DNA from: Ornithinimicrobium sediminis | GTDB taxonomy: Bacteria; Actinomycetota; Actinomycetes; Actinomycetales; Dermatophilaceae | Length of the DNA: 64,000 nt | Direction of reading: 5' to 3' | Assembly: GCF_021272345.1 (NCBI RefSeq) | Contig: NZ_JAJSDQ010000007.1 | Coordinates: 1-64,000 of the forward strand | Shown: positions 1 to 64,000 of the stretch, one piece after another | How the letters are laid out: every line of letters begins with the position of its first letter | Numbering within the stretch: position 1 is the stretch's first letter | Program-made: the position numbers and the translations under genes | Notes under the pieces: generated by a model | What the model was told of the DNA's origin: nothing | Databases searched by the model: none | The model's input: the letters and a program-made list of their open reading frames with translations, nothing else

Positions 1-108
1 CAGCACCTTGCGGGCCACCGGGGACAGCCAGTGGTTGGACGTGTGCTCCACACCAGCCAGCTCGTCATGCGTGCCAGTGGGAGTCTCAGGACGGTTCGTG
101 GTTGCCAT
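1..108 (-). CDS. Unrecognised protein, N-terminal fragment (cut by window edge)
   Basis: An ATG at 108 opens a minus-strand reading frame that stays open for 36 codons to the window edge. The visible peptide is hydrophilic and begins [19 protein letters not shown]; no motif or membrane segment is visible. A weak AGAGG lies about 13 nt upstream, too far to be convincing. The symporter remnant on the opposite strand lies in the upstream region of this gene. The family cannot be named from this fragment, and the frame could be fortuitous. Confidence 0.45.
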
Positions 109-267
109 AACGGCATCAAATCCTCTGTGCGACAGGAGCGGGACCTTCCCGCTGACACCCACCCTCCCCGAACACCACCGGCCCCCACAGAGCACACCGT
201 CCCCACCAGCACAGGACCAAGGTCCCGACTTCTCAGCGCCGCCGGACCAGCCGAGGTCGTGCTGCCA

Positions 268-450
268 GCGTGGGACCTACCTGCCCGCAATCGGCTCTGC
301 GGTCGGGCTGAGCAACATCTGGCGCTTCCCCTACGTCGCCGACGAGAACGGCCGCGGGGCGTTCATGCTCCCCTACCTCGTCGCGCTGCTCACCGCGGGC
401 CTGCCGCTCCTGCTGCTCGACAATGGGCTGGGGCACCGCTCCACCGCGAC
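268..450 (+). pseudogene. Remnant of a sodium:neurotransmitter symporter (NSS/SNF) gene
   Basis: About 50 codons encode the highly conserved first-helix region of NSS transporters: [16 protein letters not shown], then ENGRGAF and [18 protein letters not shown], ending at a GLGHR motif. Family members normally run to about 450-550 residues with roughly 11-12 helices; nothing after this helix region is present, and downstream sequence falls directly into the end of the helicase gene on the other strand. No good start codon or ribosome site precedes it. I read it as a decayed or recombination-truncated copy. The rest of 109-474 holds no other gene I can support. Confidence 0.75.
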
Positions 451-474
451 CTCTGACCCCGACCGGTGGACTGC

Positions 475-3756
<3,282 letters not shown>

Positions 3757-3929
3757 GCGGCCGACGCTACCGCCGGGCGCCGACAGGCGGGCGCACCGTC
3801 CACGATGCTGCACCTGACGGCCCCTGTGCCCGATCCGCGCTCCCGTGTCGGTCTCGAGGCGTGCACCCGAGCGCACATCGGTCACCCGCGGCCCTGCCCG
3901 GGGGCCGGCGGTCCTGCACGATGGGTCGT

Positions 3930-4808
3930 ATGACGCTCCTGCTCACCGTGCTCGGTGCCGCCCTGGTCCTGCTCGCCCTGTGGGACATCTTCCACACCCT
4001 CTGGCACCCCCGCGGGTTCGGCTTCGTCGCCCGTGTCCTGTTCCGGGCGCTGTGGGCGGTGAGCCGCTGGTGGAACCGCCGCACCGGTCGGTCCAGCGAG
4101 CTCGCAGGCCCGGTCGGGCTGCTCGCCACGGCGATCGCGTGGGCCGCCGTGGTCGTGCTGGGCTTCGCGCTCGTCTACTGGCCGCACATGCCCGGCGGCT
4201 TCTTCTACGCAGCCCCGCCCCCGCCAACGGCAGACCTCTGGTCCGCGCTCTACCTCTCGCTGGTCTCGGTGACGACCCTCGGCTTCGGCGACATCGTGCC
4301 CGCCACCGACCCGCTGCGCATGCTCGTGCCGATCCAGGCCCTCATCGGCTTCGTGCTGCTCACCGCTGCGATCTCCTGGATCCTGCAGGTCTATCCCACG
4401 CTGGTGCGTCGGCGCAGCTTCGCACGCCGGCTCACCAGCATGGCCAGGACCGACACGCTCGAGGTCGTCCGCCACGGCGACGTCAGCGTCGCCTGCGCGC
4501 TGGTGGACGAGGTCAGCGTGGGGGTCACCACCGTCGAGGTGGACCTCATGCAGTACGCGGAGAGCTACTTCTTCCGGGAGAACGAGCCCACCCACTCCCT
4601 CGCGGCTACGCTGCCCTTCGTCTCGTCCCTGGGCGAGGCTGCCGCTGCCGCGGACGCGATGGAGGTGCGCCACGCCGGTGCCATGCTCGAGCTGGCCGTC
4701 GACAGCCTGGCCGCCACCCTGGCGGAGAGCTACCTCGACGGGCAGGACGACACCGAGCGGTCCTTGCTGGCCTTCCAGGAGGACCACCAGCAGCCGCGGG
4801 TCAGATGA
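3930..4808 (+). CDS. Potassium-channel-like two-pore-helix membrane protein (Ion_trans_2)
   Basis: Predicted 292-residue membrane protein with an N-terminal helix (about residues 2-22), a second around 55-77, a pore loop and another helix around 128-150, followed by a soluble C-terminal domain of about 130 residues. The pore loop contains TLGFGD at residues 116-121, matching the TxGFGD/TVGYGD selectivity filter of K+ channels. There is no RCK-type nucleotide motif that I can recognise in the tail. The ATG at 3930 is preceded by CACGAT and 7 nt, a spacing seen at other likely leaderless starts here; ATG 3921 is an alternative. Its 3' end overlaps the convergent hemerythrin gene by 8 bp. Confidence 0.85.
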   Translation: MTLLLTVLGAALVLLALWDIFHTLWHPRGFGFVARVLFRALWAVSRWWNRRTGRSSELAGPVGLLATAIAWAAVVVLGFALVYWPHMPGGFFYAAPPPPTADLWSALYLSLVSVTTLGFGDIVPATDPLRMLVPIQALIGFVLLTAAISWILQVYPTLVRRRSFARRLTSMARTDTLEVVRHGDVSVACALVDEVSVGVTTVEVDLMQYAESYFFRENEPTHSLAATLPFVSSLGEAAAAADAMEVRHAGAMLELAVDSLAATLAESYLDGQDDTERSLLAFQEDHQQPRVR

Positions 4809-5331
4809 CCAGACCCAGCCGGTCCAGGGCGGGCACGAGCTCCTGCTCCTCGACCCGCAGGTGGTCGAGCAGCGCCACCGCGAGCGCCTCGAGCGCCTCG
4901 GCCACCGGCTGGACCTCCTCCGGGGTCCGTGCCTCGGGGCCCATCTCGACCAGCGCCACGTCCAGCTCACGCAGCAGCCCGCCGATCCGCACGTGGTCGG
5001 CGGTCAGGGCGTCGACGACGGGCTGCAGGCTGGGGTCGGCCTCGGCCAGGGCCGGCAGCATGTGGACGTCCTCGATGCCGTGGTGCCCGTGGACGAACCG
5101 GCAGTACATCGCGCAGAACGCACCGAACTGGCTGTAGGTGCGGCTCAGCTGGGAGTCCTGCACCTGGGCGCGCACGTCCTCCACCGGCACCTCCCCGGCC
5201 GCCAGCAGGCGGGCCGCGTGCCGCAGGGTGCCCAGCTCGTGACGCAGGTGGTCGTGGATCGCGACGAGGAACTCTCCGGAGCCACCGGGGACGGGGGTCA
5301 CGCCCGCACCGTGCTCGTGTCCACCGCTCAT
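4801..5331 (-). CDS. Hemerythrin HHE-domain protein
   Basis: Predicted 176-residue helical protein with the spaced histidine/glutamate motifs of the HHE cation-binding domain: HDHLRHE near the start, HGHHGIEDVHMLP in the middle, then DHVRIGGLL and DHLRVEEQELVP. In the family these bind a non-haem di-iron centre and serve in oxygen, NO or iron sensing, or storage; the specific role here is unknown. The ATG at 5331 begins MSGGHEHG. No membrane segment or extra domain is present. It is convergent with the channel gene and divergent from frnE. Confidence 0.85.
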   Translation of the reverse strand: MSGGHEHGAGVTPVPGGSGEFLVAIHDHLRHELGTLRHAARLLAAGEVPVEDVRAQVQDSQLSRTYSQFGAFCAMYCRFVHGHHGIEDVHMLPALAEADPSLQPVVDALTADHVRIGGLLRELDVALVEMGPEARTPEEVQPVAEALEALAVALLDHLRVEEQELVPALDRLGLVI

Positions 5332-5460
5332 GCCGGGCTCGTTTCTCTCACGGGACGACGCTGACCGGGATCTGCAGGACCCCTCCACTCCCCCGCACGC
5401 CTGACCCTACGACACGGCATACCCGGAACAGCACAGGCCTCCCCCGCGTTAGCGATCGGC

Positions 5461-6261
5461 ATGACTTCCACCAGCCCCGTCACCGCACCCACGAGCACGG
5501 CCCCGCTGACCGTCGAGGTGTGGTCTGACGTCGTGTGCCCGTGGTGCTACATCGGCAAGCGCCGTCTCGAGGCAGCCCTCGACCGGCTCGCCCTGCCAGA
5601 GGTGCAGGTCGTATGGCGCAGCTTCCAGCTCGACCCGTCGGCCCCCCGGCCCGGTGAGCCGGGCCACGGGCAGAGTGTCGCCGAGCACCTGGGTGAGAAG
5701 TACGGCGGAGGCCGGGAGGCCGGTCTGCGGATGAGCGCCCAGATGACCGAGGTGGCCGCCGACGAGGGGCTGGTCTTCCGTCTCGAGGACGCCGGGCGGG
5801 GCAGCACCGTGGACGCGCACCGGCTGCTGCACCTCGCGGCCGACGTCGAGGCGCAGGGCGCTCCCGGCCTGCAGGACGCCGTGAAGGAGCGTCTCCTGCG
5901 TGCCTACTTCACCGAGGGCGCCGACGTGTCCGACCCCCGGGTGCTGCGCGGGCCGGCCGTGGAGGCGGGGCTCCCCGAGGTGCGCGTGGACGAGGTGCTG
6001 GGCTCCGACGAGTACGCCCACGACGTGCTGGCCGACCAGGAGCAGGCCCGGGCCTACGGCGCGAGCGGCGTCCCGTTCACCGTTGTCGACGGGCGCTACG
6101 GCATCTCCGGCGCCCAGCCCGTCGAGGTCTTCGTCGACGCTCTCACCCGGGCGCGCGCCGACCGCACCTCGGTCCTCGTGCCGGTCACCGCTGACGGCGG
6201 TGCCGAGGGTGGGTGCGGCCCCGACGGGTGCGCCGTCCCGGGAGCCGACCAGGACCGCTGA
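5461..6261 (+). CDS. frnE: DsbA-family thiol oxidoreductase, FrnE type
   Basis: Predicted 266-residue thioredoxin-fold protein. The active-site CPWC motif (C26, C29; DVVCPWCYIGKRRLE) and the cis-proline loop GVPFTVVDG are both visible, with the long helical insertion typical of FrnE/2-hydroxychromene-2-carboxylate isomerase relatives. No signal peptide is present, so a cytoplasmic disulfide-exchange role is likely, as in other FrnE proteins. A Gly/Cys-rich tail (GGCGPDGCAVPG) carries two more cysteines that could take part in redox or metal chemistry. The gene starts with ATG 5461 and ends 15 nt from the convergent dehydrogenase. Confidence 0.9.
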   Translation: MTSTSPVTAPTSTAPLTVEVWSDVVCPWCYIGKRRLEAALDRLALPEVQVVWRSFQLDPSAPRPGEPGHGQSVAEHLGEKYGGGREAGLRMSAQMTEVAADEGLVFRLEDAGRGSTVDAHRLLHLAADVEAQGAPGLQDAVKERLLRAYFTEGADVSDPRVLRGPAVEAGLPEVRVDEVLGSDEYAHDVLADQEQARAYGASGVPFTVVDGRYGISGAQPVEVFVDALTRARADRTSVLVPVTADGGAEGGCGPDGCAVPGADQDR

Positions 6262-6276
6262 GACAGCCGGACCCGG

Positions 6277-7167
6277 TCAGGCCGTGCCGAGGTCGCGGCC
6301 GGACAGGCGCAGCACGCCGCGCAGCAGGGCGGAGTGGTCGAGGTCGCCGTCGCCGTTGGCGCGCGCCGAGGCCAGCAGCTGCGCGGTGAGCGCCGCGACC
6401 GGCATCACGACGCCCGCGTCCCGGGCGGTGTCCAGCACGATGCCCATGTCCTTGTGGTGCAGGTCGACCCGGAACCCGGGCCGGAACTCGCGCCCCGTCA
6501 TCAGGGACCGCTTCTGCTCCAGCACGCGCGAGCCGGCCATCCCGCCGGCCAGCACGTCGAGCGCCACCTCGAGGTCGACACCCTGCGACTCCAGGAGCAC
6601 CACCGCCTCGGCCAGCACCTCGACGTATCCGGCGACCACGAGCTGGTTGGCAGCCTTGACGGTCTGCCCGGCACCGCTGGGTCCGACCCTGAGGACGGTG
6701 CGCCCGACCGCGGCGAAGACCTCGGCGCTGTCGTCGAAGGCCTCCTGGTCACCCCCGACCATCACCGACAGCACACCGTCCACCGCACCCTGCTCGCCCC
6801 CGGACACCGGCGCGTCGAGCAGGCTCAGCCCGCGCTCGGCGGCCTGCGCGGCGAGATCGCGGGTCACGTCGGGACGGATCGTGGAGAAGTCGACGACCAC
6901 CGTGCCCGGTGCGCAGTGCGCGAAGGCCCCCTCCTCGCCGGTGAGCACCTGGACGACGTCGGGGGTGTCCGAGACGTTCACGCACACGACCTGCGCACCC
7001 GCCACCGCCTCGGCGATGCTGCCGGCCTCCGTGCCGCCCGCCGCGAACAGCGCGTCGGCCTTGCCGGGGCTGCGGTTCCACCCACGCACCGTGTGACCGG
7101 CACGCTGCAGGTTGACCGCCATCGGGCTGCCCATGATGCCCAGGCCGAGATAACCGATCGTGCTCAT
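6277..7167 (-). CDS. Beta-hydroxyacid dehydrogenase (tartronate semialdehyde reductase / 3-hydroxyisobutyrate dehydrogenase type)
   Basis: Predicted 296-residue NAD(P)-dependent dehydrogenase. The Rossmann GLGIMG motif is at residues 8-13, the substrate-binding DAPVSGG at 118-124, and the catalytic lysine is K171 in GAGQTVKAANQ, all in the order expected of the GarR/GlxR/HIBADH family. These motifs do not separate tartronate semialdehyde from 3-hydroxyisobutyrate or other small substrates, so substrate is left open. ATG 7167 is chosen for its GGAG ribosome site 6 nt upstream; a longer in-frame start at 7227 lacks one. It is divergent from the DUF72 gene. Confidence 0.9.
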   Translation of the reverse strand: MSTIGYLGLGIMGSPMAVNLQRAGHTVRGWNRSPGKADALFAAGGTEAGSIAEAVAGAQVVCVNVSDTPDVVQVLTGEEGAFAHCAPGTVVVDFSTIRPDVTRDLAAQAAERGLSLLDAPVSGGEQGAVDGVLSVMVGGDQEAFDDSAEVFAAVGRTVLRVGPSGAGQTVKAANQLVVAGYVEVLAEAVVLLESQGVDLEVALDVLAGGMAGSRVLEQKRSLMTGREFRPGFRVDLHHKDMGIVLDTARDAGVVMPVAALTAQLLASARANGDGDLDHSALLRGVLRLSGRDLGTA

Positions 7168-7250
7168 CACGTGCTCCGTTCTGCAGGGACCATCCGTCAC
7201 GACCACACTAGGTGCGGGCGCCGACACGCGACGGACGAGGAGGGGTGGCC

Positions 7251-8081
7251 ATGATCCGGGTGGGCATCTCGGGCTGGCGCTACGCCCCCTGGCGCGGGGT
7301 CTTCTACCCGCCCGGACTCCCCCAGCGGCGCGAGCTGGAGTATGCCGCGCAGCGCCTGGGCAGCATCGAGCTCAACGGCTCCTTCTACTCCCTGCAACGG
7401 CCCAGCAGCTACCGCACCTGGGTCGAGCAGACACCGGAGGACTTCGTCTTCTCCGTCAAGGGCGGCCGCTTCGTCACGCACATGCTGCGGCTGCGCGGTG
7501 TCGAGACCGCCCTGGCCAACTTCTTCGCCTCCGGCCCGCTTGCGCTGGGCCCCAAGCTCGGCCCGGTGCTGTGGCAGCTGCCCGAGCGGCACCCCTACGA
7601 CGCACAGGAGCTCGGCGCCTTCCTCGACCTGCTGCCCCGGACCACGGGGCAGGCAGCGGCGCTCGCCCGGCAGCACGACGCCCGGGTGGAGGGCCGGGCG
7701 TGGACCAGCACCGACCTGGACCGCCCGCTCGAGCACGTGCTCGAGGTGAGGCACCCCTCCTTCCGGACGCCGGACTTCCTCGACCTCCTGGCCCGGCACC
7801 GCGTCGGCGTCGTGGTCGCCGACACCGCAGGCCGCTGGCCGGCCTTCGACGCGGTGACCTCACCGGTCGTCTACGTGCGGCTGCACGGCGAGGAGGAGCT
7901 GTACGTCAGCGGCTACGGCGCCGAGGCCCTCGACCGGTGGGCCGACCGGGTGCGCGTCTGGGCTCGCGAGGCCGACGTCTACGTCTACTTCGACAACGAC
8001 GTCAAGGTGCACGCACCGCACGACGCCATGGCGCTGGCCACCCGGCTGGGCGTGGGGCCGTCACCACCCGCGCAGGGCTGA
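7251..8081 (+). CDS. DUF72 (YecE-like) protein
   Basis: Predicted 276-residue TIM-barrel-like protein of the DUF72 family. Recognisable family features are the N-terminal IRVGISGWRY, the ELNGSFYSLQ segment, the FSVKGGRFVTH strand and the late YVRLHGE and YVYFDND motifs. The molecular activity of the family is not established. ATG 7251 has a very strong upstream GAGGAGGGG; a GTG at 7245 is in frame and also possible. The gene stands alone between the divergent dehydrogenase and the ABC exporter operon. Confidence 0.88.
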   Translation: MIRVGISGWRYAPWRGVFYPPGLPQRRELEYAAQRLGSIELNGSFYSLQRPSSYRTWVEQTPEDFVFSVKGGRFVTHMLRLRGVETALANFFASGPLALGPKLGPVLWQLPERHPYDAQELGAFLDLLPRTTGQAAALARQHDARVEGRAWTSTDLDRPLEHVLEVRHPSFRTPDFLDLLARHRVGVVVADTAGRWPAFDAVTSPVVYVRLHGEEELYVSGYGAEALDRWADRVRVWAREADVYVYFDNDVKVHAPHDAMALATRLGVGPSPPAQG

Positions 8082-8230
8082 GCGCGCCCGGCCGCCGGCC
8101 CCTTCCTCGACCACCGTTGTCACGGCATACGCAGGACTTTTGTCACTGCCGGGCACACACTCGGCGTGCCTAGGGTAGGAGGCACCACCACCCGCCGGCC
8201 GAGCCGGCGAGACCACTCGGAGGGGACGCA

Positions 8231-9187
8231 GTGAGCATCCAGGAGACCCAGGCACCGGTGCTGGTCGTGCGCGACCTGGTGCGCCGGTTCGGTGACCTCA
8301 CCGCGGTGGACGGGGTGTCCTTCGCGATCGCTCGGGGAGAGACCTTCGGCCTGCTCGGACCCAACGGTGCCGGCAAGACGACCACCATCTCGATGGTCGC
8401 CGGGCTGATCCCCGCGGACGCCGGCACGGTCACGGTCGGGGGTGAGCAGATGAGCCCGCGCAGTGTCGCGCCGAAGCGTCTCATCGGCCTGGTCCCACAG
8501 GACCTCGCGATCTACCCCGAGCTCACGGCCCGGGAGAACCTCACCTTCTTCGGCCGGCTGCAGGGCATCGGCGGGGCCGCCCTGAAGTCACGGGTCGAGG
8601 AGGTGCTCTCTCTCATCGGGCTGGGTGAGCGGGCCAAGGAGGCGACGAAGAACTTCTCCGGCGGCATGAAGCGCCGGCTCAACATCGGCATCGGCCTGCT
8701 GCACCAGCCCGAGCTGCTGATCCTCGACGAGCCGACGGTCGGGGTGGACCCGCAGTCGCGCAACTCGATCCTCGAGTCGGTGGAGGCGCTGTCCGGCGAA
8801 GGCATGGCCGTGCTCTACACGACGCACTACATGGAGGAGGCGGAGCGGCTCTGCGACCGCATCGCGATCATCGACTCCGGGACGGTCCAGGCCGAGGGCA
8901 CCCGCGACGAGCTGATCCGGCTCACCGGCGGTGTCGACCACATCCGGCTCGAGGGCAGCGGCGACACCGCCGCCGCGGCCACCCTGCTGCGTGAGCTCCC
9001 TGCGGTGCAGGCCGTCGACGCCGACCGGCACAGTCTCGTGCTCACGGTGCGCGACGCCCCGACCGCCGTCGCGGGCATCGTCAACGGGGCCACGAACGCG
9101 GGCATGTCGCTGGCCGACGTGCAGATCTCGCGTCCCGACCTGGAGTCGGTCTTCCTGCACCTCACCGGCAAGGCCCTGCGGGACTGA
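8231..9187 (+). CDS. ABC-2 type exporter ATP-binding protein
   Basis: Predicted 318-residue ATPase. Walker A GPNGAGKT (43-50), Q-loop Q90, signature FSGGMKRR (142-149) and Walker B LLILDEP (162-168) are intact, followed by the H-loop TTHYMEEAE. The C-terminal about 90 residues resemble the extension of drug-resistance (DrrA/CcmA-like) ATPases. It starts with GTG 8231 behind a GGAGGGG site and is followed at once by two permease genes, forming a three-gene exporter. A TAGGGT box at 8171-8176 could be the -10 of the operon. The substrate cannot be predicted. Confidence 0.93.
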   Translation: MSIQETQAPVLVVRDLVRRFGDLTAVDGVSFAIARGETFGLLGPNGAGKTTTISMVAGLIPADAGTVTVGGEQMSPRSVAPKRLIGLVPQDLAIYPELTARENLTFFGRLQGIGGAALKSRVEEVLSLIGLGERAKEATKNFSGGMKRRLNIGIGLLHQPELLILDEPTVGVDPQSRNSILESVEALSGEGMAVLYTTHYMEEAERLCDRIAIIDSGTVQAEGTRDELIRLTGGVDHIRLEGSGDTAAAATLLRELPAVQAVDADRHSLVLTVRDAPTAVAGIVNGATNAGMSLADVQISRPDLESVFLHLTGKALRD

Positions 9188-9189
9188 GC

Positions 9190-10356
9190 ATGCGACAGCT
9201 CCTCACGATGACCGCCTCCGACCTGCGCCAGCGGGTGCGTGACCGCTCGGTCCTCATCTTCGCTCTCGTGGTGCCGCTGGCCCTCATGTACGTCTTCAAC
9301 CTCGTCTTCGGCGGCATGACCGAGATCGAGCTGGAGCCCGTCACCGTCGCCGTCGCCGCACCCGCCGAGGACGAGCTGGCTCCGGTGCTGGAGGACGTGC
9401 TGACCCAGGTCGACGGTCTGGACGTGACGCTGCAGGAGGTGCCGGCCGACCAGGTGCGCAGCGTCGTCGACGCCGGCGAGGCCGGTGTCGGGGTTGTGGT
9501 GCCGGAGGGTTTCGGGGCCGCCGTCATGCAGGGGGAGGCTGTCACCGTGCAGGTCATCGAGGGCGACGGCACGGGGCTGGAGGCCGGTGTCGTCATCTCG
9601 GTGCTCGACGGGGTGCTCGCCCAGCTGACCGCCGCGACCGTCACCGCGACGGCTGCCGCCGGGTCGGGCCTGCCTCCCGAGCAGCTCGCCGAGATCGCCC
9701 AGGCGTCACTGGCGTCGGGGCCGCCGCTGGAGGTCACCGAGGGGCAGGCCGCCGACGAGCAGCTGGGCCCGGCCGCCGGCCTGGTCGCCGGGCAGACGGG
9801 TCTCTTCCTGCTCTTCACCGTCGGCTTCGGTGTGCTCGGCCTGGTCACCGAACGGGAGCAGGGCACGCTCGCCCGGCTGCACGCCATGCCGATGCGCCCC
9901 GGCCTGATCATCGCCGCCAAGGGTCTGGTGAGCTTCGTGCTGGGCGTCGTGGCGACCTCCGTGCTGCTCACCGTCGGTGGTCTGCTCTTCGGGGTGAGCT
10001 TCGGCTCCCCGGTCGCCGTGGCGGTGCTCGTCGTCTGCGTCGTCGCGGCCGCGACGTCCCTGATGTTCATCATCGCGCGGGTCGCGCGCACTGCCGAGCA
10101 GGCCGGCATCGCCCAGTCGATCGTCGCCCTCGTGCTCGGCATCGCCGGTGGCGCGTTCTTCCCCATCACGGGCACGGGTGCGCTGGCCCAGGTGCTGGAC
10201 CTCAACCCGATCGCGGCGTTCACCCGCGGCCTGGGCATCACGGCCGGCGGCGGCGGGGTCGCGGACCTCGGGGTGCCGGTCGCCATCATGCTCGGGTTCG
10301 GCGTGGTGATGGTCCTGGTGTCCCGACTCGTCCCGGACCGGGGGGCCGCGCTGTGA
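9190..10356 (+). CDS. ABC-2 type exporter permease (first)
   Basis: Predicted 388-residue membrane protein with the ABC-2 layout: one N-terminal helix (about 20-42, LIFALVVPLALMYVFNL), a large extracytoplasmic domain to about residue 200, then five C-terminal helices. TEREQGTLARLHAMPM is the cytoplasmic coupling segment found in this family. It begins 2 nt after the ATPase gene and overlaps the next permease by 4 nt (GTGA), so translation is probably coupled. It most likely forms a heterodimer with the next gene product. Confidence 0.9.
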   Translation: MRQLLTMTASDLRQRVRDRSVLIFALVVPLALMYVFNLVFGGMTEIELEPVTVAVAAPAEDELAPVLEDVLTQVDGLDVTLQEVPADQVRSVVDAGEAGVGVVVPEGFGAAVMQGEAVTVQVIEGDGTGLEAGVVISVLDGVLAQLTAATVTATAAAGSGLPPEQLAEIAQASLASGPPLEVTEGQAADEQLGPAAGLVAGQTGLFLLFTVGFGVLGLVTEREQGTLARLHAMPMRPGLIIAAKGLVSFVLGVVATSVLLTVGGLLFGVSFGSPVAVAVLVVCVVAAATSLMFIIARVARTAEQAGIAQSIVALVLGIAGGAFFPITGTGALAQVLDLNPIAAFTRGLGITAGGGGVADLGVPVAIMLGFGVVMVLVSRLVPDRGAAL

Positions 10357-11516
10357 CCAGGGCGCTCGCCATCGCCGGGGTGGAGCTGCGTCGCTTCCTC
10401 AAGGACCGCTCCAACATCTTCTTCGTCTTCATCTTCCCGTTGCTGCTGGTGGTGGTCATCGGCGCACAGTTCGGTGGCGGAGGCTCCACCGGGCGGGTGG
10501 CCGTCGCCGCCGAGGACAGCACCCTGCGCACCGCCGTGGTCGAGGTGCTGGAGGACGACGGGCTCACGGTGACCTTCGCCGACGCCGAGGGCGTCCGCGA
10601 GCAGGTCGCCAGAGGCCGCACCGACGCCGGGGTGTTCATCGACGCCGCAGCCGCGACGGCCTACACCGCCGGTGAGGGCGTCCGCCTGGAGGTGGTGCCC
10701 TCCTCGCAGTCGCAGTCCCAGGCGACCATGCAGCGCATCCGCACCGCGGCGGAGGCGGTGCGGGTGGAGCAGGCGCAGGTCGTCGTCCTCACCGAGCGCG
10801 GCGTCCCAGCGGACGACGCCCAGACCGCGCTGGAGGCCGCCCGCGAGAGCGTCGCCGGACCCACGCTGCGGGTGGAGAGCGTCAACGAGATCCAGCAGGA
10901 GTTCTCCGGGCTCGGCCAGTTCGACCTCGGCGCCTCCTCACAGCTGCTGCTCTTCGTCTTCCTGTCCTCCCTGGCAGGCTCGGTGACGCTGATCCAGGCA
11001 CGGCGTCAGGGGGTCATCGCCCGCACGCTCGCAGCCCCGGTCTCGACCGCCCAGGCACTGGGCGGACAGGCACTGGGACGCTTCGTCATCGCCCTGTTCC
11101 AGGGCTCATACATCATGGGGGCGACGGCGCTGCTCTTCGGGGTGGACTGGGGCAACATCTGGCTGTCGCTGACGGTCCTGACCGTGTTCAGCACCGTCGC
11201 CGCCGGAGCGGCGATGCTCGTCGGCGCCCTGATGGACAACGAGGGTGCCGCCTCCGGTGTCGGCATCGGTGCTGGGCTGGTGCTGGCCGCCCTCGGCGGC
11301 TGCATGATGCCGCTGGAGTTCTTCCCCGACACCATGCGCACCATCGCCAACATCACGCCGCACGCCTGGGCCTACGAGGCGTTCGCCGAGATCCAGCGGC
11401 AGGAGGGCACCCTCGCGGACATCCTGCCGCAGCTGGGCGTGCTGCTCGGCATGGCACTCGTGCTCCTGGCACTCGGGACCTGGGCCCTGCGGCGCAGCCT
11501 CGTCCGCTCCATGTGA
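10353..11516 (+). CDS. ABC-2 type exporter permease (second)
   Basis: Predicted 387-residue partner permease with the same architecture: helix around 24-44 (IFFVFIFPLLLVVVIGA), an extracytoplasmic domain, and a C-terminal helical bundle. The coupling segment is QARRQGVIARTLAAPVS. The GTG start at 10353 overlaps the stop of the first permease by 4 nt. Two unequal permeases plus one ATPase suggest an export complex for a drug, lipid or peptide; no substrate clue is visible. It ends 43 nt from the convergent DUF305 gene without a strong hairpin. Confidence 0.9.
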   Translation: MTRALAIAGVELRRFLKDRSNIFFVFIFPLLLVVVIGAQFGGGGSTGRVAVAAEDSTLRTAVVEVLEDDGLTVTFADAEGVREQVARGRTDAGVFIDAAAATAYTAGEGVRLEVVPSSQSQSQATMQRIRTAAEAVRVEQAQVVVLTERGVPADDAQTALEAARESVAGPTLRVESVNEIQQEFSGLGQFDLGASSQLLLFVFLSSLAGSVTLIQARRQGVIARTLAAPVSTAQALGGQALGRFVIALFQGSYIMGATALLFGVDWGNIWLSLTVLTVFSTVAAGAAMLVGALMDNEGAASGVGIGAGLVLAALGGCMMPLEFFPDTMRTIANITPHAWAYEAFAEIQRQEGTLADILPQLGVLLGMALVLLALGTWALRRSLVRSM

Positions 11517-11559
11517 CGTGCCGACCCGCCCAGGGCGACGTGCGGACCCGCGGAGGCGG

Positions 11560-12267
11560 TCAGGAGCGGGCGTCCAGCATCTCCTGCATGCGTTCGATCT
11601 CGATGGCCTGCTTGGAGCTGATGTCGTTGGCCAGCTCCTCGGCGCGGGGGTCCAGGGCGCTGACCAGCACCGGCTGGGCCATCTCGATCGCCCCCTGGTG
11701 GTGGGCGATCATGTACGTCAGGAACTTGCGCTCGAAGTCCACCCCACGCGCCTCCTCGAGCAGGGACATCTGCGCCGGGGTCACCATGCCCGGCATGCCG
11801 GCGTGGCTGCTGTGCGCCCCGTGCTCCGACGTGGGCTCGACCGGCGGGACCTCGAGACCCCGGTCGGTCAGCCAGGTCTGCATGACCTCGATCTCCGGGG
11901 CCTGGCCGATGGCGATGCGCTCGGCGAAGACCTGGAGCTGCTCGTCCTCGGCACGGTCCTCCGCCAGCTGTGCCATCTCCAGGGCCTGCGCGTGGTGCGG
12001 GATCATCTGCTCCATGAAGACCACCTCGGCCTCGGTGTAGCCCCGACCGAGGACCTCCCCGGTCTCGCCCTGCTCGATGACCGTCGGCTCCTCCCCCGGT
12101 CGGCCGGGCTGGATGACCCGGGCGTCGGCGGTGAACGTCTCCGCGGTGGGGGTCACGCCGCGGTCGGCGACCTCCTGCTCGGGCCCACCACTGCTGCAAC
12201 CGGCCACCAGCATCGCCGCCGCAACCATGAGCAACCCACGCCGAACACTCCCGCAGCCGCACGACAT
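11560..12267 (-). CDS. DUF305 lipoprotein (putative metal-binding)
   Basis: Predicted 235-residue exported lipoprotein: basic n-region, hydrophobic core, lipobox LVAGC with acylated C24. Two copies of the DUF305 helical signature are visible, MIPHHAQALEMAQ and MIAHHQGAIEMAQ, each with a paired histidine. DUF305 proteins include the periplasmic copper-binding CopM of cyanobacteria, and a Met/His-rich patch (HGAHSSHAGMPGM) here fits metal binding. ATG 12267 has GAGGAG 5 nt upstream. It diverges from the LVIVD-repeat protein across a short region full of repeats. Confidence 0.88.
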   Translation of the reverse strand: MSCGCGSVRRGLLMVAAAMLVAGCSSGGPEQEVADRGVTPTAETFTADARVIQPGRPGEEPTVIEQGETGEVLGRGYTEAEVVFMEQMIPHHAQALEMAQLAEDRAEDEQLQVFAERIAIGQAPEIEVMQTWLTDRGLEVPPVEPTSEHGAHSSHAGMPGMVTPAQMSLLEEARGVDFERKFLTYMIAHHQGAIEMAQPVLVSALDPRAEELANDISSKQAIEIERMQEMLDARS

Positions 12268-12279
12268 ACGCACTCCTCG

Positions 12280-12334
12280 ACTTGACCAACACTTGACCAA
12301 ACGCTTGTAACATCTTGACGCAATGCGGTGTTAC
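12280..12334. promoter_or_regulatory. Repeats and dyad in the DUF305/LVIVD divergent promoter
   Basis: Two tandem copies of ACTTGACCAA lie at 12280-12289 and 12291-12300. Immediately beyond is a perfect inverted repeat, GTAACA (12307-12312) and TGTTAC (12329-12334), with 16 nt between arms. A possible -10 for the rightward gene, TAGGTT, is at 12353-12358, so the right arm falls where its -35 would be. This arrangement suggests a shared operator; the regulator is unknown. Confidence 0.45.
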
Positions 12335-12402
12335 CGGCGTCACACTACACGCTAGGTTGAGGTGTCAACTTCCACCGCAGCACCACCAGGAAGGTGGGTC
12401 CC

Positions 12403-13875
12403 TTGCGATCACCACTCAGGAGATTCTCCGCCATGGCGGCGACGGGCGTGCTCGTCGCCGGCATGTCCGTCGGGCTGGCGTCCATCCCCAGCGCCGCGTC
12501 CGACGACGACGCCACGTCCACCACCACGGTCGACGCGGAGGCGGCCGAGGCCGCGGCCGCGTTCGACATCCTCGAGCCGGGCGAGACGGCCAGCACCGAC
12601 AACCTCGAGCTCGTCGCCAACCTCCAGAAGCAGGAGCCGTTCGACACCGAGGGCGCCTACAACTCCGACATCGCCTTCCAGGGCAAGCACGCCTTCGTCG
12701 GCAACTACAACGGCTTCACCGTCTACGACATCAGCAACGCCAAGAAGCCGTCCATCGTCACCACGGTCGTCTGCCCCGGCGCGCAGAACGACATCACGGT
12801 CTACGGCGACCTGCTCTTCCTGTCGACCGACTCGGTGCGCAGCGACGACTCGTGCGACAGCACCACCGGTCAGGCCAACAACCCCACGATGTGGGAGGGC
12901 ATGAAGATCTGGGACATCTCGGACATCGAGAACCCGGAGTACATCACGTCGGTGCGCACCGCCTGCGGCTCGCACACCCACACCCTCGTCCCGGACGGCG
13001 ACAGCGTGCTGATCTACGTCTCGTCCTACAGCCCCAGCGTCAACAACGTCTACTGCCAGCCCCCGCACGACGCCATCAGCATCATCGACGTGCCGCTGGA
13101 CAGCCCCACCGACGCCGAGGTCATCGACGTGCCGGTGCTCTTCCCCGGTGACACCGGCATCGCCCGCACCTCGGGCTGCCACGACATCACGGTCTACCCC
13201 GAGCTCGACCTGGCCGCCGGTGCGTGCATGGGCGACGGCATCCTGATGGACATCTCCGACCCGCGCAGCCCGGTCGTCACCGAGCGCGTGCGGGACATCG
13301 AGAACTTCGCCTTCTGGCACTCGGCGACGTTCAACAACGACGGCACCAAGGTCGTCTTCACCGACGAGCTCGGCGGCGGCGGCGGCGCGACCTGCCGTCC
13401 GGCCTTGCGTGCCAACCAGGGCGCGAACGGCATCTACGACATCGTCGACGGCCAGCTGGAGTTCCGCAGCTACTACAAGATCCCCCGCGAGAACACCACC
13501 ACCGAGAACTGCGTCGCGCACAACGGCTCGCTGGTCCCGGTCAACGGCCGTGACGTCATGGTGCAGTCGTGGTACCAGGGCGGCATCTCGGTGTTCGACT
13601 TCACCGACTCCGCCAACCCGGTGGAGCTGGCCTGGTTCGACCGGGGCCCGCTGTCCGCCGACCGGCTCATCCTCGGTGGCACCTGGTCCTCGGCCTGGTA
13701 CAACGGGCACATCTTCTCCAGCGACATCCAGCAGGGCTTCGACGTGCTCACGCTGAGCGAGCCGAGCCTGCAGAGCGCCAACGGCGTGAAGTACAAGGAG
13801 TTCAACGCTCAGACCCAGCCGTCCTACCAGGACGCGCCGGGCCAGTCGAAGGGCAAGAGCAAGGGCAAGGGCTGA
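12403..13875 (+). CDS. Secreted LVIVD-repeat beta-propeller protein
   Basis: Predicted 490-residue exported protein: Arg-rich n-region, hydrophobic segment AMAATGVLVAGMSVGLA and an Ala-Ser-Ala cleavage area, then an acidic Thr/Ala-rich stretch. The rest consists of beta-propeller-like repeats such as GFTVYDISNAKKPSIVT, MKIWDISDIENPEYIT and ISVFDFTDSANPVELAW, the LVIVD pattern. The tail is a Lys/Gly run (SKGKSKGKG). TTG 12403 is preferred because AGGAAGG sits 8 nt before it; GTG 12394 is too close to that site. Function is unknown; the divergent pairing with a DUF305 lipoprotein suggests a joint envelope role. Confidence 0.82.
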   Translation: MRSPLRRFSAMAATGVLVAGMSVGLASIPSAASDDDATSTTTVDAEAAEAAAAFDILEPGETASTDNLELVANLQKQEPFDTEGAYNSDIAFQGKHAFVGNYNGFTVYDISNAKKPSIVTTVVCPGAQNDITVYGDLLFLSTDSVRSDDSCDSTTGQANNPTMWEGMKIWDISDIENPEYITSVRTACGSHTHTLVPDGDSVLIYVSSYSPSVNNVYCQPPHDAISIIDVPLDSPTDAEVIDVPVLFPGDTGIARTSGCHDITVYPELDLAAGACMGDGILMDISDPRSPVVTERVRDIENFAFWHSATFNNDGTKVVFTDELGGGGGATCRPALRANQGANGIYDIVDGQLEFRSYYKIPRENTTTENCVAHNGSLVPVNGRDVMVQSWYQGGISVFDFTDSANPVELAWFDRGPLSADRLILGGTWSSAWYNGHIFSSDIQQGFDVLTLSEPSLQSANGVKYKEFNAQTQPSYQDAPGQSKGKSKGKG

Positions 13876-13897
13876 GCAGCGCCACCGCCTGAGTGAC

Positions 13898-13930
13898 GGA
13901 GCCCGGCACCCCACGGGGGTGCCGGGCTCC
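13898..13930. terminator. Strong bidirectional terminator-type hairpin
   Basis: Perfect 15-bp stem, 5' arm 13898-13912 (GGAGCCCGGCACCCC) and 3' arm 13916-13930, closing a 3-nt loop. It lies between the convergent LVIVD and diacylglycerol-kinase-like genes, 22 nt after the first stop and 6 nt from the second. There is no clear U-tract, as is common for actinobacterial terminators. Confidence 0.8.
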
Positions 13931-13936
13931 ACCACG

Positions 13937-14848
13937 TCACGGCCTGTCGGGCACCCGGCAGTGCCACGCTGCGGGCTCGACCGTCCAGGTCCGCCGCAGA
14001 CAGGGGCCGCTCACCTCACCGTCGGCGTTGACGTCGAAGGCCTCGTCCTGGCTCACTGCCTCGACCGTGACGACCCGGCCGCGCACGAGCGTGACGTCGT
14101 CGCGGCGGGTGTGCTCACCCCGCGAGAGGTCGCGCGCGAAGGAGACGCGGTCGGCTGCCCCCGTCACGGTCGCGACCATGACGTCGGCCAGCCCGTCGGT
14201 CGGCGAGGCCTGCGGGGTGACCGGGGTGCCTCCGCCGACCGACGACCCGATGCCCGTCGAGACCAGGAGGGTGCGCCGGGCACCGTCGACCACGACCTCG
14301 TCGTCCACGACCACGCGCAGGCGCCACCCGTCGCTGGTCAGGCCGGCGCGCACCGCTCCTGCCGCGTAGGCCGTGGCGCCCAGCAGACCCTTGACCTCGT
14401 CGGCGTGCCGGGTGGCCTCCGCGCCCAGGCCGGCGTGCACCACGTTGACGACGATGCCGCCGGCGTCGTCGCGCAGCAGGTCCATCGGCCGGAGGTGCCC
14501 ACGCACGGCCACGCGGGCCGCGTCCTTCGGGTCCGTGGGCAGGCCGAGCGTCCGCGCCAGGTCGTTGCCGGTGCCCATCGGGACGATGCCGAGGGAGGCG
14601 ACCTCGGCGAGGTCGCCCATGGCGTCGAGCTCGGCGACCACGGCATGCACGGACCCGTCCCCGCCCATCACCACGAGGTCGCGGCCCCGCGCGCCCGCGA
14701 GCGCCAGACGCAGACCACCCTCGTCCGGGACGACCACCTCGACGTCGGCCTCCTCCCGCAGCGCGGCCAGGACGGCCTCGACCGCCTCGTCGTCGGCGGA
14801 TCCGGCGGCGGCGTTGGCGAGCACGAGAACGGGTGAGGATGCTGACAT
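13937..14848 (-). CDS. Diacylglycerol kinase-family lipid kinase (DAGK_cat)
   Basis: Predicted 303-residue protein. Family motifs are the N-terminal LVLANAAAGS, the glycine-rich nucleotide loop VVMGGDGSVHAVV and the GTGNDLARTL motif. The C-terminal half is the beta-sandwich typical of YegS/DgkB proteins, ending in FDVNADGEVSGP. The family phosphorylates diacylglycerol, sphingoid bases or related lipids using ATP; the exact lipid is uncertain. ATG 14848 follows GGGAG at close spacing. It lies downstream of, and on the same strand as, the LuxR-type regulator, 58 nt away. Confidence 0.85.
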   Translation of the reverse strand: MSASSPVLVLANAAAGSADDEAVEAVLAALREEADVEVVVPDEGGLRLALAGARGRDLVVMGGDGSVHAVVAELDAMGDLAEVASLGIVPMGTGNDLARTLGLPTDPKDAARVAVRGHLRPMDLLRDDAGGIVVNVVHAGLGAEATRHADEVKGLLGATAYAAGAVRAGLTSDGWRLRVVVDDEVVVDGARRTLLVSTGIGSSVGGGTPVTPQASPTDGLADVMVATVTGAADRVSFARDLSRGEHTRRDDVTLVRGRVVTVEAVSQDEAFDVNADGEVSGPCLRRTWTVEPAAWHCRVPDRP

Positions 14849-14906
14849 GGCTCCCAGTCTGCCTTCTCGCCCGCGCACGCTCGCATCGGCTCCGATGCTC
14901 GGGCCG

Positions 14907-17165
14907 TCAGGGCGCGCGACGCACGACAGGCTGCTCGCGGGCCGGCTCCTCGAGCACGCCTGCGGCACGCGCGAGCTCCACCGCCTGGTTGCGTGAGGTG
15001 GCGCCCAGCTTGCGGTAGATCGAGGCGGTGTGCGACTTCACGGTGTTGCGGGAGAGGAACAGGCGACCGGCGATGTCCCCCAGGCTCAGGCTCGTCGGCA
15101 GCAGCTCCAGGACCTTGCCCTCCGCTGCGGTCATCGTCCAGGGCCCGTCGGGCAGCACCTGCTCCGCGGCCTCGACCTTCGCACGCAGGACGGCGAGATA
15201 GGGCGCGGCACCGTTGTCCTCCGGCTCGTAGCGCAGGTGCTCGGTGACCTCCCGGAGCAGCTGGCGGCTCAGCGACCGGTCGCCGAGCAGCAGCGACGTC
15301 CGCAGCAGGGCGAGCCGGGCCAGGACGTTGAACCAGGGACCTCCCTCGCGGTAGCCGGAGAGGTGGCGCCGGGCGAGGTCGACGGCCTGGACAGCACCCT
15401 CCCGGTGGCCGGCACGGGCCTCGCTGAGCGAGTGCATCGACGCCACGAGAGCCGTGGTGGGGACCAGCTCTGCCTGCCGTTCGCGCAGGATCCGGTGCGC
15501 ATGCTCCCCGGCTGTCGTGGCACGGGCGCGGTCGCCCGTGAGGTCGGCGAGGATGGCGCGTGCCCCCAGAGAGTTGGCCTGCAGCAACGGGGACTGCGCC
15601 ATCTCGGCCTCGAAGGCGGCGTCGTCGAGCAGCGCACCGGCCCGCTCGTCACCGGTCAGGAACAGCAGCCCGCCCAGGGCCAGCGCGGCGATGCCACGCC
15701 AGGACCCCGGCGGGAGCCCGTCCACCGCCTGCTGCGCCAGGGGGACCAGCTCGCCGGCCGGGCGCTGCTCCAGCGTCGCGCGCACCGCCATCGAGCGCAG
15801 CCTCAGCGGGTCGTCCGCCGCTGCCTCCGCGTCCGGTGCCTCGACGATGCCGCGCAGCACGGAGGACCAGCGCAGTGCCCGCACCGCGTCCCCGAGGTGC
15901 AGGGCGTCCATCACCCCCAGCGAGGCGAGCGCGGCCGACGAGCGGACCACCTCCGGAGGCAGGGCACCGAGCCAGCGCCGGACCGTGCCGTGCAGGCCGG
16001 AGGTGTAGTAGGCCATCCCGTGCTCGGCCACCAGCGACCGGCACAGCTCCGTGTCGCCCGCGAGGCCCGCGTGGTCGAGGGCCAGGTCGATGTCGCCGTG
16101 TCGCTCCCACCACCTGGCCGCCCCCAGGTGGATCTCACGCCACCGGCGACGGTCCCGCTCCTGGAGCTCGGCCTCCAGGTGACCGGCGAGCAGGGGGTGC
16201 ATGCGGTACCACTCCCCCCGCTGGTCCAGCGGGATGACGACCAGCCCGTCCCGGTGCAGGTCGCTCAGCCGCCCGCCGGAGTCCGGCCGGCCGGTGACCG
16301 CGTCGCACATCTCCGCGGTGAACCGGCGCAGGCAGGCGACCTCCCGGAGGAAGGCGGTGTCCTCCTCGCGGAGCTGTGCCCACTCCGAGCGCAGGTAGGA
16401 ACGGACGAACCCGTCCGCGGCCACCTCGGTGACCGTCGCAGGGACCTGCCCGGGCCGCCGCGTCAGGGCCTGTCCCGCGAGCCGGAGGCCGGCCGGCCAT
16501 CCCTCGAAACGCTCGCCGACGGCCGACAGCTCCTGCGGTGTGAGCCGGGCCCCCAGCCCGGCCAGGAGCCGTCCGGTCTCCTCCAGGGTGAGCGCCAGGT
16601 CCTGGGCTCCGACGTCCACGACCCCCGGGTGCAGCCGGAGACGGGCGACCGCACCGTCCAGCGGGTGGGCCCTGCCGACGAGCACCAGCGTGCAGGCGGA
16701 CGGCAGGTGCTCGGCGACCATGTCGACGACGACCTCGGCCGGTGGGGAGGTGATGGTGTGCACGTCGTCGAGCACCAGCACGAACGGGGCGGTGCAGCCG
16801 GCCAGCGAGTCGGCCACGGCCCGCGCGAGGGAGTCGGCCACACCGTCGGCGTCCCGCGGGCCGCCCGGAGGTGCTGCGGCGTCGAGGTCGCAGATGCTGG
16901 TCATGGCCTCGCCGAGCGCCGAGAGCAGGGCGAAGGGGTCGTTGTCGACCAGCTCGAGGTCGACCCAGCCCACCGCGCGGGGGTCCGTTCCCACCCACCG
17001 GGACACGATGGTGGACTTGCCGTACCCGCCCGGGGCCAGCACGCGCAGCACGCGGCCTGCTGCGGAGCGGTAGAGGTCGTCGAGGCGGGTCCGGGCGATG
17101 ATCGCGGGGTCGACGTCCGGCACGACGAAACGCGCGCGGTTGCGCAGTGCGACGGCCTGCTCCAC
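14907..17165 (-). CDS. Large ATP-binding LuxR-family transcriptional regulator (MalT-like)
   Basis: Predicted 752-residue STAND-type regulator. The N-terminal NTPase contains a P-loop LAPGGYGKST near residue 47 and a Walker B FVLVLDDVHTI. A long helical-repeat middle region follows, and the C-terminus is a LuxR helix-turn-helix (LSLGDIAGRLFLSRNTVKSH). Such proteins bind an inducer, use ATP to oligomerise, then activate transcription. GTG 17165 is chosen for AGGGGGG just upstream; GTG 17264 would add 33 poorly conserved-looking residues. It is divergent from the SnoaL-like gene at 17366, which is a plausible target. Confidence 0.85.
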   Translation of the reverse strand: MEQAVALRNRARFVVPDVDPAIIARTRLDDLYRSAAGRVLRVLAPGGYGKSTIVSRWVGTDPRAVGWVDLELVDNDPFALLSALGEAMTSICDLDAAAPPGGPRDADGVADSLARAVADSLAGCTAPFVLVLDDVHTITSPPAEVVVDMVAEHLPSACTLVLVGRAHPLDGAVARLRLHPGVVDVGAQDLALTLEETGRLLAGLGARLTPQELSAVGERFEGWPAGLRLAGQALTRRPGQVPATVTEVAADGFVRSYLRSEWAQLREEDTAFLREVACLRRFTAEMCDAVTGRPDSGGRLSDLHRDGLVVIPLDQRGEWYRMHPLLAGHLEAELQERDRRRWREIHLGAARWWERHGDIDLALDHAGLAGDTELCRSLVAEHGMAYYTSGLHGTVRRWLGALPPEVVRSSAALASLGVMDALHLGDAVRALRWSSVLRGIVEAPDAEAAADDPLRLRSMAVRATLEQRPAGELVPLAQQAVDGLPPGSWRGIAALALGGLLFLTGDERAGALLDDAAFEAEMAQSPLLQANSLGARAILADLTGDRARATTAGEHAHRILRERQAELVPTTALVASMHSLSEARAGHREGAVQAVDLARRHLSGYREGGPWFNVLARLALLRTSLLLGDRSLSRQLLREVTEHLRYEPEDNGAAPYLAVLRAKVEAAEQVLPDGPWTMTAAEGKVLELLPTSLSLGDIAGRLFLSRNTVKSHTASIYRKLGATSRNQAVELARAAGVLEEPAREQPVVRRAP

Positions 17166-17365
17166 GGCGCCCCCCTGCTCGACGTCCCGGCAATCCGCCA
17201 GGGATTGGTGCAGGTCAGTGTGCCACGGCAGGTCCGAGCAGGTCCACGGGCAGACCGTGGTCACGCGCCTTCACCCACACCGGGTGGTGCCGGCATACGG
17301 CTGCACCGGCAAGACTGCGGCCGGCGACGGCGCACCGCGGACGCCGCAGGCGCAAGGAGGTCTGC

Positions 17366-18037
17366 ATGGGAGACGGCCCCGGACACGACCGGCAGGCTCG
17401 GGCGTCGAGGCCCGACGCTCGAGGCCGCACGATGTCGGCGCTCGTCTCGCCCTTCGACCACCTCCGACCCGGCCTGTGGCCGACCGGCGGCACGGCGAAG
17501 GGCCGCCTGCCGACGGCCCTGCTGCCCCCGGTCGACGGGCCCGGGGGGCACCCTCCCCCCACACCGGAGCACCTGCTGGCGGTGACCCGGTCGGTCACCC
17601 GGCTGGTCCTGGCGGACCCGTCCCTGGTCACAGAGGCGGCCCTTCTCGACGTGGAGCGCCTGCTCGCCGACGACGTCGTCACCTGGTCCCCGGCGCTGCA
17701 CACCGGGTCGCGCGCCGCCCTCCTGGCGGCCCTCGCGGACGGTGACGACGCGGTCACCGACGTGCAGCTCACCGTGGTGGGCGAGGCTGTGGCGGGGACG
17801 ACGGCCTACGTCGAGTGGCAGCTGTGCGGCAGGTTCGACAACGCCGGGTTCGTCAACGACGACATCCTCGTCGAGCCGTCCTGCGCGCCGGTGGTCTGTC
17901 CCGGGGTGCTCGTGCTGACCTTCGTGCGAGGCCAGGTGGCACTCATCCGGTGCTACTACGACGCACTGTCCCTGGTGGAGCAGGTGCTGCCTGCCGAGGG
18001 CCGGCTCGACCTCCGGCGCGGGCCCTCCGCGGGCTGA
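17366..18037 (+). CDS. SnoaL/NTF2-like fold protein
   Basis: Predicted 223-residue protein. An N-terminal about 60 residues are Pro/Gly-rich and look disordered. Then comes a cone-shaped alpha/beta segment with the SnoaL/ester-cyclase pattern: LLADDVVTWSP, AYVEWQLCGRFDN, VLTFVRGQVALIRCYYD. NTF2-fold enzymes catalyse varied cyclisations and isomerisations, and some are only ligand binders; no activity can be assigned. ATG 17366 has an AAGGAGG ribosome site 5 nt upstream. It lies opposite the MalT-like regulator and convergent with the GntR gene. Confidence 0.7.
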   Translation: MGDGPGHDRQARASRPDARGRTMSALVSPFDHLRPGLWPTGGTAKGRLPTALLPPVDGPGGHPPPTPEHLLAVTRSVTRLVLADPSLVTEAALLDVERLLADDVVTWSPALHTGSRAALLAALADGDDAVTDVQLTVVGEAVAGTTAYVEWQLCGRFDNAGFVNDDILVEPSCAPVVCPGVLVLTFVRGQVALIRCYYDALSLVEQVLPAEGRLDLRRGPSAG

Positions 18038-18049
18038 CGCAGCGGCGGG

Positions 18050-18400
18050 CTACCAGGTCTGTCGCAGCAGACCGATGGTCTCCGACAGGTCCAGCCCGCG
18101 CCGCCGGGCCGCGTCCACCAGGGCACGGGCCGCGAGCAGCGTCTCGTCGGCCGCTGCGGCACCGGCGGGCGGCAGCACCACCGTGCCGTTGCGCCCCCGG
18201 GTCTCGACGTGCCCCTCGGCCTCGAGCTGCCGGTAGGCCTTGGCCACGGTGTGCGGGGAGACGGACAGGTCGGCCGCCAGCCGGCGCACCGTCGGCAGGC
18301 GGGTGCCGGGCAGCAGCGCCCCGTCCCGGACGGCGGCGACCACCTGGTCGCAGATCTGCTGGAAGGCCGGCGTCGAGCTCGCCGGTGCGACGGAGAACAC
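18050..18400 (-). CDS. GntR-family (YtrA-like) transcriptional regulator
   Basis: Predicted 116-residue repressor made of a GntR winged helix (PAFQQICDQVVAAVRDG, then LPTVRRLAADLSVSPHTVAK and VETRGRNGTVV) plus a short C-terminal helical tail. The absence of a large effector domain places it near the YtrA subfamily, which often controls adjacent membrane-protein or ABC genes. GTG 18400 lies 5 nt after the stop of the small membrane-protein gene on the same strand, so the two are probably cotranscribed and this regulator may control its own operon. Confidence 0.85.
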   Translation of the reverse strand: MFSVAPASSTPAFQQICDQVVAAVRDGALLPGTRLPTVRRLAADLSVSPHTVAKAYRQLEAEGHVETRGRNGTVVLPPAGAAAADETLLAARALVDAARRRGLDLSETIGLLRQTW

Positions 18401-18405
18401 GGCCC

Positions 18406-18702
18406 TCAGCTGATGATGCCGTGCATGGCGTTCCACCGCTGCGCCCCGCGGTAGGCGTCCCAGATGCCGTAGACCCAGAGCAGGAACGGCACCCAGACCA
18501 GGAACCAGCCGATGAGGACGAAGGTCAGCAGCCACACCCCGAGAGCCGTCACATAGGTGGTCCCCATGATCAGCAGGCCCTTGGCGAACTCCCCGTTGAG
18601 CATCGTGCCCAGCCCGCTGACGACGGCAGAGACCAGACCGTGCAGCGCCGGGTTCTTCGCCTGCACCTGCCGGTATGCCGGGACACGCTGGTGTGAGGTC
18701 AT
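18406..18702 (-). CDS. Small membrane protein, TM2-like
   Basis: Predicted 98-residue protein with two or three hydrophobic segments (about 24-40, 42-62 and 64-82) and a C-terminal cytoplasmic helix IWDAYRGAQRWN. The layout with SGLGTMLNGEFAKGLLI resembles TM2-domain proteins, but the match is loose. ATG 18702 is preceded by GGGGGAGAGC. It is the first gene of a likely two-gene operon with the GntR regulator and diverges from DUF389. No function is known. Confidence 0.7.
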   Translation of the reverse strand: MTSHQRVPAYRQVQAKNPALHGLVSAVVSGLGTMLNGEFAKGLLIMGTTYVTALGVWLLTFVLIGWFLVWVPFLLWVYGIWDAYRGAQRWNAMHGIIS

Positions 18703-18771
18703 GCTCTCCCCCGCAGTGGTGACGGACGTCGTGCCGGCCAGCCTACCTGCGCAGTCACCCTCACAGGGCGA

Positions 18772-18800
18772 TGACGAAGTGGCCCGGCCGGCGCTACCTT
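18772..18800 (+). promoter_or_regulatory. Promoter of the DUF389 gene, leaderless type
   Basis: A -35 box TGACGA (18772-18777) and a -10 box TACCTT (18795-18800) are separated by 17 nt. Only 7 nt (CACGACC) separate the -10 from ATG 18808, so transcription should begin at or next to the start codon. No ribosome site is present. Confidence 0.65.
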
Positions 18801-18807
18801 CACGACC

Positions 18808-19812
18808 ATGAACGTCATCGGCACCGTGACGCCCACCGACATCGACCGCATCACAGGCAAGCTCTTCATGACCGAGGGTGACCGGGCACGGAACACCAGT
18901 GCCTTCTGGGTGCTGCTCGTCCTGTCCGCCGTCATCGCCTCCGCAGGGATCGTCGCCGACTCCACCGCTGCGGTGATCGGCGCGATGATCGTCGCCCCGT
19001 TGATGACCCCGATCCTCGGGACCGCGCTGGCGATCGTGCTCTCCGACCGCTCGCAGATGACGCGCTCGCTCGCCCTGGTGCTGGGAGGTGCGGTGACCGT
19101 CGTCGCGGTCGGCTTCGTGCTCGGCCTCCTGGTCCCGCTCGACGTGGTCGCCACCACCAACGGCCAGGTCGCCGGCCGGGTGAGCCCCCGGCTGGTCGAC
19201 CTGGTGGCCGCCCTGGCGACGGGTCTCGTCGGCGCGTTCGCGCTGCTGCGCTCGGAGGTCTCCGACACGCTGCCGGGGGTGGCCATCGCGATCAGCCTCG
19301 TGCCGCCCCTGGCCGTGGTGGGGCTCACCCTGGAGTCCGGGGCCTACGACCAGGCGGCCGGGGCGCTGCTGCTCTTCGGCACCAACGTGGCTGCGATCAT
19401 CGCCACCGGCACCCTCCTCATGCTGGTCGCGGGCACCCGGCATACGGCCCAGGAGCATGGCCAGCAGATCGGTGAGCTGCGCGGGCGGACCCTGGCCACG
19501 GTGGGTGCCCTCGTGGTCCTGGTGGCGGTGCCGCTGGGGCTCGGCAGCTGGAACGTGACCCAGGAGCAGCTGCTGGTCACCCGCTCACAGGGAGTCGCGG
19601 CGGAGTGGGCCGAGGCCGCCGGCTGGACCGTGACCGACGTGTCCCTGCGCCAAGGGGCGCTGCACGTCGTCGCGATCGGCAGACCTCCGGAAGCCTCGGA
19701 GGAGACCCTGCGTCAGGCGCTGGACCGGGACGGCCTCGCCGAGGTCGACGTGTCGGTGACACTCCTCTACGGCGGGTCCCGCGTCCTCACCGCCGACGGG
19801 GCGGAGGGCTGA
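18808..19812 (+). CDS. DUF389 membrane protein
   Basis: Predicted 334-residue protein with at least six membrane segments, starting at about residue 33. The family hallmark is DSTAAVIGAMIVAPLMTPILG in the first pair of helices, and VAIAISLVPPLAVVG is a second conserved segment. The C-terminal about 90 residues are soluble (from roughly 240). The biological role of DUF389 proteins is unknown. ATG 18808 matches a leaderless promoter. The cardiolipin synthase gene begins 4 nt after the stop, so both may form an envelope-related operon. Confidence 0.88.
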   Translation: MNVIGTVTPTDIDRITGKLFMTEGDRARNTSAFWVLLVLSAVIASAGIVADSTAAVIGAMIVAPLMTPILGTALAIVLSDRSQMTRSLALVLGGAVTVVAVGFVLGLLVPLDVVATTNGQVAGRVSPRLVDLVAALATGLVGAFALLRSEVSDTLPGVAIAISLVPPLAVVGLTLESGAYDQAAGALLLFGTNVAAIIATGTLLMLVAGTRHTAQEHGQQIGELRGRTLATVGALVVLVAVPLGLGSWNVTQEQLLVTRSQGVAAEWAEAAGWTVTDVSLRQGALHVVAIGRPPEASEETLRQALDRDGLAEVDVSVTLLYGGSRVLTADGAEG

Positions 19813-19816
19813 GCAC

Positions 19817-21346
19817 GTGAACCCCACCCTGGGCACGGTCCAGCCCCTCGCACAGGCCATCGCGAACGCCTCCACCTGGGGCACCGCGGAGTGGGTCGTC
19901 TTCGTCGGCACCTCCGTCGTGGCCCTGGACGTCCTGATCCGGGTGGTCGCCCCCGGCACGGTGCCCGCCAACCGGCGCCCCTCCTCCGGCATGGCCTGGG
20001 TCATCCTCATCCTCGTGGTGCCGTTCGTCGGCTTCCTGACCTGGCTGACCTTCGGGCGCACCTCCATCGGCCGGCGCCGCGACGAGCGGCAGGCGCAGGC
20101 CAACCGGGTCGTGCGCGAGCGGGTCTCCGACATCCTCGAGCCGGCGCTGGCCGAGGACGCCCCCGAGTACCTCGCGCCGGCGCTGCACCTCAACCGCCAG
20201 CTGGGGGCCTTCCCGCCGGTCAGCACGTCCGGGGCTGTCCTCTACAGCGACTACGACGGGTCCATCGCCGCGATGGCGGCGGCCGTCGACCAGGCCACGG
20301 ACCGTGTCCACGTCGAGTTCTACATCATGGCCTGGGACAAGACCACCGAGCCCTTCTTCGCCGCCCTGGTGCGGGCGACCGAACGCGGTGTGCCGGTGCG
20401 GCTGCTGTTCGACCACCTGGGCACCCGCGGCCTCCCGGTCTACAAGGAGCTCAGGCGCAGGCTGGCGGAGACCAGCATCGAGTGGCACCCGATGCTGCCG
20501 CTGCGACCGCTGCGCGACATCACCCGGCGCCTGGACCTGCGCAACCACCGCAAGATCCTGGTCGTCGACGGCACGGTTGCCTTCATGGGCTCGCTCAACA
20601 TGACCGAGCCCGGCTACAACAAGCCCAAGAACCACCGGGCGGGACGGAGGTGGGTCGAGCTGACCTGCCGGGTGGAGGGCGCTCTGGCACGGTCGCTGGA
20701 GGCGGTCTTCCTCACCGACTGGTACACCGAGACCGGTGAGGCCCTGTGGCCGGCCGTGCGCCCGGCCCCGCTGGTCGCCGACGAGCGTCCCGGCAGCCTC
20801 ATCGGCCAGATCGTGCCCAGCGGCCCGGGCATCGTCGCCGAGAACAACCTGCGGCTGTTCACCACCCTCATCTACGGGGCGACGACGCGCCTGTCGATCA
20901 CCAGCCCCTACTTCGTGCCGGACGAGTCCCTGCTGTATGCGGTGACGACCGCCGCCCAGCGCGGGGTCGACGTCGAGCTGTTCGTCGGTGAGGAGGGCGA
21001 CCAGTTCATGGTGCACCACGCCCAGCGCTCCTACTACCGTGCCCTGCTGGACGCCGGGGTGAAGATCTACCTCTACGAGGCCCCGCTGGTGCTGCACTCC
21101 AAGCACTTCTCGGTGGACGACGACCTGGTCGTGCTGGGGTCGAGCAACATGGACATGCGCTCGTTCGCGCTCAACTACGAGGTGTCGATGCTGCTCGTGG
21201 GCACGGAGGTGGTCGACCAGATGCGCGCGGTCGAGGACGCCTACCGGGCCCGCTCACGGCTGCTGACCTCGGAGGAGTGGGACCGGCAGCCCTACCACAG
21301 CACCTACCTCGACAACCTCATGCGCCTCACGGCCGCGCTCCAGTGA
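19817..21346 (+). CDS. cls: Cardiolipin synthase (phospholipase D superfamily)
   Basis: Predicted 509-residue membrane enzyme. Two N-terminal helices (about 20-40 and 53-73) are followed by two PLD catalytic motifs: HRKILVVDG (H244, K246, D251) with GSLN, and HSKHFSVDD (H427, K429, D434) with GSSNMD. The arrangement matches bacterial Cls, which makes cardiolipin from two phosphatidylglycerols or a CDP-diacylglycerol-type donor. GTG 19817 lies 4 nt after DUF389, implying translational coupling. The neighbouring DUF389 is of unknown role, so the pairing may be a functional clue. Confidence 0.92.
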   Translation: MNPTLGTVQPLAQAIANASTWGTAEWVVFVGTSVVALDVLIRVVAPGTVPANRRPSSGMAWVILILVVPFVGFLTWLTFGRTSIGRRRDERQAQANRVVRERVSDILEPALAEDAPEYLAPALHLNRQLGAFPPVSTSGAVLYSDYDGSIAAMAAAVDQATDRVHVEFYIMAWDKTTEPFFAALVRATERGVPVRLLFDHLGTRGLPVYKELRRRLAETSIEWHPMLPLRPLRDITRRLDLRNHRKILVVDGTVAFMGSLNMTEPGYNKPKNHRAGRRWVELTCRVEGALARSLEAVFLTDWYTETGEALWPAVRPAPLVADERPGSLIGQIVPSGPGIVAENNLRLFTTLIYGATTRLSITSPYFVPDESLLYAVTTAAQRGVDVELFVGEEGDQFMVHHAQRSYYRALLDAGVKIYLYEAPLVLHSKHFSVDDDLVVLGSSNMDMRSFALNYEVSMLLVGTEVVDQMRAVEDAYRARSRLLTSEEWDRQPYHSTYLDNLMRLTAALQ

Positions 21347-21386
21347 GCCGGGACTCGACGCTCCCGTCGTCGTGGCCGCCGGGGTC

Positions 21387-22799
21387 TCAGTCCAGCTGTC
21401 CACCGGCGGCCACCGCGGCATACCAGTGGGCGCTGGCCTTGGGCGTGCGCTCGAGGGTGTCGTAGTCGACCCGGACGATGCCGAAGCGCTTGCTGTAGCC
21501 GAAGGCCCACTCGAAGTTGTCCAGCAGCGACCACAGGAAGTAGCCGCGCACGTCCGCCCCCTGCTCCATCGCGTCGTGGACCGCGTGCAGGTGGTCGCGC
21601 ACGTACGCGATGCGGTCCTGGTCGTCGACGAAGCCGTCGGCGTCCGGACGGTCGGCGTAGGCCGCGCCGTTCTCGGTGACGAAGAGCGCCGTGCCGGCAG
21701 GACCGGTGTAGTCGCGCTGCAGCCGCAGGAGCAGGTGGGTCAGCGCCTCGGGCAGCACCTCCCAGCCCATGTCGGTGGTCGGCAGCCCGCGGGAGACCGT
21801 CGCGACGTGCTCCGACCCCGGGTTGGCCGACGGTGCGCCGGACCCGCGGGCCGAGCGGGCCGCTGCCGGTGCCTCCTCGGGAGCAGCGCCGGTCACGGCG
21901 TCGCCGAAGTAGTAGTTGACCCCGAGCACGTCGACCGGTGTCGAGATGGTCGCCAGGTCGCCGTCGTGGACGAGGTCCCCGGGCCACAGGTCGCGCACGT
22001 CCTCCAGCACGTCGGCGGCATACTCGCCGCGCAGGATGGGCTCGGCGAAGAAGCGGTTGGCGAGCCCGTCGATGCGGCGGGCGGCGTCCTGGTCGCCGGG
22101 GCTGTCGGGGTCGGCGGGCCGGATGTCGGTGAAGTTGAGAGTGAGCCCGAGCTCCAGCGAGGCGTCACGGGAGCGCAGCTCCTGCACGGCGAGGCCGTGG
22201 GCGAGCATCAGATGGTGTCCGGCCCGCAGGGCGTCCGTGCCGTCGGTGCGTCCCGGCGCGTGGTGACCGTTGCCGTAGCCGAGGAAGGCCGAGCACCACG
22301 GCTCGTTGAAGGTCGTCCAGTAGTGCACGCGGTCGCCCAGCGCGTCGTGCACGGCCCTGGTGTAGTCGACGAACCGGTGTGCGGTGTCGCGTGAGGGCCA
22401 CCCGCCCGCGTCCTCCAGGGCCTGCGGCAGGTCCCAGTGGTACAGCGTGAGCCACGGCGTGACGCCCTGCTCGAGCAGCTCGTCGACCAGGCGCGAGTAG
22501 AAGTCGACCCCCGCGGGGTTGACCGGACCGCCGTCGGGCATGACGCGTGCCCAGGACACCGAGAAGCGGTAGGCACCGAGGTTGAGCTCGCGCATCAGGG
22601 CGACGTCCTCGGCATACCGGTGGTAGTGGTCGCACGCGACCGACCCGTCGTCCCCGCCGAGCACCGCCCCGGGCCGGCGTGCGAAGACGTCCCAGATCGA
22701 GTCGGTGCGCCCGTCCTCGGACCCGGCTCCCTCGATCTGGTAGGCGGCCGTGGCCGACCCCCACAGGAAGTCGTCGGGAAAGCTGACCGGTCCGGCCAT
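21387..22799 (-). CDS. Family GH1 beta-glucosidase/beta-glycosidase
   Basis: Predicted 470-residue cytoplasmic (no signal peptide) retaining glycosidase. The N-terminal FLWGSATAAYQIEG, acid/base TFNEPW (E166) and nucleophile VTENG (E376) are all intact, as is the aglycone-side FLWSLLDNFEWAFGY. It would release glucose or another sugar from short beta-linked oligosaccharides. It diverges from a sugar ABC importer gene cluster and shares its promoter region, including a LacI-type operator, so import and hydrolysis are probably induced together. Confidence 0.93.
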   Translation of the reverse strand: MAGPVSFPDDFLWGSATAAYQIEGAGSEDGRTDSIWDVFARRPGAVLGGDDGSVACDHYHRYAEDVALMRELNLGAYRFSVSWARVMPDGGPVNPAGVDFYSRLVDELLEQGVTPWLTLYHWDLPQALEDAGGWPSRDTAHRFVDYTRAVHDALGDRVHYWTTFNEPWCSAFLGYGNGHHAPGRTDGTDALRAGHHLMLAHGLAVQELRSRDASLELGLTLNFTDIRPADPDSPGDQDAARRIDGLANRFFAEPILRGEYAADVLEDVRDLWPGDLVHDGDLATISTPVDVLGVNYYFGDAVTGAAPEEAPAAARSARGSGAPSANPGSEHVATVSRGLPTTDMGWEVLPEALTHLLLRLQRDYTGPAGTALFVTENGAAYADRPDADGFVDDQDRIAYVRDHLHAVHDAMEQGADVRGYFLWSLLDNFEWAFGYSKRFGIVRVDYDTLERTPKASAHWYAAVAAGGQLD

Positions 22800-22926
22800 C
22801 GTGGTGCTCCGTTCTGCTGGGTGTCCTCGCAGGGCTGGTCAGCGACCACTCTAGGCGTGACCACCGACGTCGGTGAGATGTCCGAATCGTTACATCCCCG
22901 TTACGTGACACAGCCCACAACCGCAA

Positions 22927-22940
22927 CGCAAACGGTTACA
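22927..22940. promoter_or_regulatory. LacI-family operator in the glucosidase/transporter promoter
   Basis: CGCAAACGGTTACA matches 9 of 10 fixed positions of the generic LacI-family operator TGNAANCGNTTNCA. It lies 70 nt before the binding-protein start and 127 nt from the divergent glucosidase start. Three copies of a GTTACRT word (22889-22895, 22900-22906, 22935-22941) cluster around it. The LacI-family gene at 26500 is the obvious candidate regulator. Confidence 0.65.
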
Positions 22941-23009
22941 TTGTTGGGCATCCCTCACTGCCGAGGCGCCTCCCCGCCTTGGCCGACCAAGCGAAATGGA
23001 GGCGGGCAC

Positions 23010-24395
23010 ATGCCCTCACGCAAGACATCCCGTCGCTTCCTGGCCCTCACGGCCGGCATGGCGACGATCACTCTGGCTGCCTGCGGCGGGAGTGACGACG
23101 GTGACGACGGTGGCGACGCCGGCGCCGGCGCCGACGTGACCAGCAACGTCGACTGTGCTGCCTTCGAGGAGTACGGCGACCTGGAAGGCACCTCGGTCAG
23201 CGTCTACACCTCGATCATCTCCCCCGAGGACCAGCCGCACATCGACTCCTACGTGCCCTTCGAGGAGTGCACCGGTGCGACCGTGAACTACGAGGGCTCC
23301 CGTGAGTTCGAGGCCCAGCTGCAGGTGCGTCTCCAGGCAGGCAACCCGCCGGACATCGCCTACATCCCCCAGCCCGGTCTGATCCGGACGATCGCCGAGG
23401 GCTACCCCGACGTGATCCAGCCGGTCGGCGAGCAGGCCGAGGCCAACGTCGACGAGCACTTCGACGAGCAGTGGAAGGAGTACGGCACGGTCGACGGCAG
23501 CTACTACGGCGCTCCGCTCGGCGCCAACGCCAAGTCCTTCGTCTGGTACTCCCCGAGCATGTTCGAGGAGGCGGGCTACGAGATCCCGACCACCCTCGAC
23601 GAGCTGATGGAGCTGACCGAGACCATCGCCTCCGAGCAGGAGTCGCTGCCCTGGTGCGCCGGCATCGAGTCCGGCTCGGCCACCGGCTGGCCGGCCACCG
23701 ACTGGCTCGAGGACATGATGCTGCGTGTCAACGGTCCGGAGGTCTACGACCAGTGGACCAACCACGAGATCCCCTTCGACGACCCGCAGGTCGTGGAGGC
23801 CCTCGACGCCGCCGGGGAGATCCTGAAGAACCCCGACTACGTCAACGGTGGCCTCGGCGACGTCCGCTCCATCGCGACCACCGGCTTCGGTGACGCAGGC
23901 CTGCCCATCCTCGACGGCAACTGCTGGATGATGCGCCAGGCCTCGTTCTACCAGGCCAACTGGCCGGAGGACGTGACCGTGGCCGAGGACGGCGACGTGT
24001 TCGCGTTCTACCTGCCCAGCACGTCGGCGGACGACCAGCCGCTGCTCGTCGGCGGTGAGTTCACCGTGTCCTTCAGCGACCGTCCCGAGGTGGAGGCCTT
24101 CCAGGCCTACCTGACCAGCCCCGAGTGGTCCGACGTGAAGGCGCAGACCTCCGGCCCGGGCTGGGTCTCGGCCAACCGGGACATGGACCCGGCCAACCTG
24201 GAGTCGCCGATCGACCAGCTCTCCTACGAGCTGTTCGCCGACGAGAACACCGTGCTCCGCTTCGACGCCTCCGACCTGATGCCGGCCGAGGTCGGTGCCG
24301 GCACTTTCTGGAGCGCCATGACCGACTGGATCGCCTTGGACGAGAGCTCCGAGGACGTCCTGTCCGGTGTGGAGAGCAGCTGGCCCAGCGAGTGA
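23010..24395 (+). CDS. Sugar ABC transporter substrate-binding lipoprotein
   Basis: Predicted 461-residue extracellular binding protein of the family 1 (MalE-like) type. A basic signal sequence and lipobox LAAC (acylated C25) are followed by an Asp/Gly linker. The lobes contain family features such as FEAQLQVRLQAGNPPDIAYI and AKSFVWYSPSMFEEAGYEIP. ATG 23010 has GGAGG 8 nt upstream. Two permease genes follow, but no ATPase is in the cluster, so a shared MsiK-type ATPase encoded elsewhere probably powers it. The GH1 neighbour suggests beta-glucosides or cello-oligosaccharides as ligands. Confidence 0.92.
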   Translation: MPSRKTSRRFLALTAGMATITLAACGGSDDGDDGGDAGAGADVTSNVDCAAFEEYGDLEGTSVSVYTSIISPEDQPHIDSYVPFEECTGATVNYEGSREFEAQLQVRLQAGNPPDIAYIPQPGLIRTIAEGYPDVIQPVGEQAEANVDEHFDEQWKEYGTVDGSYYGAPLGANAKSFVWYSPSMFEEAGYEIPTTLDELMELTETIASEQESLPWCAGIESGSATGWPATDWLEDMMLRVNGPEVYDQWTNHEIPFDDPQVVEALDAAGEILKNPDYVNGGLGDVRSIATTGFGDAGLPILDGNCWMMRQASFYQANWPEDVTVAEDGDVFAFYLPSTSADDQPLLVGGEFTVSFSDRPEVEAFQAYLTSPEWSDVKAQTSGPGWVSANRDMDPANLESPIDQLSYELFADENTVLRFDASDLMPAEVGAGTFWSAMTDWIALDESSEDVLSGVESSWPSE

Positions 24396-24519
24396 TCACC
24401 AGCGAGTGACGACAGCGGGGCGGGTGGTGAGCGCAGCAGTGCCTTCACCACCCGCCCCTGTCGGTCCCGGCGACCGCGACCGGGACGCTTCCACGCCTGA
24501 CACCAAAGGAGGTAGGTAG

Positions 24520-25506
24520 GTGGATTTCCTTCTCACGGCCACGACACCTGGCCAGAAGTTCCTCGTCATGTTCATCGCGATCCTGTTGTTCGTTGCCGTC
24601 ATGGGCATCGTCCTGTGGATCTCGGACCGTCCACGCATCCCCAGCTGGGTGACCGTCCTGGGCTTTCTCGCGCCCGCTGCACTGTTGCTTCTCTTCGGGC
24701 TGATCTATCCCGCGTTCCTCACGATCAGGGACTCCTTCCGGGACCGCAGTCGCAGCGACTTCATCGGGTTCGACAACTACGCCACGATCTTCAGTGATGC
24801 GGGCTTCCGCACCGTCCTGGTCAACACCGCGCTATGGGTCGTCCTGGTGCCGCTGCTGTCGGCCGGGTTCGGGCTCATGTATGCGGTGCTCGTCGACCGG
24901 GCCTTCGGCGAGAAGTTCGCCAAGACCCTGATCTTCCTGCCGATGGCCATCTCGATGGTCGGCGCGTCGATCATCTGGAAGTTCGTCTACGAGTTCCGCC
25001 CCAACCAGGCCGGCATCGAGCAGATCGGTCTGCTCAACCAGATCCTGGTGTGGATCGGGCTGGAACCTCAACAGTTCCTGCTCAACCCACCGACGAACAA
25101 CTTCTTCCTGATCGCCGTCATGGTCTGGATCCAGTCCGGCTTCGCCATGACCGTGCTCTCGGCGGCCATCAAGTCCATCCCGGACGACATCATCGAGGCA
25201 GCCAAGATGGACGGCGTCTCCGGCTTCCGGATGTTCCGCTACGTCACGCTGCCCTCGGTGCGGCCGGCCGTGGTCGTGGTCATCACGACCATCGCGATGG
25301 CGACGCTGAAGGTGTTCGACATCGTGCGCACGATGACCGGTGGTCAGTTCAGCACCTCGATCGTGGCCAACGAGTTCTACGACCAGAGCTTCGTCTTCGG
25401 CCAGCCCGGCATCGGTGCGGCCCTGGCCGTGCTGCTCTTCGTGCTGGTGATCCCGATCATCCTCTACAACATCCGCCAGATGAAGCTTTCGGAGGAGCAG
25501 CGATGA
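24520..25506 (+). CDS. Sugar ABC transporter permease, MalF-like
   Basis: Predicted 328-residue permease. There are about eight hydrophobic segments; the first two precede residue 70, an additional N-terminal pair relative to a six-helix core. The cytoplasmic EAA loop (IIEAAKMDGVSGFRMFRYVTLP) that docks with the ATPase is well conserved. GTG 24520 is preceded by a textbook AAAGGAGG 7 nt away. Its stop overlaps the next permease start by 4 nt (ATGA). It should form the heterodimeric channel with that protein. Confidence 0.92.
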   Translation: MDFLLTATTPGQKFLVMFIAILLFVAVMGIVLWISDRPRIPSWVTVLGFLAPAALLLLFGLIYPAFLTIRDSFRDRSRSDFIGFDNYATIFSDAGFRTVLVNTALWVVLVPLLSAGFGLMYAVLVDRAFGEKFAKTLIFLPMAISMVGASIIWKFVYEFRPNQAGIEQIGLLNQILVWIGLEPQQFLLNPPTNNFFLIAVMVWIQSGFAMTVLSAAIKSIPDDIIEAAKMDGVSGFRMFRYVTLPSVRPAVVVVITTIAMATLKVFDIVRTMTGGQFSTSIVANEFYDQSFVFGQPGIGAALAVLLFVLVIPIILYNIRQMKLSEEQR

Positions 25507-26486
25507 GCAACGCACCTGTCACTCCCGACACCCCGGACGACCTGGTCGACAAGGGACGCAACCTCGACGAGGGCCCCGCCGGCACCCAGGTCAAGAGCAC
25601 CAAGCAGCGCAAGCTCACGCGGGCGGAGCAGCGTGCGGTCGACGCCAAGACGCGGCTGGCCTCGCCCTGGGCCTCGGCGTTCGCCATCGTCATGGCGATC
25701 CTGTGGTCGATCCCGACCTTCGGGCTGTTCTTCAGCTCGTTCCGCCCGGAGCGCGAGATCAAGACCACCGGTTGGTGGACCTACTTCCAGAACCCGGGTC
25801 TGACCCTCGACAACTACGACGAGGTGCTGTTCGGGTCCTCGACCAACTTCGCCAACCTCTTCGTCAACACGGTCGTCATCACGCTCCCGGCGGTGATCAT
25901 TCCGATCACCCTGGCGCTCCTCGCGGCCTACGCGTTCGCGTGGATCGACTTCAAGGGACGCAGCTGGCTGTTCGTCGGTGTGTTCGCCATGCAGGTCATC
26001 CCGATCCAGATCGCGCTGATCCCGCTGCTGACGCAGTACGTCAGCTGGGGCCTGGCCGGGTCGTTCTGGGTGGTCTGGTTGTCGCACTCGATCTTCGCGC
26101 TCCCGCTGGCGATCTTCCTGCTGCACAACTTCATGATGGACATCCCGCGCTCGCTCATCGAGGCTGCGCGGGTCGACGGCGCCGGGCACGTGAAGATCTT
26201 CTTCCAGGTGCTGCTACCCCTGCTGGTGCCGGCGATCGCCTCGTTCGCGATCTTCCAGTTCCTCTGGGTCTGGAACGACCTGCTCGTCGCGCTGACCTTC
26301 GCCGGCGGCTCGCCCAACGTGGCGCCGTTGACGGTCCGCATCGCCGAGCTCTCCGGCAGCCGCGGTGCCGACTGGCACCTGCTGTCCGCCGGTGCGTTCA
26401 TCTCGATGATCGTGCCCGTCGTCGTGTTCCTCGGCCTCCAGCGCTTCTTCGTCCGCGGCCTGCTGGCCGGCGGCGTCAAGGGCTGA
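25503..26486 (+). CDS. Sugar ABC transporter permease, MalG-like
   Basis: Predicted 327-residue permease. A charged cytoplasmic N-terminus of about 55 residues precedes six helices. The EAA loop reads SLIEAARVDGAGHVKIFFQ, and the C-terminus GGVKG is typical of MalG-type proteins. ATG 25503 overlaps the upstream stop as ATGA, with GGAGGAG just before. The LacI-family gene starts 13 nt after the stop, making a four-gene operon: binding protein, two permeases and regulator. Confidence 0.92.
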   Translation: MSNAPVTPDTPDDLVDKGRNLDEGPAGTQVKSTKQRKLTRAEQRAVDAKTRLASPWASAFAIVMAILWSIPTFGLFFSSFRPEREIKTTGWWTYFQNPGLTLDNYDEVLFGSSTNFANLFVNTVVITLPAVIIPITLALLAAYAFAWIDFKGRSWLFVGVFAMQVIPIQIALIPLLTQYVSWGLAGSFWVVWLSHSIFALPLAIFLLHNFMMDIPRSLIEAARVDGAGHVKIFFQVLLPLLVPAIASFAIFQFLWVWNDLLVALTFAGGSPNVAPLTVRIAELSGSRGADWHLLSAGAFISMIVPVVVFLGLQRFFVRGLLAGGVKG

Positions 26487-26499
26487 GCCCGGAGACGAC

Positions 26500-27588
26500 A
26501 TGAGCACCATCTCCGACGTGGCGCGGGCGGCCGGGGTCTCTGTGGCCACGGTCTCCCGCGCCCTTCGGGGCGTCAGCACGGTCAACCCCGCGACCCGGGA
26601 ACGGGTCCTGCGGGCAGCGACCGAGCTCGACTACGTCGCCTCCCCGACGGCGGCCTCCCTGGCGTCCGGACGCACCCGCGTCATCGGCATCGTCACCCCC
26701 TTCCTCACCCGGTGGTTCTTCGCCACCGCGATCAGTGCCATCGAGAAGACCCTGCGGGAGTACGGCTTCCACGCGCTGCTGGTCGACCTCGAGGCCGACA
26801 GCGCCCTGCGCCGCCGCGAGCTCACCAACCAGATGCTGAGCAAGCGCGCCGACGGCTTCATCACGATCAACGTCCCGCTGCGCGAGGACGAGCTCGCCCT
26901 GCTCGACAAGCTGGGCCTGCCGGTGGTCGCGATCGGCAACCCCGTCGCGGGCTACCCCCTCATCCACATCGACGACCAGGCAACCGTGCGCACCGCCGTC
27001 GACCATCTCGTCGACCTCGGGCACTCGCACATTGGCTATGTCGGTGCGGTGCCCGCCGAGGCCGAGCACCGGCTGGTCCCCTGGAGCAGGCTCACGGGCT
27101 TCCGGGCCGTCATGGCCGACCACGGCCTGCGGGTGCACGAGGAGTGGGTCATCCCGTGCGACTGGTCGGCCCAGGACGCTGCCCGCCAGGCCGCGGCGCT
27201 GTTCCTCCACGACCCCGCACCGACCGCCGTCGTGGCCGGCAGCGACGAGATGGCCATCGGCGTCATGGCCGCTGCCACCGAGTCCGGGCACCGCGTCCCC
27301 GAGGACCTCTCGGTCATCGGCATCGACGACTTCGTGCTCGCCGACGTGCTGCGGCTCACGACCGTGCGTCAGGACGTCGTCGCGCAGGGCCGTGCGGCAG
27401 CGACGACGCTCCTGCACCAGCTGCTCTCCGGCAGTGCCGAGCCCTCCCCTGCGCTGCCTGCCGGGATGACCAGCGACGGCCGGCTCACCCTGGACACCAC
27501 CCTGGTCAAGCGCCGGACGACCAGCAGGCTCCGGGGCACGGTCAGCTCGCACCCGCCCCTGCTGGGCACCCCCGCCGACCGCCCCTGA
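26500..27588 (+). CDS. LacI-family transcriptional regulator
   Basis: Predicted 362-residue repressor. The N-terminal helix-turn-helix is complete (TISDVARAAGVSVATVSRAL, then the hinge helix YVASPTAASLASG), followed by a periplasmic-binding-protein-like effector domain with VIGIDDFVLADVLRLTTVRQ. It is the last gene of the sugar import operon and is the likely ligand-responsive controller of that operon and of the divergent glucosidase through the operator at 22927. Its stop codon lies only 4 nt before the first core of the repeat array. Confidence 0.93.
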   Translation: MSTISDVARAAGVSVATVSRALRGVSTVNPATRERVLRAATELDYVASPTAASLASGRTRVIGIVTPFLTRWFFATAISAIEKTLREYGFHALLVDLEADSALRRRELTNQMLSKRADGFITINVPLREDELALLDKLGLPVVAIGNPVAGYPLIHIDDQATVRTAVDHLVDLGHSHIGYVGAVPAEAEHRLVPWSRLTGFRAVMADHGLRVHEEWVIPCDWSAQDAARQAAALFLHDPAPTAVVAGSDEMAIGVMAAATESGHRVPEDLSVIGIDDFVLADVLRLTTVRQDVVAQGRAAATTLLHQLLSGSAEPSPALPAGMTSDGRLTLDTTLVKRRTTSRLRGTVSSHPPLLGTPADRP

Positions 27589-27591
27589 CCC

Positions 27592-27894
27592 GTTGCCAGG
27601 GGTTTTGCCCCTCAGCCGCCCCGTTGCCAGGGCTTTCACACCCGCCCACCCCCGTTGCTAGGGGTTCTCCACCCGCGACGCCCCCGTTGCCAGGGGATCT
27701 CCACCCGGACCGGGACGCGTGCCCCGGCCTGTCGCAGGTGCAGACCGGCGTGGTGTTTCCCTCGCAACGCAGCACACCAGCGGGGATCTCCCTGGCAACA
27801 CGGGTGAGGATGCCGGGATCTCCCTGGCAACGCGGGTGAGGATGCCGGATCTCCCTGGCAACGCGGGAGGGGAAGCCGGGGTCTCCCTAGCAAC
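27592..27894. repeat. Nine-unit phased repeat array in two opposed blocks
   Basis: Block 1 holds four copies of GTTGCYAGGG at 27592, 27623, 27654 and 27686, spaced 31, 31 and 32 bp. Block 2 holds five copies of the reverse complement (CCCTNGCAAC) at 27759, 27790, 27822, 27853 and 27885, spaced 31, 32, 31 and 32 bp. Within block 2 the 20 or so bases between cores are also largely repeated (ATCTCCCTGGCAACGCGGG, GTGAGGATGCCGG). The core units are too short and the intervening sequence too similar for a CRISPR array. The array fills the gap between lacI and the original end of nagA. Confidence 0.9.
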
Positions 27895-29058
27895 GGCGGC
27901 CGGAGACCCAGGTGGCACGGCAGCGCAGCGTGTCCCGTCGAGCACCGTCATGTCGGCCAAGGCCCCGGGACGCAGCTCGCCCAGCTCGGTGTGCCCCAGG
28001 GCACGGGCCGGGACAGCCGTGGCCGCACGCACCGCGGTCACCAGGTCGACCCCGACGGACACGGCGCGCCCGATCGACTCGTCCATCCTGGCCCCCGAGC
28101 CGGCAAGCACGCCGTCGGCACGCCTCGGGGGCTGCCCCTCCTGCACGACGAGGTCGACCCCGCCGAGGCGGTACTCCCCCGGCGGCATACCCGCCGAGGC
28201 GACGGCATCGGTGACGATCATGACGCGGCCGGGTGCGGCGGCGAAGGCCACCCGCACGGCGTCGGCGGCCACGTGGTGCAGGTCCACGATGAGCCCCAGG
28301 GTCAGCCGGTCGTCGGCCAGGGCTGCGCCCACCACCCCGGGTGCCCTGTGGTGCAGGGGGCTCTGCGCGTTGAAGAGGTGCGTCACCAGCCTCGCCCCGA
28401 GGTCGGCCGCACGGTGGACCGTCGCGGCATCGGCCTCGCTGTGCCCCAGCGACACCCGCACCCCGGCGTCGACGAGCGCCGTCACCGCTGCCTCCGCGTG
28501 CGGCAGCTCCGGGGCCAGGGTGAGGTAGCCCAGGTCCTCCCCACCGGCGTCGACCAGCAGCGCGACGCGTGGCGGTGTGGGCTCGCACAGCCACTCTGCG
28601 CGGTGGGCGCCGCTGCGCGTCGGTGCGAGGAAGGGGCCCTCGACGTGCGCGGGCAGCAGCCGGGCGCGCGGCCGGTCGTCCCGGGCGAGCTCGGCCCGGA
28701 GGGCGCGGTAGCGGCGCAGCCGGTCGGCCAGCTGCTCCACCGGCGCGGTGACGAAGGTCGGCACCCAGGCCGTGACCCCGGTCCGCGGCAGGCGCTGGGC
28801 GATGTCGGCCATCTCGGCGCCGCCGGCCTCGGCGACGTCATGGCCGAACGCGCCGTTGACCTGGGCGTCGACGAGCCCCGGCACGAGGATGCCCTCGTCG
28901 ACGTGCTCGTCTGCCGTATGCGGTGGCGCGCCGTGACCGGTCGCGACGACCCGGTCACCGGCGATCCTCAGCCACCCCGGACCCGGTGCCTGACCCGCCG
29001 GGGCGTCGAAGAGGACGACCGCGCTCGCGCTGACGAGGCGGCTGGGGGCAGGGTGCAC
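27658..29058 (-). CDS. nagA: N-acetylglucosamine-6-phosphate deacetylase, probable 3' frameshift
   Basis: The protein resembles NagA, which converts GlcNAc-6-phosphate to glucosamine-6-phosphate and acetate. Metal and substrate motifs are present: HVEGPFL, LGHSEADA, THLFNAQSPLHHR, and the catalytic-Asp strand VTDAVASAGMPPG. A normal end is about 385 residues, but as read the frame runs to 466. After VLDGT the expected ending is found one frame away (LRCRATWVSGRRC, then TAG at 27889-27887), so one base seems missing near 27928-27929. The extra about 80 residues are translated repeats. GTG 29058 has a TAGTGT box 7 nt upstream. Confidence 0.82.
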   Translation of the reverse strand: MHPAPSRLVSASAVVLFDAPAGQAPGPGWLRIAGDRVVATGHGAPPHTADEHVDEGILVPGLVDAQVNGAFGHDVAEAGGAEMADIAQRLPRTGVTAWVPTFVTAPVEQLADRLRRYRALRAELARDDRPRARLLPAHVEGPFLAPTRSGAHRAEWLCEPTPPRVALLVDAGGEDLGYLTLAPELPHAEAAVTALVDAGVRVSLGHSEADAATVHRAADLGARLVTHLFNAQSPLHHRAPGVVGAALADDRLTLGLIVDLHHVAADAVRVAFAAAPGRVMIVTDAVASAGMPPGEYRLGGVDLVVQEGQPPRRADGVLAGSGARMDESIGRAVSVGVDLVTAVRAATAVPARALGHTELGELRPGALADMTVLDGTRCAAVPPGSPAAVARETPASPPALPGRSGILTRVAREIPASSPVLPGRSPLVCCVARETPRRSAPATGRGTRPGPGGDPLATGASRVENP

Positions 29059-29065
29059 CCACAGG

Positions 29066-29071
29066 ACACTA
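29066..29071 (-). promoter_or_regulatory. nagA: Possible leaderless -10 box of nagA
   Basis: TAGTGT on the minus strand, with 7 nt (CCTGTGG) to GTG 29058. No ribosome site precedes that GTG. It lies just downstream of the hairpin that probably ends helicase transcription. No good -35 is visible because the hairpin occupies that position. Confidence 0.4.
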
Positions 29072-29072
29072 T

Positions 29073-29118
29073 CCGGGTGCTGCCGTGCCCCATGGACCTG
29101 AGACACGGCAGCACCCGG
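29073..29118 (-). terminator. Long perfect hairpin after the DEAD-box gene
   Basis: Perfect 15-bp stem (29073-29087 with 29104-29118; CCGGGTGCTGCCGTG) and a 16-nt loop. It begins 10 nt after the DEAD-box stop and separates it from nagA on the same strand, fitting an intrinsic-type terminator without a U-tract. Confidence 0.7.
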
Positions 29119-29128
29119 ACGGAGGGGG

Positions 29129-31300
29129 TCAGCTGTAGCGGCGCTCGCCGGCCTCGCGACGCGGCCGGTAGCTGGAGCGGCCACCGGTCGGACGGCCGCC
29201 ACCGCGACCGCCCTGGCGGCCTCCGGGACGACCGCCCCGGTAGCCGGGACGACCACCCTGGCGGCGTGGGGGCCGCAGCACGTCGTCGAGGCGGGACTGC
29301 GGGATCACCTCGCCGGACGGCATACGGCCACCGGCGGTCTCGATCACGGCCTGGTCCTCCGGGCCCGCGTTGACCGGCCTGGCGTCCACTCCGGCCGCCT
29401 CGAGCATGCGGCTCAGCTGGCGCTTCTGGTGCGGCAGCGCGAGGGTCACCACGACACCGTCCTCACCGGCACGTGCGGTGCGGCCCGAGCGGTGCAGGTA
29501 GTCCTTGTGGTCCGCCGGCGGGTCCACCTGCAGCACCAGGCTGACGTCGTCGACGTGGATGCCGCGGGCCGCGACGTCGGTGGCCACCAGGACCGGGATC
29601 TCGCTGGCCTTGAACGCCTCCAGCACCCGGGTGCGCTGCGCCTGGTTCAGGCCGCCGTGCAGGGCAGCAGCGAAGACGCCGGACTCGCGCAGCTGCAGCG
29701 CGACGCGGTCGGCGCCGAGCTTGGTGCGCACGAAGACGAGGGTGCGGCCGGTGCGGTTGGCGATGGCCGCCGTGACCGTCTTCTTGTCGTGCGGGTGCAC
29801 GAGGAAGACGTGGTGGTCCATCGTCGACACGCTGGCGCGCGCGTCGTCGGTGGAGTGGGTCACCGGATCGTGCAGGTAGCGTGCCGCGATCTTGTCGACG
29901 CCGTGGTCGAGGGTGGCGGAGAAGAGCAGGCGCTGGCCCGACTCGGGGGTCAGGTCCAGGATCTCCGAGATGGCCTCGACGAAGCCCATCTCGGCCATGT
30001 GGTCGGCCTCGTCCAGGACGGTGATGCGCACGTCCGACAGGTCGGCTGCGCCACGCTCGATGAGGTCGGACAGCCGGCCCGGGGTGGCGACCAGCACGTC
30101 GACACCCTCGTCCAGCGAACGCAGCTGCGGGGTGTAGGACATGCCGCCGGCGATCAGCTGGTGGCGCAGACGCATCGCCGACATGAGCGGCTTCAGCGCG
30201 TCCACGATCTGCATGGCGAGCTCACGGGTCGGCGTCAGGATGACGGCGTGCGGCTTGTGCGGCCGGGCGCGGTCCAGCTCGGCCAGACGGTGCAGGGCCG
30301 GGAGCCCGAACGCCATCGTCTTGCCGGATCCGGTCTGGCCGCGGCCGAGCAGGTCCCGCCCGGCGAGCGCGTCGGGGATGGTCGCGGTCTGGATCGGGAA
30401 CGGGGTCGCGATGCCCTGGCGGGCGAGGGCGGCGACCAGGTCGCCGTGCAGCCCGAGGGCGGCGAAGCCGTTGTCCTCGGTGACCGGCACGGGGCCGGCG
30501 GCGGGACGGGTGGTCATCGGACGCTCCGTCCGGTCGGGGCGCGGAGTGCGCTGGGGGCGGTCGGTGCGCTCATGGCGGTTGGCCTCATGCTCTGCTCGGT
30601 CGCGACGGGAAGGACGTCGGTCGACGTCCTGGCGCTCGCGACGGTCGGGGCGACCGGCGAACTCCTCGCGGTGGGTGCGGAAGGTGTGCTCACGGTGCTC
30701 GGAGCCTCCGTCGCGGCGCCGGTCCTGGCGCTCGCTGCGGTGGCCACGGTCGAAGTCGTTGCGGCGGGGGGCGCCGCCGCGCTCGGGACGGTCGCCGGAG
30801 GAGCGACGCTGCTCACGGTCACCGTATGCCGGGCCCGAGCTGCGGTCGGCGAAGGAACGCGACTGGTCGCGGTCACCGGAGGAACGACGCTGCTCACGGT
30901 CACCGTATGCCGGACGCGAGCTGCGGTCGGCGGAGGACCGGGACTGGTCGCGGTCACCGTAGGAACGACGCTGGTCGCGGTCACCGAAGGAACGCGACTG
31001 GTCACGGTCACCGTAGGAACGACGCTGGTCGCGCTCACCGTAGGAGGGGCTCGTCGTGCGGCCGTCGCGGTAGGCACGGTCCTCGCGGGCCGCCTCGTCG
31101 CGGGCACGCCCGGACGGGCGGTGACCACGGGCCTGACGGGTCCCCTCGCTCCAGCGGGGTGACTTCGTGCGCTCGTCGCCGCCCTGCTGACGGCTCTGGT
31201 CGGGGGTGGGCTCGCCGCGCGACATCCGCGCCGCCTTCTTCTGGGCAGCGGTGTGACGGGGCTTCTTGGGCGCGCCGGAACGCGCGGGCTTCTTGGCCAT
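29129..31300 (-). CDS. DEAD-box RNA helicase with RD-repeat N-terminus and RGG tail
   Basis: Predicted 723-residue ATP-dependent RNA helicase. Residues about 1-285 are a disordered Arg/Asp/Ser-rich domain built partly of a nine-residue repeat (YGDRDQRRS-like). The helicase core follows: GQTGSGKT near 322, PTREL, LDEAD near 429, SAT, and HRSGRTARAG. The C-terminus is an RGG/GGR-rich tail (GGRPGYRGGRPGGRQGG). Such low-complexity arms bind RNA and can drive condensates in related helicases; cold or ribosome-assembly roles are usual. ATG 31300 starts MAKKPARSG; a TTG at 31345 would extend it. No strong ribosome site is seen. Confidence 0.9.
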   Translation of the reverse strand: MAKKPARSGAPKKPRHTAAQKKAARMSRGEPTPDQSRQQGGDERTKSPRWSEGTRQARGHRPSGRARDEAAREDRAYRDGRTTSPSYGERDQRRSYGDRDQSRSFGDRDQRRSYGDRDQSRSSADRSSRPAYGDREQRRSSGDRDQSRSFADRSSGPAYGDREQRRSSGDRPERGGAPRRNDFDRGHRSERQDRRRDGGSEHREHTFRTHREEFAGRPDRRERQDVDRRPSRRDRAEHEANRHERTDRPQRTPRPDRTERPMTTRPAAGPVPVTEDNGFAALGLHGDLVAALARQGIATPFPIQTATIPDALAGRDLLGRGQTGSGKTMAFGLPALHRLAELDRARPHKPHAVILTPTRELAMQIVDALKPLMSAMRLRHQLIAGGMSYTPQLRSLDEGVDVLVATPGRLSDLIERGAADLSDVRITVLDEADHMAEMGFVEAISEILDLTPESGQRLLFSATLDHGVDKIAARYLHDPVTHSTDDARASVSTMDHHVFLVHPHDKKTVTAAIANRTGRTLVFVRTKLGADRVALQLRESGVFAAALHGGLNQAQRTRVLEAFKASEIPVLVATDVAARGIHVDDVSLVLQVDPPADHKDYLHRSGRTARAGEDGVVVTLALPHQKRQLSRMLEAAGVDARPVNAGPEDQAVIETAGGRMPSGEVIPQSRLDDVLRPPRRQGGRPGYRGGRPGGRQGGRGGGRPTGGRSSYRPRREAGERRYS
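30791..31060 (-). repeat. Coding 27-bp minisatellite within the DEAD-box helicase gene
   Basis: Units of 27 bp begin at 30953, 30980, 31007 and 31034 and encode nine-residue blocks of the YGDRDQSRS type. Upstream in the same phase, an 81-bp higher-order unit (three units long) recurs at 30791 and 30872, with a period of exactly 81. All spacings are multiples of three, so copy-number change would preserve the frame. Confidence 0.85.
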
Positions 31301-31483
31301 GAGTGGCAGTGCTCGCTTCGGGTCGTCGAGGTAGGTGCGCCTCAACGCTTCGATGTGAGCGTGACCGGACCAACCCCCAGGCGCGTCTGTCGGCGCCCGA
31401 TGGGCCGCGTGGATCGGATCGTCCCGCGGCGTTGGATGAGCCGCACTGTCGCAGTGCAGCCCCGCAAGGTTACCAGACCGTGA

Positions 31484-31984
31484 TCATCGCTCCGAACCGG
31501 AGCCGAGCACCCGGGCGACCCTGACCTCGAGCTCCTCGAGCTGGGCGGTGACCGGCAGGTCCGTGTCGAGGACGTGCACGGTCAGCACGTCGCCCTCGAG
31601 GGCGACCGAGAGCGTGCCCGGCATGAGGCTGGTGAGGTCGGCGACCGCCACGCGCGGGAGACCGGCGGGCAGCGACAGCCGGTGCTCCACGAGGCCCGGT
31701 GCCAGGTCGAGGGGGCGGCTCAGGGCGCGTCGGGCGACGTCGACGCCGCCCGCGACCGACCGTCCGAGAAACCACGCCACGAGCTGGGCCAGCGCCCAGG
31801 CACGGCGGTGCGGCGGCCCCTGACGTGGCCGCGGCGGCAGCAGCCACAGGCTCGTCCCGGTCGCGAGCGGCACCAGCGCCACGGCATACGTCCATGTCGT
31901 CGGGTCCCCCTCGGTGAGGACCCACCACAGCACGACCATCAGCAGCACCCGCTCGAGAGCCCCGCGCACCAGCACCATGCTCAC
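31484..31984 (-). CDS. mrpE: Mrp-type Na+/H+ antiporter subunit E
   Basis: Predicted 166-residue MrpE/MnhE protein. Two N-terminal hydrophobic segments (about 10-25 and 33-50) are followed by the conserved soluble domain with LAQLVAWFLGRSVAGGVDVARRAL and SLMPGTLSVALEGDVLTVHVLD. GTG 31984 overlaps the upstream antiporter-subunit stop as GTGA; GTG 31987 and ATG 31978 are nearby alternatives. It is the last gene of the eight-gene operon. MrpE is needed for assembly or activity of Mrp complexes that exchange Na+ or other cations for protons. Confidence 0.88.
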   Translation of the reverse strand: MSMVLVRGALERVLLMVVLWWVLTEGDPTTWTYAVALVPLATGTSLWLLPPRPRQGPPHRRAWALAQLVAWFLGRSVAGGVDVARRALSRPLDLAPGLVEHRLSLPAGLPRVAVADLTSLMPGTLSVALEGDVLTVHVLDTDLPVTAQLEELEVRVARVLGSGSER

Positions 31985-33753
31985 CACGCTCCCACGGCCA
32001 GGACGAGCAGGAGCACCGCCAGCAGCACCGCGCCCGAGACCTGCCAGCGCGCCAGCCCCGCGTCACCCGTGGCCGCGAGCGTCGTGGGTGACGGCGACCG
32101 GTCCGCCACGAACAGGCCGGCACGCCCCAGCACCTGCCGCGCACGCGCCACCGCCACCTCGACACGGCGCTCCAGGTGCAGCAGCCGGCGCACCATGGCC
32201 TCCTCCGGGACCAGCAGGTCACCCGGTGGCAGGAGCCGACCGTCCGGATGCGCAGCCCATGCCGGCAGCCGCTCCCGGGCTGACAGCCACCACCCCAGCC
32301 CCGCCAGCCCGAGCCCCAGGAGCACCGGCCACGCCGCGTCCCACAGGGTGACCGGCTCCAGGCCCGGCACCGACTCGACCGGCACCCAGCGCCCGGCCAG
32401 CAACCAGGTCAGCGTGATCCCACCGACGACGAGCACCGACCAGGCCACCAAGGTCGCCAGATCTCCCGGACGCTCGTCGCGCCTGCCCCGCAGCAGCAGC
32501 CAGCCGCCGCGTGCCAGCAGCAGTGTCGAGCCGGTCCCCACCAGCGGCAGCAGCAGGGCGAGGTCGACCCCGAGCACCGTCGCGGACCCGACGGACTGCT
32601 TGGCGGCATACTTCGCCACCGCTCCGCTGCTCAGCGGCGCCCCGGCGACCGCCAGGGCGGCGACGCCGAGCCCCACCAGCACCCAGGGACGCGCCGGACC
32701 GGCGCCGTGCGCCCGCCACACCCCCACGCCGAGGAAGAGCGCACCCTTGGCCAGGCCGTGGTGGACCGCGTAGAGCACGGCGGCCACGACGCACGCCTCC
32801 GCCAGGTCCGGCCTGGCCAGCGCGACCCCGACGAGCACGGACAGGAAGCCCATCTGGCTGATGCTGCTGTAGGCCAGCGCCACCTTGGGGTCTGCCTGGA
32901 GCAGACCCGCGGGCACCGCCAGGAACGCCCCGAGCACGGCCAGCACGACCAGGGTGGCCCCCCACCCGGGCATGGCCACCTCGCCCAGCGGCAGGTAGCG
33001 CAGCCAGCCGACCAGCCCGGCTTTGAGCATCGCACCGGACAGGACCGCGCTGGCCGCCGGCGGCGCCGCAGGGTGGGCCAGCGGCAGCCAGACGTGCAGG
33101 GGCACCGTGCCGGCCTTGACGCCGAAGCCGAGCAGCAACAGCAGCACGATCACGCCACGCGCCTCGGAGCCTGCCACCACGTCCGCGGCGTCCGCGACGA
33201 GCAGACCACCCTCCTGCACCACGAGCAGCAGGCCGGCGAGGATGAACATCTCACTGGCCACCGCCAGGACGATGTAGACCCGTCCCGCTCGCCGGGCCGA
33301 GGCGGTGTTCTCGTGCACGACCAGGCCGTATGCCGCGAGGCTCATCACGGTGAAGCACAGGTAGAAGGTCACCGTGTCGGCGGCGACGAAGACGCCTGCG
33401 TTGCCGACGAAGCTCATGAGCAGGAAGCCGCTGAGCACCGGGGCCCTGGTCGTGCGTCCGGGCCGCACCGCCACCAGCGCGACGCCGTAGAGCAGCACCG
33501 CGAGCAGCAGCAGCGGGCGGCCGAGCTCGTCGACCTCCAGGCGCGTGCCCAGGACCAGCCAGGGCACGTCGACCGCTCCGGCGCGCGGCCCGGCGAGCGC
33601 CAGCAGGCCGGCGGGCAGCACGGCCAGCGGTGCCCACCGCACGAGGGTGGTGCGCCCTCGTGCGGAGACCTCGCGCGGTCCGAGTCCCACGACGGCCAGC
33701 AGGAGCACCGTCGTCACGGGAGCGAGCACCGCCACCACCCACAGCGCACTCAT
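31981..33753 (-). CDS. Third antiporter-like subunit (complex I subunit 5-like / MrpD-related)
   Basis: Predicted 590-residue polytopic protein of the proton-conducting transporter family. The helix-7 region FGVKAGTVPLHVWLPLAHP keeps the key lysine, and a further LKAGLVGWLR is present. In the helix-5 region, where relatives have FFELMSL with a proton-path glutamate, this protein has CFTVMSLAAYG, so that acid is missing. A C-terminal extension from about residue 490 has a charged helix (LLHLERRVEVAVARARQV) and one last membrane segment. It overlaps both neighbours by 4 nt. It may be a structural or altered-path subunit. Confidence 0.85.
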   Translation of the reverse strand: MSALWVVAVLAPVTTVLLLAVVGLGPREVSARGRTTLVRWAPLAVLPAGLLALAGPRAGAVDVPWLVLGTRLEVDELGRPLLLLAVLLYGVALVAVRPGRTTRAPVLSGFLLMSFVGNAGVFVAADTVTFYLCFTVMSLAAYGLVVHENTASARRAGRVYIVLAVASEMFILAGLLLVVQEGGLLVADAADVVAGSEARGVIVLLLLLGFGVKAGTVPLHVWLPLAHPAAPPAASAVLSGAMLKAGLVGWLRYLPLGEVAMPGWGATLVVLAVLGAFLAVPAGLLQADPKVALAYSSISQMGFLSVLVGVALARPDLAEACVVAAVLYAVHHGLAKGALFLGVGVWRAHGAGPARPWVLVGLGVAALAVAGAPLSSGAVAKYAAKQSVGSATVLGVDLALLLPLVGTGSTLLLARGGWLLLRGRRDERPGDLATLVAWSVLVVGGITLTWLLAGRWVPVESVPGLEPVTLWDAAWPVLLGLGLAGLGWWLSARERLPAWAAHPDGRLLPPGDLLVPEEAMVRRLLHLERRVEVAVARARQVLGRAGLFVADRSPSPTTLAATGDAGLARWQVSGAVLLAVLLLVLAVGAW

Positions 33754-35279
33754 CCGTAGCTCAGCTCCGCGATGAAGCGCGCCATGTCCAGGGGCGCGTA
33801 GGGCGCGGCGGCCAGCAGACCCGCTGCCAGGGCCAGAACGGCGGTGACCACGGCAGGCAGGAGCAGGGCCTTGGGCGCCTCGACCGCCGGCCGCTCACGT
33901 CGCTGCTCGACGTGCCACTGCACCCCCTCCTCGGGGGTCCGGAGCCACAGGGCGTAGACGACCGGCAGGAAGTAGGCGGCGTTGAGCAGGCTGCTGAGGA
34001 CCAGCACCACGACGACCCAGGACTGCCCGGCCTCGATGGAGCCCAGGCCCAGCTGCCACTTGGAGACGAAGCCTGCCATCGGCGGCAGCCCGATCATGCC
34101 GAGCGCGGCGACGGTGAAGGCCGCACTGGTGAGGGGCATCCGGCGGCCCACCCCCGGCAGCTCGCTCACCTTGTGCAGGGAGAGCACCTCGGCGAAGAGC
34201 CCGGCGCAGAAGAAGAGCGTGATCTTCATCAGGCCCTGGTGGACGATGTGGACCACGCCGCCGGTCGTCGCGAGCACGCTCACCATCGAGACACCCAGCG
34301 TCACGTACGCCACCTGGCTGACGGTGGAGTAGGCCAGACGCCCCTTGATGCTGTCCTGGCGCAACGCCCGCACGGAGCCGTAGACGATGGTGACGCAGGC
34401 CAGCAGCATGAGCGGGAGAAGGACCCCCAGCGCCTGCGCCACCTCCGGGCCGTAGGTGTGGTGGACCAGCCGCACGATGCCGAAGACCCCGGCCTTCACC
34501 ACGGCGACCGCGTGCAGCAGCGCGCTCACCGGGGCCGGCGCCACCATGGCCTTCGGCAGCCAGCCGTGCAGGGGCACCAGTGCCGCCTTCACGGCGAGCC
34601 CGGTGAGGATCGTGCCGAACACGAGCGTGGCCACCACCGGCTGCTCCTGCGCCAGGCGGGCGACCTCCTCCACGCCGCCGTCGGTGAACTCCACGGGCCC
34701 GACCAGGCTGGTCAGCCACGCGACGCCGAGGAGCAGCACCACGCCCCCGGTCAGGGTGTACGCAAGGTAGGTGCGAGCACCCGCCAGCGCCTCGGGGGTC
34801 TGGCGGTGGGCCACGAGAGGGTAGGTGGCCAGGGTGAGCAGCTCGTAGAAGATGAGGAAGGTGACCCAGTTGCCCGACAGGGCGATGCCGGTGGAAGCGG
34901 TGACGCACAGGCTGAAGAAGCCGAAGAAGCGGCTGCGGTGCGGCGCCTGCTCGAAGTAGCCGATCGCGAAGACGGTCGTGACCAGCCACAGCACCGCCGA
35001 CAGCCCGGCGAAGAAGAGGGACAGCGGCTCGGCGCGCAGCACCAGGTCGATGCCGGGGACCAGGGTCGAGCGCCACTCCAGCCGGGTGCCCCCGACGACC
35101 GGCGGCACGAGCCAGATGACCAGGCCCACCTTGGCCAGCGCGCCGCCGAGGTTCAGCACGGTGCGCAGCCGCACCTGCTCCTCGCGCAGGAAGAAGATGA
35201 GCACCGCCGGCGTCAGGGAGGCCAGCAGCATGACGAGCGGGACGAGGTCGTTCTGGACGGGCACCTCCCCGGGGGTCAC
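33750..35279 (-). CDS. mrpD: Second antiporter-like subunit, MrpD type
   Basis: Predicted 509-residue protein with about 14 helices of the NuoM/NuoN/MrpD family. Helix-5 glutamate (IFYELLTLATYPLVAH) and helix-7 lysine (LAVKAALVPLHGWLPKAM) are both present, with the second lysine segment VVKAGVFGIVRL. GTG 35279 overlaps the upstream subunit stop by 4 nt, and its TGA overlaps the next ATG by 4 nt. Expected to contribute one proton or cation path in the Mrp-type complex. Confidence 0.9.
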   Translation of the reverse strand: MTPGEVPVQNDLVPLVMLLASLTPAVLIFFLREEQVRLRTVLNLGGALAKVGLVIWLVPPVVGGTRLEWRSTLVPGIDLVLRAEPLSLFFAGLSAVLWLVTTVFAIGYFEQAPHRSRFFGFFSLCVTASTGIALSGNWVTFLIFYELLTLATYPLVAHRQTPEALAGARTYLAYTLTGGVVLLLGVAWLTSLVGPVEFTDGGVEEVARLAQEQPVVATLVFGTILTGLAVKAALVPLHGWLPKAMVAPAPVSALLHAVAVVKAGVFGIVRLVHHTYGPEVAQALGVLLPLMLLACVTIVYGSVRALRQDSIKGRLAYSTVSQVAYVTLGVSMVSVLATTGGVVHIVHQGLMKITLFFCAGLFAEVLSLHKVSELPGVGRRMPLTSAAFTVAALGMIGLPPMAGFVSKWQLGLGSIEAGQSWVVVVLVLSSLLNAAYFLPVVYALWLRTPEEGVQWHVEQRRERPAVEAPKALLLPAVVTAVLALAAGLLAAAPYAPLDMARFIAELSYG

Positions 35280-36757
35280 GGCAGGCTCCCCAGGACGGAC
35301 CCGACCTCGACCAGGGCCAGCAGCTCGACCGAGCGCAGCCCCAGCGCCACCGCCAGCACGGCCAGCACCAGGGGTGCCACCACCATCCGGCGGGCCACCG
35401 GCCGCAGCTCGACCAGCTCGTCGGCGCGCTGCGGCTCGTCGAACATCGCCCGCAGTCCGGCGGCGGTGTAGGCGAAGGTCAGCAGGCCACCGACCAGCAG
35501 CACCGGCACCCACCACCACTGGCCCGCCGCCAGGGCGGCCTGCACCAGCTGCCACTTGCCGACGAAGGCCAGCGTCGGCGGCAGCCCGGCCAGGCACACG
35601 CCCGACAGGGCGAAGGTCATCGCGACCGCCGGCATACGGGTGACCGCGCCGTGCAGGTCGTCCAGCCGGTCGGAGCCGTGGGCCCGCGCCAGGGTGCCCG
35701 CGCTCATGAACATCGCCGACTTGGCCAGCCCGTGCGCCACCACCAGGGCGGCCACCCCTGACCAGGCCAGCCTCGCCGCGTCCGCCTCCGCCGCCCCGGC
35801 CGGCGCGGCCAGGCCGGGCACCGCCAGGGGCAGGAGCAGGAACAGGTAGCCCACCTGGGCCACCGTGGAGTAGGCGACCATGCGCTTGAGGTGGGTCTGG
35901 CGCAGCGCGACCACGGCGGCCCAGACGACACCGACCGCGCCGAGGACACCGACCAGGGTGGCCACCGCCATCGCGCCGTCCGCACCCGGGAGGCCGAACC
36001 ACAGCCGCACCACGACGTAGAACGAGGCCTTGACGACCAGGGCCGACAGCAGCGGGCTCACGGCCGCGGGCGCACCCGAGTGCGCCGGCGGCAGCCAGGC
36101 GTGCAGCGGGAACAGCGCGGTCTTCAGGGCCATCCCGACGGTCATGAGGCTTAGGGCCGTGACCATGACCACCCCGCCCTCGAGCCGCTGCCCGGCGGTG
36201 GCGATGTCGAGGGTCGCGGTCTCGGCATACACCAGACCCACCCCGAGCAGGTAGGCCAGCGAGCCCAGCACAGCCACGAACAGGTAGCGCAGTGCGGCGG
36301 CCAGGGCCGCCGGACCGCCGAGGGCGACCAGGCCCACCGCGCCCAGGCCGACCAGCTCCAGGGCGACGTAGGTGTTGAACAGGTCGGCGGCGAGGTAGAC
36401 CGCGTTGAGCCCCGCCCACAGCACCAGCCAGACCGGCCAGAACAGTGCACCACCACGGGCCGCGGCCGAGCCGGAGGCGTAGACGCTGACGAACGCACCG
36501 ACCACACCGGTCAGCAGGACCATGAGGGCGCTGAGGCCGTCGGCCCGCAGCCCGATCCCCAGAGGGATGCTCCAGTCCCCCAGCGCCGCCTCCAGCACGC
36601 CGGAGCTGCCGACCTCCAGGGCCAGGAGCACCGACCCGGCCCCCAGCGCGAGGGCCACGACCAGCCCGACGCGCCCGGCAGCGCGCGCGGGCAGCAGTGC
36701 CGTCACGACGGCGGCCCCGAGGGGCACCAGCACCAGGGCGGCGAGCAGGTCACTCAT
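35276..36757 (-). CDS. mrpD: First antiporter-like subunit, MrpD type
   Basis: Predicted 493-residue polytopic antiporter-like subunit. The helix-5 acid (YVALELVGLGAVGLV) and helix-7 lysine (GMALKTALFPLHAWLPPAHS) are intact; VVKASFYVVVRLWF marks the next lysine helix. ATG 36757 overlaps the mrpC stop by 8 nt. With the two following subunits it gives the operon three large channel subunits, whereas standard Mrp operons have one MrpA and one MrpD. Confidence 0.9.
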   Translation of the reverse strand: MSDLLAALVLVPLGAAVVTALLPARAAGRVGLVVALALGAGSVLLALEVGSSGVLEAALGDWSIPLGIGLRADGLSALMVLLTGVVGAFVSVYASGSAAARGGALFWPVWLVLWAGLNAVYLAADLFNTYVALELVGLGAVGLVALGGPAALAAALRYLFVAVLGSLAYLLGVGLVYAETATLDIATAGQRLEGGVVMVTALSLMTVGMALKTALFPLHAWLPPAHSGAPAAVSPLLSALVVKASFYVVVRLWFGLPGADGAMAVATLVGVLGAVGVVWAAVVALRQTHLKRMVAYSTVAQVGYLFLLLPLAVPGLAAPAGAAEADAARLAWSGVAALVVAHGLAKSAMFMSAGTLARAHGSDRLDDLHGAVTRMPAVAMTFALSGVCLAGLPPTLAFVGKWQLVQAALAAGQWWWVPVLLVGGLLTFAYTAAGLRAMFDEPQRADELVELRPVARRMVVAPLVLAVLAVALGLRSVELLALVEVGSVLGSLP

Positions 36758-37049
36758 GGCTCGCCTGCCGGTCCTGCTCGTCACGCTCGACCCGTCGCAC
36801 CATGGCGAGCGCGAGGCCGGTGACGCTCACCGTGATGACGATGCCGGTCAGCACCAGGGCGTGCAGCACGGAGTCCGGCTCCTCGGGGTTGCTGCGGTAG
36901 GCCACGGCGACGAGCACCATGAGCACCCCGCTGCCGGCGACGTTGAGCGCCACCACGCGCCGCAGGTGGTCCCCCGTCAGCACCAGCCGAACCGTGCCGA
37001 GCACCGCCAGCCCGACCCCCAGCAGGAGGAAGACGTCGCCGTCCGTCAC
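36750..37049 (-). CDS. mrpC: Mrp-type Na+/H+ antiporter subunit C (NuoK-like)
   Basis: Predicted 99-residue protein with three membrane helices, the size and layout of MrpC/NuoK. Conserved features are LNVAGSGVLMVLVAVAYR and the HALVLTGIVITVSVTGLALAM helix that carries the PxxHALVLTxIVI-like family pattern. GTG 37049 overlaps the MrpB-type stop as GTGA. It is homologous to the small proton-path subunit of respiratory complex I. Confidence 0.9.
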   Translation of the reverse strand: MTDGDVFLLLGVGLAVLGTVRLVLTGDHLRRVVALNVAGSGVLMVLVAVAYRSNPEEPDSVLHALVLTGIVITVSVTGLALAMVRRVERDEQDRQASHE

Positions 37050-38002
37050 GGTTCCTCACCCCGCCCGGTCCCCGCGGCGGGGCGTCGACCGGCGACGAAC
37101 AGGACCGCCAGGCAGGCGCCGATGCTCACGGTGAGGACCGCCTCGAGCAGCAGGATGACGGTGCCCTGCCACGGCTCCGCCAGCACCAGCCAGCCCTGGC
37201 CCAGGGCGACGGTGACGTAGCCCAGCGTCAGGAACGCGGCCAGTCCGACGAGGACCGCGGGCCGCAGCCACCGGCCCGTCGGCACCGCGAGACGTATGCC
37301 GCCGAGCCGGAGCAGGATCAGGGCACCGGCCAGGAGCGCCCCGGCCTGGAAGGCACCGCCGGGCCGGGACGACCCGGCGACCAGCAGCCAGCCGGCTCCC
37401 AGGACGATGACCGGCACCGCCAGGCGCACCAGCGCGTCCGGCACGGGCGAGGCGGCGCCGGGCGCCGGCACCGTCTCGAGCCTTCCGTCGCGGTGCAGCG
37501 ACAGGACCACGACCACGGCCAGCGTCAGGACCGCGACCTCGAGCAGGGTGTCGTAGGCGCGGAAGGCGAGCAGGACGGCGGTGACCGGGTGGCTGACACC
37601 GCTGTCGTCGGTCCGGTCGAGGACGGTAGGCCCCAGCCCGGTCCCAGGCTCGACGGGACCTGCCTGCAACGCGGCCGCCCCGAGGAGCACGACCAGGCCG
37701 GCTCCGGCGACAGCACCGAGCAGTGGCATCAGCCAGCGTGGGCCCACCCGCCGGTCCGGGCCGCGCCGGGGTCGCTCGGTGACCGCGTCGAGCAGCAGGG
37801 CGCCGGTGACCCCTGCCGCGATCGCCGCCTCCGCCAAGGCCACGTCCGGCGCTCCCAGGCGTGCCCAGACCACGGCCAGCACGAGGCCGAAGACGAGGAA
37901 CATCATCACCGAGGCCACACGCCCAGGCACGAAGAGAGCCAGCCCGGCACTGACCAGGACCGCCGTGACCAGCACGAGGTCGAGCACCAGCCCCACCGTC
38001 AT
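37046..38002 (-). CDS. mrpB: DUF4040 (MrpA C-terminal/MbhD)-MrpB fusion subunit
   Basis: Predicted 318-residue membrane protein. Residues about 1-75 carry the DUF4040 signature LGAPDVALAEAAIAAGVTGA, which in standard Mrp systems is at the C-terminus of MrpA and in hydrogenase complexes is MbhD. The rest is MnhB-like, with the SSRPGGAFQAGALLAGALILL motif. So this operon carries the MrpA tail fused to MrpB instead of a full-length MrpA. ATG 38002 overlaps the mrpG stop by 4 nt. Confidence 0.85.
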   Translation of the reverse strand: MTVGLVLDLVLVTAVLVSAGLALFVPGRVASVMMFLVFGLVLAVVWARLGAPDVALAEAAIAAGVTGALLLDAVTERPRRGPDRRVGPRWLMPLLGAVAGAGLVVLLGAAALQAGPVEPGTGLGPTVLDRTDDSGVSHPVTAVLLAFRAYDTLLEVAVLTLAVVVVLSLHRDGRLETVPAPGAASPVPDALVRLAVPVIVLGAGWLLVAGSSRPGGAFQAGALLAGALILLRLGGIRLAVPTGRWLRPAVLVGLAAFLTLGYVTVALGQGWLVLAEPWQGTVILLLEAVLTVSIGACLAVLFVAGRRPAAGTGRGEEP

Positions 38003-38280
38003 GTCTGCTCCTCCGGGGCGTCACGCCCGAGCAGGTGGCTGCTGGTCGCCGCCGCGACGAGGGCCAGCGCCCAGATCAGGAGGAGCTTGGCGGCCTCGGC
38101 CACCGAACCGGCCTGTGGCACCAGGGCCAGGACGACCAGCCCGAGGCCGAGGTTGTCGGCCTTGGTCAGGGCGTGCAGGCGGGTGCGGAGGTCCGGGAAG
38201 CGCAGGAGGCCCAGCGTCCCCACCGCGAAGAAGGCGCACCCGGCCACCAGGAGCAGCCCGGTGAGCACGTCCAGGATCAC
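37999..38280 (-). CDS. mrpG: Mrp-type Na+/H+ antiporter subunit G
   Basis: Predicted 93-residue protein with three helices. The family motif GTLGLLRFPDLRTRLHALTKADNLG is clear (residues about 21-45). GTG 38280 overlaps the mrpF stop as GTGA. MrpG is a small essential membrane subunit of the Mrp complex and corresponds to MbhC in membrane-bound hydrogenases. Confidence 0.92.
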   Translation of the reverse strand: MILDVLTGLLLVAGCAFFAVGTLGLLRFPDLRTRLHALTKADNLGLGLVVLALVPQAGSVAEAAKLLLIWALALVAAATSSHLLGRDAPEEQT

Positions 38281-38537
38281 GACCCACGCTCCTCGGCGGA
38301 CACCCGCACCAGCACGACCAGAGCGGCCAGCGCGACCAGGGCCAGTGCAGTGTCCCGGAGGGCAGGAAGGTCCCAGGCGGTGCCCAGGACGACCAGCACG
38401 GCGACGCCGGTGGTCGAGAGCAGCAGCAGGGCCGTCAGCCGGTCGCGCGCCGTCGGCCCGCGGACGACCCGGACCAGCCCCACAAGGACCGTGCCGAGGA
38501 GGAAGACGGCGACCGCGACCAGCAGACCGTCGAGCAC
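38277..38537 (-). CDS. mrpF: Mrp-type Na+/H+ antiporter subunit F
   Basis: Predicted 86-residue three-helix protein. The motif LVRVVRGPTARDRLTALLLLS matches MrpF. GTG 38537 (peptide VLDGLLVAVAVFLLG) is chosen because it gives the usual length and has GGAG 8 nt upstream; a longer frame to 38609 adds 24 residues unlike the family. It is the first gene of an operon in the order F, G, DUF4040-B, C, D, D, D-like, E. Confidence 0.88.
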   Translation of the reverse strand: MLDGLLVAVAVFLLGTVLVGLVRVVRGPTARDRLTALLLLSTTGVAVLVVLGTAWDLPALRDTALALVALAALVVLVRVSAEERGS

Positions 38538-38648
38538 GGCATCAACTCCAGTGGCACACGGGGTGTCAGGGGGCGCTCCCACCCTAGGGATGTGGCTCTG
38601 ACCTGCCAAACGGTCCTATCGTGGACCCATCTCACCGAAGGAGCCCTG

Positions 38649-39113
38649 ATGACCCTGCCCCTGCGCGGCCTGCGCGCCCTTGTCGGCGTCGGCGCCCTGT
38701 CCGTCCTGCTGGTGACCGGGTGCGGGTCCGGGCAGGACGGGGAGCAGGCCGGCACCCAGGACGGAGCCCCGGTCACCGTGCACTCGCTCGAGGGCGAGGG
38801 CTACACCGCGCTGGTCCGGACCTCCGGTGCCGACGGCCAGGACGCGGGGCCGCTGACGGGCACGCTGGTCGTGGGGCCGGGCGACTGCCTGGCGCTGAGC
38901 GCGCAGGACCAGCCGCACCTCGTGGTCTGGCCCGAGGGCGCCGCCACGCTCGACGGTCAGCCGGGCATGACACAGCCCGGGCACGGTGAGATGCGGGTCG
39001 GCACCGACGTCACGATGGAGGTGCGGCAGGTCGACCTGACCGAGCTCGACGGCATACCGGAGCAGTGCCGGCAGGGGTTCGCCGAGACCGTGCTGGTCGT
39101 CGTCGACGAGTGA
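38649..39113 (+). CDS. Small secreted lipoprotein, unknown function
   Basis: Predicted 154-residue exported lipoprotein with a short basic start, hydrophobic core and lipobox LVTGC (C25). The mature part is acidic, about 130 residues, with two cysteines (in PGDCLALS and PEQCRQGF) that could form a disulfide. It may be an all-beta domain. No family was recognised. ATG 38649 has AAGGAG 6 nt upstream. It diverges from the Mrp operon and converges on the topoisomerase gene. Confidence 0.75.
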   Translation: MTLPLRGLRALVGVGALSVLLVTGCGSGQDGEQAGTQDGAPVTVHSLEGEGYTALVRTSGADGQDAGPLTGTLVVGPGDCLALSAQDQPHLVVWPEGAATLDGQPGMTQPGHGEMRVGTDVTMEVRQVDLTELDGIPEQCRQGFAETVLVVVDE

Positions 39114-39167
39114 GGGTCCCCGGAGCCCCCGGGCGACGAGAGGACCCCGCGCCGGGAGGTGCCGTGC

Positions 39168-41267
39168 TCAGGCGTCGATGCGGTCGCGGTCGAGGTCGTG
39201 CGCGGAGTCGACGATGAAGTCCTTGCGCGGGGCGACGTTGGTGCCCATGAGCAGCTCGAAGACCTCCTCGGCCTTGGCGGCGTCGGCCATGGTGACCCTG
39301 CGCAGGGTGCGGTGCCGCGGGTCCATCGTCGTCTCCGCGAGCTGGTCGGCGTCCATCTCGCCCAGGCCCTTGTACCGCTGCATCGGCTGCTTGACCGTGC
39401 GTCCGCGCTTGGTCAGCGCGGCCATGGTGCGTCGCATCTCGGCCTCGGTGTAGGTGTAGATCATCTCCTTCTTGGCGCGCCCCGAGGCGTTCACCTCGAG
39501 CCGGTGCAGCGGAGGCATCGCGGCATACACCCGCCCCGCCTCGACGAGGGGGCGCATGTAGCGGAAGAAGAGCGTCAGCAGCAGGGTGCGGATGTGGGCG
39601 CCGTCGACGTCGGCGTCGGTCATGATGATGACCTTGCCGTAGCGCGCCAGGTCGAGGTCGAAGGAGCGCCCGGAGCCGGCGCCGATCACCTGGATGATCG
39701 CCGCGCACTCGGCGTTGTGGAGCATGTCCGAGACCGACGCCTTCTGCACGTTGAGGATCTTGCCGCGGATGGGCAGGAGCGCCTGGTAGTCGCTGGAGCG
39801 CGCGAGCTTGGCGGTGCCCAGGGCGCTGTCGCCCTCGACGATGAAGAGCTCGGAGCGCCCGGTCTCGGTGGTGCGGCAGTCGGCCAGCTTGGCGGGCAGG
39901 GTCGAGGACTCCAGGGCGTTCTTGCGGCGCTGCGTCTCCTTGTGCAGGCGTGCCGAGATGCGTGACTTCATCTCGGCGACGACCTTCTCCAGCAGCAGGG
40001 CGGACTGGGCCTTGTCCCCCCGCCGGGTCGAGGTGAGCCGCGCCGTGAGCTCCTGCTCCACCACCTTGGCCACGATCTGGCGGACCGCCGAGGTGCCGAG
40101 GACCTCCTTGGTCTGGCCCTCGAACTGGGGCTCGGCGAGCCGCACGGTGACCACCGCGGTCAGGCCGGCCAGCACGTCGTCCTTGTCGATCTTGTCGTTG
40201 CCGGCCTTGAGCCGGCGCGCGTTGACCTCGACCTGCTTGCGGAAGACCTTGAGCAGGGCCTGCTCGAAGCCGGCCAGGTGGGTGCCTCCCTTGGGGGTGG
40301 CGATGATGTTGACGAAGCTGCGCACCGTGGTGTCGTAGCCGGTGCCCCAGCGCAGGGCGATGTCGACCGCGCAGTCACGCTCGACCTCGGTCGAGGTCAT
40401 GTGACCCTTGCTGTCCAGCACGGGCACGGTCTCCCGGAAGGTCGCCGACCCCTGCAGCCGCCAGGTCTCGGTGACCGCAGGGTCGATGGCCAGGAACTCG
40501 GCGAACTCCGCGATGCCGCCGTCGTGCTGGAAGACCTCCTCGTGCGGGCCGTCGGCTGCGGGAGTGTCCGGCAGGCCGCGCTCGTCCCGGATGACCAGGG
40601 TCAGCCCCGGCACGAGGAAGGAGGTCTGGCGGGCCCGGGTCACCAGCTCGGGGTAGGCGAACTCCGCCTTGGCGAGGAAGATCTGCGGGTCGGCCCAGTA
40701 GCGCACCCGGGTGCCGGTGACACCACGCCTGGCCTTGCCGCTGACCCGGAGCTCGCTGTTGCTCTCGAACGGGGTGAACGGCGCGTCGGGAGAACGCTCA
40801 CCCGTGTCGCTGAACACGCCGGGCTCCCCGCGGCGGAAGCTCATCGCGTAGGTCTTGCCCGCCCGGTCGACCTCGACGTCGAGCCTGGACGACAGGGCGT
40901 TGACCACCGAGGCACCGACGCCGTGCAGGCCCCCGGACGCGGTGTAGGAGCCGCCGCCGAACTTGCCGCCGGCGTGCAGCTTGGTGAACACGACCTCGAC
41001 CCCGGACAGTCCGGTGCGGGGCTCGGCGTCGACCGGGATGCCGCGGCCGTTGTCGCGCACCTCGACCGAGCCGTCCGGCAGCAGCACCACCTCGATGCGG
41101 TCGGCGTGACCGCCCAGCGCCTCGTCGACCGAGTTGTCGATGACCTCCCAGAGGCAGTGCATGAGCCCCCGCGAGTCCGTCGACCCGATGTACATGCCCG
41201 GGCGCTTGCGTACGGCCTCGAGCCCCTCCAGCACCTGCAGGTGCCGTGCCGAGTAGTCCGTGGCCAC
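39168..41267 (-). CDS. parE: DNA topoisomerase IV subunit B (type IIA, ParE/GyrB family)
   Basis: Predicted 699-residue ATPase subunit of a type IIA topoisomerase. GHKL ATP-binding motifs EVIDNSVDEALGG and VRDNGRGIPV are present, as are the glycine lid (SGGLHGVGASVVNALS), the transducer lysine region, and TOPRIM motifs FIVEGDSALG and MTDADVDGAHIRTLLL. Length is nearer ParE than the longer GyrB of some actinobacteria. GTG 41267 follows AAGGAG. A ParC-type subunit is not in the window. Role: decatenation or supercoil control using ATP. Confidence 0.9.
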   Translation of the reverse strand: MATDYSARHLQVLEGLEAVRKRPGMYIGSTDSRGLMHCLWEVIDNSVDEALGGHADRIEVVLLPDGSVEVRDNGRGIPVDAEPRTGLSGVEVVFTKLHAGGKFGGGSYTASGGLHGVGASVVNALSSRLDVEVDRAGKTYAMSFRRGEPGVFSDTGERSPDAPFTPFESNSELRVSGKARRGVTGTRVRYWADPQIFLAKAEFAYPELVTRARQTSFLVPGLTLVIRDERGLPDTPAADGPHEEVFQHDGGIAEFAEFLAIDPAVTETWRLQGSATFRETVPVLDSKGHMTSTEVERDCAVDIALRWGTGYDTTVRSFVNIIATPKGGTHLAGFEQALLKVFRKQVEVNARRLKAGNDKIDKDDVLAGLTAVVTVRLAEPQFEGQTKEVLGTSAVRQIVAKVVEQELTARLTSTRRGDKAQSALLLEKVVAEMKSRISARLHKETQRRKNALESSTLPAKLADCRTTETGRSELFIVEGDSALGTAKLARSSDYQALLPIRGKILNVQKASVSDMLHNAECAAIIQVIGAGSGRSFDLDLARYGKVIIMTDADVDGAHIRTLLLTLFFRYMRPLVEAGRVYAAMPPLHRLEVNASGRAKKEMIYTYTEAEMRRTMAALTKRGRTVKQPMQRYKGLGEMDADQLAETTMDPRHRTLRRVTMADAAKAEEVFELLMGTNVAPRKDFIVDSAHDLDRDRIDA

Positions 41268-41383
41268 CGTGGAGCTCCTTCGTCGACGTCGTGCGGGGCG
41301 GGCGCTGCGGGCGCCTGTCCTCGCAGGTTAACCGAGGGCAGCGACAGACCCGGTCAGGCGCAGCGTCCGCCGGGTACGTCGGC

Positions 41384-41827
41384 TCACCCGGTCGGAGCGG
41401 CGGTGCTGGTCGTGACGTCCCCGTCCGGCGTGCGGCTCACCTCGGCGGCGGTGGACGGTGTGGCGGTGTCGACCGCCGCGTCCTGCGTCTCGACAGGGGC
41501 GGTCTCCGCCGAGGGGAGGTCGGGCTGCGACGACGTCGGCCCGGTCGGTGCCGGCGTGGTCTCGGTCGGTGCCGGAGTGGGGTCGGTCGGTGCCGGAGTG
41601 GGGTCGGGCTCGGAGACAGAGGGCTCCGGATCCGGCTCCGCCGTCGTCGGCTCGACCTGCTCCGTGGTCTCGTCGGTCCGCGCCGTGTCGGTGTGCAGGT
41701 CGACCGGCTGCTGCCAGGAGTGCAGCCGCCCTGCGTCCACCTCGAGGGAGGACGCCGACGCCAGCGCCCCTCCGAGGCCCACGGTGACGCCGGCCACGAG
41801 CACCGGCAGCAGGAACCGGCTACGCAT
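41384..41827 (-). CDS. Secreted Pro/Thr/Glu-rich protein, likely SipW-type substrate
   Basis: Predicted 147-residue protein: a signal-like N-terminus (MRSRFLLPVLVAGVTVGLGG, then ALASASSLEVDAG), a short middle part, and a long low-complexity tail of DPTPAPT-like repeats. The signal has the extended hydrophobic core plus following A-S-A-S pattern seen in SipW-dependent substrates. ATG 41827 overlaps the signal peptidase stop by 8 nt, so it is translated with that enzyme. It may be a cell-surface stalk or matrix component; this is inference. Confidence 0.7.
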   Translation of the reverse strand: MRSRFLLPVLVAGVTVGLGGALASASSLEVDAGRLHSWQQPVDLHTDTARTDETTEQVEPTTAEPDPEPSVSEPDPTPAPTDPTPAPTETTPAPTGPTSSQPDLPSAETAPVETQDAAVDTATPSTAAEVSRTPDGDVTTSTAAPTG

Positions 41828-42347
41828 GCTCGAGCTCCTTGTCCTGCTTCGGCTCCGCATGCTCCTCCGGGCGCCGGTTGAGCAGCATCACCGTCGTGAG
41901 GCCACCGACGATCGCGGCGAGGAACGGCGGGGACCGTAGCTCGGCGATCATGGTGCCGACGTTGGGAGCCGTCACCCACGCCTCCCCGAGCACCTCGTCG
42001 GTGCTGGGCGTCCAGTCGTCGACACGGTCCTTGTTGTCACCCTGCATGACGAACCCGTCGGTCCCTTCCCCCACGATGCGGTGGACGACGAGCGACCCGG
42101 CCCCGGGCTCTCCCTCGGGCACCGGGAAGGTGACGATGTCACCCACCTCGTATGCCGGGCGGTCACGGAGCACGACCAGGTCGCCGTCGTAGAAGGTGGG
42201 CTCCATGCTCTCCCCGCTGACCACGATGTAGGAGGCCGGACCGCCCAGAGCCACCGGGCGCAGGAACAGCACCCACCCGAAGGCAAGGACGCTGAGGACC
42301 AGCCACGGCACCGCCTTGCGCACTGTGGTCACCCTTCTGAAGCACAT
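41820..42347 (-). CDS. sipW: SipW-type signal peptidase I (S26B)
   Basis: Predicted 175-residue membrane protease. An N-terminal helix (about 13-32) precedes box B VSGESMEPTFYDGDLV with the catalytic serine. The general-base position has histidine (SLVVHRIVG) rather than lysine, as in SipW and eukaryotic/archaeal type enzymes, followed by GDNKD. A second hydrophobic segment (about 139-157) and charged tail close the protein. SipW enzymes release biofilm matrix or surface proteins. ATG 42347 is used; GTG 42323 with AGAAGG upstream is an alternative. Its two neighbours are probable substrates. Confidence 0.88.
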   Translation of the reverse strand: MCFRRVTTVRKAVPWLVLSVLAFGWVLFLRPVALGGPASYIVVSGESMEPTFYDGDLVVLRDRPAYEVGDIVTFPVPEGEPGAGSLVVHRIVGEGTDGFVMQGDNKDRVDDWTPSTDEVLGEAWVTAPNVGTMIAELRSPPFLAAIVGGLTTVMLLNRRPEEHAEPKQDKELEHA

Positions 42348-42412
42348 TGTGCCCGCCTGTCATGCATGGAGCGGTGGCGGCGCCTGCACGCCGCCACCGC
42401 TGTTGCCAAGCG

Positions 42413-42790
42413 TCAGCCCGAGATGGACACGCGAACGTTCTCGATGTCCTGGGCCTCCAGCGGGGTCGCGAAGTCCACGCGCTCAGAGCCGGCGGAACCG
42501 ATTGTTGAGATGATGGCGTCGGCCCCGTCGATGTTGACGTAAAGCTCAGCACCCTCACACTCGCTGGCGATGTCGGACACGGTGAGCCAGTAGACAAGGG
42601 CGGGCTGGCCGACCGAGACGTCGTCCGTCTCAAGGGCCCAGGCAAGGTCGACGCCGTTCTCGTCACAGGTGGTCGAGGCGTCTCCCGTCTGCAGGGTCGC
42701 CCCGCTGTTGATGTCCAGCAGAGAGGCGGAGGCGAAGGCGAGGGTGGCGACGGCGGCGCCGCCGGCGAGGGCGGTGATGATGCGCTTCAT
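42413..42790 (-). CDS. SipW-dependent-type secreted protein
   Basis: Predicted 125-residue exported protein. The N-terminus MKRIITALAGGAAVATLAFA followed by SASLLDINSG is the form of signal found on substrates of SipW-like peptidases. The mature part is an acidic beta-rich domain of about 95 residues with two cysteines (STTCDEN and SECEGAEL). ATG 42790 follows AAAGGG. It lies 65 nt upstream of sipW on the same strand. TasA/camelysin-like architecture is possible but the sequence is too divergent to claim. Confidence 0.75.
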   Translation of the reverse strand: MKRIITALAGGAAVATLAFASASLLDINSGATLQTGDASTTCDENGVDLAWALETDDVSVGQPALVYWLTVSDIASECEGAELYVNIDGADAIISTIGSAGSERVDFATPLEAQDIENVRVSISG

Positions 42791-42841
42791 GATGTTCCCT
42801 TTGTGAGTGCTGACGACGGGACCCCCCGTCGGGACGGCGTC

Positions 42842-42876
42842 AAGGTAGGAGCCGGACCGACCCTGACGCAACGTCA
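42842..42876 (-). promoter_or_regulatory. Promoter with an overlapping dyad, upstream of the SipW cluster
   Basis: On the minus strand, TTGCGT (42866-42871) and TACCTT (42842-42847) are spaced by 18 nt, a fair sigma-70-type promoter about 50 nt before the start at 42790. The -35 lies inside a perfect dyad, TGACG-CAA-CGTCA (42864-42876), which would make a natural operator. Confidence 0.5.
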
Positions 42877-43120
42877 CAGTGCGGTCACGAAGGTCACGAA
42901 TCGTCTTCTCCTGTGGCGGTGGGCAGGCGCCGCTGCTAGGCGTGTCAGGGGCCGGTTGTCGTGCTCCCACGATCGCGTCCGGACCGAGACACTGCGACAG
43001 AACAACCCCTCCCCGATGCGCTGGCGGTGCCCAGCCCTGCCACCAGCTCCCCACCGGCTCATGAGATGGATCACACTGTCCGACACCAGCTGTCGCAGGC
43101 TTTGCGACACAGTGCGGCCC
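42877..43120. other. Gene-free stretch between the SipW cluster and the anti-sigma gene
   Basis: Together with 42791-42876 this makes a 330-bp gap. I see no open frame with a ribosome site. It contains the word TGCGACA twice (about 42990 and 43103) and its inverse TGTCGCA at 43091, the latter two forming the hairpin annotated separately. Confidence 0.5.
43091..43109 (-). terminator. Hairpin after the anti-sigma factor gene
   Basis: TGTCGCA (43091-43097) pairs perfectly with TGCGACA (43103-43109) around a 5-nt loop. It lies 11 nt beyond the anti-sigma stop, so a terminator is likely, though the stem is short and there is no U-tract. Confidence 0.45.
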
Positions 43121-43810
43121 TCAGCCCTCCAAGGGGATCGCCACCACCGGCTCCGAGGTCGGCTGCTCGGAGCCGCCCTCGGGCTCCACACTCAGCGCCA
43201 CGGCGGTGCTGCCCTCCGGGTCGCCCTCCAGTGCGGCGTCCGACGCAGGGTCGGCGACGACCCCCGCGGAGTCGATGACCCCGTCCTCCCGCACGAACCA
43301 GGCCTGGTACACCTGCCCGGCCGGAAGGTCCGGCAGGTCGGCCGCCTCGAGCACCGCACGGTCCTGCTCGGCCGAGGTCACGACGACCACGGGGACGCCG
43401 TCCAGCTCCGCCTCGTGGCGCACCGCGTCCTGGGCCTGCACCACCTGGTCGACAGCGGTGAGCTGCTCGTCGAACACCTGCCACACACCCCAGGCGCCCA
43501 CGGCCACGAGGCCGGCCGCGGCCACGCCCCAGACCCACTGCGGACCGCGGCGGCGACGCAGCGGGCGGACCACGTCGGCCTCGGCCGCGACCTGCTCGAG
43601 CAGGCGCTCACGCACCCCTGGCGGCGGCGCCAGCTCATGCCCGTCGCTGAGGCCCACCACCGCCTCACGCAGGTCGGCCAGCTCGCGACGACAGTGCGCA
43701 CAGGTCTCCAGATGGTCCTCGACCCGTGCGCGCTCGGCGTCGTCGACGGCGTCGAGAGCATAGGGGGCGAGCAGGTCGTCGACGTGCCCCTCGGTCTCGT
43801 TGCCGTTCAT
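43121..43810 (-). CDS. Zinc-finger anti-sigma factor, RskA type
   Basis: Predicted 229-residue single-pass membrane protein. The cytoplasmic N-terminus has an anti-sigma zinc motif (DHLETCAHCRREL, H-x3-C-x2-C). A membrane helix lies near residues 92-112 (VWGVAAAGLVAVGAWGVW), and the exported domain has the RskA pattern DLPDLPAGQVYQAWFV. It overlaps the sigma factor gene by 4 nt (ATGA) and should hold that sigma factor inactive until regulated proteolysis or a redox signal releases it. Confidence 0.9.
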   Translation of the reverse strand: MNGNETEGHVDDLLAPYALDAVDDAERARVEDHLETCAHCRRELADLREAVVGLSDGHELAPPPGVRERLLEQVAAEADVVRPLRRRRGPQWVWGVAAAGLVAVGAWGVWQVFDEQLTAVDQVVQAQDAVRHEAELDGVPVVVVTSAEQDRAVLEAADLPDLPAGQVYQAWFVREDGVIDSAGVVADPASDAALEGDPEGSTAVALSVEPEGGSEQPTSEPVVAIPLEG

Positions 43811-44367
43811 GCCCGACCTCCCATCTGATCCCGTAGTCTGCGCAGCCCGTCCCTGATCCGGGTCTTCGCCGTGCCCAGGGGCACCCCGAGCCGTTCGGAC
43901 ACCTCCCGGTGGGTCAGGCCCTCGAAGTAGGCCAGCTCGAGCGCCTCCTGGTGCGGAGGCCCGAGCTCCTGGACGGCGGAACGGACGGCCTGTCCCTGCA
44001 TGCGGTGCTCGACCTCCTCCGCCGTCGGGTCCGGCGCGGGCCGGTCATGGCGTGATTCGTAGGCCTGGTCACGGTCGGATTGCGCCTGAGCCGAGCGGAC
44101 CCGGTCGACCGCCCGGCGATGGGCCAGCGTGAGCAGCCACGACCGGGCGCTGCCCCGGGTGGGGTCGAAGGAGGACGCGGTGCGCCACACCTGCAGGTAG
44201 ACCTCCTGCGTCACCTCCTCGGCCTGGGCGTGGTCGCGCAGGATGCGCACGACAAGGCCGTGGACCCGGGCGCCGGTGCTGTCGTAGAGCAGGGCGAAGG
44301 CCTGCTGGTCGCCGCCGGCGGTGGCCCTCAGCAGTTCGCCGAGGTCAAGGTCCGGGGGCGGTGACAT
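43807..44367 (-). CDS. ECF RNA polymerase sigma factor (SigK-like)
   Basis: Predicted 186-residue ECF sigma factor. Region 2 includes AFALLYDSTGARVHGLVVRIL and EEVTQEVYLQVW, and region 4 includes LAYFEGLTHREVSERLGVPLGTAKTRIRDGL. No extra domains are present. Its close coupling to an RskA-type anti-sigma resembles the SigK/RskA pair of mycobacteria. ATG 44367 is chosen because the N-terminus then starts before region 2 as usual; a longer frame begins at 44412. Confidence 0.9.
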   Translation of the reverse strand: MSPPPDLDLGELLRATAGGDQQAFALLYDSTGARVHGLVVRILRDHAQAEEVTQEVYLQVWRTASSFDPTRGSARSWLLTLAHRRAVDRVRSAQAQSDRDQAYESRHDRPAPDPTAEEVEHRMQGQAVRSAVQELGPPHQEALELAYFEGLTHREVSERLGVPLGTAKTRIRDGLRRLRDQMGGRA

Positions 44368-44441
44368 GAGGCCATGATGAACCACCGTTACGCCGTGGGC
44401 AGAACCGGACACATATCGGCGCTGCGCGGCGTTGCCCCACC

Positions 44442-44469
44442 AGGTGACATGTTTGACTGGATGTCACCT
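44442..44469. promoter_or_regulatory. Perfect dyad upstream of the DUF7455 gene
   Basis: AGGTGACAT (44442-44450) and ATGTCACCT (44461-44469) are exact inverse complements separated by 10 nt. The dyad lies 49 nt before the DUF7455 start and 75 nt from the sigma factor start on the other strand, and TTGACT (44453-44458) falls in its centre. A regulator operator is more likely than a terminator. Confidence 0.55.
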
Positions 44470-44517
44470 CGGAAGGTCCCGCCGGGGCCGCCGAAGGAGA
44501 TGGAGAGGAGCACAGAC

Positions 44518-44733
44518 GTGAACGCCACCCTGGCACCTGAACTGACTGCCGCCGACCGCTGCGACCGCTGCGGCGCGCAGGCCTACGTCCGCGCTCGCCT
44601 GGCCGACGGACTCGAGCTGCACTTCTGCGCCCACCACGGGCGCCAGCACCTGGACAAGCTGCGCGGGCTCGGTGACGTGAAGATCACCGACGAGTCCCAC
44701 AAGCTGCACCAGGACACGTCCTCGTCGGTCTGA
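44518..44733 (+). CDS. DUF7455 small zinc-ribbon-like protein
   Basis: Predicted 71-residue acidic protein. A CDRCGAQAYVRA motif and a later LHFCAHHGRQH provide a possible Cys/His metal site. This is a common actinobacterial small protein with no defined function, often found near sigma factor genes. GTG 44518 follows GAGAGGAG at 7 nt; upstream in-frame codons show no family similarity. Confidence 0.82.
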   Translation: MNATLAPELTAADRCDRCGAQAYVRARLADGLELHFCAHHGRQHLDKLRGLGDVKITDESHKLHQDTSSSV

Positions 44734-44746
44734 CCCGAAGGGCCCC

Positions 44747-44761
44747 GGCAGGGTCCCTGCC
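44747..44761 (+). terminator. Short GC-rich hairpin after DUF7455
   Basis: GGCAGG (44747-44752) and CCTGCC (44756-44761) can pair around a 3-nt loop, 13 nt after the DUF7455 stop. The stem is short and lacks a U-tract, so this is tentative. Confidence 0.3.
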
Positions 44762-44779
44762 CCTGGCACACTGGCCGCC

Positions 44780-45262
44780 ATGACATTCGTCGTGGCGGTC
44801 TGTGCCGTCGTGATGGCGGTCGGGCTGCTGGGCATCGTCGTGCCGGTGCTGCCCGGGCTGCTGCTGGTCTGGCTGTCGATCCTGGCCTGGGCACTGGTCG
44901 AGAGCTCGACCACCGGGTGGGTCGTCCTGGGCCTCACGTCCGTGCTGTATGCCGTCGGGATGGTGCTGGAGTTCCTGATCCCCGGACAGCGCATGCGCCG
45001 TGCCGGTGTGCGCACCAGCACCCTGGTGGTCGCGGTGGTCGTCGCGATCGTGATGGGGGTCGTGATCCCGTTCATAGGCTTCCTGATCGGCTTCCCCCTG
45101 GGGATCTACCTGGTGCAGCGCGTCCGCCGGTCCACGCACGACCACGCTTGGGAGGCGACCGTGCACGCGCTCAAGGCGGTGGGCCTCAACATCGTCATCG
45201 AGCTGGCCACAGCGCTGCTCATGATCAGCACCTGGGTGTTGGCACTGGTGCGGACCACCTGA
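44780..45262 (+). CDS. DUF456 membrane protein
   Basis: Predicted 160-residue protein with about four to five helices beginning at residue 3. The N-terminal VGLLGIVVPVLPGLLLVWL is the characteristic DUF456 pattern, and FIGFLIGFPLGIYLVQ marks the third helix region. Function is unknown. ATG 44780 lacks a ribosome site; CACACT ends 7 nt upstream, so the transcript may be leaderless. Confidence 0.85.
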   Translation: MTFVVAVCAVVMAVGLLGIVVPVLPGLLLVWLSILAWALVESSTTGWVVLGLTSVLYAVGMVLEFLIPGQRMRRAGVRTSTLVVAVVVAIVMGVVIPFIGFLIGFPLGIYLVQRVRRSTHDHAWEATVHALKAVGLNIVIELATALLMISTWVLALVRTT

Positions 45263-45325
45263 CGGCGACATCCTGGACGTGGCCGTCCTCGACGTCCTCG
45301 ACGCAGCCGCCGCGCTCGCTGTGCC

Positions 45326-45727
45326 CTAGAAGGAGCTGCCTCCGCGGCGCTTGTCCCACCGGTGCTCGAGACGCTCCATGAACGTCCCGGAGGGACGCTG
45401 CTTCTTGCCCTTGCCGGCGGGCTTGCTCACCGAGCCGTCCTGCTGCACGGCGCCGATCTTGGGCGTCGGCCGGGGGGAGAACACCCATACGCCGCCGAGC
45501 ACCATGGCACCGAAGCCGAGGCCACCGATCCAGATCATCTGCAGGGTGACACCGAGGACGACCAGCCCCAGCCCCGCGATGGCGACGAGCGCGCCCACAG
45601 CAGCCCGACGACGGGCCGCGGCTACCTGACCTGTGGACTTCAGGTTGGAGGCGAACCGCGGGTCTTCGGCGTAGAGCGCCTGCTCCATCTGCTCGAGAAC
45701 ACGCTGCTCGTGCTCGGAGAGCGGCAC
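45326..45727 (-). CDS. DUF3040 membrane protein
   Basis: Predicted 133-residue protein of a family common near division and cell-wall genes in actinobacteria. The N-terminus MPLSEHEQRVLEQMEQAL and EDPRFAS are family hallmarks; two adjacent helices (about 42-60 and 62-82) follow, then a basic tail. The start codon is GTG 45727. Its role is unknown. A strong dyad lies just upstream. Confidence 0.87.
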   Translation of the reverse strand: MPLSEHEQRVLEQMEQALYAEDPRFASNLKSTGQVAAARRRAAVGALVAIAGLGLVVLGVTLQMIWIGGLGFGAMVLGGVWVFSPRPTPKIGAVQQDGSVSKPAGKGKKQRPSGTFMERLEHRWDKRRGGSSF

Positions 45728-45750
45728 GGGGACCTCCCGGGTGGTTCGGG

Positions 45751-45772
45751 CGGACCGTCGTCAGACGGTCCG
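45751..45772. promoter_or_regulatory. Dyad in the leader of the DUF3040 gene
   Basis: CGGACCGTC (45751-45759) and GACGGTCCG (45764-45772) form a perfect 9-bp inverted repeat with a 4-nt loop, 24 nt before the GTG. A second dyad, GACACAG/CTGTGTC (45783-45789, 45806-45812), lies next to it. They could be an operator or a hairpin ending dinB-side transcription. Confidence 0.45.
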
Positions 45773-45846
45773 TCGGTGGGGTGACACAGTCGGCACATCT
45801 GACGGCTGTGTCCTTCTATGAGGATATGTCGAGAACGTACGAAGTA

Positions 45847-47163
45847 CTACCCCATGTTCCCGCGGGCTCCGGACGAGTCCGGATGTCGCATCGCTCCGGC
45901 GCTCCGGCCGACCAGGCTGGCCGGTCTCACCGCACCGTGGCCGAAGCGGGACGTCGCCCGGTCCACCGCCCGCTCTGCGTCACGCCAGCCGTGCAGAGGC
46001 TCGTCCAGCCGGCCCTGCACCGCGGTGTGCTCGCTCTCGGTCAGCCCCTCGACCCGGACCCCCAGCAACCGGATGCGGACGCGCTGCAGCCCCAGCGAGG
46101 CGTAGGCACCGCAGGCCGCCGCATACACCTCGCGGCTGACGTCGGTGGGGGTCCGGAGCGTGCGGGACCGGGTGATGGTGGTGAAGTCGGAGAAACGGAC
46201 GGTGAGCACCACCGTGCGCCCGAGCATCCCGGCGTGACGCATGCGGGTCGCGGTGCGGTCACTGAGGTGCAGCAGCTGACGCCGGATGACCTCCGGGTCG
46301 TCGATGTCGTGACCGAACGTCTCCGACGACCCCACGCTGCGCTCGACCCGGGCAGGGGTGACCCGGTCGGTGTCACTTCCCCAGGCCAAGGCGTGCAGGT
46401 GCTCCGCGGTGGCCTTGCCGAGGGCACGGCGCAGCGTGTCGGTCGGCAGGTGGGCGATATCGGCGACGGTGCGCAGACCGAGCCTGTGCAGGGCGGTCTC
46501 GGTCGCCTCCCCCACCCCCCAGAGCGCGCCGACGGGCATCGGGTGGAGGAACGGCACGACCCGGTGCGGCGGCACCATGCACACCCCGTCGGGCTTGGCG
46601 GCCCGCGAGGCCATCTTGGCGACGGCCTTGGAGGCCGCACCCCCGACCGAGCAGGTGACCCCCTGCTCGTCGGCGATGGTGTCGCGGATCCACCGGGCGA
46701 TCTGTGCGGGCGACCCGAGACGGCGACGGGCTCCGGAGACCTCGAGGAACGCCTCCTCCATGGACACCGGCTCCACCCTGTCGGTCACCTCGGCGAAGAC
46801 CGCCATGACCGCCTCGGACACCCGCCCGTAGCTGTCGTAGTCGGGCGGGACGACCGTGGCGGCCGGGCACAGCCGCCGGGCTCTGGCCATCGGCATGCCC
46901 GAGCGGACCCCGAACTCCCGGGCCGGGTAGGTGGCCGAGAGGACCACGCTGCGCCAGCCACCACCGATGATGACGGGCAGGCTGTGCAGGTCGGGGTGGT
47001 CCAGGAGCGACACGGAGGCGTAGAAGGCGTCCATGTCGACGTGGAGGACGGCACACTGCCGGTCGTCGACGTGGTCCTCGGCCGGCTGGTCCGGGAGGCC
47101 GGGTGGTCCGTCGCCCCTGCCGAGGGTGCCCGCAGGGTCGTGCAGGAGCGCGTCGGTCACCAT
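45847..47163 (-). CDS. dinB: DNA polymerase IV (Y-family translesion polymerase)
   Basis: Predicted 438-residue Y-family polymerase. The palm motif LHVDMDAFYASV is intact, and YDSYGRVSEAVM and the thumb helix-hairpin-helix GVGEATETALHRLGLRTVADI follow. The second catalytic motif reads SMEEAFLEVS where most Pol IV enzymes have S-x-D-E-A, so one catalytic aspartate is replaced by glutamate. The little-finger domain appears complete, with a basic C-terminal tail. ATG 47163 overlaps dnaE2 by 7 nt (GTG 47160 would give a GTGA overlap). It is the last gene of the SOS operon. Confidence 0.88.
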   Translation of the reverse strand: MVTDALLHDPAGTLGRGDGPPGLPDQPAEDHVDDRQCAVLHVDMDAFYASVSLLDHPDLHSLPVIIGGGWRSVVLSATYPAREFGVRSGMPMARARRLCPAATVVPPDYDSYGRVSEAVMAVFAEVTDRVEPVSMEEAFLEVSGARRRLGSPAQIARWIRDTIADEQGVTCSVGGAASKAVAKMASRAAKPDGVCMVPPHRVVPFLHPMPVGALWGVGEATETALHRLGLRTVADIAHLPTDTLRRALGKATAEHLHALAWGSDTDRVTPARVERSVGSSETFGHDIDDPEVIRRQLLHLSDRTATRMRHAGMLGRTVVLTVRFSDFTTITRSRTLRTPTDVSREVYAAACGAYASLGLQRVRIRLLGVRVEGLTESEHTAVQGRLDEPLHGWRDAERAVDRATSRFGHGAVRPASLVGRSAGAMRHPDSSGARGNMG

Positions 47164-50100
47164 CCCGAGCTCCCGGGGCTGGAGTGCCAGAGCTTGCCGA
47201 CCGACCCGCGCACGTCTCCCCCGGCCGGGCCCACGTCCGCGTAGGGCGACTGGCGGAACCCGGAGGCGTGCACCATCACCCGTCGACCTCCGGGGTGGTC
47301 GACGGCTGCGACCTCGGCGAGCGCGGAACGCGAGGCCTGCTCCATCGCGTCGCGGACCGCCTCGATGCCCTCGGTGTCGTAGAGGTGGGCCAGGTGGGTC
47401 ATCTCCCAGGCCCCGGTGGCCCGCACCGACCGGCCGCGAGGACCGGTGCGTCGGAGCACGCCGCGGACGACGAGCAGCCAGGAGTGGAAGACGGTGGCGG
47501 CGTAGGGGCCCTGTGCGTCCTCGAAGAACGTGGCGTCGCTGGGGCCGGTGCCGTCGTCGAGGGTGAGGAACACCACCCTGCGACCGGACCGGATCGGGGG
47601 CGTCTGGGTGGCCACCTTGGCGCCGGCGATGAGCACCTCGGCCTGGTTGCGACAGTGCAGGAGCCGGTCCGACGGGGTGACCCCGAGCGCACGCAGCATC
47701 GGCTGGTAGGTGGTGGTCACGTGCGCGCTGACGTCCATGCCGAGGACCTCGAGCTCGGCCAGGGTCTGCTCCTGGGGGGTCATCTCGGGCAGCCCGCTGC
47801 CCGTGTGCACCCGCGGCTCGTCGCCGAGGTCGAGCGCGAGCTGGGTCGGGGCGGCGGGACGGGTGTGCCAGCTGCGGGCGCCCCGGGCCTGCGCCGAGGT
47901 GCGCTCCGCCACCTCTCCCGCGGCGCTCGCGGTGCCCACCGCGTCGGCGGCACCGGCCGCGCGGACAGCGTCCGGGCCGGGAGGAGCCACGCGACGGCCA
48001 CGAGCGCGACCGGAGGCGGTGCGTGACTGGCGGGTCCACCGCTCCAGCTCGGCGACGTGCAGGAGCAGGTCCCTGCGGGTCGGGCCCGACCGGCGCACCC
48101 CGCGGCCGGCGCCGACCCCGTGGAGCTCGTCGAGCCCGCCGGCCACCACCAGCCGTTCGACGACCGGTCGGCTCACCCGGGCCCGCTGCCAGAGGTCGGT
48201 CAGTGAGGCGAAGGGCTGTCCGGCGACGATCCGCGACACCTCCTCGTCGGTGATCCCCTTGACCTCCGCGAGGGACAGACGGATGCCGTAGTGCGAGGCG
48301 CGGCGCTCGACCCGTCCCATCTCCACCTCGACCCGGTCCCCCGGGCCGCCGTCCTTCTCTGCACGGTGCCGCGGCACCGGGTCGCAGCGCTCGACGCGGT
48401 AGGTCGCGCCGGAGGCGTTGACGTCGAGCCCGAGCACCTGGACACCCATGGTGCGGGCCTCGTCGAGGATCAGCCGCTTGGGATACATCCCCGGGTCGTG
48501 GGTGAGCACCCCGGCGAGGAACGCCGCCGTGTGATGGGTCTTCAGCCATGCCGACTGGTAGGTCGGCAGCGCGAACGCTGCCGCGTGCGCCTTGCAGAAC
48601 CCGAAGGAGGCGAACGACGCGAGCACCCTCCAGATGCGTTCCACGTCCTCCGGTGTGTAGCCCCGCGCGGCCGCCGCGGGACGCCACCACTGCTCGACCT
48701 GCTCCTGCCCGTGAGGGCTGCCCATCGCCCGGCGGACCTCGTCGGCCTGGGCCAGGCTCACCCCGGTCGTCTCGGCGACGATCTGCAGCACCTGCTCGTG
48801 GAAGACGACCACCCCGCACGTGCTGCGCAGCGCAGGGACCAGCGTGGGGTGGAGGTACTCCGGGGCGCCCCAGCCCTGCCGCGCGTGCAGGAAGGGCCGG
48901 ATCATGTCGGACTTGACCGGCCCGGGACGGAACAGGGAGATGTCGATGATGATGTCCTCGAAGGTCTCCGGTGCGAACTTGCCGACCAGCTCACGTTGCC
49001 CGGGTGACTCGATCTGGAAGCAGCCCAGGGTGCGGGTGGACTGGATGAGCGCGAACGTCGACCCGTCGTCCAGGGGCACCTGGTCCTGGTCGTCGAGGTC
49101 GACGTGGAGCCCGTCGACCCGCTCCACCTCGGCGACGGCATGGGCCATGGCCGACTGCATCCGGATGCCGAGGACGTCAAGCTTGAGCAGGCCGAGCTCC
49201 TCGACGTCGTCCTTGTCGAACTGGCTCATGGGGAAGCCCAGCCAGCTGGCCTCGACCGGTGTGCGGTCGAGCAGCCCGGTGTCGGACAGGATGACCCCGC
49301 ACGGGTGCATCGCGATGTGCCGGGGCAGGCCGTCCAGACCCTCCACGAGCTCGAACAGCATCTGCATCCGGGGCGCGTCGAACCCGAGCCGGCGCAGCTC
49401 CGGCAGGTCCTGGACGGCTGCGCGGGCGTCCTTGGCCCGGATGTGCGGGAAGGCCTTGGCGATGACGTCGATCTCGCCCGGTGGCATCCCGAGCGTGGCG
49501 GCGACGTCACGGATGGCGTGCCGGACGCGGTAGGTCTCCATCATCGACACGCAGGTGACCCGTTCGGAGCCGAACCGCTCGAGGATGCGCTCGTAGATCT
49601 CGGTCCGCCGGGCCGACTCCACGTCGATGTCGATGTCGGGCAGCTGCGCCCGCAGCGACGAGCAGAAACGCTCCATCAGCAGGTCGTGCCGGACGGGGTC
49701 GACGCCGCTGATGCCGAGGAGGTAGGTGACCAGGCTCCCGGCCCCGGAGCCGCGCGCAGCGACCCGCACACCCTGCTCCCGGATCAGGTCACACACCTGG
49801 GCGACGGTCAGGAAGTAGGTCGGGTAGCCCAACCCGGCGATGACACCCAGCTCCTCGTCGAGACGCCGCTGGACCTGCTCCAGGTGAGCACGCGACCCGG
49901 TGGGGTAGCGCCGGTGGACCGCAGTCCGGCAACGCTCGGTGAGCACCTGCTGGGCCTGACCGATACCGGTGACCCCCAGCACCTCCGGCTCGGGCAGGTG
50001 GACCGCGCCGATGCCCAGGTCGGACCGTGCGTCCTGATGACACTGCTCGGCCACGCGCAGCGTCTCCTCCAGCAGGTCGTGGGCCCGGGCGCCCGGCCCG

Positions 50101-50960
50101 GCGGCGTCGGCGACCTGCCGGGCCACCGCCACCATGTCGGCGGTGCCGGCGAGGTGCCCTGCCGTGCTGACCCGGTCGAGGTGACGCTCGTCCAGAGGCA
50201 CCATCCGCCGGGCGGCGTCCAGCACGTCGACCACCCGTGCCTCGGGCACCGTGGCGTGCCGGACCCAGGCGCTGAGCACGGCGGGAACACCACGCTCCTG
50301 GGCCAGGCCCCACATCCGGGCGGCGTGGGTCAGGCTCGCCGGGGTGTGCGGCGGACCGCCGTGACAGACGACCTCCACCCGCACCGTGTCTGCGGGCAGC
50401 ACCCGCAGCCACCGGTCCAGCAGCGCACGTGCACGTTCGCGACGCCCGTGCAGCACGGCCCGGCCGACGTCGGAGTCAGGGCCCAGCATGAGCACGACCG
50501 GAGGGATGTCGTCGACCGGCACGGCAGCGCGGGACAGGAGCTCCGGCGAGGTCCGGGGGCTGCCGCGCTCTCCCGCCAGGTGGGTGTGCGTGACGAGCCG
50601 GCACAGCCGGGACCATCCGACACCCGGGGCGAGCCCGGCCTGCTGGCCCCGGGCCAGCACGGTGACCCGCGGGTGCTGGTCGTCCACGAGGGCCCCGCCC
50701 TTGACCGGGTGCGCCCGCCCGCGGGGTGGTGCCCCCTGGTCTCCGGCCAGCGCCAGGTCCACGCCCAGCACCGGGGCGATGCCGGCGTCGCGACAGGCCC
50801 GGACGAAGCGCACGGCGCCGTAGAGGCCGTCGCGGTCGGTCAGCGCCAGGCTCGGCTGACCGAGCGCAGCGGCCCGCTGCACCAGGGCCTCAGGGGCACT
50901 CGCCCCGTAGCGCATCGACGAGCTGGAGGCCACGTGCAGGTGAGCGAACCCCTCCTCCAC
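47157..50960 (-). CDS. dnaE2: Error-prone DNA polymerase III alpha subunit
   Basis: Predicted 1267-residue C-family polymerase. An N-terminal PHP domain (FAHLHVASSSSMRYGAS) leads into the polymerase core. The catalytic acids are visible as PDIDIDVES near residue 440 and LLKLDVLG near 593, and AARGSGAGSLVTYLLG is present. An OB-fold domain ends the protein. Sitting in an operon with a Y-family polymerase behind a LexA box matches the damage-induced DnaE2 mutasome of actinobacteria. GTG 50960 is the start, 7 nt after the HEPN gene. Confidence 0.92.
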   Translation of the reverse strand: MEEGFAHLHVASSSSMRYGASAPEALVQRAAALGQPSLALTDRDGLYGAVRFVRACRDAGIAPVLGVDLALAGDQGAPPRGRAHPVKGGALVDDQHPRVTVLARGQQAGLAPGVGWSRLCRLVTHTHLAGERGSPRTSPELLSRAAVPVDDIPPVVLMLGPDSDVGRAVLHGRRERARALLDRWLRVLPADTVRVEVVCHGGPPHTPASLTHAARMWGLAQERGVPAVLSAWVRHATVPEARVVDVLDAARRMVPLDERHLDRVSTAGHLAGTADMVAVARQVADAAGPGARAHDLLEETLRVAEQCHQDARSDLGIGAVHLPEPEVLGVTGIGQAQQVLTERCRTAVHRRYPTGSRAHLEQVQRRLDEELGVIAGLGYPTYFLTVAQVCDLIREQGVRVAARGSGAGSLVTYLLGISGVDPVRHDLLMERFCSSLRAQLPDIDIDVESARRTEIYERILERFGSERVTCVSMMETYRVRHAIRDVAATLGMPPGEIDVIAKAFPHIRAKDARAAVQDLPELRRLGFDAPRMQMLFELVEGLDGLPRHIAMHPCGVILSDTGLLDRTPVEASWLGFPMSQFDKDDVEELGLLKLDVLGIRMQSAMAHAVAEVERVDGLHVDLDDQDQVPLDDGSTFALIQSTRTLGCFQIESPGQRELVGKFAPETFEDIIIDISLFRPGPVKSDMIRPFLHARQGWGAPEYLHPTLVPALRSTCGVVVFHEQVLQIVAETTGVSLAQADEVRRAMGSPHGQEQVEQWWRPAAAARGYTPEDVERIWRVLASFASFGFCKAHAAAFALPTYQSAWLKTHHTAAFLAGVLTHDPGMYPKRLILDEARTMGVQVLGLDVNASGATYRVERCDPVPRHRAEKDGGPGDRVEVEMGRVERRASHYGIRLSLAEVKGITDEEVSRIVAGQPFASLTDLWQRARVSRPVVERLVVAGGLDELHGVGAGRGVRRSGPTRRDLLLHVAELERWTRQSRTASGRARGRRVAPPGPDAVRAAGAADAVGTASAAGEVAERTSAQARGARSWHTRPAAPTQLALDLGDEPRVHTGSGLPEMTPQEQTLAELEVLGMDVSAHVTTTYQPMLRALGVTPSDRLLHCRNQAEVLIAGAKVATQTPPIRSGRRVVFLTLDDGTGPSDATFFEDAQGPYAATVFHSWLLVVRGVLRRTGPRGRSVRATGAWEMTHLAHLYDTEGIEAVRDAMEQASRSALAEVAAVDHPGGRRVMVHASGFRQSPYADVGPAGGDVRGSVGKLWHSSPGSSGW

Positions 50961-50966
50961 GCCGGC

Positions 50967-51425
50967 TCACCGCACGCCGGTGGCGACGAGCCCTGCCGGC
51001 AGCGGCTCCGCTGCCGGCAGGTGCAGGGCGGTCCGGACGATCTCCAGGAACCGCTCACCCTGACGGACCAGGTCGTCGGCGTCACGCCGGCTCACCGACT
51101 CGCTGCCGCGCTCGACGGCGAGCCGGCGTCGCCCGGAGGCGGCGTAGAGCACCGCCCACTCCGTCAGCTCCGGGGCAACGGTCGGCAGCACCTCCCACAC
51201 GCTGCGAGGCCGAGAGCGGCGGGAGGGCAGCGTCCGCGCCGCGATGAGTGCCGAGGCCGCCCGCAGGGCCGCGAGATGGGCCTGGGTGTAGCGCTCGGCG
51301 GGTGTCGGGCTGTGACAGGCCTGCAGCAAGCCCTCCCGTGCCCGGTCGAGCAGGTCCAGCACCGTGGACGTGCCCGCAGCACCTGTCCCCGATGTCGTGC
51401 CGGATGTCCGTGTGGTCGTGCTCAT
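50967..51425 (-). CDS. SAV_6107-family HEPN-domain protein
   Basis: Predicted 152-residue helical protein. A Ser/Thr-rich N-terminus precedes the HEPN-type fold with LDLLDRAREGLLQACHS, HLAALRAASALIAARTL and DADDLVRQGERFLEIV. I do not see a classic HEPN RNase RX4-6H motif with confidence, so nuclease activity should not be assumed. ATG 51425 has GGGAG 8 nt upstream. In actinobacteria this family occurs next to dnaE2, occupying the place of imuA-type accessory genes; a role in the mutasome is inference. Confidence 0.8.
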   Translation of the reverse strand: MSTTTRTSGTTSGTGAAGTSTVLDLLDRAREGLLQACHSPTPAERYTQAHLAALRAASALIAARTLPSRRSRPRSVWEVLPTVAPELTEWAVLYAASGRRRLAVERGSESVSRRDADDLVRQGERFLEIVRTALHLPAAEPLPAGLVATGVR

Positions 51426-51483
51426 CTGTCCGTCTCCCTCGTCTCGTCGCCCATGGTGTGTCCGGTCCCTGCCGGGTGCGTGC

Positions 51484-51819
51484 TCAGTCGGCCATCCGCA
51501 CCAGCTGCCAGTGCTCGCCCTCGGCGAGGTCGTACACCCCGATGCCCTGGTGCCGTCCCGCCGAGGCCTCCACCCGCCATACCCGGTGCTCCAGGACCTG
51601 CTGCACCGCGGTGTCCTCGTCCTCCCACGCGGAGCGCCACCAGGGCAGGCGCTGGGTCCAGTGCGCCACCACCGCATGCACCACGTGGACCCTGCCCCTC
51701 CAGATGAACGCGGTCGGGACCGCGCCACCGGCACCGAGACGCTCCGTCGACTCCGGCAGACGACCCAGCAGGGGGTCACCCACCTGGACCTCGACGCGCT
51801 CGTGGTACTGCCGGCTCAT
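51484..51819 (-). CDS. DUF6504-like protein, first gene of the SOS operon
   Basis: Predicted 111-residue basic-to-neutral protein starting MSRQYHERVEVQ. Visible conserved-looking patches are PTAFIWRGRVHVVHAVVAHW, an aromatic WW segment, and a final GVYDLAEGEHWQLVRMAD strand; the shape suggests a small beta barrel. Such proteins are commonly found beside actinobacterial dnaE2/dinB. The family name is from recognition and is less sure than the gene. It lies 33 nt downstream of the LexA box. Confidence 0.72.
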   Translation of the reverse strand: MSRQYHERVEVQVGDPLLGRLPESTERLGAGGAVPTAFIWRGRVHVVHAVVAHWTQRLPWWRSAWEDEDTAVQQVLEHRVWRVEASAGRHQGIGVYDLAEGEHWQLVRMAD

Positions 51820-51851
51820 CGCCCTCACCCCTTCGCACCTGCTCCGCATCA

Positions 51852-51867
51852 TCGAACCTGTGTTCGA
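51852..51867. promoter_or_regulatory. LexA (SOS) box
   Basis: TCGAAC-CTGT-GTTCGA is a perfect match to the actinobacterial SOS box TCGAAC-N4-GTTCGA. It lies 33 nt before the DUF6504 start and would repress the operon of DUF6504, HEPN protein, dnaE2 and dinB until DNA damage. The divergent polyprenyl synthase gene starts 142 nt away on the other side. Confidence 0.9.
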
Positions 51868-52008
51868 TACGAACGAATGTACGACACCCCACCGACAGGG
51901 TGTCAACACCCCCTGCGCACCGGACGCCGAACGGACCCCGGGGCCGTGGGAGGCGGGCCAGGACCCCGTTAGGCTCGGAGGCGACCGCCCTTCCTCTCAG
52001 GAGACCCT

Positions 52009-53151
52009 GTGCCCCCGAGCGATCCACCCCGTGCCGAGCAGGTCGAGACCCTGCCCGGAACCGAGCGCCTGCACCCCCTCGACGGGGTCGACCTGCGGCG
52101 ACGGGTCCAGCAGGCCCTCGACGAGCACGTCGCGCGCCAGCGTGAGGTGCTGGCCGAGGTCGGCGCCCCCGTGACCGAGCTGGTCGACGCGGTGGCGGAC
52201 CTGCTCTCCGGCGGCAAGCGGCTGCGGGCGGCCTTCCTGTACTGGGGCCACCGCGCCTTCAGTGACGACGACTCGCCGGCCCTGGTGCGGGCGGCGAGCG
52301 CCATGGAGGTCTTCCAGGCCGCCGCCCTGCTGCACGACGACGTGATGGACAACAGTGACCTGCGCCGCGGACGGCCTACCGCGCACCGCGCCTTCACCAC
52401 CCGGCACGCCGAGGCCGGGTGGGCCGGCGGCTCGGCCGAGTTCGGGCAGGCCGCGGCGATCCTGGCCGGGGACCTGTGCCTCAACTGGTGCGACGAGATC
52501 TTCGCCGGCTCCGGCCTCCCCCCGGAGCAAACCGCCCGGGCCCGTCCGGTCTTCGACACCATGCGCACCCAGCTCATGGGCGGGCAGTACCTCGACGTCC
52601 TGCAGTCGGCCCGGGACTGGACGGCTCTGAGCCATACCGAGCGCATCGCCCAGTGCCGCACGGTCATCCGCTACAAGAGCGCGAAGTACTCCGTCGAGCA
52701 CCCGCTGCTCATCGGCGCGGCGGCGGCGGGCGCACCCCCGGAGTCGATGGCGTCGCTCTCCCGCTACGGCCTGGCCCTGGGCGAGGCCTTCCAGCTGCGC
52801 GACGACGTCCTGGGGGTCTTCGGTGACCCGGCAGCCACCGGCAAGCCCGCCGGGGACGACCTCAGGGAGGGCAAGCAGACCGTGCTCATGGCGCACGCTC
52901 TCGAGCACGGCAGCGCGGCAGACGTGACGGTGCTGCAGGGGTCGCAGGGACGCCCGGACCTCACCGAGGTCGAGGTCGAGGCCTGCCGGGACATCCTGCG
53001 CCGCAGCGGCGCCCTGGCGCTCACCGAGGAGATGATCGACGCGGGGTGCACGCAGGCGTGCCACGCGCTGGAGGCCGTCGCCGGGCTGCGGGCTCAGGGG
53101 CGTGCGGCGCTGGAGGACCTGGTCGCCATCAGCACGGCCCGGGCCACCTGA
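52009..53151 (+). CDS. Polyprenyl diphosphate synthase (isoprenyl transferase, trans type)
   Basis: Predicted 380-residue enzyme. The first Asp-rich motif (LLHDDVMDNSDLRRGRP, D110, D111, D114) and the second (LRDDVLGVFGD) that bind Mg-diphosphate are intact, and GGKRLRAAF supplies the basic site. It condenses isopentenyl diphosphate to make geranylgeranyl or longer chains; length cannot be read reliably. GTG 52009 follows GGAG 5 nt upstream. The gene order with the Rv2175c-like and kinase genes recalls idsA2 (Rv2173) of M. tuberculosis. Confidence 0.92.
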   Translation: MPPSDPPRAEQVETLPGTERLHPLDGVDLRRRVQQALDEHVARQREVLAEVGAPVTELVDAVADLLSGGKRLRAAFLYWGHRAFSDDDSPALVRAASAMEVFQAAALLHDDVMDNSDLRRGRPTAHRAFTTRHAEAGWAGGSAEFGQAAAILAGDLCLNWCDEIFAGSGLPPEQTARARPVFDTMRTQLMGGQYLDVLQSARDWTALSHTERIAQCRTVIRYKSAKYSVEHPLLIGAAAAGAPPESMASLSRYGLALGEAFQLRDDVLGVFGDPAATGKPAGDDLREGKQTVLMAHALEHGSAADVTVLQGSQGRPDLTEVEVEACRDILRRSGALALTEEMIDAGCTQACHALEAVAGLRAQGRAALEDLVAISTARAT

Positions 53152-53187
53152 GCACGGCCCCGGGAGACCAGCTCACCCGGCCGGGAC

Positions 53188-53550
53188 TCACCACGCGGTC
53201 TCCTGGGCCCGCCTGCGGACCTCGGTCTTGTTGCCCGTGCGCAGCGAGCCGATGGCGCTCCCCCCGGCGAGGCTGTCGTCCGCCCTGTGCAGCCACTCGA
53301 TGATCTCGCCGTCGTCCATGCCGCTGTCGGTGAGCACGGTGATCGTGCCGCGCAGGTGCTTCAACGGCCCTTCGGGGGTCACGAAGGCCGCCGGCACCAT
53401 GAGCGCCCGGTGCGGCCCCCGCCGCACCCCGACCAGCTCCCGCTCCTGGATCCAGGTCTTCACCGTCGGCAGGCTCGCGCCGGTGACCTCCATGATGTCG
53501 GGCACGGCCAGCCACGCGTCGTCCGGAATTACATCGGTGTCGTTTACCAC
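53188..53550 (-). CDS. Rv2175c-family DNA-binding protein
   Basis: Predicted 120-residue protein with an excisionase-like winged helix (LAVPDIMEVTGASLPTVKTW, RELVGVRRG) and a C-terminal helical half (ITVLTDSGMDDGEIIEWLH). The M. tuberculosis homolog is encoded beside pknL and is phosphorylated near its N-terminus by PknL; here the N-terminus VVNDTDVIPDD offers a single acidic-flanked threonine. GTG 53550 is preceded by an AT-rich TAGATAAT patch and no ribosome site. It is divergent from the LysM gene. Confidence 0.85.
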   Translation of the reverse strand: MVNDTDVIPDDAWLAVPDIMEVTGASLPTVKTWIQERELVGVRRGPHRALMVPAAFVTPEGPLKHLRGTITVLTDSGMDDGEIIEWLHRADDSLAGGSAIGSLRTGNKTEVRRRAQETAW

Positions 53551-53714
53551 ATTATCTAGTCTTTCATACGGATCGACACGCCGTCGATGTGGCGCATGTC
53601 CGTGATCTTCGGTACTGTCCCATCCGTCACACAGGCAACGCTGCCGTACGCACGACGCGGTAGCCACACCTGTCACTCGGGGAACGACATCTCACCTACC
53701 ACCGAAGGGACGCC

Positions 53715-55016
53715 ATGAGTCCGCTGCCGGCTGCTCTGCCCCCGTTCGACGTCCCTGCCCCCGCTGCCGCCCATGCCGCGGTCAGCACCGGCCCGGCGGC
53801 TCTCGCCTCGACTCTCGCCACCGAACGGACCTGGACCAGCTACACGGTCCGCCCGGGCGACACCCTCTACGACATCGCGGAGGCGCGCGGCACCACGGTC
53901 CAGGCCCTGGTCGCCCGCAACTCGCTGGCCCAGGGCGGCCGCTGGCTGACCCCCGGGCAGCGGCTCAGCGTCCCCGGCAAGGCCAGCTCCAGCTCGGACA
54001 CCTCGTCGCAGTCGAGCACGACCACCAGCAGGAGCAAGGGCGCCACCGTCACCGTGCGCCCCGGCGACACCCTGTCGCACATCGCGCTGCAGCACGGCGT
54101 CAGCGTGCGGGACATCATGAAGGCCAACAGCGTGACCAACCCGCGGCTGATCTTCCCGGGTCAGAAGCTCACGATCCCCGGCACCGAGAGCTCCTCGTCC
54201 TCGCGCAGCAAGGACACCTCCTCGTCCCGGAGCAGCTCCTCCGGCTCGAGCAAGAGCAGCACCAGCAAGAGCAGCACCAGCAAGAGCAGCAGCAAGAGCA
54301 CGAGCAAGGGCGCCACCGTCACCGTGCGCCCCGGCGACACCCTGTCGCACATCGCCGCCCGCCACGGGATCTCCCTGTCCGCCCTGCAGTCGGCCAACCC
54401 CGGCCTGGACCCCCGACGTCTCTGGGTAGGCCAGAAGGTCGTCGTGCCGGCAGGCTCCTCGTCCTCGTCCTCGTCCGGCACGGTGACGCGCCCCTGGACG
54501 CCCGCGACCATCGGCGACACCAAGAAGGGCGAGAAGGTGCAGGACACCTTCCTGCACTACACCTACAGCTCCGCGGTGGCCCGCTCGGCCGCTGCCAACC
54601 GGGAGTACCTCGCCGAGGTGCCGGTGCCCTCACGGGCGGAGACCAAGAAGCTCATCACCGACACGGCGCGGCGTCATGGTGTCGACCCCAAGCTCATGCT
54701 GGCCCTGGCCTACCAGGAGTCGGGCTGGAACCAGCGGGCGGTCTCCCCGGCCAACGCGATCGGCATCATGCAGGTCATCCCGACCTCTGGCGAGTGGGCC
54801 TCGATGCTGATCGGTCGGGACCTCAACCTGCTCGACCCCCAGGACAACGTCACCGCCGGGGTGGTCATCATGCGGGCGCTGCTGCGCTCGGCCTCCACCG
54901 AGCAGAAGGCCATCGGTGGCTACTACCAGGGGCTGGCCAGCGTCAACCGGCACGGGCTGTTCTCGGACACCAAGCACTACGTCGCCTCGATCCGGGCGCT
55001 GCGCGACCGGATGTGA
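53715..55016 (+). CDS. LysM-repeat lytic transglycosylase
   Basis: Predicted 433-residue cell-wall enzyme. Three LysM domains (about 42-88, 110-156 and 200-246) are joined by Ser/Lys/Thr-rich linkers, then an SLT goose-lysozyme-like domain has catalytic E335 in YQESGWNQRAVSPANAIGIMQV. The N-terminus (MSPLPAALPPFDVPAPAAAH) has no basic n-region or clear hydrophobic core, so a usual signal peptide is not evident from ATG 53715; an in-frame TAG lies upstream. It is inserted between the Rv2175c-like and kinase genes. It should cleave peptidoglycan glycan strands. Confidence 0.88.
   Translation: MSPLPAALPPFDVPAPAAAHAAVSTGPAALASTLATERTWTSYTVRPGDTLYDIAEARGTTVQALVARNSLAQGGRWLTPGQRLSVPGKASSSSDTSSQSSTTTSRSKGATVTVRPGDTLSHIALQHGVSVRDIMKANSVTNPRLIFPGQKLTIPGTESSSSSRSKDTSSSRSSSSGSSKSSTSKSSTSKSSSKSTSKGATVTVRPGDTLSHIAARHGISLSALQSANPGLDPRRLWVGQKVVVPAGSSSSSSSGTVTRPWTPATIGDTKKGEKVQDTFLHYTYSSAVARSAAANREYLAEVPVPSRAETKKLITDTARRHGVDPKLMLALAYQESGWNQRAVSPANAIGIMQVIPTSGEWASMLIGRDLNLLDPQDNVTAGVVIMRALLRSASTEQKAIGGYYQGLASVNRHGLFSDTKHYVASIRALRDRM
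54032..54355 (+). repeat. Pair of identical 54-bp segments in the LysM gene
   Basis: Positions 54032-54085 and 54302-54355 are identical over 54 bp, including synonymous sites, and encode the start of LysM domains 2 and 3 (KGATVTVRPGDTLSHIA). The linker between them contains its own tandem AGCACCAGCAAGAGC repeat (about 54246-54300). This points to recent duplication or gene conversion. Confidence 0.85.
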
Positions 55017-55053
55017 GACCCCGCAGGTCCCCGGATCTGCCAGCAGGTCTTCG

Positions 55054-55059
55054 TACACT
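55054..55059 (+). promoter_or_regulatory. pknL: Leaderless-type -10 box of the kinase gene
   Basis: TACACT, with 6 nt (CGCGAT) to GTG 55066 and no ribosome site. The spacing places the transcription start on the GTG. Confidence 0.55.
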
Positions 55060-55065
55060 CGCGAT

Positions 55066-57027
55066 GTGAGCACCGCGACCCCTCCTGCGATCGACCGCGT
55101 CGTCGACGGTCGCTACCGGGTGGACGCGCACCTGGCCGAGGGCGGGATGGCCTCGGTCTACCGCGCTCACGACCTGCGCCTGGACCGGCCCGTCGCGCTC
55201 AAGGTCATGCGCCCGGACCTGGCCCGGGACGCCGACTTCGTGACCCGCTTCCGTCGCGAGGCCCGCGCGTCCGCCCGGCTCTCGCACCCGCACGTCGTGT
55301 CCGTCTTCGACCAGGGCGAGGACGGCGACATCGTCTTCCTCGCGATGGAGCTGGTCGAGGGACGCACGCTGCGCGAGGTCGTCGCCGCCGAGGCGCCCCT
55401 GTCGACGCGGCGCGCGACCGAGATCGTGGACCAGGTCCTCCAGGCGCTCGCGGCGGCGCACCGGGCCGGCATCGTCCACCGCGACATCAAGCCGGAGAAC
55501 GTCCTCGTCAGCAGCAACGGCCCGGCCAAGGTCGCCGACTTCGGGCTGGCCCGCGCGGTGACGGCAGGCACGACGAGCCGCACCACCGACCTGCTGTGGG
55601 GCACGGCGGCGTACCTCTCCCCCGAGCAGGTGGAGCACGGCCGCTCCGACGAGCGCACCGACGTGTATGCGGTGGGCCTGCTGCTCTTCGAGCTGCTCAC
55701 CGGTGTCAAGGCGTTCGCCGGGGAGAGCCCGGTGCAGGTGGCCTTCCAGCACGTGCACGGCGAGGTCGCCCGTGCCTCCGACCTGGTGTCGACCGTGCCG
55801 GCCGAGATGGACGCCCTCGTCCGGCACGCCACCGCCACCTCCCCCCAGCAGCGGCCCGCCGACGCCGGGGAGCTGCGACGTGAGCTGCACCGGGCGGTCT
55901 CCCAGCTCTCCGACGCCGAGCTCGACGCCACCCCGCGCACCGTCCCGCAGGAGCGCACGGAGCGCATCGACCTGCGTGCCGACGCCACACGCCCCGTGCA
56001 CCACGCCACGGCCGTGGTCCCGGTGCAGACGCCCCGGCGGGAGGGCACCTACGCCCGCACCACCGGCAACCGTGTCGCCGCTGCCCCGGCCCCGGTCCCG
56101 GTCCCGGGTGGACGCGACGCCCGTGCCGGGGGTCCACGGCGCCGGCTCGGGGCGTTGCTGACGGTCCTGCTGCTGCTCATCGGCGTGGGTGGTGCCGCGA
56201 CGGCGTGGTACTTCAGCGCCGGGCCGGGCATCCACTCCCCGGTGCCCACCCTCGTCGGGCTGTCCCAGGGCCAGGCGGTGCAGGCCCTGCAGAGCCAGGA
56301 CCTCGGGGCCGAGGTTGTCCAGGACTACTCCGAGACGGTGCCGGCGGACACCGTGCTGGAGGCCTCCGAGAAGCCGGGCACCTCGGTGCGGCACGGGACG
56401 GTGGTCACCCTCACCGTCTCCCAGGGCCCCGAGCGGTATGCCGTGCCGGCGGTGGTCGGCAGCACGCTGGAGCAGGCGCAGGCGGCCCTGGAGGAGGCCA
56501 ACCTGGCCCTGGGCGAGACGACCGAGCGGTTCGACGAGGCCGTCCCGGCCGGGCAGGTCATGTCGGCCGAGCCGGCCGCCGGTGAGCCGCTGCCGCCGGG
56601 CACGTCGGTCGACCTCGTGGTCAGTGCGGGTCGGGAGCCGGTCGAGGTGCCGCAGGTCCGCGGCGCGACCGAGGGCGAGGCCCGGGCGACCCTCGAGGAC
56701 GCCGGCTTCGTGGTGCAGGTGGAGGCCGAGCGGGTCACCGACGACGAGGTCGCCGAGGGCTCGGTGAGCGCGCAGACCCCGTCGGAGGGCACGGCCTTCC
56801 GTGGGGACACCGTCACCCTCACCATCTCGGAGGGCCCCGAGCTGGTGACGGTGCCCCGGCTCATCGGCATGTCGTGGCCGGAGGCGGAGTCGCTGCTGGG
56901 CGACCTGGGCCTGGAGGTCGTCCGCGAGGAGATCGCCGGCGGGTTCTTCGACACGGTGCGCTTCCAGAGCATCGAGGAGGACGAGGAGGTGCCGGTGGGC
57001 ACCGAGGTCGTCCTGACCGTGCTCTGA
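55066..57027 (+). CDS. pknL: PASTA-domain Ser/Thr protein kinase, PknL-like
   Basis: Predicted 653-residue receptor kinase. The kinase domain (about 17-280) has the glycine loop LAEGGMASVY, ATP lysine K46, catalytic HRDIKPEN (D140) and DFG 158-160; the activation loop is Thr-rich (TAGTTSRTTD). A juxtamembrane linker is followed by one helix (about 361-383) and four PASTA domains extracellularly, starting VPTLVGLSQGQ, VPAVVGSTLEQ, VPQVRGATEGE and VPRLIGMSWPE. PASTA domains sense muropeptides or lipid II. The PknL name rests on synteny with the Rv2175c-like, polyprenyl synthase and aroG genes. Confidence 0.9.
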   Translation: MSTATPPAIDRVVDGRYRVDAHLAEGGMASVYRAHDLRLDRPVALKVMRPDLARDADFVTRFRREARASARLSHPHVVSVFDQGEDGDIVFLAMELVEGRTLREVVAAEAPLSTRRATEIVDQVLQALAAAHRAGIVHRDIKPENVLVSSNGPAKVADFGLARAVTAGTTSRTTDLLWGTAAYLSPEQVEHGRSDERTDVYAVGLLLFELLTGVKAFAGESPVQVAFQHVHGEVARASDLVSTVPAEMDALVRHATATSPQQRPADAGELRRELHRAVSQLSDAELDATPRTVPQERTERIDLRADATRPVHHATAVVPVQTPRREGTYARTTGNRVAAAPAPVPVPGGRDARAGGPRRRLGALLTVLLLLIGVGGAATAWYFSAGPGIHSPVPTLVGLSQGQAVQALQSQDLGAEVVQDYSETVPADTVLEASEKPGTSVRHGTVVTLTVSQGPERYAVPAVVGSTLEQAQAALEEANLALGETTERFDEAVPAGQVMSAEPAAGEPLPPGTSVDLVVSAGREPVEVPQVRGATEGEARATLEDAGFVVQVEAERVTDDEVAEGSVSAQTPSEGTAFRGDTVTLTISEGPELVTVPRLIGMSWPEAESLLGDLGLEVVREEIAGGFFDTVRFQSIEEDEEVPVGTEVVLTVL

Positions 57028-57029
57028 GC

Positions 57030-57605
57030 TCAGTCGCGGTAGGCGTAGCGCTCCTCGCGCTCGACCCTCCCGCGGGGGTGGTAGCCGTGCTGCTCCCAGT
57101 AGCCCCGGGGTGTCGTGTGGTGGTAGTCCATCGCCAGCACCCACTTGGGGCCCTTGAACGCATAGAGGTGCGGCAGCACGATGCGCGCCGGCCAGCCGTG
57201 CTCGGGGGTCAGCGGCTCTCCGTCCAGGTGCGTGGCCAGCAGGGCCGAGGGGTCGTCGAGGTCGGTCAGGCGCACCGCGGCGCTGTAGCCGTAGGCCGCC
57301 GAGAAGAGCACGTGCTCGACCCCCGGCTCCGGCGGGGCCAGCCGCACGATCTCGGCCAGGGGCACACCCGACCAGGTCAGCCCCGCCACGCTGACCTTCG
57401 AGACGCAGTGCAGGTCCGAGTGCACCGTGCGGCGCGGCAGGTCCTGCAGCGTCGCCCAGTCGACGACGGTCTGGCCACCGTCCTCGGTCGCACCGCCCAC
57501 CGTGAACGACCAGCGGTCCAGGTGCAGCCGCGGCACCCGGCCGTAGTGCATGGGCACCAGGGCCGGGACGTAGCGCTGACCCGGGGGCGATGCGTCCTGG
57601 CTCAC
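57030..57605 (-). CDS. Sulfite oxidase-like molybdopterin oxidoreductase
   Basis: Predicted 191-residue single-domain member of the Oxidored_molyb family. The molybdenum ligand cysteine is C67 in VHSDLHCVSKVSV, followed by TWSGVPLAEIV; further cofactor-site motifs are GYSAAVRLTDL and HGWPARIVLP with LYAFKGPKWV. There is no signal peptide or haem domain, as in the YuiH group; electron donor and substrate are unknown. GTG 57605 overlaps the threonine aldolase stop as GTGA. It converges on the kinase gene with only 2 nt between. Confidence 0.88.
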   Translation of the reverse strand: MSQDASPPGQRYVPALVPMHYGRVPRLHLDRWSFTVGGATEDGGQTVVDWATLQDLPRRTVHSDLHCVSKVSVAGLTWSGVPLAEIVRLAPPEPGVEHVLFSAAYGYSAAVRLTDLDDPSALLATHLDGEPLTPEHGWPARIVLPHLYAFKGPKWVLAMDYHHTTPRGYWEQHGYHPRGRVEREERYAYRD

Positions 57606-58654
57606 GTCGGGCCCTCACGCACCATCTCGGCCAGCACCCCGGCCGCGTGGTCGCTCTGCTCCTGGGTGACGTCGAGGTGCCAGACCAGACGCACCTGGCT
57701 GGGCCCGGTCGCGAACCCGAGCACGCCGCGCTGGGCTGCCACCGCCACGAAGTCCGGCGCCCGCCAGCCGACCGCGCCGACGTCGAGCACGAGGATGTTG
57801 GTCGGCACGTGGTCGGGGTCGACGACCTCGGGGCGGGCGTCGTGCACCGCTCGGGCCGCCTGGGCGGCGCGGGCGTGGTCCTCGGCCAGCCGCTGCACGT
57901 GGTGGTCGAGGGCGTGGAGGCCGGCCGCGGCCAGCAGCCCGACCTGGCGCATGCCGCCGCCGAAGCGCTTACGCCATACCCTCGCCTGGCTGACCATCTC
58001 GGCGGACCCGACCAGCACCGACCCGACGGGCGCGCCGAGCCCCTTGCTCAGACACACGGACACCGTGTCGGCACAGGCACCGTAGTCGGACAGCGCGACC
58101 CCGGTCGCGACGTGGGCGTGCCACAGGCGGGCACCGTCCAGGTGCACCGCGACCCCCCGCTCCCGCGCCAGGCGGGCCACCTGCTGCATCGCCTCCAGCG
58201 GCTGGACGGTGCCGCCACCGAAGTTGTGCGTGTTCTCCAGCACGACACAGGCGGTGCTCACCAGGTAGGGCCCTGCCTGGGGGGCCATCATCCGGGCGGG
58301 CTGCTCTGGGTCCAGCAGGCCGCGCGGTGCGTGCCAGCTGCGGCTGGTGATGCCCGACAGGACCGCCGCGGCACCCATCTCGGCGCGCAGCACGTGCGCC
58401 AGCTCGTCGCTGAGCAGCTCCTGTCCGGGCTGCACGTGGTGGCGCACCGCGAGCTGGCCGGCCATCGTGCCGGTGGGGGTGAACAGCCCCGCCTCGTGGC
58501 CCAGCAGGCCGGCCACCCGCTGCTCGAGCACCGCGACGGTCGGGTCCTCGCCGTAGACGTCGTCGCCCACGAGGACCGACTCGGCGACCATGGCCTCCCG
58601 CATGGCGCGGGTGGGCCGGGTCAGGGTGTCCGAGCGCAGGTCGGCGGTCGGCAT
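57602..58654 (-). CDS. ltaE: Low-specificity L-threonine aldolase
   Basis: Predicted 350-residue PLP enzyme of the beta-eliminating lyase family. It has the N-terminal DLRSDTLTRPT, substrate loop GDDVYGEDPTV, HLDGARLWHA, and PLP lysine K204 in VCLSKGLGAPVGS. It cleaves threonine or allo-threonine to glycine and acetaldehyde. ATG 58654 shares one base with the TGA of the DAHP synthase gene, so both are cotranscribed. The downstream molybdopterin gene overlaps by 4 nt. Confidence 0.9.
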   Translation of the reverse strand: MPTADLRSDTLTRPTRAMREAMVAESVLVGDDVYGEDPTVAVLEQRVAGLLGHEAGLFTPTGTMAGQLAVRHHVQPGQELLSDELAHVLRAEMGAAAVLSGITSRSWHAPRGLLDPEQPARMMAPQAGPYLVSTACVVLENTHNFGGGTVQPLEAMQQVARLARERGVAVHLDGARLWHAHVATGVALSDYGACADTVSVCLSKGLGAPVGSVLVGSAEMVSQARVWRKRFGGGMRQVGLLAAAGLHALDHHVQRLAEDHARAAQAARAVHDARPEVVDPDHVPTNILVLDVGAVGWRAPDFVAVAAQRGVLGFATGPSQVRLVWHLDVTQEQSDHAAGVLAEMVREGPT

Positions 58655-60015
58655 CAGCGCGTGCCCTGCTCCAGCATCTCGGCCACCTGGAAGGCCATCT
58701 CCAGGCTCTGCTGGTGGTTCAGGCGTGGGTCGCACAGCGTCTCGTAGCGCAGCCCGAGGTCGTCCAGGTCGACGGCGTGCGAGCCCCCGACGCACTCGGT
58801 GACGTCGTTGCCGGTCAGCTCCACGTGGATGCCGCCGGGCCAGGTGCCGACCTGCCGGTGGGCCTCGAAGAAGCCGCGCACCTCGGCGACGACGTCCTCG
58901 AAGGCCCGGGTCTTGTAGCCGCTGGGAGAGGTGAAGGTGTTGCCGTGCATGGGGTCGCACACCCAGGTGACGTGGTGGGCAATCTCCCCCACCGAGGTCA
59001 GCAGCTCGGGCAGCAGGTCACCGATGCGCTGCGCGCCCATCCGGGTGATGAAGGTCAGCCGGCCGCGGACCCGGTCGGGGTCCAGCAGGTCGACCAGCCG
59101 CAGCACGTCGTCGCGGGTGGCCGTCGGGCCGAGCTTGACCCCGATCGGGTTGTGCACCCGCCGGACGAAGTCGATGTGCGCCCCGTCCAGGTCACGGGTT
59201 CGCTCGCCGACCCAGACGAAGTGCCCCGAGGTGGTGTAGGGGTTGCCGGTGCGCGAGTCGCGGCGCACCATGGCGCGCTCGTAGTCGAGGACCAGCGCCT
59301 CGTGGCTGGCGTAGAGCTCCACGCGCCGCAAGGTCTCCGCGTCGGCGGCGCCGGAGGCCTCCAGGAAGCGCATCGCACGGTCGATGTCGCCGGCCATCTG
59401 CTCGTAGCGGGCCTGGGCCGGCCCGGACAGGAAGCCCTTGTTCCACATGTGCACACTGCGCAGGTCGGCGAACCCGCCGTCGGTGAAGGCCCGCACCAGG
59501 TTGAGTGTCGCCGAGCTCGCGTGGTAGGCGCGCAGCAGCCGCTCCGGGTCGTGGGCGCGGGCCCGCTCGGTGAACTCGAAGCCGTTGACCATGTCACCGC
59601 GGTATGCCGGGAGCGTCACCCCCTCACGGGTCTCCTCGTTGGAGGAGCGCGGCTTGGCGAACTGGCCGGCCAGCCGCCCGACCTTCACGATCGGCATACC
59701 GGCCCCGTAGGTGAGCACGACGGCCATCTGCAGGATCGTCTTGATCCGGTCACGGATGTTGGGGCCGGTGACGCCGGAGAGCGTCTCGGCGCAGTCACCG
59801 CCCTGAAGGACGAAGGCCTTGCCCTGCGAGGCGAGGGCCAGCCGGTCGCGCAGCGCGTCGCACTCGCCGGCGAAGACCAGCGGCGGGTAGTGCGACAGCG
59901 TGGTGAGGACCTCGGCGAGCGCGGCGGGGTCCGGCCACTGCGGCTGCTGCTTGGCCGGGAGGTCCGGCCAGTCGAGCACGTGGCCTACGGGGACGGCGGT
60001 GACGTCGGAGTGCAC
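58654..60015 (-). CDS. aroG: Class II 3-deoxy-D-arabino-heptulosonate-7-phosphate (DAHP) synthase
   Basis: Predicted 453-residue first enzyme of the shikimate pathway, plant/mycobacterial type II. Family motifs include FVLQGGDCAETL with the metal cysteine, KVGRLAGQFAKPRS, the AYRGDMVNGF loop, VKLGPTA, and VCDPMHGNTF. It joins phosphoenolpyruvate and erythrose-4-phosphate. GTG 60015 is chosen because it lies 6 nt after TACGAT and family similarity starts there; an in-frame codon at 60054 is less likely. It heads a three-gene operon. M. tuberculosis aroG is Rv2178c, close to pknL. Confidence 0.93.
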   Translation of the reverse strand: MHSDVTAVPVGHVLDWPDLPAKQQPQWPDPAALAEVLTTLSHYPPLVFAGECDALRDRLALASQGKAFVLQGGDCAETLSGVTGPNIRDRIKTILQMAVVLTYGAGMPIVKVGRLAGQFAKPRSSNEETREGVTLPAYRGDMVNGFEFTERARAHDPERLLRAYHASSATLNLVRAFTDGGFADLRSVHMWNKGFLSGPAQARYEQMAGDIDRAMRFLEASGAADAETLRRVELYASHEALVLDYERAMVRRDSRTGNPYTTSGHFVWVGERTRDLDGAHIDFVRRVHNPIGVKLGPTATRDDVLRLVDLLDPDRVRGRLTFITRMGAQRIGDLLPELLTSVGEIAHHVTWVCDPMHGNTFTSPSGYKTRAFEDVVAEVRGFFEAHRQVGTWPGGIHVELTGNDVTECVGGSHAVDLDDLGLRYETLCDPRLNHQQSLEMAFQVAEMLEQGTR

Positions 60016-60021
60016 CCGACC

Positions 60022-60027
60022 ATCGTA
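60022..60027 (-). promoter_or_regulatory. aroG: Leaderless-type -10 box of aroG
   Basis: TACGAT on the minus strand is 6 nt (GGTCGG) from GTG 60015, with no ribosome site between. No convincing -35 is visible. Confidence 0.5.
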
Positions 60028-60050
60028 GGAGCGTGGCAGGGGTGCTCGTG

Positions 60051-60962
60051 TCACTCGGTGCCGGTCGGACGCTCACGAGGCACCGGCACGGACTGCTCGT
60101 CCGCCTGCTCCTCGAACTCCTCGTCCCTGTCCTCGTCGTCCCGGCCGAAGCGCTGCGACAGCCCGGTCGTCACCTGGTGCGTGGTGTCGCGCACCTGCTC
60201 GCGGGCCTGGTCCACACCCGCCCTGGCCTGCTCACGGGCCTGGTCCACCCCCGCCCGGGCCTGGTCGACGGTGGCTCGCGCCCGCGCGGCCACCCGCTCC
60301 TTGATGGTGGCGGCGTACTCGTCGACGTACTGCTGCCCCGAGAGCCGGGCCAGCTCGTACATGACCTCGTCGGTGATGGAGCGTAGGACGAAGCGGTCCT
60401 CCTCCATGCCGGCGTAGCGGGAGAAGTCGAGCGGGCGACCGAAGCGCACGCCCACCGGGTGCAGGTTGGGGATGGCCTGGCCGGTGGGCTGGGCCTTGTC
60501 GGTGTCGATCATGGCCACCGGGATGACGGGCACCCCGGCCTCCAGCGCCATCCGCGCCACGCCCGTCTTGCCCTTGTAGAGCTTGCCGTCGGGTGAGCGG
60601 GTGCCCTCGGGGTAGATGCCGAACAGCTCTCCCCGGCGCAGCACCTTCAGCCCCTGCTTCAGGGCGGCCATGCTCGCCTCGCCGCCGGAGCGGTCGATCG
60701 GGATCTGGCCCGCGCCGGTGAAGAACATCTTCGTGGCCCAGCCCTTGACGCCCTTGCCCGTGAAGTACTCCATCTTCGCGGGGAAGGTGATGCGCCGCGG
60801 CACGACCAGCGGCAGGAAGATGGAGTCGGAGAAGGACAGGTGGTTGCTGGCGAAGATCGCCGCACCCTTGGTCGGGATGTGCTCCGCGCCCTCGACCTTC
60901 GGCCTCCACAGCACCCGGACCACGGGTCCGACGAGGATCATCTTGAGCAGCCAGTAGATCAC
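60051..60962 (-). CDS. 1-acylglycerol-3-phosphate acyltransferase (PlsC family) with helical-repeat tail
   Basis: Predicted 303-residue membrane-associated acyltransferase. The catalytic NHLSFSD (H41, D46) and substrate motif YPEGTRSPDG (117-126) are intact, and VPVIPVAMI is motif IV. It would acylate lysophosphatidic acid or a related lipid in phospholipid synthesis. From about residue 235 a charged helical tail includes an 11-residue repeat (ARAGVDQAREQ, twice) and an acidic end. GTG 60962 has GAGGAGG 7 nt upstream. M. tuberculosis Rv2182c, a PlsC protein, holds the comparable position near pknL/aroG. Confidence 0.9.
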   Translation of the reverse strand: MIYWLLKMILVGPVVRVLWRPKVEGAEHIPTKGAAIFASNHLSFSDSIFLPLVVPRRITFPAKMEYFTGKGVKGWATKMFFTGAGQIPIDRSGGEASMAALKQGLKVLRRGELFGIYPEGTRSPDGKLYKGKTGVARMALEAGVPVIPVAMIDTDKAQPTGQAIPNLHPVGVRFGRPLDFSRYAGMEEDRFVLRSITDEVMYELARLSGQQYVDEYAATIKERVAARARATVDQARAGVDQAREQARAGVDQAREQVRDTTHQVTTGLSQRFGRDDEDRDEEFEEQADEQSVPVPRERPTGTE

Positions 60963-61047
60963 GTCGGGCCTCCTCACCTCTGACCGCCGAAGCCTACGCC
61001 ACACGGCGTGCGGTAGCACCCGTGACAAGATCGGAGGCATGCAGACC

Positions 61048-61806
61048 ATGTCCGGGGTCGAGGAGTTCCACAGCATCGGCAGCGGCACCCGTGCCCGCAC
61101 CGGTGTGCTGGTGGTCCACGGCATCACGTCGACCCCCCAGGGCATGGGGCCGGTCAGCGCGCACCTCGCCGAGCTGGGGTATGCCGTGAGCGCCCCGGTG
61201 CTGCCCGGTCACGGCACGTCGGTGGCGGACATGCTCCCCACCCGCTACGCCGACTGGCTCGCCCGGGTCGAGGACCGGGCCGAGCAGCTGCGCCTGCGCT
61301 GCGACCGGGTCGTGGCCGTCGGCATGAGCCTGGGCGGGGCCCTGGCCACCGACCTGGCTGCCCGCCGCCCCGACCTGGTCGACGCCCTCGTGCTGATCAA
61401 CCCCGGGTTCGGCTCCGAGGACCCGCGGCTGCGGCTGCTGCCGGTGCTCAAGCACGTCATGCCCACGTTCCCCGGTCTGGCCGACGAGATCCGCAGGCCG
61501 GGTCCGCCCCGCGAGCTCGCCTACGAGCGCCTGCCGCTCAAGGCCTTCGCCAGCCTGGTCGAGCGCTGGCCGGGCCTGCGGGAGGACTTCGCGAAGGTCA
61601 CCCAGCCGGTCCTGCTGTTCCGCTCCGCCTACGACCGGGTCGTGCCCCCGAGCGCCGCCCGTGCCTTCCTCGAACGCGTCGGCAGCGAGGACGTCACGGA
61701 GGTCTGGCTGCGCGACTCCGGGCACGTCGCCACCCTCGACTACGACCAGGCCGAGCTGCTGCGGCGCACGGCCGCCTTCGTCGCGCGGATCGGCGAGGAG
61801 CCATGA
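61048..61806 (+). CDS. Alpha/beta-hydrolase, carboxylesterase/monoacylglycerol lipase type
   Basis: Predicted 252-residue serine hydrolase like Est30. The oxyanion strand VLVVHGITSTPQGM, nucleophile elbow GMSLGG (S94), acid D196 in RSAYDRVVPP and H226 in DSGHVATLD complete the triad. No signal peptide, so a cytoplasmic esterase or lipase is likely; the divergent acyltransferase suggests lipid turnover. ATG 61048 gives a 10-nt spacing from GGAGG; ATG 61039 is only 1 nt from it. Confidence 0.88.
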   Translation: MSGVEEFHSIGSGTRARTGVLVVHGITSTPQGMGPVSAHLAELGYAVSAPVLPGHGTSVADMLPTRYADWLARVEDRAEQLRLRCDRVVAVGMSLGGALATDLAARRPDLVDALVLINPGFGSEDPRLRLLPVLKHVMPTFPGLADEIRRPGPPRELAYERLPLKAFASLVERWPGLREDFAKVTQPVLLFRSAYDRVVPPSAARAFLERVGSEDVTEVWLRDSGHVATLDYDQAELLRRTAAFVARIGEEP

Positions 61807-62390
61807 GCGGCTCCGCGGGTCGGCCCGGCGAGGAGGAGCCCTCCTCGGACGACATCGACCGCCGGTTCTCCGAGATCGTGGCCGGGCTGCGCAGCACGCC
61901 CCCGCACACCGACACGAGCCCCGACCCGGAGGTGACCGACACCGGTGCGGACCCCCGGGTGGACGACACCGGCGCGGGCCGTCGGGAGGGCCCTGAAGAC
62001 GACCGCCCGGAGCAGGACACCGACGGCCGGCGTCCGCAGGACGAGGGCCCGGAGCCGTCCACCGTCCCCTTCAGCGGCAGCGGGTACGGCGTGCCTCCCG
62101 GTGGCGTCGCCGGCAAGCCCGCACGGTGGCGGGAGAGCGAGGAGGTCGAGGAGGACGACCACTTCGTGCCCCCGCCTCCCCCGCCGCTGCCGGCGGGCGA
62201 CCTGCACTTCTGGGCCATCGTGGTCGGCCTGACCGTCGGCCCGCTGCTGCTGGTGCTGAGCAACGCGCTCCCGGTGCTGGACGAGGACTGGGGCTGGGTC
62301 GGCATCGGCCTGGCCGTCGCCGGCTTCGTGCTGCTCGTGCTGCGCCAGCCGTTCCGGGACCGCGAGGACGACTGGGGCGCCCAGGTCTGA
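61803..62390 (+). CDS. Proline-rich, C-terminally membrane-anchored protein, unknown
   Basis: Predicted 195-residue protein. Residues 1-130 are acidic, Pro/Asp/Gly-rich and probably disordered, ending in a PPPPPPLPAGD run, followed by two helices (about 137-155 and 163-181) and a short charged tail. ATG 61803 overlaps the hydrolase stop by 4 nt, so it is cotranslated. The layout is common among unannotated actinobacterial proteins. No function can be given. Confidence 0.75.
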   Translation: MSGSAGRPGEEEPSSDDIDRRFSEIVAGLRSTPPHTDTSPDPEVTDTGADPRVDDTGAGRREGPEDDRPEQDTDGRRPQDEGPEPSTVPFSGSGYGVPPGGVAGKPARWRESEEVEEDDHFVPPPPPPLPAGDLHFWAIVVGLTVGPLLLVLSNALPVLDEDWGWVGIGLAVAGFVLLVLRQPFRDREDDWGAQV

Positions 62391-62405
62391 GGAGCCCTCG
62401 GCTGC

Positions 62406-63110
62406 CTACAGCACCAGGTCCGCCCAGACCGGCAGGTGGTCGGACGCCGCCCGGAGCGCCGCGGCGTCCAGCGCGACCGGCTGCTGCGGGGCCGGGCGCA
62501 CACCGCGCGAGGCGAAGACCGCGTCGATCGTCCGGTGCGGACGCGCCGAGGGGAAGGTCGGTCGCAGCGGTGTGACCAGGGTGAGCTCCTCGGCGAGGAC
62601 CTGCCAGGCGTCACCGTGCTGGTCCTCGTTGAGGTCGCCTCCGACGACCCACGGCAGCCCACCCAGCAGCGGGTCCACCCGCAGCTCGGACAGCACCTGC
62701 CGGGCGTGCTGCCGGCGCCGGTCCGGCAGCAGCGGCAGGTGGAGGCTCACCGCGGCGAAGGCCGGCCCGCCGGGGCGGGCCACCCGCACCGCCGTGTAGC
62801 TGCGCGGGTTGCCCAGCAGCTCGACGGGCAGCGACCTGTCCTGAGCGGGGTCGGCGACGACCCGGGGCCCGACCAGCACGGACGTGCCCGAGAGAGCTCG
62901 GGTGCGGCCCGCCCATCGCAGGCCGCAGCGGTGGGCGAAGGACCTCACCCGGGGTGCCGAGAGCGGATGGCGCGGGACCTCCTGCAGCAGCAGCACGTCG
63001 GGGTCGAGGTCGCGCACGACGGCCACGGCGGCGTCGGTGTCGTCCTGCAGCGCCCGGAGGTTGTAGGACGCCACCCGCACCGCCCGCTGCTCCGTCGAGC
63101 GGTGGCTCAC
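62406..63110 (-). CDS. Endonuclease/exonuclease/phosphatase-family protein
   Basis: Predicted 234-residue metal-dependent phosphoesterase. Motifs seen are VASYNLRALQ, DVLLLQEVPR (metal glutamate), AVSLHLPLLP, VVGGDLNEDQHG and the terminal SDHLPVWADL with the catalytic Asp-His. Whether it acts on DNA, lipid or sugar phosphates is unclear. GTG 63110 overlaps the ROK kinase stop as GTGA, linking it to sugar kinase expression. Confidence 0.87.
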   Translation of the reverse strand: MSHRSTEQRAVRVASYNLRALQDDTDAAVAVVRDLDPDVLLLQEVPRHPLSAPRVRSFAHRCGLRWAGRTRALSGTSVLVGPRVVADPAQDRSLPVELLGNPRSYTAVRVARPGGPAFAAVSLHLPLLPDRRRQHARQVLSELRVDPLLGGLPWVVGGDLNEDQHGDAWQVLAEELTLVTPLRPTFPSARPHRTIDAVFASRGVRPAPQQPVALDAAALRAASDHLPVWADLVL

Positions 63111-64000
63111 GTCGACCCGGCGCCGGGGAGCGCGTGGTCGGCCCGGGCGAGGTCCGCGGCACCGATCAGCCCGGCCCACGGGCCCAGGCTCGCCGCACGC
63201 ACGGGGGCCGTCGGCCGGTGCCCGCGCCCGGTGAGATGGCGGGTGAGGCTCTCGCGAGCGGGCCCCAGCAGCAGCTCGCCGGCGGTGCTGACGCCACCGC
63301 CGACGACGATGGTGCCGGGGTCGAGGGCGGCGACCAGGTTGGCCAGGCCCAGCCCCAGCCACTCGCCGACGTCGGCCACGATCTCCCGGCACGCCTCGTC
63401 GCCCTCACGGGCCAGCTCGGTCACGTCCTCCCCGCGCAGCAGCTCGACCCGGCCGCCGCAGCGCGCCGCCAGCGCCGCGACATACGGTCCTCCCGCCTGC
63501 AGCCGCTCGCGCGCCTCGCGCCGCAGGGCCGAGCCGCTGGCGTACTGCTCCCAGCAGCCCCGGTTGCCGCACTCGCACCGCCGGCCGTGCGGCACCACGA
63601 CCATGTGGCCGTACTCCCCGGCCATGCCGTGACGGCCGCGCTCGACCCTGCCGTCCATGACGAGGCCCCCGCCGATGCCCGTGCCGAGGTTGACCATGAG
63701 CAGGCGCGGCTCCCCCGCCCCGGCGCCGAAGCGGAACTCGGCCCACGCCGCGGCGTTGGCGTCGTTGTCGAGGGTCACCGGCAGCCCGAGCCGGTCGCGC
63801 AGGCGGGAGCGCAGCGGCTCGTCCCGCCAGGACAGGTGCGGGGAGAAGACGACCGTGCCCCGGTCGGCGGACACGAACCCTGCTGCCCCGATGCCGACGC
63901 CCACCACCGGCCGGTCGACCACGAGGGGGTGGCGCAGGACCGACTGCACCTCGGCGACGATCAGGTCCTCGACGACACGCGGTCGGGTGCTGCGCCCCGG
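63107..64000 (-). CDS. ROK-family sugar kinase (glucokinase-like), N-terminus outside window
   Basis: The frame is open to the window edge (298 codons visible). ROK features present: VTLDNDANAAAWAE, NLGTGIGGGLV, GEYGHMVVV, and the zinc motif CECGNRGCWEQYASG. The N-terminal phosphate-binding DxGxT motif lies beyond the edge. The protein probably phosphorylates glucose or N-acetylated hexoses; presence of a GTG at 63949 inside the frame is not the true start because family sequence continues upstream (RVVEDLIVAEV). It is upstream of, and overlaps, the phosphoesterase gene. Confidence 0.9.
   Translation of the reverse strand, partial: PGRSTRPRVVEDLIVAEVQSVLRHPLVVDRPVVGVGIGAAGFVSADRGTVVFSPHLSWRDEPLRSRLRDRLGLPVTLDNDANAAAWAEFRFGAGAGEPRLLMVNLGTGIGGGLVMDGRVERGRHGMAGEYGHMVVVPHGRRCECGNRGCWEQYASGSALRREARERLQAGGPYVAALAARCGGRVELLRGEDVTELAREGDEACREIVADVGEWLGLGLANLVAALDPGTIVVGGGVSTAGELLLGPARESLTRHLTGRGHRPTAPVRAASLGPWAGLIGAADLARADHALPGAGST

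Follow-up and report, generated by a model that had tools for sequence, protein, structure and literature searches.

Arrays of a polar motif spaced at 31 or 32 bp lie mostly at gene ends in the Ornithinimicrobium sediminis genome

The stretch of Ornithinimicrobium sediminis DNA analyzed here (64,000 nt; herein the window) contains a gap in which a gene for a LacI-family regulator (PF00356; positions 26500 through 27588, + strand) converges with one for a NagA-type amidohydrolase (PF01979; 27887 through 29058, − strand). Two arrays of a short core, GTTGCYAGGG, lie in this gap and face inward at a pitch of 31 or 32 bp. The + array (27589 through 27707) has four units with exact cores at 27592 through 27601, 27623 through 27632, and 27686 through 27695 (each GTTGCCAGGG) and, third in order, at 27654 through 27663 (GTTGCTAGGG); the stop codon of the regulator gene ends 3 nt ahead of the first. 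On the − strand, core 1 lies at 27885 through 27894 (GTTGCTAGGG), cores 2, 3, and 4 at 27853 through 27862, 27822 through 27831, and 27790 through 27799 (each GTTGCCAGGG), all exact, and core 5 at 27759 through 27768 (GTTGCGAGGG), with one mismatch. A preliminary description of this DNA had counted nine cores at alternating spacings; eight are exact and the ninth (27759) is imperfect, and the mix of 31 and 32 bp is borne out, with strict alternation in the − array (31, 32, 31, 32) but not in the + array (31, 31, 32). The exact core occurs eight times in the 64-kb window, where 100 shuffles average 0.18, and pairs of cores separated by N20-23 occur six times against none in 100 shuffles.

The amidohydrolase gene looks frameshifted near its 3′ end, as the main frame, which holds the domain (27911 through 29058), differs from the one that holds the likely C terminus (ORF 27887 through 28594, ending ATWVSGRRC). 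With the C terminus read by eye, the stop codon of the latter frame is the TAG at 27887 through 27889, inside core 1 of the − array. Between the arrays is a small inverted repeat read from the sequence, CCGGG-N8-CCCGG (27710 through 27727), which might conceivably form a hairpin; the 70 nt downstream of the window arrays have fold z-scores of +1.6 (+ strand) and −2.3 (− strand). Elsewhere in the window (30789 through 31045), 27- and 81-bp tandem repeats within a DEAD-box helicase-like ORF on the − strand encode a repetitive segment enriched in D, R, S, and Q.

The exact core occurs 74 times in the genome as a whole, whereas the reversed pattern occurs 8 times. A position profile built from 102 units in 28 arrays, using the stretches around cores, gives 111 matches at a score of 12 in the sampled DNA and none in reversed sequence. 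A sequence-only model (R1), run over the whole genome with E values up to 5, gives at least 120 matches, with 150 of 1555 first-look candidates scored; six further stretches, added after this search, bring the catalogue to 40 arrays in 26 gene gaps, each of 2 to 5 or so units. The sampled regions were picked for holding cores, genes were called with a home-made codon scorer, and the catalogue may miss arrays whose units have all drifted. Lone cores at five loci (L061, L062, L068, L070, and L077), which have no phased neighbor and lie within predicted genes, were taken as chance occurrences, and two low-scoring matches (C7:177619 and C12:79615; L152 and L154) yielded no array.

The unit has the consensus CGC-GTTGCYAGGG-AGWYTGCRCCCC, followed by a C-rich stretch, and comes in two types, with CC or GC at positions 16 and 17. 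Identity between arrays is 86% in the core and 54% at positions 11 through 18 (shuffled 25%), and stands at the shuffled level at positions 19 through 22 (53% vs. 52%) and in the spacer at positions 23 through 31 (37% vs. 36%); within arrays, spacer identity is 61%. Because the spacers are at shuffled likeness while the motif positions are alike, the arrays have a motif and a spacing in common rather than a whole unit; the likeness of the motif is partly by construction, since arrays were found via the motif, whereas the spacers were not selected.

The layout of the arrays and the constraint on their spacing are firm. With spacing not fixed beforehand, successive strong sites within 80 bp (n = 77) lie 32 bp apart in 46 cases, 31 bp in 30, and 30 bp in 1, so that 76 of 77 fall at 31 or 32 bp; neighboring units whose spacers are no more than 55% alike still do so in 59 of 60 cases. 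Chained spacings with 30 to 33 bp allowed (n = 95) are distributed in the same manner (56 at 32, 38 at 31, 1 at 30, and 0 at 33). Both values fit because three turns of B-DNA amount to 31.5 bp (3 × 10.5). Spacing is also tied to unit type (xCC: 21 at 31, 16 at 32, and 1 at 30; xGC: 11 at 31 and 39 at 32), and part of the regularity may therefore reflect units that inherit their length, not selection for helical phase. These values, together with the lack of an RNA-folding signal given below, lend indirect support to the cooperative array that the preliminary description had suggested, bound by a putative protein. That description had also held that freely varying spacing, or absence of such arrays from relatives, would reduce the locus to a local tandem duplication; the spacing does not vary freely. 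Plain local duplication without wider meaning would agree with the likeness of units within an array. It is scarcely credible in a genome where a single motif and a single spacing recur in 40 arrays, and we hold it refuted.

The arrays have a preferred position and direction. In 33 of 40 the upstream gene ends in sense with the array, and the first core of these lies −8 to +6 nt from the stop codon in 21, 13 to 36 nt in 11, and 67 nt in one; the − array of the window is a 34th sense case by eye. Six arrays are antisense to both neighbors (L063+, L075−, L076+, L080+, L150+, and L153+). Those of L063, L075, L076, L080, and L150 each face a sense array in the same gap, and that of L153 is opposed by a single degenerate sense unit ∼6 nt past the stop codon (by eye). 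Array-bearing gaps are convergent in 16 cases, codirectional in 10, and divergent in none, compared with 30, 149, and 47 for array-less gaps in the same DNA (Fisher test: convergent vs. codirectional, P = 4e-6; convergent vs. divergent, P = 3e-6; codirectional vs. divergent alone, not significant at P = 0.12). In this count the window gap is bounded wrongly, because the gene caller ran nagA through the array.

RNA folding against shuffles gives no signal for the 40 arrays (mean z of 0.07 sense and −0.20 antisense), and an RNA hairpin formed by each unit (GGG...CCC) was rejected on this ground. The 70 nt downstream of the arrays have a mean z of −0.32, and convergent gaps with a hairpin at z below −2 number 3 of 16 with arrays and 3 of 11 without, no clear difference; an array followed by a hairpin is thus not a general design. 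Hairpin-forming centers do exist (L079−, L151+, and L066+ by fold score). Separately, the innermost opposed units at L153 (3690 through 3735), L080 (4021 through 4068), and L073 (4045 through 4103) appear by eye as perfect or near-perfect hairpins. The arrays do not resemble intrinsic terminators (stable hairpin plus T run), being unfolded, with T runs judged by eye only. Among Rfam covariance models there was only one sub-threshold match (20.5 bits vs. a gathering score of 65.6). Mimicry of 16S rRNA was also considered, but no 16S rRNA gene was found in the assembly.

Two earlier suggestions can be read against these data. The blocks of the window had been proposed to pair as one long imperfect hairpin; their opposed arms (45 to 47 nt, 71 to 72% complementary) make such pairing possible on paper. 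The position of the arrays agrees with a role at gene ends, as expected of the strong convergent-gene terminator also proposed, but 10 of the 26 array gaps are codirectional and a hairpin is not general.

Sense orientation after a stop codon in 33 of 40 arrays would also suit an element of the 3′ untranslated RNA, either a C-rich, unstructured landing zone for Rho with pause sites or a series of sites for an RNA-binding protein. The arrays are unstructured, unit positions 19 through 31 are C-rich (59% C and 19% G, compared with 37% and 34% in 77 array-less 3′ regions), and motif positions 8 and 15 through 18 may resemble the bacterial elemental pause signature. Over the whole unit, however, composition (37% C, 31% G) is little different from that of the array-less 3′ control. 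Strict spacing at 31 or 32 nt is unexpected for flexible single-stranded RNA, and an element whose action is limited to the upstream gene's mRNA would leave the six antisense arrays unexplained, whereas a pair of inward-facing DNA arrays could. We consider an RNA element unlikely; the spacing rule and the six antisense arrays favor a protein bound to the duplex.

The family is restricted to this genome among those searched. Model R1 has no match in 30 congeners (E up to 0.05) or, under stricter filters, in 185 further genomes from the family (E up to 0.01). Phased pairs of exact cores occurred in only one of 37 other genomes in a first search of relatives, a congener (G006), and in none of 296 further genomes of the order; a looser core again found only G006 among the 30 congeners. 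There, three exact GTTGCCAGGG cores lie behind an inverted repeat, 83 nt past a gene end, at a spacing of 36 bp (L084, 5660 through 5741), which is not a whole number of helical turns. They were not accepted as the same family, as only the 10-mer is in common and R1 has no match there. At the locus of a NUDIX gene, the profile score is 29.0 here and nowhere above 4.9 in 29 congener loci; in one congener (G022) the same convergent pair encloses a gap of ∼70 bp without an array, compared with 287 bp here. The closest congener is ∼70% identical in the NUDIX protein. A conserved element of ∼90 nt is found near the NUDIX gene in 17 of the 29 congener loci (L156 through L184; e.g., L171, 2476 through 2566); it folds as a long hairpin (z = −4.6) and has no Rfam match.

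A scan that took a single genome for each of 84,980 species (own genome left out) found four stretches. Three belong to Clostridia OKU2; the fourth, from a Bacteroidales genome (UBA3810; L147), like one viral contig (L190), is a period-16 tandem repeat that happens to contain the core. A search of 72,556 plasmid and 50,697 phage records, sets that may leave out records near this genome, found no similar DNA. In the literature, the matches listed included no account of this layout, judged by title and the start of the abstract, and those listed for the core letters included no title on a bacterial repeat. The expanded intergenic repeat family envisaged in the preliminary description is thus present as 40 arrays in this genome but was not found in the 30 congeners or the 185 other family genomes. 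Failure to find similar phased arrays in those relatives is an outcome it had named as weakening.

Restriction to one species is what would be expected of an intergenic repeat like REP or BIME elements, multiplied in one lineage, tolerated at gene ends, and extended through tandem duplication in place; any effect on mRNA ends or supercoiling would be incidental. As described in PMC3733652, REPs lie between convergent and codirectional genes, not divergent ones, and carry GTAG or CGTC tags; PMC1525189 describes IS elements that target REPs. The arrays share with REPs and BIMEs as described there their shortness, many copies per genome, clustering, location at gene ends and in convergent gaps, and confinement to narrow lineages. 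They are placed like REPs downstream of coding regions, in 16 convergent, 10 codirectional, and 0 divergent gaps; their units are homogenized inside arrays (spacer identity of 61% within vs. 37% between); and a transposase gene with an integrase core lies between two of them at L081. REPs, however, are palindromic and tied to RAYT genes, and the arrays are neither: the consensus is non-palindromic, the arrays do not fold (mean z of 0.07), and a Y1_Tnp (RAYT) gene was found in none of 31 genus genomes searched, this one included, by a search that found it in 5 of 14 known genomes used as a control. The arrays also lack GTAG and CGTC tags and are direct tandem repeats at 31 or 32 bp where REPs and BIMEs form alternating pairs. 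Membership in a REP/RAYT system was rejected because no Y1_Tnp gene was found in the genus genomes searched. A merely tolerated repeat need neither keep its spacing while its spacers diverge nor place its first cores so close to stop codons. We regard a REP-like repeat that lacks its usual transposase as the main rival of the reading favored below, and as less likely than not.

The Clostridia OKU2 stretches belong to a REP family. In one such genome (G326), an 11-mer, GTTGCCAGGGA, that is also present in the arrays here has 75 copies against 1 in the control. Unlike the arrays here, its sites are mostly outward-facing pairs some 70 to 100 bp apart (e.g., L145 and L146), and the genome carries Y1_Tnp transposases, one of them between such sites. 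Kinship was rejected: only the core is in common, the layout is another, and the system is an ordinary REP/RAYT one.

A Pfam match was obtained for 37 of 40 array-flanking proteins scanned, among them aconitase, an iron-sulfur subunit, a lysine-type decarboxylase, ribosomal protein L9, cytochrome c oxidase subunit IV, a carboxyl transferase, MalQ, phosphorylase, PspA, and ABC transporter parts, with no functional theme seen beyond ordinary cell business. At L151 (3898 through 4707), a heliorhodopsin gene lies opposite the rplI array, and at L081 (14461 through 15102; C14, ∼78.5 kb) two opposed arrays flank a gene with integrase-core domains (rve, rve_3). The ends of Tn7- and Mu-like elements typically carry tandem sites that are polar and non-palindromic, and the units could be bound by a transposase or site-specific recombinase, or be remnants of an element of that kind, as the transposase gene at L081 might hint. 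An integrase-core domain is present in just 1 of the 40 proteins, though, most others being metabolic enzymes or transporters, and the plasmid and phage records hold nothing similar; we regard this origin as highly improbable. Plasmid iterons are likewise direct repeats on one helix face, with one protein per repeat. The arrays resemble them in repeating directly at whole helical turns (76 of 77 spacings), but iterons are spaced at about two turns, whereas the arrays have a three-turn spacing and are dispersed at the ends of metabolic genes. No replication initiator domain was found in the 40 proteins.

Another parallel in layout is offered by the Sal boxes of eukaryotic rDNA, tandem, non-palindromic, oriented sites downstream of the gene that are bound by TTF-I and act as polar road-block terminators. 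The arrays are likewise tandem, oriented, and downstream of genes, with 33 of 40 in sense; the TTF-I system belongs to another domain of life and to rDNA, whereas the arrays are spread over ordinary protein genes. We tentatively favor a phased, protein-binding block at gene ends. Each array would be a row of 2 to 5 polar sites (consensus about GTTGC-YA-GGG-R-K-W-Y-Y-S-C, roughly 18 bp) for a putative sequence-specific protein that binds double-stranded DNA, and a site-to-site distance of 31 or 32 bp, corresponding to three B-DNA turns, would place the bound molecules on one face of the helix. Starting mostly at or near a stop codon at the 3′ end of a gene and pointing away from it, or toward each other where two share a gap, rows occupied by the protein, perhaps cooperatively, may build a polar nucleoprotein block or insulator where transcription units end. 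Such a block would stop read-through by RNA polymerase as well as polymerases arriving from the opposite gene. Road-block termination is itself an established general idea (PMC10310618; PMC4132739), and a protein site between convergent genes is reported for CRP (PMC4892627).

An arrangement restricted to one species would need a protein, or a use of one, that is equally restricted. The wider proposal is in our judgment unlikely: a dedicated bacterial gene-end system on double-stranded DNA that arose and spread in one lineage and in which polar phased sites, mostly set at or close to stop codons of unrelated genes, would end or insulate transcription through a protein block rather than a hairpin, in the manner of TTF-I on rDNA. 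If the arrays have no function, they still constitute a REP-like family without a palindrome and without RAYT. If they bind a protein, they would provide some forty natural replicates of one regulatory design at unrelated gene ends, with a spacing rule that can be read from the sequence, show how a lineage can rapidly evolve a gene-end element other than a hairpin, and represent a portable, orientation-dependent insulator.
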